Positions 1 through 45,704 of a DNA stretch of 45,704 nt are shown piece by piece; positions within the stretch are counted from its first letter, which is position 1; every line of letters begins with the position of its first letter. A program made the position numbers and the translations under genes. The notes below the pieces were generated by a model that did not search any database, had not been told where the DNA came from, and saw only the letters and a list, made by a program, of their open reading frames with translations. The DNA is from Tepidibacillus decaturensis (GTDB lineage: Bacteria; Bacillota; Bacilli; Tepidibacillales; Tepidibacillaceae): positions 93,829-139,532 of the forward strand of contig NZ_LSKU01000001.1 in NCBI RefSeq assembly GCF_001561915.1. Direction: 5' to 3'.

Positions 1-166
1 AAATAATAAAAGAATTGCCCTTTTTGGTATAATTAAGTTGCTAGACCAAACTTAAAATTTATCTTTTTCATGCGCTCAAGGCATGTGGAGAGTGTCTCAC
101 GACTAGTGTTAAAAAATGATTGAGCGTGTTTTTCAAATAATATTCTTATATGAAAGGGAGAGGGTT

Positions 167-439
167 ATGGAGGTATATAATTACATGGAAGAATTAGTTT
201 ATCGGTATATTGATGAAGTATTGAAAAAGTATAACAATGTGTGTAAATGTGAAAAATGCAGGCTAGATATGACTGCATACGCATTAAATAATTTACCACC
301 GCAATATACTGTAACGGAAAAAGGTAAATTATTTACTAAAGTTAAGGAAATGGAATCTCAATATGGAGTAGACATTATTAGAGAAGTAACGAAAGCAATA
401 GAAGTAGTGTCTGAAGAACCACGACATGAAACTCACTAG
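167..439 (+). CDS. comFB: ComFB family protein (late competence / c-di-nucleotide receptor)
   Basis: Short cytoplasmic protein of about 90 residues. It carries the cysteine cluster CKCEKC followed by RLDMTAYALNNLPPQY, the hallmark of the ComFB family (Zn-binding cysteines, then a conserved D-x-x-A-x-x-L-N-x-L-P-P-x-Y block). The ATG at 167 is chosen over the in-frame ATG at 116 because GAAAGGGAGAGG lies just upstream and the upstream extension has no family similarity. ComFB proteins have been reported as receptors for cyclic dinucleotides; that is family knowledge and is not visible in the sequence. Its neighbour is a c-di-GMP riboswitch and a GGDEF/HD-GYP gene, so a role in c-di-GMP signalling is a reasonable inference. 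A TATAAT at 28-33 may be its -10 box. Confidence 0.85.
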   Translation: MEVYNYMEELVYRYIDEVLKKYNNVCKCEKCRLDMTAYALNNLPPQYTVTEKGKLFTKVKEMESQYGVDIIREVTKAIEVVSEEPRHETH

Positions 440-590
440 CGTTGCATGATTACATCATGAACTGGATAATGTGCAGAACCACAATTGGAATAAACAAATT
501 ATGCTCCTCTTTTTTCTTCTCTTAAAAAAATAATTTTGTTAACTAGAAATGAAAAATATCATGAAAAACAAAGAAATTTGTTGAAATTTG

Positions 591-619
591 TTGACAAAAA
601 TATAGGTTAATATTAACAT
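591..619 (+). promoter_or_regulatory. sigma-A promoter for the c-di-GMP riboswitch leader
   Basis: TTGACA (591-596), a 17-bp spacer, then TAACAT (614-619), about 45 bp upstream of the riboswitch aptamer. The -35 box is perfect and the spacing ideal. Confidence 0.6.
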
Positions 620-664
620 ATAGTACAAATATAAGCATAATAATATCATGTTTATAAATAGATA

Positions 665-750
665 TATGAAGGGCAAACCTGCCGAAAGACGGGGACGCAA
701 AGCCAAGGGCCTAAGGAGTAACATAATTTTATGGCAGCCAGTTGTATGAA
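665..750 (+). promoter_or_regulatory. c-di-GMP-I (GEMM) riboswitch aptamer
   Basis: Contains the conserved GEMM blocks in the right order: GGGCAAACC, a GAAA-tetraloop hairpin, GGGACGCAAAGCC, GGCCTAA, and ATGGCAGCC for the closing helix. The GNRA loop and its tetraloop receptor and the A-rich J segments are recognisable. It binds c-di-GMP (family knowledge). The GGDEF/HD-GYP gene downstream makes and/or degrades that ligand, so feedback control is likely. A hairpin follows directly (750-783) and could serve as the expression platform. Confidence 0.92.
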
Positions 751-783
751 AGCCTCTATGCAATTCGTGTACAGGGGCTTTTA
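750..783 (+). terminator. Hairpin after the riboswitch (probable expression platform)
   Basis: AAGCCTCT-TG pairs with CA-AGGGGCTT around a short loop, followed by a weak T-rich tail (TTTTAG). It abuts the aptamer, as a riboswitch-controlled terminator should. The stem has G-U and mismatched positions, so termination efficiency is uncertain. Confidence 0.55.
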
Positions 784-1030
784 GTGTATACAGATGATTT
801 GAGTAAAGATTAAAGTGAAATTTAGCCTAGATGATGAAACATAGGATATTAACGGTGGATTCGGCGGAGCATAAGACCCAATGGAAGGATTGATTTGGCA
901 ATGAAAACGATTGAATACATAAATAGAACATATAGAACATTAGTTCCCTTGGTAATACCTGTATTAATTTCAAAAAAAAGGGAATTGAATCTTTATTATG
1001 CAAATGTAAAACATAAACTCAAATATAAGG
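784..1030 (+). other. Leader between riboswitch and second terminator, no convincing gene
   Basis: No coding region with family similarity is seen here. A 67-codon frame starts near 901 after GGAAGG, but it runs straight through the strong terminator hairpin at 1031-1098 and its product is not recognisable, so I do not call it a gene. The stretch around 840-895 is G+C richer than its surroundings and may be structured RNA; I could not match it to a known riboswitch class. Confidence 0.3.
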
Positions 1031-1098
1031 AAGGCCTATTTTATCCAGCTGGAAAAATATGTAAATTTCAGCGGTGTAAAATAGGCCTTTTGATTTTT
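1031..1098 (+). terminator. Strong intrinsic terminator upstream of the GGDEF/HD-GYP gene
   Basis: AAGGCCTATTTTA (1031-1043) is matched by TAAAATAGGCCTTTT (1077-1091) and a T-rich tail. Being downstream of the riboswitch and upstream of the coding region, it means the c-di-GMP gene either has its own promoter (a TATAAT at 1129-1134) or a second read-through checkpoint. Confidence 0.7.
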
Positions 1099-1246
1099 AT
1101 TTAAAAAATCTGAACAATATATGCAAGGTATAATTAATCTGCGGGGAAACATCATCCCTGTAAACAACCTCAGAAATAGATTTAACCTAGTGATCGTAAA
1201 TAAAAAGATTCGGACGCTAACCTTCTGAAAAGAAAGGGTGGACAGG

Positions 1247-3103
1247 ATGAATGAAAAAATGATGCAGATAAAAACCTTGGAGGAACGGGAAAGAGTATTC
1301 AACGGCATTCAGAGTGCTATGTTCAACGAACATGATGCTATGATGCTTTTGATTGAGCCCCGAAGCGGTGAAATTGTTGATGCCAACCCTGCTGCCTGCG
1401 CTTTTTACGGCTATACCAGGGAAGAACTTTTAAACATGCATATCCAAGAGATCAACATGCTGCCGAAAGAAGAAGTGGAAAGACGGCGGCTTCAGGCGCT
1501 TCAGGGAAAACAGAGGTATTTTGTTTTTCCCCATCGTTTAAAGAGCGGGGAAATCAGGCTGGTTGACGTTTATTCCTGCCCCATAACCCATAGCGGTGAA
1601 ACTTTGCTTTTTTCCATCATTTTTGATGTAACCGATCGGGAAAAGTACAAAGAAGAATTATACCGGGAAAAAGAATTGCATAAAACTATCCTTCTTTCCA
1701 TCGGCGACGGGGTGGTCACCACCGACCAGACAGGTAGGATAACGGCCCTTAATCGGGTAGCGGAGAAAATAACTGGCTGGAGTGAGGAGGAAGTAAAAGG
1801 CAGTCGCTTTGCTGAGGTTTTTAAACTTATCAATGAAACCACCGGCGAAGAAGCAAAAGACCTGATAGAGAATGTATTGAAAACAGAGGAAATCATTGGC
1901 TGGGGCAACCATACTGCCCTGATCGCTAAAGATGGGCGTAGGATACCAATAGCAGACAGTGCTGCACCCATCAAAGACGAGAAAGGAGAAATCTTCGGAG
2001 TGGTCATGGTTTTTCGGGATGTCACGCAGGAGAAGGCTTGGCAGGAAAAAATCCTCAACTTAAGCTATCATGATTCACTGACCGGCCTCCATAACCGGAG
2101 GTTCATGGAAGAACAGATCAATGGGCTGGAAATGTCCCGAGAGATGCCTTTAGTGGTAATCATGGCTGATGTCAACGGGCTGAAACTGGTTAACGATGCC
2201 TTTGGTCACGAGGAAGGGGACAAGCTTTTAAAAAAGGCGGCAAAAATAATTAAAGAAAGCTGTCGGAAAGAAGACATCATCGCCCGCTGGGGCGGGGATG
2301 AATTTCTCATTCTTCTGCCAAATACTACAACTGAAATCGCAGAACAAATCATTGAGAGGATCAAAAATAGGGGTTTGCAAGTAAGTAGCGGAAAGACGCA
2401 ACTAAGCATAGCCATGGGGTATGCAGTGAAGGCAAAAGCCTCGGAAAACCTTGAGCAAGTTATCAAAGAAGCCGAGGAATGGATGTACAGACGGAAATTA
2501 ATGGAGGGTAAAAGCTACCGCAAGTCTTTGATCAACACCCTGCTTGCCACCCTATATGCCAAAAGCACGGAAACGGAGGAGCATTCCCAACGTCTGAAAA
2601 ATGATTGCCTGATGATAGGAAGAAGAATGAACCTTTCCGCAAAAGAACTGGATGAACTGGCTCTTCTGACAGTGCTACATGACATTGGCAAAGTGGGTGT
2701 CAGGGGAAGTATCTTGCATAAGCCCGGGCCTTTGACAGCGGAAGAATGGGAAGAAATGAAAAAACATTCCGAAATCGGTTACCGCATCGCTCAAAATACC
2801 CCGGAACTGGCGACTATTGCCGAATACATTTTGTACCACCATGAACGCTGGGACGGCAAAGGCTATCCCCGGGGTTTAAAAAGGGAAGAGATACCTTTAT
2901 TCTGCCGTATTTTGGCTGTGGCGGACGCTTATGACGCCATGACCAATGACAGGACATACCGAAAAGCGCTGAGCAAGGAGGAAGCAATTGCTGAAATAAG
3001 AAGGAATGCAGGGACGCAGTTTGATCCGCAAGTAGTAGAAATATTTTTGCGCATAATGGTACAAGAACATAATATGCAAAAGAGGCAAAGCAGAGAAAAA
3101 TAA
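1247..3103 (+). CDS. PAS-PAS-GGDEF-HD-GYP bifunctional c-di-GMP protein
   Basis: Soluble sensor and c-di-GMP turnover enzyme of 618 residues. Order: PAS 1 (about 25-135), PAS 2 (about 140-270), GGDEF domain with an intact GGDEF motif at residues 349-353 preceded by an RKED I-site (RxxD five residues upstream), then an HD-GYP phosphodiesterase domain with HDIGKVG at 478 and HHERWDGKGYP ending near 540. Both catalytic signatures look intact, so synthesis and hydrolysis are both possible; which dominates cannot be read from sequence. The ATG at 1247 is preferred to the GTG at 1238 because AAGGGTGG sits six bases before the ATG but overlaps the GTG. It lies behind a c-di-GMP riboswitch and two hairpins, suggesting control by its own product. 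No membrane segments seen. Confidence 0.9.
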   Translation: MNEKMMQIKTLEERERVFNGIQSAMFNEHDAMMLLIEPRSGEIVDANPAACAFYGYTREELLNMHIQEINMLPKEEVERRRLQALQGKQRYFVFPHRLKSGEIRLVDVYSCPITHSGETLLFSIIFDVTDREKYKEELYREKELHKTILLSIGDGVVTTDQTGRITALNRVAEKITGWSEEEVKGSRFAEVFKLINETTGEEAKDLIENVLKTEEIIGWGNHTALIAKDGRRIPIADSAAPIKDEKGEIFGVVMVFRDVTQEKAWQEKILNLSYHDSLTGLHNRRFMEEQINGLEMSREMPLVVIMADVNGLKLVNDAFGHEEGDKLLKKAAKIIKESCRKEDIIARWGGDEFLILLPNTTTEIAEQIIERIKNRGLQVSSGKTQLSIAMGYAVKAKASENLEQVIKEAEEWMYRRKLMEGKSYRKSLINTLLATLYAKSTETEEHSQRLKNDCLMIGRRMNLSAKELDELALLTVLHDIGKVGVRGSILHKPGPLTAEEWEEMKKHSEIGYRIAQNTPELATIAEYILYHHERWDGKGYPRGLKREEIPLFCRILAVADAYDAMTNDRTYRKALSKEEAIAEIRRNAGTQFDPQVVEIFLRIMVQEHNMQKRQSREK

Positions 3104-3111
3104 GGGATTTA

Positions 3112-3258
3112 TTTTTATCTTTATTAAAAGAAGTGGTTGCCTCTGTTGCCGAAACCAGCGCGACCAGCCAAGTACTTTCTACTACTGTGGAAGAAGTTAG
3201 TGCCTAGGCGGAAATGGCAGAGAAGCTTAATTCACTGGTGGCGAAGTTTAAAGTATAA
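3112..3258 (+). pseudogene. Remnant of a methyl-accepting chemotaxis protein C-terminus
   Basis: The frame reads EVVASVAETSATSQVLST then TVEEVSA, a TAG stop at 3205, and AEMAEKLNSLVAKFKV to a TAA at 3256. The ET-S-A-T-S-Q-V pattern and the AEMAEKL-N-LV-K-F tail are typical of the last helix of a chemoreceptor signalling domain. There is no start, no sensor domain and an internal stop, so only the 3' end of the gene survives. It sits directly after the c-di-GMP gene. Confidence 0.7.
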
Positions 3259-3303
3259 TGTGCGCTTGATTTAAAGTAAAGGGATAATTTAAGGTGGTAA
3301 AAA

Positions 3304-4230
3304 ATGAGTAACAATACACTCAAGAAAAAGAAAAAAATACTGCTGGTGGAAGACAGTCGCTTAACTGCCTTGGTCGTCGCTGAGTTTCTAAACAAAAACG
3401 GCTATGATGTGGAAATCGTCACGTCAGGGGAAAAAGCGGTGCAAAAGATAAGTGGCGGCTTTCTTCCAGACCTGGTTCTGATGGATATCGAATTGGCGGG
3501 GGAAATCTTCCGGATAAATACAGGGAGGCAATTGAAAAATCAGGTTCACCACTGCCCGGAACAAAATGCTATTTCTGTCGCGCAGACGAAGCCTTGGACA
3601 GAAACGAACCGCTTAACAGCGAAGTCGAATTGTCAGGTACAATCTGGGATACTTGGTGGATCCCGCTGGGAGAAGATATCTTTCTTCATTATGCTACTGA
3701 TGTTACTAGGTACAAAAAAATAGAAGAGGAACTTCGCTTTTTATCTGTTACAGATACTCTGACGAATGTCTATAACCGCCGTTATTTTGTGCAAAAACTT
3801 GAAGAAGAAATAGAGCGTGCCAAACGGGCAGACAGTAAGTTTTCCCTGATCATGCTGGACATAGACCGCTTTAAGAGCATCAATGACCGTTTTGGCCATA
3901 ACACAGGAGATTTAGTTCTTAAACGCATGGCAGAAACGATTAAGAATAGGATTCGCAGAATAGATACCTTGGCCCGCTGGGGCGGGGAGGAATTTGTGAT
4001 ACTGCTGCCGGAAACAACAGTAAATAAGGCGGCAGTTTTGGCGGAAGAACTGCGCAAGTTTAAGCCAAATGGATATTCCGGGCGTGGGCAGGGTAACGGC
4101 CAGTTTCGGAGTTGCCGGCTACTGTCCTGGAGATACGGTTGATACACTGGTAAAAAGGGCGGATGAACTGATGTATGAGGCAAAGGCTGCCGGCAGGAAT
4201 TGTGTGCGGTATATGGATAAATGTTCATAG
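3304..4230 (+). pseudogene. Broken response regulator-PAS-GGDEF gene
   Basis: Starts well (AAGGTGGTAAAAAATG) with a receiver domain: KKILLVEDSRLTA carries the acidic pair and LVLMDIEL the phospho-acceptor Asp. After about 65 residues the domain is cut short and the frame changes near 3500-3510. The next frame encodes the second half of a PAS domain (about 3505-3730) and a GGDEF domain (RWGGEEF, with RRID as I-site). A second frameshift near 4065-4080 moves the GGDEF tail (VTASFGVAGY ... RADELMYEAKAAGRN) into another frame ending at TAG 4228. The first break is best explained by a deletion removing the end of REC and the start of PAS; the second by a small indel. It is a non-functional remnant unless the sequence has errors. 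Confidence 0.8.
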
Positions 4231-4252
4231 ATGTTCCACTTCATTATACTGA

Positions 4253-4342
4253 CATGACTGGTCAAAACGTCACGTCAGAATGATGAAGGACATCCGCAGA
4301 GAGGGCTATGCGGGAGGTTTAATCTTTGAATGGCTGGATTAG
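4253..4342 (+). pseudogene. Short 3' remnant of an unidentified gene
   Basis: A 29-codon open stretch after a stop reads HDWSKRHVRMMKDIRREG then YAGGLIFEWLD and stops. The YAGG-(I/L)-(V/I)-FEW pattern is familiar from the ends of catalytic or surface-associated domains in large bacterial proteins, but I cannot name the family. It overlaps the start of the Hsp20 remnant in a different frame, consistent with deletions having brought pieces of genes together. Confidence 0.3.
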
Positions 4343-4594
4343 TACCTTTCAACAGAAAAAAAACAGATTTATTAAGCACCGGTTTTGCTGACTTCTACAA
4401 CATGCTTGATGACTTTTTTACAGACGGTTGGCCTGTTAGAAGAAGTCTCGCAGGTGACACTTTTAAAGTTGACGTCCAAGAAGACGATAAAAACTATTTT
4501 GTAGTAGCAAGCAAAGCTTGAGGATGGCGTGCTTAACTTGATGATTCCGAAAAAAGAAAAACCAGATAACTCAGTAAAAATTGAAATCGAATAA
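4330..4594 (+). pseudogene. Hsp20 small heat-shock protein with the alpha-crystallin core deleted
   Basis: The first part (MAGLVPFNRKK ... FYNMLDDFF, DTFKVDVQEDDKNYFVVA) is a normal Hsp20 N-terminus and first strand. It then meets a stop, while the overlapping frame continues with KLEDGVLNLMIPKKEK and ends KIEIE, the standard Hsp20 C-terminus. About 60 residues of the alpha-crystallin domain are missing. AAGC/AAAGC repeats at the joint suggest a deletion between short direct repeats. A clean terminator follows. Confidence 0.8.
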
Positions 4595-4606
4595 AGAACT
4601 TATATG

Positions 4607-4644
4607 AAAACCACACCGTTGGCCCCTCCGGTGTGGTTTTTTTT
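4607..4644 (+). terminator. Intrinsic terminator after the hsp20 remnant
   Basis: AAAACCACACCG (4607-4618) pairs with CGGTGTGGTTTT (4629-4640) and continues into eight Ts. A textbook rho-independent terminator, marking the boundary between the c-di-GMP island and the restriction operon. Confidence 0.85.
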
Positions 4645-4764
4645 ACGCTCAAAATAAAGGAGACAAAAGTATTGGGAAAATATATTATTTACGCAGACAA
4701 TAACTTACAGTATAATGTATTTATTGACTAAGACAATAAGATAGCATGAGTAGGTGTTTATAGA

Positions 4765-5355
4765 TTGATAGGTTTAGAATACATACTTGGGCTTTACAAC
4801 ATGCAACATATAGAGCTAGCGGAGCACTTAGGGATTAAAAAACAGAATATACATTTATGGATCAAAGGAAAACAAAATATCCCGAAAAAGTATCTTCCCA
4901 TACTTGAAGAGATCTTTCATGTTGATGCAGATTATTTTACAAAAGAGCTGGATGAAATAGAAAAGTTAGAGATTCAAAAAGAGAAATTAAAAAAAGATTT
5001 ACAACCGATCATTCAAAAACATGAACATGTGCTAAGTAAAGGTGCTGAACAATTAGAAAAAGTACCTGTTTATGATAAAGAGGAAATCAACACGATTGAG
5101 AGAAGTATTGAAAAAGCTAGAATTATTCAGCGATTTAAAGAATCGTTAGAAGCAGCGGATCAACATCCATTTATGGATACCTATCGAATACTAATTGAAC
5201 TCTTAGAACAAGCAGGAACAGAAATAATTTTACACAAAACCATACAAGGTCTCGCTCATTATCTAAATGTACTACCAGGAGATATTTCCACAGGGGAAGA
5301 ACAAGAAGAATTTGAAGCAGCACTTTTTGAAGTGCTTGATGATCATAATTATTAA
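4765..5355 (+). CDS. HTH (Cro/CI-like) protein heading the type I restriction operon
   Basis: A 196-residue protein with an N-terminal helix-turn-helix (about residues 8-55; the segment MQHIELAEHLGIKKQNIHLW fits helix-turn-recognition helix), a charged coiled-coil-like middle (60-130) and an acidic C-terminus. It starts with TTG, 8 bases after GAGTAGGTG. It ends 12 bases before hsdM, so it is very likely co-transcribed and may control or modulate the restriction genes; this role is inferred from position. A possible promoter -10 (TATAAT) lies near 4711. A 34-base piece of this gene (4961-4994) reappears at about 29468. Confidence 0.75.
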   Translation: MIGLEYILGLYNMQHIELAEHLGIKKQNIHLWIKGKQNIPKKYLPILEEIFHVDADYFTKELDEIEKLEIQKEKLKKDLQPIIQKHEHVLSKGAEQLEKVPVYDKEEINTIERSIEKARIIQRFKESLEAADQHPFMDTYRILIELLEQAGTEIILHKTIQGLAHYLNVLPGDISTGEEQEEFEAALFEVLDDHNY

Positions 5356-5367
5356 GGGGAGAGATGG

Positions 5368-6927
5368 ATGATGGCAGAAACAACAGCAAATATTGGATTT
5401 GAGGAAACATTATGGAAAGCGGCCGATAAGCTGAGAGGCAGTATGGATGCGAGTGAATACAAACATGTCGTGCTAGGACTTATTTTCCTTAAATACATTT
5501 CAGATAAATTTGAAACGAAATATAATGAACTCGTTGCTGAAGGGGAAGGTTTTGAGGAAGAGTTAGACGAATACCTTTCAGAAAATATTTTCTGGGTACC
5601 GAAAGAAGCCAGATGGAATTACATCAGAGACAATGCAAAAAGTGAAAAAATCGGGCAGATGATCGATGATGCTATGATTCTCATTGAAAAAGAGAACAAG
5701 ACATTAAAAAATGTACTTGAAAAGCGTTATGCCAGACCAGAAATAGATAAGAGAAGACTAGGTGAACTTATTGATTTAATTTCTACAATAAAGCTACATA
5801 CAAAAGAAGAAAAGGACCTCTTAGGTAGAGTTTATGAATACTTCCTTGGTAAATTTGCAGACGCAGAAGGTAAAGGCGGTGGAGAATTCTATACACCTAC
5901 TTCTGTTGTTAAAACTTTAGTTGAAATGATTGAACCATTTAAAGGTCGTATTTATGACCCTTGCTGTGGTTCTGGGGGTATGTTTGTTCAAAGCGAAAAA
6001 TTTATTGAAGAACATCAAGGAAAGTTAACTGACCTAGCCATCTATGGACAAGAACTTAACGTTACTACATGGAAACTATGTAAAATGAACTTGGCCATTC
6101 GAGGATTAGAAGGCAATATTGGACCGGAACATGCAGATACGTTTCACAATGACCTTCATAAAAATGTGAAAGCCGATTATATTCTCGCCAATCCACCTTT
6201 TAATATCAGCGATTGGGGCGGAGAGAAATTAAAAGATGATGTCAGATGGGCTTATGGTATACCGCCAGCAGGGAATGCAAACTATGCATGGCTTCAACAT
6301 ATGATTTATCATTTATCACCCAATGGCATAGCAGGAATTGTTCTTGCAAATGGGGCATTAAGCTCCAATACTTCCAATGAAGGAGAAATCCGAAAAAATA
6401 TACTGGAAGCGGATCTCGTAGATTGTATTGTGGCCATGCCGGATAAACTCTTCTATTCTACTGGAATTCCAGTATCTCTATGGATTCTCAATCGAAACAA
6501 AAAAGGCAATACAAAACATAGAAACAGAGAAAAAGAAATTCTCTTTATTGATGCAAGAAATCTTGGAGAAATGATCGATCGTAGACATAGAGAATTAAAA
6601 GAAGAAGATATTAGAAAAATTGCAGATACCTATCATCAATGGAGAAACTTGAATAATGGAGAATTGAGAATTGAGAATGGAGAGTCAAAAGAGTACGAAG
6701 ATATAAAAGGCTTTTGTAAGTCGGTAAAGCTTGAAGAAGTTAGAGAACATGACTATGTTCTAACCCCAGGTAGATATGTAGGAATAGAAGAAGCAGAAGA
6801 GGATGGAGTTTCATTTGAAGAGAAGATGGAAAAACTGACTAGCGAACTCGGAGAGCTATTTGAAAAGTCACGCCACCTAGAAGAGGAGATTAGAAAGAAT
6901 CTAGGGGGGATTGGGTATGAGTTCTAA
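5368..6927 (+). CDS. hsdM: Type I restriction-modification DNA methyltransferase subunit HsdM
   Basis: N6-adenine methyltransferase of the HsdR2M2S complex; transfers methyl from S-adenosylmethionine to the recognition sequence. The 519 residues show the helical N-terminal HsdM domain (residues 1-150), the SAM-binding motif YDPCCGSGG (about 194-202) and the catalytic NPPF at 275-278. The start is ATG 5368 (or 5371) after AAGGGGAGAG. It overlaps the hsdS start. Residues near 430-443 ([11 protein letters not shown]) come from a small direct repeat in the DNA and look like an in-frame insertion into a variable loop before the C-terminal region. Confidence 0.93.
6653..6684 (+). repeat. GAATTGA/GAATGGA short tandem repeat inside hsdM
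   Basis: Quasi-tandem copies of a 7-9 base unit (AATGGAGAATTGAGAATTGA then GAATGGAGAG) within the coding sequence. The translated loop is low-complexity and absent from my memory of typical HsdM proteins at this place, where a short GGY-type turn precedes EDIKGF. Frame is kept. Confidence 0.5.
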
Positions 6928-8161
6928 TGAGTGGAAAGAGTACAAATTATCAGAGATAATGAATATTTTTGGGGGAGGTACACCAAGAACTACTGTTTCA
7001 GAGTATTGGAACGGTGATATTCCTTGGCTTTCAGTTAAAGACTTTAACACTGATGATAGAACCGTATATAAAACTGAAAAAAATATTACACAACTCGGAT
7101 TGGAAAATAGCTCTACAAGATTATTAGATAAAGGTGATTTAGTCATTTCAGCAAGAGGGACAGTTGGAGCAATTGCTCAGCTTGGAAAACCAATGGCTTT
7201 TAATCAATCATGTTATGGGTTAAGGGCTAATGAGCTAACTACCAATGATTATCTTTATTATTTGTTAAAATATAAAATTAAAAGTATTAGGCAAAATACT
7301 CATGGTTCAGTATTTGATACTATAACAAGAGACACATTTGAAATATTAAAGGTTAACTTGCCTAAGAATATCAAAGAACAAAAAGCCATTGCACACATAC
7401 TCTCAACCCTAGACGAAAAAATCGAAGTCAACAACCAAATCAACAAAACCATTGAAGCTATGGCTCAGGCAATCTTTAAACATTGGTTTGTAGATTTTGA
7501 ATTTCCGAATGAAAATGGAGAACCATACAAATCCAGCGGTGGTGAAATGGTTGAAAGTGAATTAGGGATGATTCCAAAGGGATGGGAGGTATCAAATCTT
7601 AGTAGAATTGCATATATCACAATGGGGCAATCACCTAAAGGAACTAGTTATAATGAAGATGGCTTTGGTGAAGTGTTTTATCAAGGACGAACTGATTTTG
7701 GCGATCGATTTCCAATAAGAAGATTATATACTACTGAACCCAAAAGAATGGCAAAATTAGGCGATGTTTTAATGAGTGTCAGAGCACCTGTTGGAGATAT
7801 TAATATTGCTTATGAAGATTGTTGTATTGGTCGAGGACTGTGCTCAATAAGAAATAAAAGTGGCTACAGTTCTTACATGTACTATTTAGTGCTGAGTCTT
7901 AAAGACAAATTAAGTGTATATAATGGTGAAGGTACTGTGTTTGGATCAATTAATAAGGATGCATTGAACAATATAGTTATAGTTAAGCCGGATAATTCTA
8001 TAGTTGATATATTCAATAAAATCGCATCTAGCTTAGATCAACAATATTTATGTCTTGTAAAAGAAAATAGAAATTTAGTAGTGATTAGAGACACCCTCCT
8101 ACCAAAACTCATGTCAGGAGAAATCAGAGTACCACTTGATCAAGAAGGTGAAGTATCATGA
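6917..8161 (+). CDS. hsdS: Type I restriction specificity subunit HsdS
   Basis: DNA-recognition subunit with two target recognition domains: TRD1 (about 1-150, starting with the typical [10 protein letters not shown] ... GGGTPRT pattern), a central coiled coil ([18 protein letters not shown], about 155-195), TRD2 (about 205-380, starting [10 protein letters not shown]) and a second helix ending [14 protein letters not shown]. The two conserved helices act as the spacer that sets the distance between half sites. The ATG at 6917 is chosen because AGGGGGG lies 8 bases upstream; it overlaps the end of hsdM, which indicates translational coupling. Both TRDs are intact. Confidence 0.92.
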
Positions 8162-8361
8162 AATTTGGAATGAGGAAACCGAGTTTAAAGAAAAGAATTG
8201 CGGCGAGGACGAGCATCAAAAGACAACTTGTTCATCGAGCAGGACTCAAAATGCCGAGAGGTTATGGCTGGTTAAGAAATCCAAAGAAATACGCATATAA
8301 CAAGGTCTACAATAGAACCACTTTTGATATTTTTAAACTCATAAAGAAACTGTTTAAATAA
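8158..8361 (+). CDS. Small highly basic protein between hsdS and hsdR
   Basis: A 67-residue protein rich in Lys and Arg (KPSLKKRIAARTSIKRQL, then RGYGWLRNPKKYAYNKVYNR). It overlaps the last bases of hsdS (ATGA overlap at 8158-8161) and is followed after 25 bases by hsdR, so it is translated as part of the operon. I do not recognise a characterised family; the composition suggests nucleic-acid or phosphate-backbone binding. An accessory role in the restriction complex, or an anti-restriction or phage-derived origin, are open guesses. No membrane segment. Confidence 0.65.
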   Translation: MKFGMRKPSLKKRIAARTSIKRQLVHRAGLKMPRGYGWLRNPKKYAYNKVYNRTTFDIFKLIKKLFK

Positions 8362-8386
8362 TGGGATTAAAAAGGGGGAACTACCT

Positions 8387-11300
8387 TTGAGTTTATCCGA
8401 AACTTTTACAGAAGAAATGCTTGAAGAGGCGGCAATCGAGATTTTAGGCGAATTAGGATATGAACATCGATTTGGTCCAGATATTGCCTTTGATGGCGAA
8501 GCACCTGAACGCAAAGATTATAAAGAAGTCATTTTAGAAAATCGAGTAAAAGATGCCCTTTTTCGAATCAACAAGGATATTCCGAGAGCCGCTCTTGAAG
8601 ATGCATTTCGACAGGTTATCACGTTCAATAGTCCTTCTTTAGTTGAAAACAACCACCACTTTCATAAGCTTCTGACGGAAGGAATCGAAGTGTCCTTTAA
8701 GGAAAAAGATCTAATCCGAACCAAAAGAGCATATTTAGTAGATTTTGAACATATGGATCGAAATGATTTTCTAGTCGTCAATCAATTTACGATTTTGGGA
8801 CTAGAAAATAGAAGACCAGACCTAATTCTCTTTATTAATGGACTCCCGCTTGTTGTCATTGAGCTAAAGTCTGCATCCGATGAGAATGTGGGAATTGAAA
8901 ATGCGTATCATCAAATCCAAACCTATAAAAAAGATATTGAAAGTCTCTTCCATTACAATGCCTTCTGTATCATTTCTGATGGAATCAACGCTAAGGCAGG
9001 GACCATCACTTCCAATTTGGAGCGTTTTATGAATTGGAGAAGTGAGGATGGGGTGAATGTTGCCCCTCTTACCATCCCTCAATACGAAACCCTATTTAGA
9101 GGAATGTTAGCAAAGGAAAGAATTCTAGATATTATTTCGAATTTCATTCTTTTTCAAGAATCCAAGTCCAGTGATTATGATCAACAGGGTAAAAAAATAG
9201 GAGATAAGAAGTCTCTGATCAAAATCCTAGCTGCTTATCATCAGTATTTTGCTGTGAAAAAAGCAATAGAGAAGACAAAAATTGCAACAAGTGAAACTGG
9301 TGATCGGAGAATTGGGGTCATTTGGCATACGCAAGGTTCAGGAAAGAGCTTTTCCATGGTCTTTTATACCGCAGGACTTGTAAAGGAACTGAATAACCCG
9401 ACAATTATCATCATTACAGATCGAAATGACTTAGATGATCAGCTATACACCACCTTTGCAAAATCAAAGGAGATTTTACGACAAGAACCAAAGCAGGCTC
9501 ATATTCGGAGATTGACAGAGGAACAAAAGAAATCCCAAGCAAAAGATCATTCAAGGGAACTCAATGGACTTTATGATTTGCTCAATGAAAGAGAATCGGG
9601 TGGAATCATCTTCACAACCATTCAAAAGTTTAAACCAGAAGAAGGCGAAATGCCTGTTCTAACTGATCGCCGGAATGTCATTATTATTGCCGATGAAGCT
9701 CATCGAAGTCAGTATGGCTTAGATGCCAAAACTAATTTGAAAACAGGTGATGTGAAATTCGGTTATGCCAAATATATGAGAGACGCACTTCCTAATGCTT
9801 CTTTTATTGGGTTTACAGGAACCCCGATTGAGTTTGAAGACAAATCGACTCCAGCCGTATTTGGCGATTACATCGATATCTATGATATGACTAGAGCTGT
9901 GGAAGATAAAGCAACGGTTAAAATTTACTATGAAAATCGAATCATTAAGCTAGAAGCAGATGAGGATGTATTAAAAGAATTAGACACTGAGTTTGAAGAA
10001 ATCACAGAAGGTCAAGAAGAAATAGAAAGAGAAAAGAACAAGGCCAAGTGGTCAAGAATTGAAGCCATCGTCGGTTCGCCAAACCGCATCAAAAAGTTAG
10101 CGGAAGACATCGTCAATCACTATGAAGCCAAAGCAGAAGTGATGGATGGAAAAGCGATGGTCGTATGTATGAGTCGGAGAATTGCCGTCGACTTGTATGA
10201 TGCGATTACAGCCTTAAGACCGGAGTGGCATAGTGATGATGTAAACAAAGGGAAAATCAAAATTGTCATGACAGGTAGTGCTGCTGATGAAGAAAGGCTT
10301 CAAAAGCATGTTGGGGGGAAACAAAGACGGGACACATTAGCCAATCGGATGAAGGATAATAACGATGAGTTGAAAATTGTTATTGTTCGGGATATGTGGC
10401 TTACAGGTTTTGATGTACCTTCCATGCATACCATGTATATTGATAAGCCAATGAAGGGGCATAATCTGATGCAGGCGATTGCTCGAGTGAATCGAGTCTT
10501 TAAAGACAAAGAGGGTGGCGTCGTTGTTGATTATATCGGTATTTTGGAAAGCTTAAAAAGAGCCCTAAAAGAATATACAGACAGTGATAAGAAAAATATC
10601 GGTATTGATACTTCATCAGCGATTGCGATTATGCTTGGAAAACTAGAAGTATTAAGAGGAATGTTCCATGGCTTAGATTATTCCGATTATATGGGTCAGT
10701 CTCAAGTCAAACGCATTCGAGCCATTACAACGGGAATGGACTTTGTATTATCCATGAGTGAGAAAGAGCAAAAAGATTTTAAACAGTTTGTTACTGAACT
10801 TGGTAAGGCCCATGGACTCTGTGCCGCAACAGAAGAAGGAAAGGCCATCGCTTTAGAAGTCAGTTATTTTAAATCGGTAAAGGCAAGTTTAGTAAAGCTT
10901 GAAACAAAAGGCAAAAGTGCATTATCGAAAGCAGAGATTGAACAAAGAGTCAATCAAATGCTGGAAAGATCAATCATTTCAGAAGAAGTCATTGATGTGT
11001 TTGAAGCAATAGGGTTGAAACGTCCGGATGTATCCATTCTTGATGAGGAGTTTCTTGAAGAAGTGAAGGCATTAAAAACGAAAAATTTGGCATTAGAGAT
11101 GTTGAAAAAACTTCTTCAGGGCGAAATCAAAGTCATGGAACGAAGCAATTTGGTTAAATCGGAACTCTTCTCTGAAAAGCTTAAGAAAGCACTTAACAAA
11201 TACACAAACCAAGCAATAACGAATGCAGAAGTGATCGAAGAACTGATTAGAATGGCGAAAGAGATGAAAAAGATGCATGAAGAAGAAGAAAAGCTCGGAC

Positions 11301-11644
11301 TCAACAAAGACGAAATCGCTTTTTACTATGCTCTTTCAAAAGACGAAGTGGCCAGAGAATTTTACGATGATGAGACGCTGAAAAAGATTGCACAAGAACT
11401 AACAGATTCTATTCGACGAAACGTGACGATCGATTTTAATGTAAGAACCCAAGCCCAGGCAACCATGAGAAAAATAATCAGAAGATTGCTAAAAAAATAT
11501 GATTATCCACCAGAGCAAGCAATGGAAGCCTTAAATGTGGTGATGAAACAGGTGGATTTAATGTGCAGTAATGAAGCATTTACCTATGATCAAATGATTG
11601 ATATACCATTAGCTGCTGAAGAAAAAAGACAATATGAGTTCTAA
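8387..11644 (+). CDS. hsdR: Type I restriction endonuclease subunit HsdR
   Basis: Motor and nuclease subunit, 1085 residues, usual size for the family. The N-terminal PD-(D/E)XK nuclease region shows RPDLILFINGLPLVVIELKS (E-L-K at the active site, about 144-165). The SF2 translocase follows: Walker A QGSGKS near residue 315-320, DEAH at 436-439, FTGTPIEF (motif III), and the C-terminal motifs TGFDVPSMHTMY and QAIARVNRVF. The C-terminal helical part (about 780-1085) docks onto the methyltransferase. It starts with TTG at 8387, preceded by AAAGGGGG. No frameshift seen, so the restriction system appears complete. Confidence 0.94.
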   Translation: MSLSETFTEEMLEEAAIEILGELGYEHRFGPDIAFDGEAPERKDYKEVILENRVKDALFRINKDIPRAALEDAFRQVITFNSPSLVENNHHFHKLLTEGIEVSFKEKDLIRTKRAYLVDFEHMDRNDFLVVNQFTILGLENRRPDLILFINGLPLVVIELKSASDENVGIENAYHQIQTYKKDIESLFHYNAFCIISDGINAKAGTITSNLERFMNWRSEDGVNVAPLTIPQYETLFRGMLAKERILDIISNFILFQESKSSDYDQQGKKIGDKKSLIKILAAYHQYFAVKKAIEKTKIATSETGDRRIGVIWHTQGSGKSFSMVFYTAGLVKELNNPTIIIITDRNDLDDQLYTTFAKSKEILRQEPKQAHIRRLTEEQKKSQAKDHSRELNGLYDLLNERESGGIIFTTIQKFKPEEGEMPVLTDRRNVIIIADEAHRSQYGLDAKTNLKTGDVKFGYAKYMRDALPNASFIGFTGTPIEFEDKSTPAVFGDYIDIYDMTRAVEDKATVKIYYENRIIKLEADEDVLKELDTEFEEITEGQEEIEREKNKAKWSRIEAIVGSPNRIKKLAEDIVNHYEAKAEVMDGKAMVVCMSRRIAVDLYDAITALRPEWHSDDVNKGKIKIVMTGSAADEERLQKHVGGKQRRDTLANRMKDNNDELKIVIVRDMWLTGFDVPSMHTMYIDKPMKGHNLMQAIARVNRVFKDKEGGVVVDYIGILESLKRALKEYTDSDKKNIGIDTSSAIAIMLGKLEVLRGMFHGLDYSDYMGQSQVKRIRAITTGMDFVLSMSEKEQKDFKQFVTELGKAHGLCAATEEGKAIALEVSYFKSVKASLVKLETKGKSALSKAEIEQRVNQMLERSIISEEVIDVFEAIGLKRPDVSILDEEFLEEVKALKTKNLALEMLKKLLQGEIKVMERSNLVKSELFSEKLKKALNKYTNQAITNAEVIEELIRMAKEMKKMHEEEEKLGLNKDEIAFYYALSKDEVAREFYDDETLKKIAQELTDSIRRNVTIDFNVRTQAQATMRKIIRRLLKKYDYPPEQAMEALNVVMKQVDLMCSNEAFTYDQMIDIPLAAEEKRQYEF

Positions 11645-11657
11645 AACATCCAGAAGG

Positions 11658-11684
11658 GACAGATGAGAAAATCTGTCTCTTTAT
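11658..11684 (+). terminator. Weak terminator after hsdR
   Basis: GACAGAT (11658-11664) pairs with ATCTGTC (11671-11677), followed by TCTTTATT. Short stem but well placed 14 bases after the hsdR stop. The open frame that runs through it (11663-11878) has no support as a gene. Confidence 0.45.
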
Positions 11685-11843
11685 TAAAATATGTTTTTAA
11701 TCGAGTGACTAAAGCTTGGAGAGCTTTTTATTCTGGAAAATATCACTTATACAAGAAAAGGAAATTTGTGTGTTTGTGTAGAATGGTAAGGTATATATTT
11801 TTTGCAAATTCTTTTCGAACAATTCATGACAGGAAAAAGTACT

Positions 11844-11919
11844 TTACCGACAAAATAGTCGCAAATCCCATCAATTAAGATTAAATTACGACTATTTTGT
11901 CGGTAAGGAAACGTTTGCA
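11844..11919 (+). repeat. Degenerate attC-like site 0 (18-bp inverted repeat)
   Basis: TTACCGACAAAATAGTCG (11844-11861) and its perfect reverse complement (11889-11906) flank a 27-base loop, then GGAAAC and GTTTGCA (11913-11919). The arm-6 bases-GTT layout equals that of the later sites. The following bases (GTTTGCAGAAATACCTGA) resemble the reverse complement of the cassette's far end (TCAGGTACTTCGGCTAAC), matching at 15 of 18 positions. The expected R'' box upstream of the left arm is not recognisable. Confidence 0.5.
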
Positions 11920-11983
11920 GAAATACCTGAATGCTGAATAAAAATCAAATTACATCAATGTAATAAGAAAGGAAGCACATAAA

Positions 11984-12341
11984 TTGAAAAAAAATCAGTA
12001 AAGAAACAGGAGAACATTATATATGGGGATCGAATTGTGATGGATGGCATCTCCTAAAACAAGAGGATTTAAGTATCATTCATGAGAGAATGCCTCCAGG
12101 TACTGAAGAGGCACGACATTATCATAATAAATCAAGACAATTCTTTTTTATTCTTTATGGTAAAGCAATAATTGAAATTAATGGAGAAATACATGAATTA
12201 AATCAGTTGGAAGGCATTGAAATCCATCCACAAACACCTCATCAAATATTAAATAGAACGTCCAACGATATTGAATTTTTAGTTATCTCGCAACCAACAA
12301 CAATAGGCGATAGAATATTAGTTCATGAAGAGAAACTCTAG
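11984..12341 (+). pseudogene. Cupin-domain protein, frameshifted in a poly-A run (cassette 0)
   Basis: A TTG at 11984 after AAAGGAAG is followed by eight As (11987-11994). As sequenced, the frame closes after four codons. With seven As it would read KKISKETGEHYIWGSNCDGW and continue without a break into MPPGTEEARHYH ... HPQTPHQILN and stop at 12341. The body is a single cupin beta-barrel with metal-ligand-type residues (RHYHNKSRQFF, then HPQTPH). The in-frame ATG at 12090 would remove the first strands and has no ribosome binding site. It could be a real null allele, a phase-variable tract or a base-calling error. Confidence 0.7.
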
Positions 12342-12365
12342 TTATTCAGAGATGTCAGGTACTTC

Positions 12366-12506
12366 GGCTAACACCGTATTCACGCATCGCAGCCTGACGG
12401 CTGCTCGGTTCGCCCGGGGCATTTTGAGAAAGAAGATTCAGGCGGACAACCCTGCGACTTCGTCGCCTTAAGCCTCTCGGGTTCGTGAATACAGAGAACG
12501 TTATGC
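12366..12506 (+). repeat. attC-like site A (long form)
   Basis: R'' GGCTAAC (12366-12372), ACC, arm GTATTCACG (12376-12384), a 99-base structured G+C-rich loop with further internal palindromes, arm CGTGAATAC (12484-12492), AGAGAAC, R' GTTATGC (12500-12506). It is about twice the length of the other sites, as seen in variable-length attC families. Confidence 0.7.
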
Positions 12507-12552
12507 GCAATTACATTATGTGCTTTTCTAATTAGCTAGTAAGGAGAACATG

Positions 12553-13359
12553 ATGGAGATGGATAAAATTAATAAAGCTCTGAAGTTAATAGAAGCTAGT
12601 GCGAGTATTACAGGTAGCGCAGTGGGTGTAGCAGCTGGAGGACTGTTGGCAGGACCGCCTGGAGCGTTTGCGGGTGCTTTAGCGGGGGCGTCAATTACTG
12701 AGATCTTAAAATATATAGGAAGTGAGATGTACGATAGGAAACTATCAATGGGCGAACGTGAAATGGCTAGAATTGGGGCTGCTCTAGTCTATTCAATAGA
12801 AAAGATTCATTCAAACGTCATGCTTGGCTTAAGGGTAAGAGAAGATGATTTCTTTTCTAAGACAGACAAGTCAAAGTTATCAAAAGCTGAAGAGCTTTTG
12901 GAAGGTACATTGTCTAAAGCAAAGAGCTGTTATGAAGAGAAAAAGGTTAAGTACATTGGTAATATATACGGTAATCTTCCCTTTTTTGCATTTATTGATA
13001 GTTATATGGCTTATCAACTAATTAACTTTGCAGAGAGACTCACTTATAGACAGCTATGTATAATGGCAATGATTAAGAAAATAGAGGAGTACAATCTCTC
13101 ACAGGAAGATTACAGAGGAAGCAAACAAATTAACGTGCAGCTTGCCTTTTTACTTAGAGAAATTGTTGAGTTAATGGATTTAAATCTAGGACATGTAATC
13201 CAAAAAAACAATACGGATTCTGAAGTGATTTTTGGACTTACAGATATATCACCAGGAAGATTGAGATTAAACCCACTCGGAAACTCGTTGTATTTGGTAA
13301 TGAGTTTAGATGAAATTGAAGATGAAGATATTAATCGTGTGGTTAGTTTGTTTAGGTAA
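12553..13359 (+). CDS. Unidentified protein with glycine-rich hydrophobic segment (cassette 1)
   Basis: About 268 residues. Near the N-terminus (residues 15-55) lies a Gly/Ala-rich hydrophobic stretch, GSAVGVAAGGLLAGPPGAFA then GALAGASITEIL, resembling glycine-zipper membrane segments. The rest is mixed charged and helical (about 60-200), ending in a small beta-rich part (RLRLNPLGNSLYLV). I do not recognise the family. AAGGAG at 12541-12546 gives a six-base spacing to ATG 12553 (an ATG at 12550 is closer). It is the only gene of its cassette. By position with HEPN proteins and a restriction operon, a membrane-acting defence effector is possible, but this is a guess. Confidence 0.75.
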   Translation: MEMDKINKALKLIEASASITGSAVGVAAGGLLAGPPGAFAGALAGASITEILKYIGSEMYDRKLSMGEREMARIGAALVYSIEKIHSNVMLGLRVREDDFFSKTDKSKLSKAEELLEGTLSKAKSCYEEKKVKYIGNIYGNLPFFAFIDSYMAYQLINFAERLTYRQLCIMAMIKKIEEYNLSQEDYRGSKQINVQLAFLLREIVELMDLNLGHVIQKNNTDSEVIFGLTDISPGRLRLNPLGNSLYLVMSLDEIEDEDINRVVSLFR

Positions 13360-13363
13360 CTGC

Positions 13364-13437
13364 GCATAACACAGGATTCCCTCAACTTCGCCAACATGAA
13401 AGCGGGATGACGCTGCGGGAATCCTTAAACGTTAGGT
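13364..13437 (+). repeat. attC-like site B
   Basis: R'' GCATAAC (13364-13370, inside TGCGCATAAC), AC, arm AGGATTCCC (13373-13381), a loop containing AACTTCGCCAACATGAA and GCGGGATGACG, arm GGGAATCCT (13417-13425), TAAAC, R' GTTAGGT (13431-13437). The R'' end is the reverse complement of GTTATGCGCA at 12500-12509, the start of the same cassette. Confidence 0.75.
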
Positions 13438-13477
13438 GAAATACGGCTGTTTGGTGAACGTAAGGAGTTGTGAATAG

Positions 13478-14020
13478 ATGGACTATGATGAAAAGGTTCT
13501 TTCCAGGCAATATCCCGTAGTTAAAGATTTTGTCTACCATTATATTGCTTATCGAGAGTTAAATAATGCTTATAAAGAATTTACTAAGTCAACGGACTTT
13601 TGGATTTTTACAATGAATGCGCATCTATTGCAGGCGGCAATTTGTTGGTGTATGGTCTTTGGTTCTGATAGATCGAACCCTATACATTGGAAAAATCTAA
13701 ATATCAATGAAAAGGATAATCTGTCGAACTGGTTTCGTAGCGAGCTTACGGAGTATTTAAATATAGATGAGGAAGAATGGGAAAGTTATTGGAAAAGTAT
13801 GGTTACCTTTAGAAATAGGTTTGTTGCTCATCGAGAGTTAACTTTTCAAGACCCTGTCCCATATTTTGAAACTGCATATAAGGTTGCACTATTTTATGAT
13901 CAGTGGGTTAGGAAAATAGTGTATCCTGATTTATTTGACTTAATTGATCTTGAAGAAGTAGCGAATAAATTTAGAGTCCAGACAAGTGAATTAGTTGAAA
14001 GGGTTAGGGCGGGCATCTAG
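13478..14020 (+). CDS. HEPN-like protein, AbiU2-type (cassette 2)
   Basis: A 180-residue, mostly helical protein with FRNRFVAHRE at about residue 119-128, i.e. the R-(x)5-H motif of the HEPN ribonuclease superfamily, with a polar residue after the Arg as in active members. The general layout (helical bundle, late R-N-x-x-x-A-H, then FETAYKVALFYDQW) recalls AbiU2-like HEPN proteins in abortive-infection systems. It starts at ATG 13478 after AAGGAG. It is the sole gene of its cassette with no obvious antidote partner beside it. Ribonuclease activity is inferred from the motif only. Confidence 0.7.
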   Translation: MDYDEKVLSRQYPVVKDFVYHYIAYRELNNAYKEFTKSTDFWIFTMNAHLLQAAICWCMVFGSDRSNPIHWKNLNINEKDNLSNWFRSELTEYLNIDEEEWESYWKSMVTFRNRFVAHRELTFQDPVPYFETAYKVALFYDQWVRKIVYPDLFDLIDLEEVANKFRVQTSELVERVRAGI

Positions 14021-14033
14021 GGAGCCCTACTTC

Positions 14034-14111
14034 ACCTAACAGCGAATTCCCGACATTTAGAGGATAATTCGAGCGGGTTGGGACGCGTCGGGAATTCACG
14101 GGACGTTATCG
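14034..14111 (+). repeat. attC-like site C
   Basis: R'' ACCTAAC (14034-14040, inside TTCACCTAAC), AGC, arm GAATTCCCGAC (14044-14054), a 32-base loop containing GAGCGGGTTGGGACGC, arm GTCGGGAATTC (14087-14097), ACGGGAC, R' GTTATCG (14105-14111). R'' is the reverse complement of GTTAGGTGAA at 13431-13440; weaker complementarity extends to about 18 of 20 bases. Confidence 0.75.
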
Positions 14112-14187
14112 GAAAGATGAGGCAAGGCCGCCGCATCCTGCGACGGATTATCAAGAGAGAGCATTATGAATTGAAAAGGTGATGTTC

Positions 14188-15036
14188 ATGAGAATACAAA
14201 AGATACTTAATGAACAGCAACTCAAGGCGGTATGTGATGTTATAGCAGATACAAACCGAGGACTTACAAAAACAGAGTTGTCAAGGTTACTGGAACAGTG
14301 TCAAATTCAACTTGTTGACGATGGGAAGTCTAGTAATGGTTATACATATACAATAGGATTAAACAAGAGGGACTGGCTTTATAATTGTTTCGTAAATGAA
14401 ATCAATAAACGGCATACATTTGAAAGAATATATTTATTTATCGAGAAAGTACTAAATCCAGTCGCGTATACGAGTGAATCCAGTAGAGAAAAGTATAATT
14501 TTCTTTTTGAAGGAACAAATAAAGCGCTATTGATGGCAGGATTATCCGTGTCCAAAGAGGGAGTACTTAATGAGGTTGTGGAAGCTAAAACTCTTGATGA
14601 GGTTGATAGGCGAGTAAATAATCTAAGAAGACATCTTTATAATAGAGCCATTCACCACGAGGTCGAGAAATATTGCATCAAGGATTACTTACAAAAGGAT
14701 TATTATGATGCTGTATTTGAAGCGGCTAAGGGTTTAGCAGAACGGGTTCGTCAAATTACTGGTTTAACTTCGGATGGTTCTGCATTGTTCCAAAAAGCTT
14801 TTGCAAAGAATGACCCCTATATCTTTTTCAATTCACTGAAGACTGAAAGTGAAATTAATGAGTATACAGGATTAAAAGAACTATTAGAATCGATATTTCA
14901 TTTGGTTAGAAATCCTGCAGCACATACCCCAAAAGTAAACTGGAAAATGGATGAAACAAAGGCTTTAGATATTTTAACGTTGATATCTTTTTCGCATAAA
15001 TATTTAGATGAATGCCATAAAGTGCCTAGGAGTTAG
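14188..15036 (+). CDS. TIGR02391 (Ymh) family HEPN-type protein (cassette 3)
   Basis: About 282 residues. The N-terminal part (1-110) has a predicted winged or helical region (LNEQQLKAVCDVIAD, LTKTELSRLLEQC) seen in AbiJ-like proteins; the C-terminal part (150-280) matches the TIGR02391 family: DYYDAVFEAAKGLAERVR, TGLTSDGSALF, and FHLVRNPAAHTPK with the HEPN R-(x)4-H signature. Family members occur widely in defence contexts and as stand-alone genes. The ATG at 14188 fits AAAGGTGA five bases upstream better than GTG 14179 or ATG 14182. A tail hairpin GTGCGAC/GTCGCAC (15056-15074) follows the gene inside the cassette. Confidence 0.8.
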   Translation: MRIQKILNEQQLKAVCDVIADTNRGLTKTELSRLLEQCQIQLVDDGKSSNGYTYTIGLNKRDWLYNCFVNEINKRHTFERIYLFIEKVLNPVAYTSESSREKYNFLFEGTNKALLMAGLSVSKEGVLNEVVEAKTLDEVDRRVNNLRRHLYNRAIHHEVEKYCIKDYLQKDYYDAVFEAAKGLAERVRQITGLTSDGSALFQKAFAKNDPYIFFNSLKTESEINEYTGLKELLESIFHLVRNPAAHTPKVNWKMDETKALDILTLISFSHKYLDECHKVPRS

Positions 15037-15099
15037 TTGGAATAATTGCTAAAGGGTGCGACGTCCTGTCGCACTCTGGCTTCGGGGGCCTCATCCTTC

Positions 15100-15174
15100 C
15101 GATAACAAGGTGTTCCCGTAACTTCGTTAATATGAATATAGTATGACGATGCGGAAACACCTAGAACGTTATCT
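15100..15174 (+). repeat. attC-like site D (last site)
   Basis: R'' CGATAAC (15100-15106), AA, arm GGTGTTCCCG (15109-15118), a loop containing TAACTTCGTTAATATGAA and ATGACG, arm CGGAAACACC (15152-15161; one mismatch), TAGAAC, R' GTTATCT (15168-15174). The 19 bases ending the cassette (15088-15106) are the reverse complement of its start at 14105-14123 with one mismatch. Confidence 0.75.
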
Positions 15175-15202
15175 GAAAGATCAGAAGAAACAGGGTGATA
15201 AT

Positions 15203-15253
15203 ATGAGATTGTTTAAAGCAAGTTGTGATTATCTAGAAGCGGAAAGTGAATGA
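15203..15253 (+). pseudogene. Truncated first codons of a lost cassette gene
   Basis: After R' GTTATCTGAAAGATC the sequence has AGGGTGAT and an ATG opening only 16 codons (MRLFKASCDYLEAESE) before TGA. No matching cassette end (GATCTTTCAGATAAC) is seen downstream, so the last cassette appears to have lost its 3' part and its attC. Confidence 0.35.
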
Positions 15254-15352
15254 TTGTTGGGCATTTGTTTGGAGAATTGAAGCAAAAAGAAAGGGATGTA
15301 GTATTTTACGAATGATTAGAATATAATAATAGAAAAAGGGGAGTTGTTATTC

Positions 15353-15598
15353 ATGCCAAATATCAAACCCATCTCCGATTTAAGGAATTACAATGAAGTT
15401 CTACGTGATATTGCCATAGGTAAACCAGTATCTTTAACTAAAAATGGTAGAGGAAAATTTGCCATTGTCGATATTAATGAATATGAAAAATTAAAGGCTT
15501 CGCTGAAGCTGATGTCACAGCTTGTCCAGGGAGAGTTCGCTGGAAAAGAAAAAGGATGGATGACTATCGAGGAAGTGGAAGCAGAATTGGGTATCTGA
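15353..15598 (+). CDS. Phd/YefM-type antitoxin
   Basis: An 81-residue protein with the Phd/YefM pattern: ISDLRNYNEVLRDI, then GKPVSLTKNGRGKFAIVDI and a variable acidic C-terminal helix. Such proteins bind DNA as dimers through the N-terminal half and wrap a toxin with the C-terminal half. The ATG at 15353 follows AAAAGGGGAG. No RelE/ParE-type toxin follows; the next gene, 190 bp on, is a Fic protein with its own inhibitory motif. It is therefore an orphan antitoxin or an unusual partner of the Fic gene. A TATAAT at 15322 may be its -10 box. Confidence 0.8.
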   Translation: MPNIKPISDLRNYNEVLRDIAIGKPVSLTKNGRGKFAIVDINEYEKLKASLKLMSQLVQGEFAGKEKGWMTIEEVEAELGI

Positions 15599-15789
15599 GC
15601 ATCCTGGCATACCCCAAAGTATAGTTGCTGTACATATCTTATTTTACTATAGTAGATCCCTTTTGGAAATTAATCTCTTCTCTTTATCTGATAGTGAACT
15701 GTTTTGCTAGAATAGTCTATACCCTAGAAAACCCCGTCTGAGTTCACTAAAATTGTGGTATAATAAAACAAATAATGTAAAAAAGAGGG

Positions 15790-16596
15790 ATGTACTTGGA
15801 ACGATATAGACAGATTATTCAGCTATGGCAGTCTTACAAAATTACATCTGCTGCTGATTTAGATAAATATCTTGATAGCTTTCGAATCCTATTTGCGTTT
15901 CATTCTGGGAAAATAGAAAACGAAGAAGTTACCTATCATGATACAAGGGAAATTTTTGAAAATGGTAGAGTGGTTAACTATACAGGAAGCCCTCGTGCCT
16001 TATTTGAACAACAAAATCAAAAGTTATGTTACGAGGTATTGAAAGAAAAAATTGTACAGAAGGAGCCCCTTAGCATAGAGTTAGTCAAGGAGATTCATAA
16101 GGTTCTTACAAGTGGAACATATGATGAGCGTAGGTATATTGCAAATCTAGAGCGACCTGGCGAGTTTAAAAAGCATGATTATGTAACTGGATTCTATGAG
16201 GTTGGTTCCGCTGTGGAAAATGTGGAAAGAGAAATGGAAGAGTTGATTGCAGAAGTAAACGATTATGAGGGAAAGGATGCCTTAAAGGCTGCAACTTATC
16301 TTCACGCAAGGTTTGAGTTTATCCATCCCTTTGCTGACGGTAATGGACGTGTCGGCAGAACGCTTATGAACTATTATCTCATGATACATAATCACCCGCC
16401 CCTTATCGTCTATGACGAAGATAAGCGGATATATTATGAGTGCCTGCAAAAATATGATGAAACTGAGGATCTAAACCCTTTGTATGAGTTTTTCAAATAT
16501 GAAGTGGAAAAAACATGGGAAAAGACGTTGGCACTTGCCAATGGCATAAATCAGGAGCGCAAAGGCTTGTCAGAATTAGAGGATAAACTTTTTTAG
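15790..16596 (+). CDS. Fic domain protein (AMP-transferase family), class II-like
   Basis: A 268-residue protein with the full Fic motif HPFADGNGRVGR (His 179). It also carries an N-terminal inhibitory motif SGKIEN at residues 39-44, matching (S/T)xxxE(G/N), so Glu 43 should block ATP binding by auto-inhibition. Fic enzymes transfer AMP or other phosphate-containing groups onto hydroxyl residues of target proteins. ATG at 15790 abuts the purine-rich site; TTG at 15796 is an alternative with better spacing. A likely -10 (TATAAT) is at 15759-15764. It may form a two-gene unit with the DUF6429-like gene 12 bases downstream. Confidence 0.88.
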   Translation: MYLERYRQIIQLWQSYKITSAADLDKYLDSFRILFAFHSGKIENEEVTYHDTREIFENGRVVNYTGSPRALFEQQNQKLCYEVLKEKIVQKEPLSIELVKEIHKVLTSGTYDERRYIANLERPGEFKKHDYVTGFYEVGSAVENVEREMEELIAEVNDYEGKDALKAATYLHARFEFIHPFADGNGRVGRTLMNYYLMIHNHPPLIVYDEDKRIYYECLQKYDETEDLNPLYEFFKYEVEKTWEKTLALANGINQERKGLSELEDKLF

Positions 16597-16608
16597 GGGT
16601 GAAGCGTG

Positions 16609-16851
16609 TTGGAGAAGAAAATAAAGGAACTTACCCTTTTGCTTATGTATCTTACTTCATGGAACGAAGATATAGGACTCGGTGAAGTTAGAAGCACATG
16701 GAAAGGATATCCCTTTGATACAATTAACGAATTAACAGATGAAGGCTTGATTTACGGAAGTCATCGTTCAAAGTCAGTGTCTTTTACTGATGAAGGAATC
16801 AAGGCAGCAGAAGAATTAGTAAGGAAATATTTATCCAAACCAGTTTGTTAA
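16609..16851 (+). CDS. DUF6429-like small protein
   Basis: About 80 residues: LLLMYLTSWNEDIGLGEV, then STWKGYPFDTINELTDEGLI and a C-terminal SKSVSFTDEGIKAAEEL. The WKGY-FD-N-L--EGLI--S-RSKSV--T-EG pattern is that of the DUF6429 family, which looks like a winged-helix fold. The function is unknown. TTG at 16609 has AGGGGTGA six bases upstream; GTG 16606 is only three bases away. It follows the Fic gene closely, so co-transcription is likely. Confidence 0.7.
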   Translation: MEKKIKELTLLLMYLTSWNEDIGLGEVRSTWKGYPFDTINELTDEGLIYGSHRSKSVSFTDEGIKAAEELVRKYLSKPVC

Positions 16852-17188
16852 ATTTGAAATTCTAAGTTCAAATATTAGCGATGGAAAAGAATACGTTGAA
16901 GAAATTGCAGTGATCGGACCTGTTTCAGATCAAAAAGCTACAAGACATTGTTGATGATATTGGTATTAGAGTTACCATTGAAGATGAAATTGTCACTTCA
17001 TATGGAATAGGTGGCAAAGAGCATTCTTTTGTAAAAATTGTGGATTCTATTAAAATTGGGGAATTTCAAATAAATAATGTTTATCTAGATTTTTCGTCAT
17101 TAGAGATCACGATATTAATGGTTTGTTAGGTTTAGATATATTGATAAAAGGTGGATATATTGTTGACACCACAAAGATTAACTGTTAG
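16852..17188 (+). pseudogene. Broken retropepsin-like aspartic protease gene
   Basis: Pieces of a small retropepsin-like protein lie in different frames: KFEILSSNISDGKEYVEEIA, then LQDIVDDIGIRVTIEDEIVT, SYGIGGKEHSFVKIVDSIKI, and, after another shift, RDHDINGLLGLDILIKGGYI. The order and the GLLGLD(I/F)L motif are typical of the family, but the active-site D-T-G segment is missing where the first shift occurs. At least two indels or deletions are needed, so this is a dead gene. Confidence 0.65.
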
Positions 17189-17191
17189 ATT
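17163..17191 (+). promoter_or_regulatory. Probable promoter of bglA
   Basis: TTGACA (17163-17168), 17-bp spacer, TAGATT (17186-17191). It lies within the tail of the protease remnant and would start transcription just before RAT 1. Confidence 0.5.
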
Positions 17192-17218
17192 TATAAGTAA
17201 ATTATATGTTTATTTTTA

Positions 17219-17295
17219 GGAATGTTACCGATAGGGCATAACCTGATTTATTTTGATTACACTAGACGTGTGTTCAAAACAAATCAGGTTTTTTT
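17219..17295 (+). terminator. RAT 1 and terminator upstream of bglA
   Basis: GGAATGTTACCGATAGGGCA then TAACCTGA resembles the ribonucleic antiterminator (RAT) of LicT/SacT-type proteins, though less closely than RAT 2 and 3. Its 3' end overlaps the left arm AACCTGATTT (17240) of a terminator whose right arm is AAATCAGGTT (17281) followed by Ts. LicT binding would prevent terminator folding. Confidence 0.7.
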
Positions 17296-17324
17296 GCTAA
17301 ATGTGAAATTTTAACTTTTCTTAG

Positions 17325-18788
<1,464 letters not shown>

Positions 18789-18791
<3 letters not shown>

Positions 18792-18825
18792 AAGCGTTGA
18801 CACTGTCTAAAAGTGAAGGTATACT
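18789..18825 (+). promoter_or_regulatory. cre box and promoter upstream of licT
   Basis: TGAAAGCGTTGACA (18789-18802) fits the CcpA cre consensus with one mismatch and overlaps the -35 TTGACA (18797-18802). A 17-bp spacer and TATACT (18820-18825) complete a strong sigma-A promoter. This implies glucose repression by blocking RNA polymerase. Confidence 0.75.
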
Positions 18826-18851
18826 GAAATCAAATTAATAAATATTATTTA

Positions 18852-18945
18852 GGGTTGTTACTGGTACGCAGGCAAAACCTAAGTCACTAAATTTTTTAAG
18901 ATCAAAACTGATCTTATTTATTTAGTTATGACTTAGGTTATTTTT
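18852..18945 (+). terminator. RAT 2 and terminator upstream of licT
   Basis: GGGTTGTTACTGGTACGCAG then GCAAAACCTAA (18852-18882) is a near-consensus LicT-type RAT. It overlaps the left arm AACCTAAGTC of a terminator whose right arm GACTTAGGTT ends at 18939 with a T-rich tail. The antiterminator gene thus controls its own expression. Confidence 0.9.
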
Positions 18946-19013
18946 ATTCAAAAAGATTTTTTTCATAAATCTATTAAATCGTTTGCAATCAGTAAAGAGA
19001 GGAGGGAAATCCT

Positions 19014-19850
19014 ATGAAAATAGCAAAAGTTATTAACAATAATGTTGTAAGCGTTATTCAAAATGGTGAAGAATTAGTTATTATGGGAAGAGGAATTGCT
19101 TTTCAGAAAAAACCTGGTGAAGAAGTGGAAAAAGAGAAGATTCAAAAAATCTTTGCTTTGAAGAATAAACAAACATCGGATAACTTTAAAATGCTACTTC
19201 GTGAAGTTCCTATTGAGCTAATGGTTGTAGTCGAAGAAGTTATTCAATATGCTAAAAATATATTAGGGAAAAATTTAAACGAGAACATTTATGTTTCTTT
19301 AACTGACCATATTAATTTCGCAATGGAACGGCATCAAAAAGGAGCACAGATAAAAAATTCATTATTATGGGAAATTAAGCATCTCTATAAAGAAGAATTT
19401 TTAATAGGATTAAAAGCATTAGAACAAATAAATGAAAAGTTTAATATTTCTTTACCTGAAGATGAAGCAGGTTTCATCGCTATTCATATCATTACTGCAG
19501 AAATGAATGAAGATGTTACAAATACGATGAATATTACTAAATTTATTCAACAAATCATTAATATCGTCAAGTATCATTTTAAAGTGGAATTCGATGAAGA
19601 TTCTTTAAACTATTATCGGTTTATTACCCATTTAAAGTTTTTCGCCCAAAGGGTTTTTAAAGGAACCCATTATGAAAACGATGATGATTATTTATATATT
19701 ATGATTAAACAAAAGCATAAAGAAGCAGCAAGATGTACTGAAAAGATTAAGGATTATATTAAAAAAGAATATAACCATGATCTAACGAATGAAGAAATGC
19801 TATATTTAACGATTCATATTGAACGGGTAGTTAATAGAAAAGAATCTTAA
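19014..19850 (+). CDS. licT: Transcriptional antiterminator of the BglG/LicT family
   Basis: RNA-binding regulator of 278 residues. The CAT RNA-binding domain occupies residues 1-55 (MKIAKVINNNVVSVIQNGEE then GRGIAFQKKPGE), followed by PRD1 (about 65-170, with DHINFAMERH) and PRD2 (about 172-278, with HLKFFAQR and YLTIHIERV). Phosphorylation of PRD histidines by the PTS sets activity: EII-dependent inactivation without substrate, HPr-dependent activation without glucose (family knowledge). A strong GAGAGGAGGG precedes the ATG. It sits between bglA and bglP, an unusual order, with RAT sites before all three genes. Confidence 0.93.
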   Translation: MKIAKVINNNVVSVIQNGEELVIMGRGIAFQKKPGEEVEKEKIQKIFALKNKQTSDNFKMLLREVPIELMVVVEEVIQYAKNILGKNLNENIYVSLTDHINFAMERHQKGAQIKNSLLWEIKHLYKEEFLIGLKALEQINEKFNISLPEDEAGFIAIHIITAEMNEDVTNTMNITKFIQQIINIVKYHFKVEFDEDSLNYYRFITHLKFFAQRVFKGTHYENDDDYLYIMIKQKHKEAARCTEKIKDYIKKEYNHDLTNEEMLYLTIHIERVVNRKES

Positions 19851-19887
19851 AATTAGTTTACAAAAATAGCTAAGTAGAATTTCAAAA

Positions 19888-19924
19888 TGATAGCGTTGAC
19901 AAAATGGATTCATTAAGATATAAT
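19888..19924 (+). promoter_or_regulatory. cre-like box and promoter upstream of bglP
   Basis: TGATAGCGTTGACA (19888-19901), two mismatches from cre, overlaps -35 TTGACA (19896-19901). After 17 bp comes a perfect TATAAT (19919-19924). Confidence 0.75.
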
Positions 19925-19960
19925 GAAAATATAGTAAAAAAATGAATAAATTAACATTTA

Positions 19961-21964
<2,004 letters not shown>

Positions 21965-21980
21965 ATTTCCAAGTTTAAAA

Positions 21981-22025
21981 AATAGGGTGTCCTAAATTAT
22001 TTAGGTACACCCTATTCTCTTTTTA
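21981..22025 (+). terminator. Intrinsic terminator after bglP
   Basis: AATAGGGTGTCCTAAA (21981-21996) pairs with TTTAGGTACACCCTATT (22000-22016), one mismatch, then TCTCTTTTT. It closes the beta-glucoside regulon. Confidence 0.8.
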
Positions 22026-22420
22026 AATAGTAGATTTATCAGCTTTAAAAATGATTCTGGCATCTTTCCTTGCAGCATCTAATACTTTCATGACGGAATA
22101 GCTATAATCTAATAAATCATAGCAATGCTTGAAATCTTTTTTCTTATAGATTTCGTTAAACACCGACAGTTCATAATATAATTTATTCGTATTTGTTTGT
22201 TCATTCAGCTCGATTTCATTGTCTTCTGTTGAGATTAGGATCTTTCGGCAATACAGGATTAAATACATTTGGTGTCTCACCATTAAGAAGTTGGTTATCT
22301 CTACTAGAATACTGGCTGTAATTACACTGGATAAACCTAATTTGCCCGACAACCTTCATCGAATTCTTCTCCTTAAATATTACATTTTTAATATTGTACG
22401 CTAGAAACAATAATATCAAT
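22023..22420 (-). pseudogene. Remnant of a Gfo/Idh/MocA-family oxidoreductase
   Basis: On the minus strand one frame gives VGQIRFIQCNYSQYSSRDNQ then LLNGETPNVFNP, the typical mid-region of this NAD(P)-dependent family. A second frame ends KLYYELSVFNEIYKKKDFKH, then DLLDYSYSVMKVLDAARKDA and FKADKSTI, the typical C-terminus. The Rossmann N-terminus and the segment between the two parts are absent and the frames differ. It is a dead fragment. Confidence 0.65.
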
Positions 22421-22509
22421 AATTCCCAACATAGTATAACTAATTAGACATGATGTCGCAATATTACGAATCACGTTTCATGAAATCCAATTAAAGTCGG
22501 AGGGATTAT

Positions 22510-23040
22510 ATGTCAAAGGAAGTAATACTAGGTGTTCAAAAATTAGGTTTTCAATGGGAGACGGAAGATCCATTTTTAATGACGATGTATCATAAAGACA
22601 ACTATCCAGAGGGAAATGATGAACAAGGCTCTAATACTTCATTGGATGGAAGGAATCTTGGGAATGATTTTACTTTGCGTGATGGCTTTAGAATGTATCA
22701 TGGTACTACCGTTCCAGGATTTCCTGTACATCCTCATTAAGGTTTTGAAACAGAAACGATTGTTCTTAAAGGGCTTGTGGATCATTTTGATTCAAAAGGT
22801 TCATCAGGTCGCTATGGAGAAGGGGATGTACAGTGACTTACAACAGGAAGTAGTTGCCAGCATTCAGAGATGTTTCCTCTCGTCCATAAAGATAAACCGA
22901 ATCCACTTGAACTCTTTTAAATTTGGATCAATCTTCCAGTAAAAAGTAAAATGGCTGAACCAGAATATAGGATGCTTTGGGCAAAGGACATTCCTGAGGT
23001 ACAATCCATTGATTCAAATGGTAGTATTAAGAAAAGATGA
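22510..23040 (+). pseudogene. Pirin-family gene with several nonsense mutations
   Basis: Begins normally after GGAGGG with VQKLGFQWETEDPF and continues with DGFRMYHGTTVPGFPVHPH, all strongly pirin-like (non-haem iron cupin). One frame carries on across three stops: TAA at 22738 where Arg is expected, TGA near 22833 where Trp is expected (DVQ*LTTG), TAA near 22918 where Gln is expected (LF*IW). It ends early at 23040 after KDIPEVQSIDSNG. All three stops can be reached by C-to-T or G-to-A transitions. The gene is inactive. Confidence 0.8.
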
Positions 23041-23073
23041 ATTCATTATAATAAAAGGAGAGCTTTATATAAA

Positions 23074-23634
23074 ATGAAAACTGAAAAAGAAAAAATGTTA
23101 AATGGTGAACTTTACAATCCAGCTGACCCAGAATTACTAAAAGAAAGATTAAACGCTCGAAGATTAACAAGATTATTCAATCAAACACTAGAAACGGATG
23201 AAAACAAGAGAACTGAACTATTAAAAGAACTGTTCGGTTCAACTGGAAAAAGTTTATTCATAGAACCAACGTTTCGATGTGATTATGGCTACAACATACA
23301 TGTTGGTGAGAATTTCTTTGCTAACTTTGATTGTGTTTTTTTGGATGTTTGTGAAATTCGAATAGGTGATAACTGTTTTATTGCACCAGGAGTACATATA
23401 TACACAGCGACTCATCCATTAAATGCGAATGAAAGAATTTCGGGTGTAGAATACGGAAAACCGGTAAATATCGGCCACAATGTCTGGATTGGTGGGAAAG
23501 CTATTATAAACCCTGGGGTTAATATAGGTAATAATGTCGTTATTGCTTCAGGTGCGGTCGTAACAAAAGATGTACCAGATAATGTTGTGGTAGGTGGAAA
23601 CCCAGCGAAAATAATTAAACAAATTAACTCATGA
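23074..23634 (+). CDS. maa: Maltose/galactoside O-acetyltransferase (hexapeptide family)
   Basis: Acetyl-CoA-dependent sugar acetyltransferase of 186 residues. It has the N-terminal [18 protein letters not shown] helix region and then left-handed beta-helix hexapeptide repeats (about 60-180: [49 protein letters not shown]). Catalytic His lies in TATHPL (about residue 115). It ends with the [10 protein letters not shown] signature. AAAGGAGAG precedes the ATG with a longish spacing. It stands alone between two pseudogenes and looks intact. Confidence 0.88.
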
Positions 23635-23712
23635 GAAGAATATCAAAAAAATGATTAAATGGAGTGAAGGAATTGGCTACCTTAACCGTGTGGTGGATGC
23701 TCATTACAGCAT

Positions 23713-24066
23713 TTGGCGTATAAAGGTCAATTAGAGGCAAAACGAGAATTGGTTAAGGAAGCAATTGAAAAATATACGAATCTTCAAGATATAGAGATTC
23801 GGCTGACGATTGGAAAAGCGGAAGAATTATTACCAAAGTGGGTGAAAAATGGATTTCAAATTGAGTTATTAATTGTTGATCCACCAAGAACAGGTCTAGA
23901 CCCAAAATTGCTTAAGATGATTATTCAAGTAAAACCTAAACGTTTTATCTATGTTTCTTATAATCCTTCTACCCTAGGAAAAGATTTATCTATTCTGTTA
24001 AAGGAAGGGTATAAAGTGAAATATATTCAACCAGTCGATATTCCCGCAGACGACACATGTGGATAA
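23713..24066 (+). pseudogene. C-terminal remnant of an RlmD/RumA-like 23S rRNA m5U methyltransferase
   Basis: The surviving piece covers the end of the SAM-binding domain: [56 protein letters not shown]. The expected catalytic Cys of VSCNP is Tyr here (a G-to-A change would do it). One base is missing near 24042, since FPQTTHVDN continues in the next frame. The RNA-binding and N-terminal SAM parts are absent. Confidence 0.7.
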
Positions 24067-24089
24067 TTCGCAAAGAAAACAGCTTAAAA

Positions 24090-24245
24090 ACCACTATAGC
24101 AGTTACGCTTGATATAAAACGCAATATATACGATTTTGAAACTGAAAAAACAGAGCTGTTTTTTACCCTAAAATGATGATAAACCACTAATAAAAAACTA
24201 AGATTTTTTTAAAAAATGCTCAGTTAAAGTTGATGTTTTATAATA
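24090..24245 (+). other. Intergenic region with a short hairpin
   Basis: AAAAAACAG-AGC-TGTTTTTT at about 24146-24166 could end transcription of the methyltransferase remnant. TATAAT at 24238 could be the -10 of the next small gene. Nothing else recognised. Confidence 0.35.
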
Positions 24246-24269
24246 TTGTTAGTGAGCATTCGTTTGAGT

Positions 24270-24497
24270 ATGCGAATTAAAATTGAGGTGGTTAATTCTG
24301 TTTTTAATTCTTATTCATCGCCATTTGATAGGTTAAGTCAGAGGGATTTCCAAAACTTTGCTAATATAGGGGAGCAACTGTTTCTTCTTTATGATGAGGG
24401 CTACATAACTGTCGGCGAAATAATAGATTGTTACATAGAATCGGCTATCAAGGGCGGTTGGCTCATCTCCAGAGAGGAGGTGATGCTATGGAAGTAA
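24270..24497 (+). CDS. Small unidentified protein overlapping the toxin peptide
   Basis: About 75 residues: MRIKIEVVNSVFNS, then RLSQRDFQNFANIGEQLFLL, EIIDCYIESAIKGGWLIS and EEVMLWK. No family recognised; composition is ordinary, with alternating hydrophobic and charged residues. The start is uncertain (ATG 24270 lacks a clear ribosome site; TTG 24246 is an alternative). Its last codons contain the GGAGGTGATGCT ribosome site and ATG of the downstream toxin-like peptide, so the two overlap. Confidence 0.4.
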   Translation: MRIKIEVVNSVFNSYSSPFDRLSQRDFQNFANIGEQLFLLYDEGYITVGEIIDCYIESAIKGGWLISREEVMLWK

Positions 24498-24559
24498 AGG
24501 ACGCTTTAATTCTGATGTTCATGTTCGGCATGTTCATCTTAGCTTACTTTCCTACTTGA
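24488..24559 (+). pseudogene. Hol_Tox-type small hydrophobic toxin peptide, probably frameshifted
   Basis: A very strong site (GAGGAGGTGATGCT) precedes ATG 24488. The product MEVKDALILMFMFGMFILA is a single membrane helix of the 'putative holin-like toxin' family. As sequenced it ends YFPT-stop. If one T is restored near 24546 it would read ...LALLSYLKNK and stop at TAG just before the GTAGACCTCC hairpin, which is the ending expected for the family and is also encoded in the second copy at 29561. So this copy has probably lost one base. Confidence 0.6.
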
Positions 24560-24565
24560 AAAACA

Positions 24566-24690
24566 AGTAGACCTCCCTTGAGCTCGGAAAGCTTGGAGGT
24601 CTACCATCCACTTTCTATAGGTCGAACGCCTTTGAGGCAATCTATTGTAAGACCGTAGATCCTGCAACATCTGCGGTCTTTATAAGTTTA
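24566..24690 (-). ncRNA. Probable antisense antitoxin RNA region of the type I toxin locus
   Basis: Downstream of the toxin lie two stem-loops: GTAGACCTCC (24567-24576) with GGAGGTCTAC (24595-24604), and GACCGTAGAT/ATCTGCGGTC (about 24651-24679). The same arrangement, with GGCAATCTATTGTA between, is repeated at 29599-29700. In type I systems of this sort a convergent RNA from the opposite strand overlaps the toxin 3' end. Strand and extent are inferred. Confidence 0.4.
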
Positions 24691-24854
24691 TGTCAAAAAA
24701 CTGATATATAAACTATCTCTAGAATCATTTTATCATAAAAAAATTTAATTGGAAATGATTGAATTTACATTAGAAAATGTATTTTTGATCTGTATTAAGA
24801 TATAATATCAGTATATAGAAAATTAGATATCGGAAATGAGAAGAGGGATCAAAA

Positions 24855-25607
24855 ATAGTTACTTTTAATAAAATTGAAGAACTGTTACACCAGTTAAATT
24901 CATATAGACCTCTAAATGAGGGTGAGTTATTGAGATTAAGAGAAGAATTTTTAATAAACTTCACTTATAACTCCAATGCCATTGAAGGTAATTCTCTTAC
25001 ACTACAGGAAACAGCCCTAATAATAAAAGAGGGTATTACAATCGATAAAAAGCCTTTGAAAGATCATTTGGAGGCAGTGGGTCATAAAGAGGCTTATTTA
25101 TATGTTGAGGAATTAGTACAGAAAAAAGTTCCAATATCCGAGAAGGTAATTAAGGAAATTCACAGCCTTGTTTTGATGGATAGACGGGCAGATAGAGGAA
25201 TATACAGGCGTGTACCAGTAACCATTATGGGGGCTATTCATACACCTCCTGAGCCATATCTTGTGCCGGTACAAATGGAACAGCTTATAATGCATTATGA
25301 GCAATTGTCATCTCTCCACGTTGTTGAACGGACGGCAATATTTCATTTGGAATTTGAAACCATTCATCCATTTATTGATGGTAATGGTAGGACTGGACGT
25401 TTGCTTTTAAATCTTGAGCTGATGAAAGAGGGTTATCCTCCCATCAATATTAAATATGGCGACCGTAAACGTTATTATAATTGTTTTACAAGCTATCACA
25501 CGAACGGAAAGGACCCTTCAGAGATGGTTTCCCTTATTAGCCAATACCTTGAGGAGGAACTTTCAAGATATGTTGAGATTGTAAGAATCGCCAATGAAAT
25601 TCGTTAA
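24855..25607 (+). CDS. Fic domain protein with inhibitory motif, unusual ATA start
   Basis: Second Fic protein, about 250 residues. The family-typical N-terminus (FNKIEELLHQLNSYRPLNEG, then EEFLINFTYNSNAIEGN) is in frame from 24855. Fic motif HPFIDGNGRTGR begins at His 171; inhibitory motif SNAIEG fits (S/T)xxxE(G/N). The codon correctly spaced after AGAAGAGGGA is ATA (24855), where ATG would be expected; the first in-frame TTG (24930) lacks a ribosome site and would cut off part of the inhibitory helix region. Either ATA is used, or the start has mutated and the gene is weak or silent. A terminator follows immediately. Confidence 0.75.
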   Translation: MVTFNKIEELLHQLNSYRPLNEGELLRLREEFLINFTYNSNAIEGNSLTLQETALIIKEGITIDKKPLKDHLEAVGHKEAYLYVEELVQKKVPISEKVIKEIHSLVLMDRRADRGIYRRVPVTIMGAIHTPPEPYLVPVQMEQLIMHYEQLSSLHVVERTAIFHLEFETIHPFIDGNGRTGRLLLNLELMKEGYPPINIKYGDRKRYYNCFTSYHTNGKDPSEMVSLISQYLEEELSRYVEIVRIANEIR

Positions 25608-25634
25608 AACCGGTAGTATTTACTATCGGTTTTG
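25606..25634 (+). terminator. Terminator after the second fic gene
   Basis: AAAACCGGTAGTA pairs with TACTATCGGTTTT around a tiny loop, followed by TTGTTGTT. It overlaps the stop codon. Confidence 0.7.
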
Positions 25635-25685
25635 TTGTTATTCTTCTCAAATAGTATGCAATGTCAATTATAAGAAGTAATAATT

Positions 25686-25862
25686 TGCCAACGGTTACCT
25701 CCTATTCCTGTGTGGTACCGTTGGTATTTTTTATATCTTCTTCTGTCTTTATGATTTTTTCTTGTAACATTTATTAATATTATCAAAAAATATTTTCAAA
25801 ATTTAGCAAAAGTAAGGTAATATTCCTTCAGTATAATTGGCTTCGAAAGGAGGGAAGGTTTA
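25686..25862 (+). repeat. Terminator-promoter module, copy 1
   Basis: CCAACGGTTACC (25688-25699) and GGTACCGTTGG (25714-25724) form a hairpin with a T tail. About 100 bases on comes TATAATTGG (near 25834) and AGGAGGGAAGGT. The whole stretch resembles 27250-27412: shared hairpin, TTGTAACA-TTATTAA-ATTATC, TATTTTCAA, GTATAATTG and GGGAAGGT in the same order, roughly three quarters identical by eye. It precedes a secreted-protein gene, as does copy 2. Confidence 0.6.
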
Positions 25863-26000
25863 AAATCTTTGGGAGAGGTGATAGCAGTGTAGCAAACCAA
25901 AAAGGGATTTAACGTGAAAATTTCAGACGAAGGGAAAAACAGATTTGAGGCCCTGAAGGGCAAGAGTGTTTCCTAAATAAAAGTTAAGGAGGATAAATTT
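25863..26000 (+). other. Leader of the secreted-protein gene
   Basis: Contains GGGAGAGGTGATAGCAGTG and a 20-codon frame (VKISDEGKNRFEALKGKSVS, 25914-25976) that looks like a protein N-terminus but stops early. It could be a leader peptide or a remnant. No further feature seen. Confidence 0.25.
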
Positions 26001-26363
26001 ATGTTTGTGTTAAAAAATGAATTAGTAAAGATTACCATGGGTTTTATGGTTGCATCTATTCCGACCTTCATGACCATCATGCCTGTCAGCGCTGCAGATT
26101 TTCACCCCAATTCTGACCTAAAGGAGCATGCTGCAGCACAGATCACTGTCATGGAGGATGGGAAAACAAGACAAATATTAGTTGAACCAAGATCCACCGC
26201 ACCAATAGATGAAGGACAAGCGGTAGATGAAGAAAGCACCGCTCCCGCCGGCCAAGAGAGTGTGCAAAATAGATTCTACAGCGGGCTCCTTAACTCATAC
26301 GACAGATTACTGAGCATCTACGAACGGTTATTAGATTTTTTTGGAATGACCGCCACTAACTAA
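26001..26363 (+). CDS. Small secreted protein of unknown function
   Basis: 120 residues with a signal peptide (FVLKNELVKITMGFMVAS, then MPVSAAD; predicted cleavage after ASA-type VSAA near residue 31-32). The mature part is acidic and Pro/Ala-rich (VEPRSTAPIDEGQAVDEEST) with a C-terminal helix (YSGLLNSYDRLLSIYERLLD). No family recognised. AAGGAGG is well placed upstream. Its upstream region is a near-duplicate of that of the lipoprotein gene at 27497, suggesting shared regulation or a common origin. Confidence 0.65.
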   Translation: MFVLKNELVKITMGFMVASIPTFMTIMPVSAADFHPNSDLKEHAAAQITVMEDGKTRQILVEPRSTAPIDEGQAVDEESTAPAGQESVQNRFYSGLLNSYDRLLSIYERLLDFFGMTATN

Positions 26364-26397
26364 TTTACTTTAATAACACAATATTACCAGTTCATGA

Positions 26398-26436
26398 CGT
26401 CCGGCACAGGGAGTAGATTCCCGTCGCCGGGCGTTT
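26398..26436 (+). terminator. Hairpin after the secreted-protein gene
   Basis: ACGTCCGGC pairs with GCCGGGCGT, with an inner GGGA/TCCC helix, followed by TTTAAT. A plausible terminator with a short T tract. Confidence 0.5.
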
Positions 26437-26452
26437 AATGCTTCACCTTAAT

Positions 26453-27231
26453 ACGACATTAGCCAATCAGCAGATGCACAGCTCAATAAATTGACGGTAA
26501 GACTACAGAAGATACAAGGCGAAAGCTACAGAATGGAAGAAGAAAGAGCCCGGCTGTTTGCGGAAATATCGCATGAGTTGCGTACCCCTCTTACTTCTGT
26601 TCAGGGCTTTGTTGAGGCTATCCGCGATGGTATGGTGCAAGACGAAGCGCTACAGGAGAAGTATTTGGAGACGATTTATACTCAAACGGTGCATATTACC
26701 AGGTTGGTAGATGATATATTGTCATTAAGCCGCCTGGAAAGCGGGAATATAACCGTAGAAAAACTGCCGGTGGACTTGATCGCTCTGGCTCAAGGGGTGG
26801 TCATGTCCATGGAGGGTTTGGCCAATAGCAAAAATATCTCGATGGTGTTAGAGAAAAAAACAGAGAATGCTATCATGGTAGGGGACGTTGACCGGATGGA
26901 ACAGATTATTAGGAATCTGCTGAAGAATGCTGTCAGAGCCACGGAGAATGGTACCATCAGGGTTAGCGTGGAATCCCGGCAAGATGAAGTGATACTAACC
27001 ATTGAGGCTAATGGTATTGGCATACCGCCTGATGACCTGCCGCACATTTGGGACAGGTTTTATCGAGTAAAAAACCAGCGCAATAGTAACATGCAGGAAA
27101 AAGGGACTGGTCTGGGACTGGTGATTGTGAAAAAGCTAGTTCAATTACAAGGCGGGAAGATAGATGTTGCAAGCCAATTAGGAAAGGGAACGACTTTTAC
27201 CATCAGTTTTCCTTCTTTTACATCGAAATAG
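26453..27231 (+). pseudogene. 5'-truncated sensor histidine kinase
   Basis: The open stretch starts in the end of a HAMP-like linker (DISQSADAQLNKLTVRLQ) and keeps the DHp domain (H-box FAEISHELRTPLTSV) and ATPase domain: N box RNLLKNAVRAT, G1 box ANGIGIP, F box WDRFYRV, G2 box GTGLGL. Membrane segments and sensor are missing and there is no ribosome site before the first TTG (26491). In the G1 box the conserved Asp of D-x-G-x-G is Ala (EANGIGI instead of EDNGIGI), a residue that contacts the adenine of ATP, so even the remaining part would probably be inactive. No cognate response regulator is next to it. Confidence 0.7.
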
Positions 27232-27249
27232 GTAATTTCCCTTGTTAAT

Positions 27250-27412
27250 AAAAGAAATACCAACGGTTACCTGCTATTGCTGTACGGAAAACCGTTGGTA
27301 TTTCTTTTATTTGTAACAATTATTAACATTATCGCAAAGTATTTTCAATGTTTGGTAAAATCCAGTCAATATTTCTCCGGTATAATTGCCTGTGAAAAAG
27401 GGAAGGTATCTC
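27250..27412 (+). repeat. Terminator-promoter module, copy 2
   Basis: AAAAGAAATACCAACGGTT (27250-27268) is perfectly matched by AACCGTTGGTATTTCTTTT (27290-27308), a strong bidirectional terminator. It is followed by the same series of blocks as copy 1, ending GGTATAATTGCC and GGGAAGGT. Together the copies flank the secreted protein and the broken kinase as imperfect direct repeats. Confidence 0.65.
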
Positions 27413-27496
27413 CAAGGAGGTTTATACCTTTGTAGGAGGGTTGAGGGTGACAAAGGATACATAGTTAGGGAAAAGGCTTATGAAAGGGGAAATAAT

Positions 27497-27940
27497 ATGG
27501 TTTTAAATAAGGGATTTATGGTCATAATGGCAATTTTTGTATTAGGAGCTGTTTTATTGACTGACTGTATAGGTGGCACCGGGGGAGAAACTGAGCTAGA
27601 GAGGGAAGCCGGGGTAACCGATTTCAGCGCTAGCGCCAACGAAGAGAAAGCAGTGGCTGGAGAAGAAGATGCTCCCGTTGACGAAGAGGAAGTGGGTGAG
27701 TCCCAGGCTATTGCTACTACCAGTGGTACGTTAAAGGCGATCAATGCTGTTGACGGTACAGTTACGATAGCTACCGAAAGTGATAATGAACTGGTACTTA
27801 AGATTACTAGCGGGAGCAAGATTTTTGTAAGCGAATCTCTTCCGCCTCTTACTCAATTAGATACTGTAATTGGTTCCAAAGTTAGCGCGGAATACCATGC
27901 TGAGACAAAAACCGTGATGGTTATATATATCCAGGACTAG
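27497..27940 (+). CDS. Putative lipoprotein of unknown function
   Basis: 147 residues. MVLNKGFMVIMAIFVLGAVL then LTDC gives a type II signal peptide with lipobox-like LTDC (Cys 24). An acidic linker (about 40-75) follows, then a C-terminal beta-rich domain of about 65 residues (SGTLKAINAVDGTVTIATES ... KVSAEYHAETKTVMVIYIQD) resembling the small OB-like DUF5666-type folds. ATG 27497 has AAGGGGA six bases upstream. It lies behind repeat module copy 2. Function unknown. Confidence 0.65.
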   Translation: MVLNKGFMVIMAIFVLGAVLLTDCIGGTGGETELEREAGVTDFSASANEEKAVAGEEDAPVDEEEVGESQAIATTSGTLKAINAVDGTVTIATESDNELVLKITSGSKIFVSESLPPLTQLDTVIGSKVSAEYHAETKTVMVIYIQD

Positions 27941-28221
27941 AGCAACATATCTCTTAAAAAAAATTAAGAATAACACAAAAAGTACGCAGCATTAGCAAAG
28001 TGAAGGATACGTTTCCAACTCTAATTTTTTTTAAGGATTCCCTTTTATTCTTTTCCCCTGTTGGAGTACCACCTGGAATACTGGAAAAACTTTCAACTTC
28101 TTTAAGCTTTACTCCTACATATTTGTTATGCTGGATGGGAATATTAAGCAGTACCCATAATTATTAAGGGCGAACATATTGGTACTATTATGTTGTACAA
28201 AAAAGATAGGAGTGAGGTATA
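27941..28221. other. Intergenic region with a possible minus-strand coding remnant
   Basis: On the minus strand, roughly 28165 down to 27990, a frame reads LNIPIQHNKYVGVKLKEVES then FSSIPGGTPTGEKNKRESLK and IRVGNVSF. It has coding-like composition but no start or recognised family. On the plus strand the region holds the gldA leader with a possible -10 (TACTATTATG area, about 28183-28190). Confidence 0.25.
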
Positions 28222-29316
28222 TTGTCTACAAAAATTATAATTAGTCCAGGAAAATATATTCAAGGAAATGGAGAATTAGCCCATATTGAGAACTACACAA
28301 AAAATTATGGCAGAAAACCTTTTATCATTGCCGATGAATTTGTTACAGGTTTAACAAAAGACATTGTAGATAAAAGTTATAAAGCAAACAATGCAGAGTA
28401 TGTGATGGAATTATTTAAGGGTGAATGTTCAAAAGTAGAAATTAATCGTTTAAAAGCCCTAGCAGAAGAAAAGGGTTGTGATATGGTTGTTGGTATTGGT
28501 GGGGGGAAAACTCTTGATACAGCTAAAGCCATTGCGTTTTATATTGGTTGTCCGGTGATAGTTGTTCCTACAATTGCATCTACGGATGCACCATGTAGCG
28601 CCCTTGCAGTGCTTTATACAGAAGAAGGAACTTTTGATGAATATTTATTACTACCTACTAATCCTTCTGTAGTACTTATTGATACTCAAATCATTGCGGC
28701 AGCACCAGTGCGTTTATTGGTTGCAGGTATGGGAGACGCATTGGCAACCTATTTTGAAGCTAGAGCTTGTAAGCGTTCTAACGCAGTAACTATGGCAGGT
28801 GGTAATGTGACAGAAGGTGCCTTCGCTTTAGCAGAGTTATGTTACAAAACTTTAATTTCTGACGGCTTAAAAGCAAAATTAGTAGCGGAAAGTAAAATAT
28901 CCAATAGTTCAGTTGAAAAAATTATTGAAGCGAATATATATTTGAGTGGTATCGGTTTTGAAAGTGGTGGTCTAGCAGCTGCACATGCTATTCATAACGG
29001 TTTAACTGTTCTTGAAGAGTGTCATCATTTATATCACGGTGAAAAAGTAGCTTTTGGTACATTAACACAATTAGTATTAGAAAATGCACCAATGGAAGAA
29101 ATCAAAGAAGTGATAGAATTCTGTAAGAGTGTTGGTCTTCCAACTACTTTAGAGGATATGGGCGCACAAAACGTAACGGAAGAACAATTAAGAAAAGTAG
29201 CAGAAGCATCTGTAGCAGAGGGTGAAACAATTCATAATATGCCTTTTAACGTAACAGCTGATGATGTTTATGCAGCAATTTTAACAGCTGATAAATTAGG
29301 AAAGTATTTTAAATAA
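28222..29316 (+). CDS. gldA: Glycerol dehydrogenase (NAD+)
   Basis: Iron-containing-alcohol-dehydrogenase superfamily enzyme oxidising glycerol to dihydroxyacetone with NAD+. 364 residues: NAD-binding GIGGGKTLDTAKA (about 91-104), VPTIASTDAPCS (about 117-128), and metal ligands Asp in GMGDALATYFEA plus His in AAAHAIHNGL and CHHLYHGEKVAFG. It starts with TTG 28222 after TAGGAGTGAGG. No dihydroxyacetone kinase is adjacent, so it is a single-gene unit. Looks intact. Confidence 0.93.
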   Translation: MSTKIIISPGKYIQGNGELAHIENYTKNYGRKPFIIADEFVTGLTKDIVDKSYKANNAEYVMELFKGECSKVEINRLKALAEEKGCDMVVGIGGGKTLDTAKAIAFYIGCPVIVVPTIASTDAPCSALAVLYTEEGTFDEYLLLPTNPSVVLIDTQIIAAAPVRLLVAGMGDALATYFEARACKRSNAVTMAGGNVTEGAFALAELCYKTLISDGLKAKLVAESKISNSSVEKIIEANIYLSGIGFESGGLAAAHAIHNGLTVLEECHHLYHGEKVAFGTLTQLVLENAPMEEIKEVIEFCKSVGLPTTLEDMGAQNVTEEQLRKVAEASVAEGETIHNMPFNVTADDVYAAILTADKLGKYFK

Positions 29317-29560
29317 TAGCAGGACGAAATGCTATCCTTCTATCCGTATATAGGTTTCATCACAACAGAACGAGTGAGATAGTTTATAAGGGTAGTGGTC
29401 AATAAGCTGTATTCCTGGAACCACAGCGTGGGCAAATTCGCCTCGGCATTGACCTCACCTCATCAAAAAAAGTTAGAGATTCAAAAAGAGAAATTAAAAA
29501 ATATGAGAGATAAACAAGGTGTTCCAGAAAACTTAAATACTATATTGTTAATAGAATCGC
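29317..29560 (+). other. Scrambled remnants between gldA and the toxin copy
   Basis: A frame from GTG 29395 reads NKLYSWNHSVGKFASALTS, then KKLEIQKEKLKNMRDKQGVP. The 34 bases at about 29468-29501 (encoding KLEIQKEKLK) are identical to bases 4961-4994 of the HTH gene heading the restriction operon. This looks like debris of a second restriction-linked HTH gene joined to other sequence, not a functional gene. Confidence 0.4.
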
Positions 29561-29602
29561 ATGTTCATCCTTACCTTACTTTCCTACCTAAAAAATAAGT
29601 AG
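29561..29602 (+). pseudogene. Second, 5'-truncated copy of the Hol_Tox-type toxin
   Basis: From 29561 the frame gives MFILTLLSYLKNK and TAG, the expected C-terminal half of the toxin at 24488. Downstream are the same hairpin (GTAGACCTCC at 29599, GGAGGTCTA at 29627) and the GGCAATCTATTGTA and GACCGTAGATGCT blocks. The first half of the toxin and its ribosome site are missing. Confidence 0.6.
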
Positions 29603-29695
29603 ACCTCCCTTGAGCCTGACAGCTACGGAGGTCTAACTTCTGTTACTGTTATGCCGATCGCCCTTGATGGCAATCTATTGTATGGACCGTAGATG

Positions 29696-30760
29696 CTACC
29701 AAATGTCTATATGAATATGATTAATATACTCCTTCAGCGAATGTTTTGTATGTCCATCTTTTCCAACGGTTTTTTCCGCGCAGATGAGTGAGTTTAATAT
29801 AGACTCTTCTACGGTCTCGGCAACTGCCTTAAAAACGGGATCTATTTTATTATCGTTTAAGACTTTGATTTCGTATATATCCTTTTCTGCATAATGGTTT
29901 ACCTTATTTGAAGTTGTAAAGGCAATAACAATATCTCCACTTCCATTACCTATGAAAGAACCTGTTCTTGAAAGACCCACCACTGCACGTTTGCATACCC
30001 TTTTAAGCTGTCTTTCGCTAAGCGGTATATCTGTGGCAATTATCATAACAATAGATCCCCTGTCTTGTTCTTCATCACTTCTGGAAAGCAATGATTTTAT
30101 ATTCTCACCTGCTTTAATTCCATTAATCAAAAGTTCTTCTCCTACTCCAAAATTTGATAAAACAAGGCTTCCAAGGATATAGTCTTTTCCATTAAGCTTT
30201 ATAATCCTTGAAGAGGTACCCACGCCACCCTTAAGGCCAAGGCAGGACATGCCGGTTCCAGCACCTACAGAACCCTCTTCAAATTCAACTTCTGCATTCA
30301 TTATGGCATCTATCACATGGGATTTTTCTACCTTTCGTTTTCTTATATCGTTTAAATACCCATCGTTACACTCGCATACCACTGGGTTTATAGTACCGGT
30401 TGTATTGCCTATGTCATCATTGTTACTAAGCATATATTCTACAACCCCATTAAAGGCAGTGCCAACGCTTAAGGTGTTGGTTAAAATGATAGGAGTTTCA
30501 ATGGTTCCCATTTCATCTATCTGAATTAATCCAATAGACTTTCCAAAACCGTTGATAACAAAGCTCGCAGCCATAACCTTTTCTCTAAAAAGGTTTCCAC
30601 CATGGGGAAGAATGGCAGTTACCCCTGTCTTAATTTCGCCATCATTAAGTGTAACATTGCCAACTCTTATACCTTCAATATCAGTAATGGAATTTAGTTT
30701 GCCAGGTTGCATTCGGCCAATGGTTATACCATAATCTCTAATTCGCTTTTGTGACTTCAC
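29696..30760 (-). CDS. P1 family peptidase / aminopeptidase (DmpA-like, S58)
   Basis: N-terminal-nucleophile autoproteolytic peptidase of 354 residues. Family signatures: SITDIEGIRVGNVTL (22-38), LPHGGNLF, GNTTGTINPVV, GSVGAGTGMSCLGLKGGVGT (163-182) and the self-cleavage site at Gly235-Ser236 in DRGSIVMIIATDIPLSERQL, where Ser 236 would become the new N-terminal nucleophile. GTG start with AGGTGG eight bases upstream. It releases N-terminal residues from peptides or amides; substrate unknown. Its 3' end reaches into the toxin-copy sequence, so its terminator region has been replaced. Confidence 0.85.
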   Translation of the reverse strand: MKSQKRIRDYGITIGRMQPGKLNSITDIEGIRVGNVTLNDGEIKTGVTAILPHGGNLFREKVMAASFVINGFGKSIGLIQIDEMGTIETPIILTNTLSVGTAFNGVVEYMLSNNDDIGNTTGTINPVVCECNDGYLNDIRKRKVEKSHVIDAIMNAEVEFEEGSVGAGTGMSCLGLKGGVGTSSRIIKLNGKDYILGSLVLSNFGVGEELLINGIKAGENIKSLLSRSDEEQDRGSIVMIIATDIPLSERQLKRVCKRAVVGLSRTGSFIGNGSGDIVIAFTTSNKVNHYAEKDIYEIKVLNDNKIDPVFKAVAETVEESILNSLICAEKTVGKDGHTKHSLKEYINHIHIDIW

Positions 30761-30918
30761 TATAATCCCACCTAATATGTATGTAATAAACGGATTCGCT
30801 TTATAAGGTCATCTACTATTTCTAGAAAAATTATCACATAAACTTGTCTTAAAAGATAGATTTATTTTATCTGCGATACACGAGTAGATATCCATATTTT
30901 TCATGTCTGAGTGATTTT

Positions 30919-31255
30919 AATGGAAGAACTCAATTATCAACTCAATGAAATAGCTAGATCTTTATTTACGATTAAATGAATTCATTGATTTCAACGGGAA
31001 GAAAATTCCAGCAAGTACTGATCTCTTTTCCTTATTTGCTAATTTGCCAGCAGATCAACTACTCAAGATAAGCCAGTAAATGTGGATACGCTCAGCCAAA
31101 CTCTGAATCAGGTTACGATTAGTTGGCAAATGACTTTGGTAGCTCTTGGGATCAATCTTATCTCGATGGTCATTATAATGATGATTGCAAAGCGTTCTCA
31201 GAAGTATTTTAAACAGCAGCAAGTCCAGTTGCATACTTGTCTTAATACGCTGTGA
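30919..31255 (+). pseudogene. Remnant of an unrecognised membrane protein
   Basis: Coding-like pieces in successive frames: EELNYQLNEIARSLFTIK; LRLNEFIDFNGKKIPASTD then LFSLFANLPADQLLK; and, after a shift, NVDTLSQTLNQVTISWQMTL, VALGINLISMVIIMMIAKRS and QKYF. The last part has a hydrophobic helix ending in basic residues, as at the end of a transporter. No continuous frame or start exists. I cannot name the family. Confidence 0.4.
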
Positions 31256-31267
31256 ATCGTAGGTCCC

Positions 31268-31440
31268 CTAGGCCACTAAACATCTCCAATGATCTTCTTT
31301 AGTGTATTTAGCTGTTTTTTCTTTTAAAATTTTGTATGCATCACTGTTCCCCCAACGTTGTTTTATTTTTTCTTCGTACTGTTTTTGTTCTCCTTCTAAA
31401 TGGTACAATGTTTCTTTGGGAGCTTTGTTGTAATTACTAC
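31268..31440 (-). pseudogene. C-terminal remnant of a MerR regulator with TipAS domain
   Basis: The minus strand reads NKAPKETLYHLEGEQKQYEE then KIKQRWGNSDAYKILKEKTA and KYTKEDHWRCLVA before TAG. YEE-(V/I)-K-RWG-(N/D)-(T/S)-x-AY is the hallmark start of the TipAS ligand-binding domain in Mta/TipA-like regulators. The DNA-binding domain and the rest of TipAS are missing. Confidence 0.6.
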
Positions 31441-31554
31441 GAAATCGTACAAAATGAGGAAGGTTTATACTGTAGAATGGATTTCTAAATTTAAGGGATA
31501 ATAAATATGGAAACTACTTTTATTTTGTGATGCTTAAGCGTTAAGGAGAAGATT

Positions 31555-33003
31555 ATGGAGAAAAAACATAAAGGACTGTCCGCATGGCAGCTTACAATGA
31601 TGGCATTAGGGACTGTAATAGGAGGTTCATTTTTTCTAGGTTCGTCGGTAGCGATTCATGCTGCTGGACCTGCTATTTTAATATCCTATATCTTGGGAGG
31701 AGTACTCGTTTATTTTATACTCTTTGCCTTGTCTGAGATGACTGTAGCAAATCCTGATACAGGTTCTTTTCGTACCTTTGCAACACAAGCATTTGGTCCG
31801 GGAGCTGGATTTGTCGTTGGATGGGTATACTGGACAGGAATGGTTCTAGCCATGTCAAGTGAAGCCACTGCTGTATCCATTTTGGTACGTGAATGGATTC
31901 CAAATATATCCATTTCTTTGCTAGGAAGCTTAATAATAATTGGTGTTACGTTGCTTAATCTTTTAGGAGCTGATAAGCTAAGCAAGCTGGAAAGCGGTCT
32001 TGCTGCAGTAAAGTTATTAGCAATAGCTTCTTTTATCATAATCGCATTATTATTAATTATAGGAATATTTCCAGGGATTTCAACAATCGGTGCCGGAGAA
32101 TTAGTTAGGGAACCTTTAATGCCTAGGGGAATAAAGGGGATTGCGGGAAGTATGCTTGTCGTAATTTTTTCCTATGCTGGCTTTGAAATCATTGGATTAG
32201 CTGCTTCAGAAACAGATAATCCTAAAAAAACGGTTCCTAAAGCAATTACTTATACCGTTTTGTCACTTGTAGGATTTTATATCCTTTCTATTGCTGTACT
32301 TCTTCCACTCATTCCTACAACCACGCTTAGTGAAGATGTAAGTCCAATGGTAGCAGCTTTGAATAGGTGGGGAATTGGGTGGGCAGGTACGGTTATTAAT
32401 CTGGTACTGATAACAGCTATTCTTTCTACAATGTTGGCAGCCATGTTTGGACTTGGAAGAATGATGAGGTCTCTTGTTGATGATGGCCTAGCTCCTAAGT
32501 GGCTAAAAGATAAAAAGGATGTTCCTTATCGCGGAATATTATTTTCAGGTCTAGCTATGTTTTTAGGATTAAGTATTGGTTTTTTGCTTCCAAAAATTTA
32601 TCTATTTTTAATAAGTTCAGGTGGTTTCGCATTACTTTTTACATATGTCATTATAATTGCTACTCATATACGCTTTCGTAAAAAGAATGGATGTCCTCCA
32701 GAAGGTAAGTGTCAGATGCCCGGATACCCATTAACCTCTTGGATTGTTTTATTAAGTATGGTTATGATTATTTTGAGTATGCCATTTATTTCAGGGCAGA
32801 CATCAGGGCTTATAGCAGGAATTATAATGACCGCATTATATTCTTTCATTTATATTTCAATAAGATTGATGAAAAGTTCTCAAAAGAACAAAGAAGTTTA
32901 TTTAAGCTTGAACAATAAGAAATATCAAACAAGATTATCAGCAGAATTCTCTAAGGAACTGACCGAAGAGATAAAGGAGAAGGAAAGAGATAAAAATAAA
33001 TAA
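31555..33003 (+). CDS. APC-family amino acid permease
   Basis: 482-residue secondary transporter with about 12 membrane segments. The first helix has ALGTVIGGSFFLGSSVAI, the glycine-rich unwound segment that binds the amino-acid backbone; SYAGFEIIGLAASETDNPKK marks the APC helix 6/loop region. The C-terminal tail is long and charged (KELTEEIKEKERDKNK). ATG 31555 follows AAGGAGA. Substrate cannot be told from sequence. It stands alone; a decayed gene follows within 10-20 bases. Confidence 0.88.
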   Translation: MEKKHKGLSAWQLTMMALGTVIGGSFFLGSSVAIHAAGPAILISYILGGVLVYFILFALSEMTVANPDTGSFRTFATQAFGPGAGFVVGWVYWTGMVLAMSSEATAVSILVREWIPNISISLLGSLIIIGVTLLNLLGADKLSKLESGLAAVKLLAIASFIIIALLLIIGIFPGISTIGAGELVREPLMPRGIKGIAGSMLVVIFSYAGFEIIGLAASETDNPKKTVPKAITYTVLSLVGFYILSIAVLLPLIPTTTLSEDVSPMVAALNRWGIGWAGTVINLVLITAILSTMLAAMFGLGRMMRSLVDDGLAPKWLKDKKDVPYRGILFSGLAMFLGLSIGFLLPKIYLFLISSGGFALLFTYVIIIATHIRFRKKNGCPPEGKCQMPGYPLTSWIVLLSMVMIILSMPFISGQTSGLIAGIIMTALYSFIYISIRLMKSSQKNKEVYLSLNNKKYQTRLSAEFSKELTEEIKEKERDKNK

Positions 33004-33011
33004 TCAAAAAA

Positions 33012-33361
33012 ATAGTGGATTTTTTCATGTTACGGAAGAGGAGCTAGAAAAATTAAAATCTCAAGATATGCTTAACTCTAAACTCAATGATTTTACTAAA
33101 AATTTCTTAAGTTAAGATTCCTTTAATTGATGAGCGGGATCAATATTTAACCCAAAAAATTAAAGAGGCTCCAGGGCAAAAGGTAGTTGCTATGATTTAG
33201 AAGTATTAATTAAGGTTCCAACTACTTTACATCCCTTGATTGCGGCTGGATGGTTTGCTGGTCTTACTCAAGAGTATATTCGCCAAAGAGTTAAAGACTT
33301 TGAAAATCTTGCTGAAGATATTTTTAGCCTTAAGGGTTTTAGGAATAATAAGGTAACCAGA
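33012..33361 (+). pseudogene. Remnant of a TraB/PrgY-family membrane protein gene
   Basis: Pieces in different frames follow the family order: VTEEELEKLKSQDMLNSKLN; IPLIDERDQYLTQKIKEAPG then QKVVAM; TTLHPLIAAGWFAGLTQEYI then RQRVKDFENLAEDIFSLKGF and NNKVTR. The GAGHVPG segment and some membrane helices are deleted, and stops or shifts occur at about 33114, 33199 and 33360. At the last point the frame runs into GH32 sequence. Confidence 0.65.
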
Positions 33362-33823
33362 AAAGAAAAGACCATACTGATACGATTATTGTCTTTGAAT
33401 CAAACAATGCCCTCGATTGGGCATTTAAGGGTGAGTTAGATGTTTAAATACGCTCAACAAAGCTTTTTAGATAAAAATCAGAAGATATTGCTCTTAGCTT
33501 GGGCCGGCTCAGGAGAAATTGCTTACCCCACAGATCAGGAATCATGGGTACATTGTTTAACGATTCCTAGAGAGTTGGTTTTAAAAGAAGGTAAGCTCTA
33601 CCAGAAGCCTGCCGAACAACTAAAATTATTACGAACCGACTCAATCTCTGAGCAAGGGATTCTTCAAGATGAAACGATGGAGATTGAAAATGAAAGTGAT
33701 GTGTATGAGCTAGAAATCAATTTTAAAGAAATTGAAGCAAGCCGATTTGGAATTGAACTATATAGCTCAGAAAAAGAAGGGCTAGTTTTACAGTTTGATC
33801 GAGAAAAGCAAGTTATTATTTAA
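33362..33823 (+). pseudogene. Remnant of a GH32 sucrose-6-phosphate hydrolase gene
   Basis: KDHTDTIIVFESNNALDWAF then KGELDV matches the blade with L-Y-x-S-x-(D/N)-L-x-W-x-(F/Y)-x-GE in GH32. The next frame (from 33440) gives YAQQSFLDKNQKILLLAWAG and YPTDQESWVHCLTIPREL, equivalent to FYAPQTFLD...GW-G...P-E-WAHCLTIPREL. The active-site NDPNG start, the ECPD motif and the C-terminal beta-sandwich are missing. It is joined directly to the TraB remnant by a deletion. Confidence 0.7.
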
Positions 33824-33828
33824 GATAA

Positions 33829-33858
33829 GAAACCCCTACAATAAGCAGGAGTTTGATT
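33829..33858 (-). terminator. Terminator downstream of the lacI-like gene
   Basis: Read on the minus strand: AAACTCCTGC, loop TTATT, GTAGGGGTTT, then CTTATCTT. Stem contains two G-U-type positions. It lies just past the regulator's stop codon. Confidence 0.5.
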
Positions 33859-33872
33859 ATTTAAAAAGAGTA

Positions 33873-34837
33873 TTATATTTTACCAACAGATTCTCCTTCA
33901 ACCAACGTTACGTAAATACGATCATTTTCTACAGGTTCATTCGCAATTAATTTTAATAATTTTTCCGAAGCTAAAGCACCCCATTTTCGCTTAGAATAAT
34001 CAATTGTTGTTAAGCGCGGTTGAGTATAATGTGAGACTTCAATGTTATCGAACCCAATAATATGAATATGTTCTCCGACACGATAATCTGTTTTCAATAA
34101 ATAATTGTACATACCAATTGCCATCTCATCATTTAAACAAAAGACAGCTGTTGGTTGTGTATATTGTTGAATGATTAATTGCGCTGCTTGCTCTCCGGCA
34201 GGTTTATTAAAATCGCCTTCAATTTCCGTATAGTTAATATTTTGATAATGTTCTACAGCTTGTCTAACGGCTTGTAGACGCTGATTTGAGTCATAAGACC
34301 CCTTAGGGCCGGTAACAACATACAGTTTTCGATGACCTTTCTCAATTAAGTAATCGATTGCCAATGTAGCTCCTGCTTTGTTATCCAGTAACACTTGGAT
34401 GACATTCGGATGATCTAATTCTCGGTCTAGAACAACTATTTTATGTCCTTGATCGGCATATTTAAGCAATTCTTCGTTTTTAAATGTCTCATCTAAAATG
34501 ATAGCACCATCAATCATTCGTTCTGGCAGAAAACGATGTGAACGCATACCACTAATAACAATTAATTCATAACCTTTACTATATAAAGTTTCTCGCATTC
34601 CTTGTAATAATTGTCCATAAAAAGCACCACTATAATCTGTTAGGAAGACACCGATGATTTTTGTCTCTCTTTTTTTAGTGTCCGAGCTGCCGCATTTGGG
34701 ACATAATTCAATTCTTTTGCAATCGCTAATATTTTAGCAGCCGTTTCTTCGGTTACCTTAGAACTACCATTTAGCGCGTAGGAAACAGTCGAAATCGAAA
34801 CGCCCGCTTTTTTAGCAATATCTTTAATACTGACCAC
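33873..34837 (-). pseudogene. LacI-family regulator of the beta-1,2-glucan locus, frameshifted
   Basis: GTG start (34837) after AGGAGAG. The N-terminal HTH reads SIKDIAKKAGVSISTVSYAL with the hinge NYVPNAAARTLKK. Then a run of seven As (seen as Ts on the plus strand, about 34666-34674) breaks the frame; with eight As it would continue KRETKIIGVFLTDYSGAFYG into the effector domain, which is otherwise intact to its stop at 33873 (GAIILDE, FNKPAGEQAA, FCLNDEMAIGMYNYL, RLTTIDYSKRKWG). Expected role: repressor of both glucan operons, binding the repeated AACGTTTCGA sites at 40530-40880. Whether the break is real, phase-variable or a sequencing error cannot be told here. Confidence 0.8.
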
Positions 34838-34859
34838 GGATTTCTCTCCTATCTTTTTA

Positions 34860-34908
34860 AATAAGCGTTTACATTATTTATTATACAGTGTTTTATACAT
34901 TTAACATA
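34860..34908 (-). promoter_or_regulatory. Promoter and operator of the lacI-like gene
   Basis: On the minus strand TATAAT (plus 34880-34885) is followed by TGTAAACGCTTATT (plus 34860-34873), which fits both a cre box and a LacI-type operator, just downstream of the start point. Autoregulation or CcpA control is likely. Confidence 0.5.
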
Positions 34909-34929
34909 CAAATATAATAAGCTTAAGAA

Positions 34930-34958
34930 GAAAGAGGCGGTTAAATTGAAACCGCCTG
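34930..34958 (-). terminator. Terminator of the GH3-GH94 operon
   Basis: Minus strand AGGCGGTT (plus 34950-34957) pairs with AACCGCCT (plus 34935-34942), followed by CTTTCTTCTT. Confidence 0.75.
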
Positions 34959-34963
34959 TTCAG

Positions 34964-37900
34964 CTATTCCTTAAATATTTCAAATATATTTTTATCATTC
35001 TTTAAGCGATGTTTTAGTTCTTGTTGATTTATCCTGACCCCACTGTTTCGGTAACGGTTTGATAAAGCGTTTGTTGTCGCCTCTAAACCATTAACTAATA
35101 CTCGTTTTACTTTATTTCCTTTTAAATGGTAGATAAACGTAGCTGGGTAGTCCATAATTGAGAAATTAAATTGTATTCCATCCAAACTATTTGGCAATAC
35201 CGGATCAATGATTAAGTCCCCAGCATTTAATCGAATTCCTAAGACGTTTGAGATCAATTGGTTCATATATATTCCTGGACCACTTGAATAAATTCTCCAT
35301 CCACCCTTTACAGGTATTTCCCCTTCACGTAATTCATGAAAGCGTTCTTGAGCTTCATAACGAGTATTAAACTTACCATCTGAACTGCTGAAATACGTGT
35401 TACTTTGTCTACGTTCAGCGTTTGGTACGACTTGTTGGATTCCGATTGGGTTAATCATTGCTAGGCCATTCCATACTTCTTCAGCTTTTCCAAGCTTCGC
35501 CATCGCTTCAACGAAACGGATATGTGCATGTACATATTGAAGACCAATTTCTCGACCAAAATTAGCCGCTTGCTCTGCACGCTTAAAATGGATGCTTACA
35601 CCACCATTGTATTTGGCTGGTCGATCCATTAGTCGAACACCATCTGGAAAATATAACTTTTCTTTAATGACTTGATAATGTTTTTCTGCTTGTTCAGGTG
35701 TTAGAAGTTCGCTGATTATACTTCGAGTCATAGGAAGAAGCCGATAATGGATTCCCGTTTTTGAATCACTTGGATGAAGCAGCAATTCAGCCTTCTCAGG
35801 TTGCTCCATATAGATAAAGCCTGGAATTACACCAGATTGTAATATATAGCGATTGAAGTCTGATTCGATTCCTGAGACTAAAGTTTGCAGTTCTTTCGAC
35901 TCTAACTTACTCACTTCTTTTAAAACATCGGAAAACTGTTTTAGCGTTTGGTAAGTCAAAGCAACTGTCCAACTGCTGACCATGTATTGCTTCAACTGTG
36001 CGTTAGCTGGCTGAAGTGTATCGTCCCAATCACCATCACCATATGAAGATAAATACGTATCATGTAAGAAATGTTGTTTCATGTAAGCAATTTGTTTTTT
36101 AACGTGTTCAAAAATGGTTGCGGGTTTTTCTGTGTATGTGAAACTACCACGAATGGTATATGGCACTTTTTCCTCAAGAATGTCAAAATCTTTTGTTACG
36201 GTTAAATAATCACTTAACACTTTCAATGGCCAAACGATTATGTCTCCATGACTTACTTCTAGTTGGATAGTATAGTATTTATCAAACATAAACCATTGGG
36301 GCCAGTTTCCATCATCTTCATACTGATGAGAATATACGGTTCTTATAATATCACGTACCGTGTCATGTTTTTGAGTAGCGAGAAAATATTCTGTTGGCCC
36401 TTGACATACGTCTCGTGTACCCCAAGCTGCTCCGCCGTATTGTTCAAGACCATGCGGAACTGAAAAATGAACGAGCATATTGTGGGTATACCACCAAGCA
36501 ATTGCATTTATTTTATCTAGTTCTTCTGTGATTGTACCGTTTCGTGATAGATGGAATTCATTCATCACAGTTCGATAAAATGCACGATAATGTTCAATTT
36601 CTAATTTTGCTTCTCGTTTAACAAAAGGTATTTCCTCATTATAGAGGAGGCCTTGAATGGTAATCGCCCATTCACTTGTTGCACTTAATTCAAGTACAAC
36701 GAGTGAAGCAGATCGAGGCAAAATGTTTGAAGCAAGCATTTGTTCATCTTCTACAGTCATAGTAGATCCTGTTACATGTAGTCGATAGCATAAGTCTGGA
36801 TATGTTTTAGCACTATCTGACTTAGTATCTGCATAAAAAGAGATTGTTTGACTGTCTTTTTTTATACGAAATGGGGCTTCATACTCATTGTTATTCATCG
36901 AAATTTGGTGAGTTACTAGAAAACGATATGATTTACCACTTATGGAACGAACATGTAATTGCACCTCAGGTGTGTCTACTGTTGTAAAGTTAGTAATAAT
37001 CAGTAAATCATCATTAGTTTTATAATACCAACGAGAATAGTTAAATCCTAATTCATACATGGATGGCATCGTTAATAAATGATACACACCATCGAATTCT
37101 ACATATATACGTTGGCCAGACGTTTTCAAAATATTTAAGGCATTACGAGTATTTGTCAGCATTTTATTGAAGGCAGTGTTGCCAACGACAAGCTGTGAGT
37201 TAAATACACCATACATATAAGATGTTGATGTGATAATATTCTCAGACTTTTTAGCCTTTTGACCAGTCATAATAATATGACCATGAGGCCGTTCTACGAT
37301 TAATTCTTTTTCTTTTAAAACGACATGCTCGTGTTTATTTGTAAAGAATGAAAGCAGTTTATCCTCATCCCATTCTTCATGATGACGGTAAGGAAAGTAT
37401 ATATCAATTTCTTCCTTCGTCATGGATAAGGTTTTTAAGGGTAACCCGATAATAGGGGATACATTCACTTTGTCTAAAAAATGAACAGATGTTAAGTTTT
37501 GATTATTTACTTGTTTCCAAGCATCTAATATTTCTGTTTCAAATTCTAAAGAACGAATGGCTGTAGGATGATCTTCTTTAAAAAGGCCATAAAAGACAAA
37601 TCTAGCATTTCCTTGTAATTTTATCCTTTTAGATTGTAATGCAGTATATGCAAATTCATACTGATAGATTTCATTTGCAAGCAATTCTTTTGTTAATACT
37701 TCTGGTTCATTTGTTTCTTTATAGGACAAACCGAAGAATTGAAATCCGTCAGTTGAATAGCCGATTGATTTTGTTAAAGATCCTTGTTGGATATATGGGA
37801 AAGTACCCAGTTGTGGTTGGTTTTGTCGTGAACAAATCACATATCCCTTGTGATCGTCTTCAAAAACCTTATGATCAATATATTGAGATACGTAGGCTTC

Positions 37901-38311
37901 ATTTGTTCGAACTGCACCCTTATCAGCAAGACCTAAATCTTGACCGTAAATGATATCGATTTCCTCATTATAGCCGTTAACTTTGATATCCCAAAACCAA
38001 ATTCCTTTTTCTGTAAGGGTAAAAACAACTTGGTATTGAATTTGTTCTATATTTCCTTTCCAAAATACTTGTGATTTCGAAAAACCTAGTTTACTAGCAG
38101 ATCGAACACCAAGTAAAGGAATAACTTTTAATTCTGATTTCCGATGCAATCGTAAATATAGATTGTTTAATGAACCATCAATTGGGTTAGCTATCCATTG
38201 ATTAAGCATTATCCCCTTATGCATTACTTCATAAATATCCCCGCTATTTAAAAAGGTAAATTGAAGATCCTCTGCTTCGATCACAAACTTTGAATCAGTC
38301 ATTATTGTCAT
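34964..38311 (-). CDS. 1,2-beta-oligoglucan phosphorylase, GH94
   Basis: Inverting phosphorylase of 1115 residues, the size of the Listeria innocua sophoro-oligosaccharide enzyme and larger than cellobiose phosphorylase. It splits beta-1,2-glucan oligosaccharides with phosphate, releasing glucose 1-phosphate. An N-terminal beta-sandwich region precedes the (alpha/alpha)6 barrel (about 600-1000) with SSYGDGDWDDTLQPA, where the second Asp of the DWDD segment is the likely general acid, and WAITIQG/HVHAHIRFVEAMA segments. It lies 18 bases after the GH3 gene, so one operon. Cytoplasmic (no signal peptide). The specific substrate is inferred from length, neighbouring GH3 and the divergent transporter and endo-glucanase. 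Confidence 0.85.
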   Translation of the reverse strand: MTIMTDSKFVIEAEDLQFTFLNSGDIYEVMHKGIMLNQWIANPIDGSLNNLYLRLHRKSELKVIPLLGVRSASKLGFSKSQVFWKGNIEQIQYQVVFTLTEKGIWFWDIKVNGYNEEIDIIYGQDLGLADKGAVRTNEAYVSQYIDHKVFEDDHKGYVICSRQNQPQLGTFPYIQQGSLTKSIGYSTDGFQFFGLSYKETNEPEVLTKELLANEIYQYEFAYTALQSKRIKLQGNARFVFYGLFKEDHPTAIRSLEFETEILDAWKQVNNQNLTSVHFLDKVNVSPIIGLPLKTLSMTKEEIDIYFPYRHHEEWDEDKLLSFFTNKHEHVVLKEKELIVERPHGHIIMTGQKAKKSENIITSTSYMYGVFNSQLVVGNTAFNKMLTNTRNALNILKTSGQRIYVEFDGVYHLLTMPSMYELGFNYSRWYYKTNDDLLIITNFTTVDTPEVQLHVRSISGKSYRFLVTHQISMNNNEYEAPFRIKKDSQTISFYADTKSDSAKTYPDLCYRLHVTGSTMTVEDEQMLASNILPRSASLVVLELSATSEWAITIQGLLYNEEIPFVKREAKLEIEHYRAFYRTVMNEFHLSRNGTITEELDKINAIAWWYTHNMLVHFSVPHGLEQYGGAAWGTRDVCQGPTEYFLATQKHDTVRDIIRTVYSHQYEDDGNWPQWFMFDKYYTIQLEVSHGDIIVWPLKVLSDYLTVTKDFDILEEKVPYTIRGSFTYTEKPATIFEHVKKQIAYMKQHFLHDTYLSSYGDGDWDDTLQPANAQLKQYMVSSWTVALTYQTLKQFSDVLKEVSKLESKELQTLVSGIESDFNRYILQSGVIPGFIYMEQPEKAELLLHPSDSKTGIHYRLLPMTRSIISELLTPEQAEKHYQVIKEKLYFPDGVRLMDRPAKYNGGVSIHFKRAEQAANFGREIGLQYVHAHIRFVEAMAKLGKAEEVWNGLAMINPIGIQQVVPNAERRQSNTYFSSSDGKFNTRYEAQERFHELREGEIPVKGGWRIYSSGPGIYMNQLISNVLGIRLNAGDLIIDPVLPNSLDGIQFNFSIMDYPATFIYHLKGNKVKRVLVNGLEATTNALSNRYRNSGVRINQQELKHRLKNDKNIFEIFKE

Positions 38312-38329
38312 GCTTCTTCCCTCAATTCT

Positions 38330-40495
38330 TTATTTCACTAATTTGAACATAAGAGCCAATCCTTCTTTACTATTCGGACCGATATAAGCAATAAATTCCC
38401 CTGCATCACTTTTAAATTGTAAGTCTGAATGATAATAGCGCAGTTGTTCTTCTGTTAAAGTAAATGTTACTGTTTTTGTTTCTCCTGGATGTAACATAAT
38501 CTTATGAAAAGCTTTCAGTTCTTTAATTGGGCGGACAACTTCACCTACGACATCACGTATATAAAGTTGTATAACTTCTTCTCCAGCAATTTCCCCGGAA
38601 TTCGTTACCTGTACAGATACTTGGATTGGCTGTTCAGGTGTCAGATAATCTGATGAAAGAGTTGCTTCACTATAAGAAAATGTGGTATAGCTTAACCCAA
38701 ATCCGAATGGGAAAAGGGGTTCATTTGGAATATCTAAATATTGTGATACGTAACGCTCTTGTGCATCAGGCGCATCTTTTGGACGCCCTGTATTAAAATA
38801 GTTATAATACACTGGTACTTGTCCTACAGAATAAGGGAAAGACATGGTTAAACGACCAGAAGGATTTGCATCACCATAAAGTAAATCGGCAATTGCACCT
38901 CCCCCTTCTGTACCAGGGTACCAAGCTTCTAACACTGCATCTACTTGATCAATAACTCCATGTAAATCAAGAGGGCGACCGTTAAATAGCACAGCTATCA
39001 TCGGTTTTCGCAATTCTTTTAATCTCGAAATTAATTGCAGCTGAACTTCAGGTAAACGGATATCTGCACGACTTCCTGCTTCTCCACTCATTTCTGAACT
39101 CTCGCCTAACGCAAGAATAATGACATCTGCTTGATGGGCAATTGTTAATGCTTCATCCAACTGTTCCTCTGTTCCAGTTTCAATTTCGCACCCTTTTGCA
39201 ACGAAAATATCGGATGATTTTACTTTCAATTTTATACCGTCATATAATTGAATGGTGTCTTCTTTTGATCCAAGCCAAGACCATGGTCCCAATATGTCAC
39301 CGTTTTGAGCGAATGGACCAATCAACGCAACTCTTTGCTTTGGTTGTAATGGTAGAATTGCTTCATTTTTCAATAAAACACATGATTTTGTAGCTAGTTT
39401 ATGGGCAATTTGGCGGTGCTCATTGCAAAGTACAATCTCTTTCTCTAATTTTTCGTCTGCACCACGGTACGGATTATCAAACAACCCTAATTTATCCTTT
39501 AAGCTCAATATACGGAAAACAGCTCCATCAATTAATGTCTCATCAATTGAACCATTCTCTACAAGTTGTTTCAAGTTCTTCACATAGCAGGATGACATCA
39601 TCTCAATATCAACACCTGCTTGAATTGCTTTATAAGCAGCCTCTGATTCATTTTCTGCAACACCGTGTGGAATTAACTCTTTGACAGCGCCCCAATCTGA
39701 AATAAGGACACCGTCAAATTCCCACTCACCTCGAAGCAAATTGCGTATCAATCGTTTATTACCAGTAGCCGGAATACCATCTACTGTATTAAATGAGGTC
39801 ATTACCATTTCACAACCTTCATCTAAAGCTGCTTTATAAGCTGATAAATAGGACTCACGCAACTGTCGTTCGGACATATTAACAGTATTATAATCACGTC
39901 CACCTTCTGGTGCTCCATAAGCAGCAAAATGTTTTACGCATGCAGCAACCCGATTAAGATCGTTCTTCAAATTAGTTCCTTGAAAGCCACGAACGAAAGC
40001 TCGTGCGAATTGACTATTTAAATAAGGATCTTCTCCTGTAGATTCCATAACTCTTCCCCAACGAGGATCGCGAACTAAGTCAACCATTGGTGCAAATGTA
40101 ACATGAATTCCAGAAATAGCTGCCTCTTTAGCTGCAATTTCAGCACTTTTTTCGGCTAATTCCAAATCCCATGAGCAACCAATGGCTAATGGAATAGGAA
40201 AAATCGTTTTATAACCATGAATAACATCAGCCATGAATAACAAAGGTATTCCTAAGCGATTTTTGTTTAAATGAGCTTGTTGAATACGGATAACCTCTTT
40301 TGCTCCAGAAGTACCTAAAACGGAGCCGCTATTACGTATATCTTCTTCCTTAATCCCTAGCGTTGCCATTGGCCCAGTAATCTGACCTTCATGATCTGAT
40401 CCTTCAAAAAACGGAGAAGCTAATTGCGTTAATTGTGCGATTTTTTCTTCTAAAGTCATTTGTTCAATGATCGATATCAATTGATGCTTGTTCAT
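38330..40495 (-). CDS. Beta-glucosidase, GH3 (probably acting on sophorose)
   Basis: Cytoplasmic retaining beta-glucosidase of 721 residues. GH3 N-domain with RDPRWGRVMESTGEDPYL (142-159), KHFAAYGAPEGGRDY (189-202) and nucleophile Asp 267 in VLISDWGAV; C-domain with ALGESSEMSGEAG; fibronectin III-like C-terminal domain after about residue 600 (LSYTTFSYS ... GEEVIQLYIRD). No signal peptide. First gene of the minus-strand operon with the GH94 phosphorylase, where it would cleave the disaccharide left by phosphorolysis. Operator-like palindromes lie just upstream. Confidence 0.9.
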   Translation of the reverse strand: MNKHQLISIIEQMTLEEKIAQLTQLASPFFEGSDHEGQITGPMATLGIKEEDIRNSGSVLGTSGAKEVIRIQQAHLNKNRLGIPLLFMADVIHGYKTIFPIPLAIGCSWDLELAEKSAEIAAKEAAISGIHVTFAPMVDLVRDPRWGRVMESTGEDPYLNSQFARAFVRGFQGTNLKNDLNRVAACVKHFAAYGAPEGGRDYNTVNMSERQLRESYLSAYKAALDEGCEMVMTSFNTVDGIPATGNKRLIRNLLRGEWEFDGVLISDWGAVKELIPHGVAENESEAAYKAIQAGVDIEMMSSCYVKNLKQLVENGSIDETLIDGAVFRILSLKDKLGLFDNPYRGADEKLEKEIVLCNEHRQIAHKLATKSCVLLKNEAILPLQPKQRVALIGPFAQNGDILGPWSWLGSKEDTIQLYDGIKLKVKSSDIFVAKGCEIETGTEEQLDEALTIAHQADVIILALGESSEMSGEAGSRADIRLPEVQLQLISRLKELRKPMIAVLFNGRPLDLHGVIDQVDAVLEAWYPGTEGGGAIADLLYGDANPSGRLTMSFPYSVGQVPVYYNYFNTGRPKDAPDAQERYVSQYLDIPNEPLFPFGFGLSYTTFSYSEATLSSDYLTPEQPIQVSVQVTNSGEIAGEEVIQLYIRDVVGEVVRPIKELKAFHKIMLHPGETKTVTFTLTEEQLRYYHSDLQFKSDAGEFIAYIGPNSKEGLALMFKLVK

Positions 40496-40532
40496 TTTAA
40501 TCCCTCACGATCGGAATAAGCCTGAATTTTTA

Positions 40533-40920
40533 GAAACGTTTCGAATACGTATATAAATGGATTATAAACGCTTTCATGATTTGAGTCAAATTTTTATAAA
40601 AACGTTTCGAATAAAAATCTAGTAATCATTAGGTTTTAAATATAAAAAACCTTGTTTCTAGCATTTCTTATCATAGAAATTTATTATTATTTAGAGAAAA
40701 CATCTTATCCCAAAAATGAAGTTGGAATGCCCGTTTTAAAATATAAAAATTTTTACAAAAAAAGCTATTGAAAACGGTTACGAATTTAATTTATAATTGC
40801 TATATCGAAACGTTTCAATAAAAATTAACTTGGTATATGATTATATTTTTGAGTTTTCAATAAAAACGTTTCGATAATAAATGTATTTATGCATTTTAAG
40901 TTGAATGGAAAACGTTTTAC
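40533..40920. promoter_or_regulatory. Divergent regulatory region with repeated LacI-type operators
   Basis: Between the GH3 and binding-protein genes are four copies of a palindrome around AACGTTTCGA: GAAACGTTTCGAA (40533), AAAACGTTTCGA (40599), TCGAAACGTTTCAA (40805) and AAAAACGTTTCGATAA (40862), plus a related AAAACGTTTTAC (40909). cre-like sites are TATAAACGCTTTCA (40563-40576) and TGAAAACGGTTACG (40769). A plus-strand promoter TTGAAA (40768-40773), 18 bp, TATAAT (40792-40797) overlaps the second cre and lies just before the third operator. The LacI-like protein and CcpA are the likely binders. Confidence 0.75.
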
Positions 40921-41026
40921 TTCGAGGGGGTATGAAGTAAATAGAGACTATTACTATTAACTGAATAATTTTAATGAAAAGATTTCAAGATACCAAGCGA
41001 GAATAATTATATTGGAGGGATAAAAA

Positions 41027-42295
41027 TTGAGTGGGAAAATGTTTGCAAAGAAAAACAAAAAGATGATACTTATCGTTTTATCAACATTATTAATTCTATC
41101 AGGGGTACTTGCCGGATGTTCTTCGAGCTCAGTTCCAACGGATAATAATGAAAAAGTAACAATTAACGTTTGGGGAATGGGAGAAGAAGCCAAATCTCTT
41201 CCTAAAATTGCAGAAGAGTTTAAAAATCAAAATCCAAATATCGATGTTAAAGTTCAAGCTATTCCTTGGGATCAAGCACATGACAAATTGTTAACCGCTG
41301 TAGCATCAAAAAGTGGCCCAGACGTAGTACAGATGGGTACAACTTGGATTCCAGAATTTGCTTTTGCAAATGCGTTAATGGATCTAAAACCATATATGAA
41401 CCAATATCCTGAGTTTAATGAAAACAACTTCTATCCTGGTTCAGTTGAAACTGCTAAATACGAAGATAAAGTAGTTGGTGTACCATGGTATATTGATACT
41501 CGTGTTCTATACTATCGTACAGATTTATTAAAACAAGTAGGCTATAATGAAGCACCAAAAACATGGGACGAATTAAAAGATGCTGCAAAAAAATTATCTC
41601 AACGTGGTAACAATAAATATGGAATTAGCATTGACACCAAAGAACAATCGTTAGCTTTTATGTTTGCTCGTCAAAATGGATCAAAACTATTTGATGAAAA
41701 TAACAAACCACTTTTTAATCAAAAAGAGTTTGTTGGTGCAGTTGAGTATTTAAATGGTTTTTTCAAAGATGGTTCAGCTCCTATAGATTTAGGAATAGAT
41801 ATTGTTCAAGCGTTCCGTGGTGATGGTATTCTTCCAATGTTTATTAGTGGTCCATGGATGGTTAAGATTATTAATGATCAGGCTCCGGAATTAAAAGGTA
41901 AGTGGTCAACTGCAGTTCTACCGGCAAAAGAAAATAATATGTCAGTTTTAGGTGGTTCAAATTTATCTGTCTTCCAATATACCAAAAATAAAGATGCTGC
42001 ATTGAAATTTGTAGCTTTTATGAGCAAGCCTGAAACTCAATTGAAATGGATGGAAATGACAAACTCACTTCCAGCAGCAAAAGAAGCATGGAATGATAAA
42101 GCATTACAAGATGATCCATTATATAAAACTTTTGGTCAGCAAATGGAAAATGCTAGATCAATGCCTGTTATTAAACAATTTGAAGAAATTGCCCAAACTT
42201 TCTTAAGTAGTTTTGAAAAAATTTACCGTGGTGGAGCAGATGTCCAAAAAGAAATGGACGAATTTAATAAAAAGGCTGAAGGAATTTTAAAGTAA
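41027..42295 (+). CDS. ABC transporter sugar-binding lipoprotein (sophoro-oligosaccharide type)
   Basis: Extracytoplasmic solute-binding protein of family 1, 422 residues. A lipoprotein signal (KKMILIVLSTLLILSG then VLAGC; Cys 31) anchors it outside the membrane. Mature part: INVWGMGEEAKSLPKIAEEF, VQAIPWDQAHDKLLTAVASK, MGTTWIPEFA, VPWYIDTRVLYYRTDLL. TTG start with GGAGGG seven bases upstream. Two permease genes follow; no ATPase is present, so a shared MsmX-like ATPase is probably used. Beta-1,2-oligoglucan specificity is inferred from the locus. Confidence 0.88.
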   Translation: MSGKMFAKKNKKMILIVLSTLLILSGVLAGCSSSSVPTDNNEKVTINVWGMGEEAKSLPKIAEEFKNQNPNIDVKVQAIPWDQAHDKLLTAVASKSGPDVVQMGTTWIPEFAFANALMDLKPYMNQYPEFNENNFYPGSVETAKYEDKVVGVPWYIDTRVLYYRTDLLKQVGYNEAPKTWDELKDAAKKLSQRGNNKYGISIDTKEQSLAFMFARQNGSKLFDENNKPLFNQKEFVGAVEYLNGFFKDGSAPIDLGIDIVQAFRGDGILPMFISGPWMVKIINDQAPELKGKWSTAVLPAKENNMSVLGGSNLSVFQYTKNKDAALKFVAFMSKPETQLKWMEMTNSLPAAKEAWNDKALQDDPLYKTFGQQMENARSMPVIKQFEEIAQTFLSSFEKIYRGGADVQKEMDEFNKKAEGILK

Positions 42296-42389
42296 TTATA
42301 ATTGGTATAACTGAGTTAACTAGCAGGAATTCCTGCTAGTTAACCTATATTTTCAACAAATATGGGCATATTGAAGGAAGTGACAAACT

Positions 42390-43276
42390 ATGAAAGGTAC
42401 TACTAATCAAAAAACACCATATTTCTTCATTGCACCAGCCATCATCTTATTAACATTATTTTCTATACTACCAATATTTGTGGCGCTTATTATTAGTTTT
42501 ACAGATATTGATCTAGCAGGATTAGCTGATTGGTCTGTAATTCGCTTTGTTGGTTTGCAAAACTATAAAGACGTCTTCAGTGATCCAATTTTTATCAAGT
42601 CCATTCTAAATACCTTGTTTTATGTTGTATTCGGTGTTCCATTAGTTATAATTTTTTCTTTAGGTATTGCGTTATTAATTAATTTTGGGAAGGCACCAAT
42701 TTTTAAAGCTTTTCGTGTAATTTTTTATATGCCTTCGATTACAAATGTTGTGGCAGTAGCGGTAGTTTGGAGTTATTTGTATAATCCGCAATTTGGTTTG
42801 TTTAATTATCTACTTAATTCCATACATTTACCCGCAGTTCCTTGGTTACAAGATCCGATATGGGCAAAATTTTCGTTAATTGCATTAGCTTTGTGGCGCG
42901 CGATTGGAGTTAATATGATTATCTTTTTAGCAGCACTTCAAGGCATCCCAAAGTCGTATTATGAAGCGGCGCAACTTGACGGGGCCAATAGCTGGAAGCA
43001 GTTAACAAAGATTACTATTCCATTATTACGCTATGCTATTTTTTTGTGTCAATTACGACAATGATTGGTTGGTTACAATTCTTTGAAGAACCATTTGTTA
43101 TGACAAAAGGTGGACCGCTTGATAGTACGACTTCAGTTGCATTATTTATCTATCGCAATGGCTTCCAATTCAGCAAATTCGGTTATGCTGCTGCCGGCTC
43201 ATTTATTTTATTTATTGCTATCATTATTGTGACTCTAGTTCAGTTTAGATTTCAAAATAAAGAAGTTGACTATTAA
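42390..43276 (+). pseudogene. ABC sugar permease (MalF/UgpA type), split by a poly-T frameshift
   Basis: The first frame (42390-43064) has about five membrane helices and the EAA loop YYEAAQLDGANSWKQL. In a run of seven Ts (near 43040-43046) the frame is lost. With eight Ts it would read RYAIFFVSITTMIGWLQFFE and continue through FVMTKGGPLDSTTSV to the stop at 43276, giving a normal 295-residue permease. So either this allele is dead, the tract is slippery and some full product forms, or one T is missing from the sequence. The partner permease and binding protein are intact. Confidence 0.85.
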
Positions 43277-43299
43277 GTGATAAGTGAGGTGGATAAGCC

Positions 43300-44148
43300 A
43301 TGAAAGCAAAGAAATTACAAAGACAGTCGTTCCAAAAGGATTGCTTACAACAATGGATTGCTGGAATTATACTGACTTTAGGTGGTTTGATAATTTCACT
43401 TCCTTTTATTTGGATGATTTTGTCTGCCTTTAAGATAGAAAATGAAGTCTTGCAAATCCCTCCAACACTTATTCCAGAGAAATTTACATTTGATAATTTC
43501 CATTATTTATTTGAGAATATGAATTTTATGCTATATTTTAAAAACACAATTTTAGTCGTGCTTGCTTCCTTTGTTGGATTATTCTTAAATGCAATGGCTG
43601 GTTATGGATTTGCAAAATATAAATTTAAGGGAAAAGATAAGTTGTTTTATCTTGTATTAGCGACTATGATGATTCCTGGGCAAGTAACTATGATTCCCGT
43701 GTATTTAATTTTGAACGAATTACATTTAACTAATACAATGATTGGTATCGTTTTACCAGGTCTTGTCGGAGCATTTAGTATCTTTTTATTTCGTCAGTTC
43801 ATGTCAACGATTCCAGATGAACTACTAGAAGCAGCTCGACTCGACGGAGCTAGCGAATTTCGCGTTTTCTTACAGATCGTTTTGCCGATTTCAAAGCCAA
43901 TTCTTGCAGTACAAGGTATTTTAACATTTATAGCAGGATGGAATAGCTTCCTTTGGCCGTTGATTATTGCAAATGATGAGAGACTTTATACATTATCAGT
44001 TGGACTATCTTTATTAAAAGGGCAATATGGCGGTAATTTTGCTTTACAAATGGCTGGCTCTACTTTTATGGTTGTCCCAATCATTGTTGTTTTTATGATT
44101 TTCCAAAAACATATTATTAAAGGTTACACGATCTCAGGTATGAAGTAA
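43300..44148 (+). CDS. ABC sugar permease (MalG/UgpE type)
   Basis: 282-residue inner-membrane permease with six predicted helices and the cytoplasmic EAA motif ELLEAARLDGASEFRVF (about residues 176-192) that docks to the ATPase. It begins LGGLIISLPFIWMILSAFK and ends KGYTISGMK, a typical MalG-type C-terminus. AGGTGG upstream of ATG 43300, 23 bases after the MalF-like frame, so one operon. Intact. Confidence 0.9.
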   Translation: MKAKKLQRQSFQKDCLQQWIAGIILTLGGLIISLPFIWMILSAFKIENEVLQIPPTLIPEKFTFDNFHYLFENMNFMLYFKNTILVVLASFVGLFLNAMAGYGFAKYKFKGKDKLFYLVLATMMIPGQVTMIPVYLILNELHLTNTMIGIVLPGLVGAFSIFLFRQFMSTIPDELLEAARLDGASEFRVFLQIVLPISKPILAVQGILTFIAGWNSFLWPLIIANDERLYTLSVGLSLLKGQYGGNFALQMAGSTFMVVPIIVVFMIFQKHIIKGYTISGMK

Positions 44149-44182
44149 TAAAAAAGTTAATCTTTTTGAAAGGAGATTCAAA

Positions 44183-45532
44183 ATGATCAGAAGTAGATTT
44201 GTGATAATGCTAGGAATTTTGGTCTTACTTACTAGTTTTATAGTTTCACGAATAGCTTTTGCAAATGAAAATGTACATGATATCGCTTTACAAAACCAAT
44301 TAGAAGCGGTTGCAAAGAAAACATATCGTTATTTTGAGGATTTTACCGACCCATCAACAGGTTTAACATACGATGCCGTTCGTTTTCAGGATGGAGAAGT
44401 GAAAGAGGCAAAATATACTTCTCCAACTAATATTGGAATGTACTTATTAAGTACGATTTCAGCAGAACAGCTTGGGATCATATCACGGGAAGAAGCTGTT
44501 TCAAGAATTCAAAAGACTTTAAACACATTAGAAAAATTAGAAAAATGGAATGGGTTATTTTATAACTGGTATAATACAGATGGTACTTTAAAAACCGATT
44601 GGGGACAATTTATATCCCAGGTGGATAACGGGTGGCTATCTGCTGGTTTAATTGTTACGGGCCAAGCATACGAAGAATTATTTAAACAAACAAGCAAGCT
44701 TGTTGATGCAATGAATTATGAGCCATTATATGATCCAAAGGTAGGCCAGTTCCGAGGCGGTTACTTTGTTGATCGAGGGGAACTCACTGGACACCATTAC
44801 GGTATGTTTTATACTGAGCCTCGTTTGGCAAGTTATATTGCCATAGGGAAAGGTGATGTTCCAGCAGAACATTGGTGGAAAATGTATCGAACTCTTCCTC
44901 CAGAGTGGGATTGGCAAGCTCAAATTCCAACGGGCGCCTTTGTTGAATATGATGGGGTTTCTGTATTTGAGGGTCATTATGAATATAATGGTGTAATTTA
45001 TGTACCGAGCTGGGGCGGCAGTATGTTTGAAGGTCTTATGCCCAGCCTGGTTTTAAAAGAAAAAGAGCTTGGAACTAATGCACTTGGTTTAAACAACAAA
45101 CGTCATGTTGAACTCCAAATTGCTTTCGCTAAGGAAAAAGGTTATCCTGCATGGGGTTTTTCACCGGCAGCCACTCCAGATGGATACAGTGAATTCGCAG
45201 CTACACCACTAGGAACATCTGGTTACAAGGATAATGGGACTGTTACAGCTTATGCAACTTTCTTGGCACTTGAGTATGCTCCTGAGGAAGCTTATAAAAA
45301 TATAAAAGCATTAAAGGATTTAAATTCATACGACAAATACGGCTTCTATGACTCCGTCAATGTTTTGACTGGTGAGGTCACCCAAGCCTATTTATCTCTC
45401 GATCAAGGAATGATCATGGCTTCAATTGCAAACTATTTGTATGATGGCGTCCTTCGAAATTATTTTCATAGTGATGAAATTGGCCGAAATCCTGAAGATT
45501 TATTACGAAAAGAAGTATTTTCAATTCAATAA
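44183..45532 (+). CDS. Secreted GH144-like endo-beta-1,2-glucanase (glycoamylase-like domain)
   Basis: 449 residues with a signal peptide (RSRFVIMLGILVLLTSFIVS then RIAFAN). The mature protein is an (alpha/alpha)6-type domain: KKTYRYFEDFTDPSTGLTYD, SPTNIGMYLLSTISA, GWLSAGLIVTGQ, GMFYTEPRLASYIAIGKGDV, WGGSMFEGLMPSL, WGFSPAATPDGYSEFAATPL. These blocks are typical of the glycoamylase-like (PF10091) proteins to which GH144 endo-beta-1,2-glucanases belong. Last gene of the transporter operon. Export fits its expected job: cutting beta-1,2-glucan outside so that the short sophoro-oligosaccharides can be imported. The exact GH family is my best reading, not proven. Confidence 0.75.
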   Translation: MIRSRFVIMLGILVLLTSFIVSRIAFANENVHDIALQNQLEAVAKKTYRYFEDFTDPSTGLTYDAVRFQDGEVKEAKYTSPTNIGMYLLSTISAEQLGIISREEAVSRIQKTLNTLEKLEKWNGLFYNWYNTDGTLKTDWGQFISQVDNGWLSAGLIVTGQAYEELFKQTSKLVDAMNYEPLYDPKVGQFRGGYFVDRGELTGHHYGMFYTEPRLASYIAIGKGDVPAEHWWKMYRTLPPEWDWQAQIPTGAFVEYDGVSVFEGHYEYNGVIYVPSWGGSMFEGLMPSLVLKEKELGTNALGLNNKRHVELQIAFAKEKGYPAWGFSPAATPDGYSEFAATPLGTSGYKDNGTVTAYATFLALEYAPEEAYKNIKALKDLNSYDKYGFYDSVNVLTGEVTQAYLSLDQGMIMASIANYLYDGVLRNYFHSDEIGRNPEDLLRKEVFSIQ

Positions 45533-45539
45533 AACGAGT

Positions 45540-45573
45540 AGCGTCGGTAAACATTGATAACCGGCGCTTGTCT
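45540..45573 (+). terminator. Terminator of the glucan transport operon
   Basis: AGCGTCGGT (45540-45548) pairs with ACCGGCGCT (45560-45568), one G-U pair, followed by TGTCTATTTTATTT. The remaining 130 bases of the window show no gene I can support. Confidence 0.6.
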
Positions 45574-45704
45574 ATTTTATTTAAGTGGAGATCGTTGCTA
45601 TTAGGGATATTTACTTTAAACTTTTATTCAAATTTTTCCATGATTATCGTAGAAGTTTGTATTTTTGGTTTCTTTCTTTATTTAAGAGAGAAATAAGAAG
45701 CATT

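Follow-up and report, generated by a model that had tools for sequence, protein, structure and literature searches.

Organization of the cassette cluster

The window analysed here is a stretch of 45,704 nucleotides (45.7 kb) of the Tepidibacillus decaturensis genome. It contains four attC-like sites, called A to D, and one co-oriented gene lies between each two consecutive sites (Table 1). The bases following the GTTA of one site are complementary to those preceding the TAAC of the next site; wrong pairings among the four sites reach only 8-14 of 20. Complementary ends are a trait of integron cassettes, because both ends derive from one circle. This feature, absent from an earlier note on this DNA, is the strongest evidence for an integron-type reading.

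Table 1 Features of the cassette cluster, with positions in the window. Complementarity is counted between the bases after the first GTTA and those before the next TAAC.
Feature	Position	Strand	Remarks
Cupin gene upstream of site A	12012..12341	+	Pfam Cupin_2 1e-12
Site A, long attC-like site	12363..12513	+	R'' TAAC 12369-12372; R' GTTA 12500-12503
Cassette 1	12501..13431	+	from the TTA of site A to the G of site B; ends (A-B) complementary 16/20
Cassette 1 gene	12550-13359	+	269 aa; no confident family (Pfam, PADLOC)
Site B, short attC-like site	13361..13444	+	R' GTTA from 13431; R2 E 1e-10; covariation
Cassette 2	13432..14105	+	ends (B-C) complementary 16/20
Cassette 2 gene	13478-14020	+	180 aa; resembles AbiU2/HEPN weakly (Pfam E 0.02, short of the cut-off)
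Site C, short attC-like site	14031..14118	+	R' GTTA from 14105; R2 E 3e-14; covariation
Cassette 3	14106..15168	+	ends (C-D) complementary 18/20
Cassette 3 gene	14179-15036	+	285 aa; Hypoth_Ymh, Pfam 2e-40; PADLOC PD-Lambda-3_B, 2e-63
Site D, short attC-like site	15097..15181	+	R' GTTA from 15168; R2 E 2e-12; covariation

The PADLOC model matched by the cassette 3 protein is a phage-defence model. The cupin gene probably belonged to an older cassette, with site A at its end. In a search for the start of this cassette, no upstream R' partner for site A scored above chance. Similarly, the best match to an attI upstream of A in the window (11/14) is at chance level. A type I restriction-modification system with its M, S and R genes all present (5368-11644) lies directly upstream of the cluster. 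A Phd/YefM-type antitoxin gene and a Fic-family gene (15344-16596) are found just downstream of site D. Elsewhere, the window carries a BsrG-type type I toxin-antitoxin RNA (24432-24675; Rfam RF01412, 84 bits) and a c-di-GMP-I riboswitch (662-749; 64 bits).

Scanning the window for stem/GTT patterns placed B, C, D and A among the top matches, each on the + strand; further high-scoring matches do not have the flanks. The covariance model R2 rests on six sites taken from elsewhere (Acididesulfobacillus, Desulfosporosinus, Alkaliphilus and an uncultured Firmicute) and used no window sequence. Searched against the window up to E 10, it returned the four sites and one other match, the reverse strand of D (E 0.15). 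Site A (R2 E 2e-5; 34 bits with model R1) belongs to the class of the Paenibacillaceae sites. No Rfam family matches these sites.

The T. decaturensis genome (99% complete, 3 contigs) encodes no integrase of the HARP-type/IntI-like family described below and no IntI above its cut-off. The window thus holds a cassette cluster without integrase, equivalent to a CALIN (cluster of attC sites lacking an integrase). Besides A-D, the genome contains one weak degenerate match to the site model (G000:C1:1868330-1868401, E 0.08). Its reverse strand reads CCCAGGACGTTATCTGAAAGAG and its first 13 R' bases are the same as those of site D; it is possibly a degenerate site or a cassette start. The Xer-like and trio recombinases of the genome were rejected as the enzyme of the cluster, as they do not lie near the array and have Xer-like scores. 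One Xer-like recombinase spans two open frames of 216 and 114 aa (G000:C1:896954-897843), the match being interrupted by one TAA, and may represent a pseudogene, an assembly error or a frameshift. At G000:C1:2072931-2075707, three consecutive tyrosine recombinase genes share a strand and resemble a recombinase-in-trio element. The family and order were covered by five genomes. The sister genomes G001 and G004 carry the integrase and further sites. A contig assigned to T. decaturensis (L145) encodes the same integrase as G001, which is from the window's own family.

Structure of the sites

In the sites, AAC and GTT are constant. GTTA forms the core, and the bases behind it are free (GTTATGC, GTTAGGT, GTTATCG, GTTATCT). 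The attC cores RYYYAAC and GTTRRRY are not found as a rule, and only some sites fit GTTRRRY. The arms pair in a fixed register, set at 4 nt after TAAC and 7 nt before GTTA. In this register, 84% of the pairs over eight positions are Watson-Crick, versus 15-33% in unrelated registers. Across 80 distinct arm pairs, the pairing score is 5.61/8, as compared with 4.54 (sd 0.11) after shuffling. In a canonical attC, the R''-L'' arm carries an extrahelical base, a G in L'' (PMC2727003). No such base, which could set the strand in use, was observed in the first 8-11 arm pairs of the present sites, aligned bulge-free in the fixed register.

The earlier note had proposed to look for covariation in the arms, and it is present. 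In an alignment of nine short sites, B, C and D among them, built without structure and with the register then picked to fit, 94.8% of positions are paired, 6 of 11 pairs are changed on both sides, and covariation is 0.51 versus 0.15 for shuffled arms. The 90-nt class of Paenibacillaceae folds as a cloverleaf with four helices, in which 14 of 25 pairs are double-changed, although such an RNA-style pairing count is the same for a single strand or a cruciform. Sliding the pairing partner abolishes the covariation signal of this class.

The earlier note also described words shared by the loops. AACTTCG-nn-AA-n-ATGAA and ATGACG-n-TGC are indeed present in both B and D, as read directly from the sequence. 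The 35-nt loops of B and D are identical at 24 of 35 positions, with an alignment score of 13 versus -10.0 (sd 3.4) for shuffled loops (0/5000 shuffles as high). The likeness is weaker between B and C (42/5000 shuffles as high) and not significant between C and D (1864/5000). As to GCGGG-n-TG-n-GACGC, said to be common to B and C, it is found in C (GCGGGTTGGGACGC); B reads GCGGGATGACGC, 2 bases shorter, and shares the word only if an indel is allowed. The nearest sequence to the C loop word is that of an Acididesulfobacillus site, AAGCGGGTTGGGACGCGTC (L135:12471). The earlier note suggested that the unpaired or terminal structure is recognised, which is a possibility at most. Loops are kept within groups and free to vary between groups, with a 35-nt version, a three-hairpin cloverleaf and versions of 110-190 nt.

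Arrays in related bacteria

The site-A pattern was found in 30 of 398 Bacilli genomes, with up to 15 copies per genome, mostly in same-strand clusters. The reversed control pattern gave almost no matches in these genomes. Many of the arrays have at their 5' end a gene for an IntI-like tyrosine recombinase, in the orientation of the array. A scan of species genomes with the recombinase core yielded 80 named loci, mostly in Paenibacillaceae and Clostridia. They include Paenibacillus, Saccharibacillus, Cohnella, Fontibacillus, Gorillibacterium, Desulfosporosinus, Clostridium, Acididesulfobacillus, Halonatronum, Alkaliphilus and others. Genes of the integrase family occur in about one in ten of the Bacillota sampled (38/398 genomes, 32/267 genera).

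The arrays are strongly polar. In the 80 integrase loci, 204 sites are downstream of the integrase on the same strand, one is upstream and none is on the opposite strand. These sites were identified by their flanking motifs only, whether or not the arms pair. Pairing of cassette ends also recurs: 138 neighbouring pairs of sites in other loci match at 4.39 of 6 positions, versus 3.12 (sd 0.07) after permutation. The cassette units have a median length of 904 bp, and their longest ORF is on the array strand in 121 cases and on the opposite strand in 11.

The reading of the repeats as integron-type sites, put forward in the earlier note, is borne out by these data: B, C and D delimit cassettes, and the sites of relatives lie behind an integron-type integrase with an attI. 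Further copies, which the note had asked for, are numerous in relatives; in the T. decaturensis genome the search ended with A-D and the one degenerate match. T. decaturensis itself, with four sites and no integrase, thus does not have a complete chromosomal integron.

Several loci deserve mention. On a Chryseobacterium plasmid (NZ_CP041688.1; L201:5980-10230), a HARP-type integrase is followed by cassette-like genes and sites. Two pairs of complementary ends are visible, GTTATACGAT at ~7302 with ATCGTATAAC at 8381, and GTTACCAG at ~9394 with CTGGTAAC at ~10229. This locus indicates that the system is present in Bacteroidota too, on a plasmid. In Acididesulfobacillus acetoxydans (L135:11646-18145), with an array of the short site type, the sites at 11646 and 12471 recur inverted at 17110 and 18075, so that the array is partly duplicated in inverted orientation; a further site is at 15798. 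A Cohnella herbarum plasmid (NZ_CP051681.1; L003:14692-19592) carries type-A-like sites beside three tyrosine recombinase genes. On Sinorhizobium and Rhizobium plasmids (L202, L207), related recombinases directly precede IS91-family transposase genes, which is another use of IntI-like enzymes.

The attI site

In most loci, a GTTA is located ~100-130 bp past the integrase stop codon, and the bases that follow fit the R'' of the first cassette. The fit reaches at least 9/12 positions in nearly all loci examined, a score that is by itself biased as this GTTA was picked as the best fit. In Paenibacillaceae, a conserved stretch such as cgaagttcgtaaataagac precedes the GTTA. An independent test came from species comparison. 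In 64 species pairs, with identity of up to 95% across integrase and attI, the alignment ends 4-28 nt past the start of GTTA, most often at 11-13 nt; one pair ends 4 nt before it. Since homology ends just past the attI GTTA, the first cassettes differ, from species to species and directly from attI onward. Comparison of these genomes supports the insertion of cassettes at attI.

The array recombinase

The solved structure closest to the array recombinase is that of VchIntIA (PDB 2a3v). Residues 178-239 of 2a3v, which hold the IntI-specific domain, face only ~20 residues of the array recombinase. This additional domain of IntI corresponds to the alpha-I2 and beta-4,5 region (PMC3053210) and is absent from all 38 rows of our integrase alignment. 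Six array integrases score 189-239 bits with TIGR02249 (IntI), below the curated cut-off of 265, and 201-228 with NF040815, about its cut-off of 220. Catalytic residues are intact and conserved. In the tree, IntI forms one clade (100/99) and the Bacillota enzymes another (26 rows, 83/81), both apart from Xer (88/92). The array integrases adjoin IntI in a branching order without resolution, IntI being represented by few sequences, all gammaproteobacterial.

The N-terminal domain of ~75 residues is predicted with a pLDDT of 90 and shows five strands and two helices. Its sequence profile has as best PDB match the HARP domain of SMARCAL1 (4o66, E 0.009). With Pfam HARP (PF07443), 14 of 33 members match at E up to 0.1 (best 2.6e-4); P0005 scores 14.9 bits, under the gathering score of 25 bits. 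UvsW, among the top matches, and XPB are structural neighbours. Foldseek alone gave no significant HARP match (4o66 at rank 12, E 0.75), so the HARP assignment rests on the sequence profile and the topology. The HARP domain consists of five strands and two helices, occurs in SMARCAL1 and UvsW and acts on junction DNA (PMC4666394). By analogy, the HARP-type domain, in place of the IntI-specific domain, may contribute to binding of the hairpin or of the junction between its single and double strands. It was found in 70 of 81 loci and was absent or not found in 11, most of which are distant relatives without arrays. L108, L125 and L157 have arrays and no HARP-type domain was found in them; the domain may therefore not be required.

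Interpretation of the locus

We consider it highly probable that the window contains a small integron-type cassette cluster without its own integrase, and that in relatives an IntI-related recombinase inserts cassettes at attI with crossover at G^TTA. Each cassette comprises a short leader, one co-oriented gene and one site; its first bases are the TTA of the preceding site, and its last base is the G of the site that it carries. If such a unit were excised, R'' and R' would pair in the circle so formed. The tyrosine recombinase of relatives would join the attI behind its gene to the folded site, with the crossover at G^TTA. The array would thereby grow in one orientation, and cassettes could be excised between sites. 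By analogy with known integrons, the substrate may be the folded single strand of the site. Cassette units, polarity of the sites, covarying arms, linkage of integrase, attI and array, and species-specific cassettes starting at attI are established at the level of sequence. In T. decaturensis itself, the cluster is probably a relic or dependent on an integrase supplied in trans.

The most serious alternative is that cassettes are moved as duplex DNA, in the manner of Xer or phage sites, with the palindrome binding two integrase protomers and no folding. The enzyme gives some weight to this idea, as it is without the domain by which IntI reads extrahelical bases and its catalytic part is XerA-like. 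Yet the covarying arms of free sequence and the double-changed helices of the cloverleaf suggest a folded strand, and attI and the sites are structurally unlike each other, as in an attI x attC reaction; we regard double-stranded exchange as unlikely. Considerably less probable still is the reading which takes the hairpins for cassette sites of a canonical IntI integron and the window for an ordinary CALIN derived from it. The layout R''-spacer-stem-spacer-R', the GTT core, the cassette units and the attI would all match, and CALINs, though few, are on record for Firmicutes (PMC9024848). However, the linked integrases are without the IntI-specific domain, fall short of the TIGR02249 cut-off and, in the tree with its few gammaproteobacterial IntI, lie outside the IntI clade; the paired arms show no extrahelical base and the core is GTTA, not always GTTRRRY.

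Finally, intergenic position, foldability and the lack of an Rfam family would also suit other repeats resembling attC, such as REP-like elements, terminators or targets of IS200/IS605-type transposases. This origin is extremely improbable given the complete polarity behind one gene, the complementarity of cassette ends and the end of homology at attI; for REP elements and terminators, it was rejected on polarity and cassette ends.

Discussion

As judged from sequence, A-D are recombination sites of mobile cassettes, of a widespread and apparently undescribed kind of Bacillota integron. As in sedentary chromosomal integrons (e.g. Vibrio cholerae) and in class 1 integrons, the relatives have an integrase gene beside attI and an array of co-oriented single-gene cassettes. 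Their sites, like those of known integrons, are imperfect inverted repeats and have a GTT core; the cassettes have complementary ends and are species-specific, again as in known integrons. In class 1 integrons the integrase gene is divergent from the array, whereas in the Bacillota lineage it runs in the array direction. Other differences from known integrons are an integrase without the IntI-specific domain, usually with a HARP-type N-terminal domain, paired arms in which no extrahelical base shows, and hosts that are mainly Bacillota. With its four sites and three cassettes in a genome without integrase, the window resembles a CALIN; unlike known CALINs, its sites are of the Bacillota lineage and not of a known IntI lineage.

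The catalytic domain without the IntI insertion is like that of XerA, XerC, XerD and NF040815 ('site-specific tyrosine recombinase/integron integrase'). Unlike Xer, the array integrases are linked to attI and a cassette array, have a C-terminal SPLD motif as in IntI and carry the HARP-type domain; in the tree they are outside the XerC/XerD group. Their N-terminal domain has the five strands and two helices of the HARP domain of SMARCAL1 and UvsW, fork-remodelling enzymes, and matches 4o66 and PF07443, but it is joined to a tyrosine recombinase where those enzymes have an SF2 motor. The lineage fails to show two features that define IntI and two that define attC. It does show the system-level features that can be tested, in relatives an integrase beside attI and a cassette array, one-gene co-oriented cassettes with complementary ends and, as judged from species comparison, cassette insertion at attI. 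We therefore class it as an integron variant and not with the IntI family.

Integrons are described as extremely rare in Firmicutes; the IntegronFinder 2 survey has a single complete one, that of Limnochorda pilosa (PMC9024848). In an integron-like subgroup, the insertion 'is not fully conserved' (PMC8138268), a remark which indicates that relatives lacking it had already been seen as sequences. We found no earlier account of such Bacillota integrons in the open-access literature, preprints aside, and no open-access paper naming both 'HARP domain' and 'integrase'.

Tentatively, and with somewhat less than even confidence, we propose a second way to recombine folded single-stranded DNA. The lineage may never have had the IntI-specific domain, or may have lost it. 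Its HARP-type domain would read hairpin or cloverleaf sites, and the enzyme would run large unrecognised integrons across Bacillota, with relatives in Bacteroidota. IntI is recognised by its extra domain. If the sites recombine, soil and plant-associated bacteria have a large system of gene capture that a definition resting on domains has missed. The reading of a folded strand by an integrase would then gain a natural comparison, with sites similar in outline and another recognition domain.
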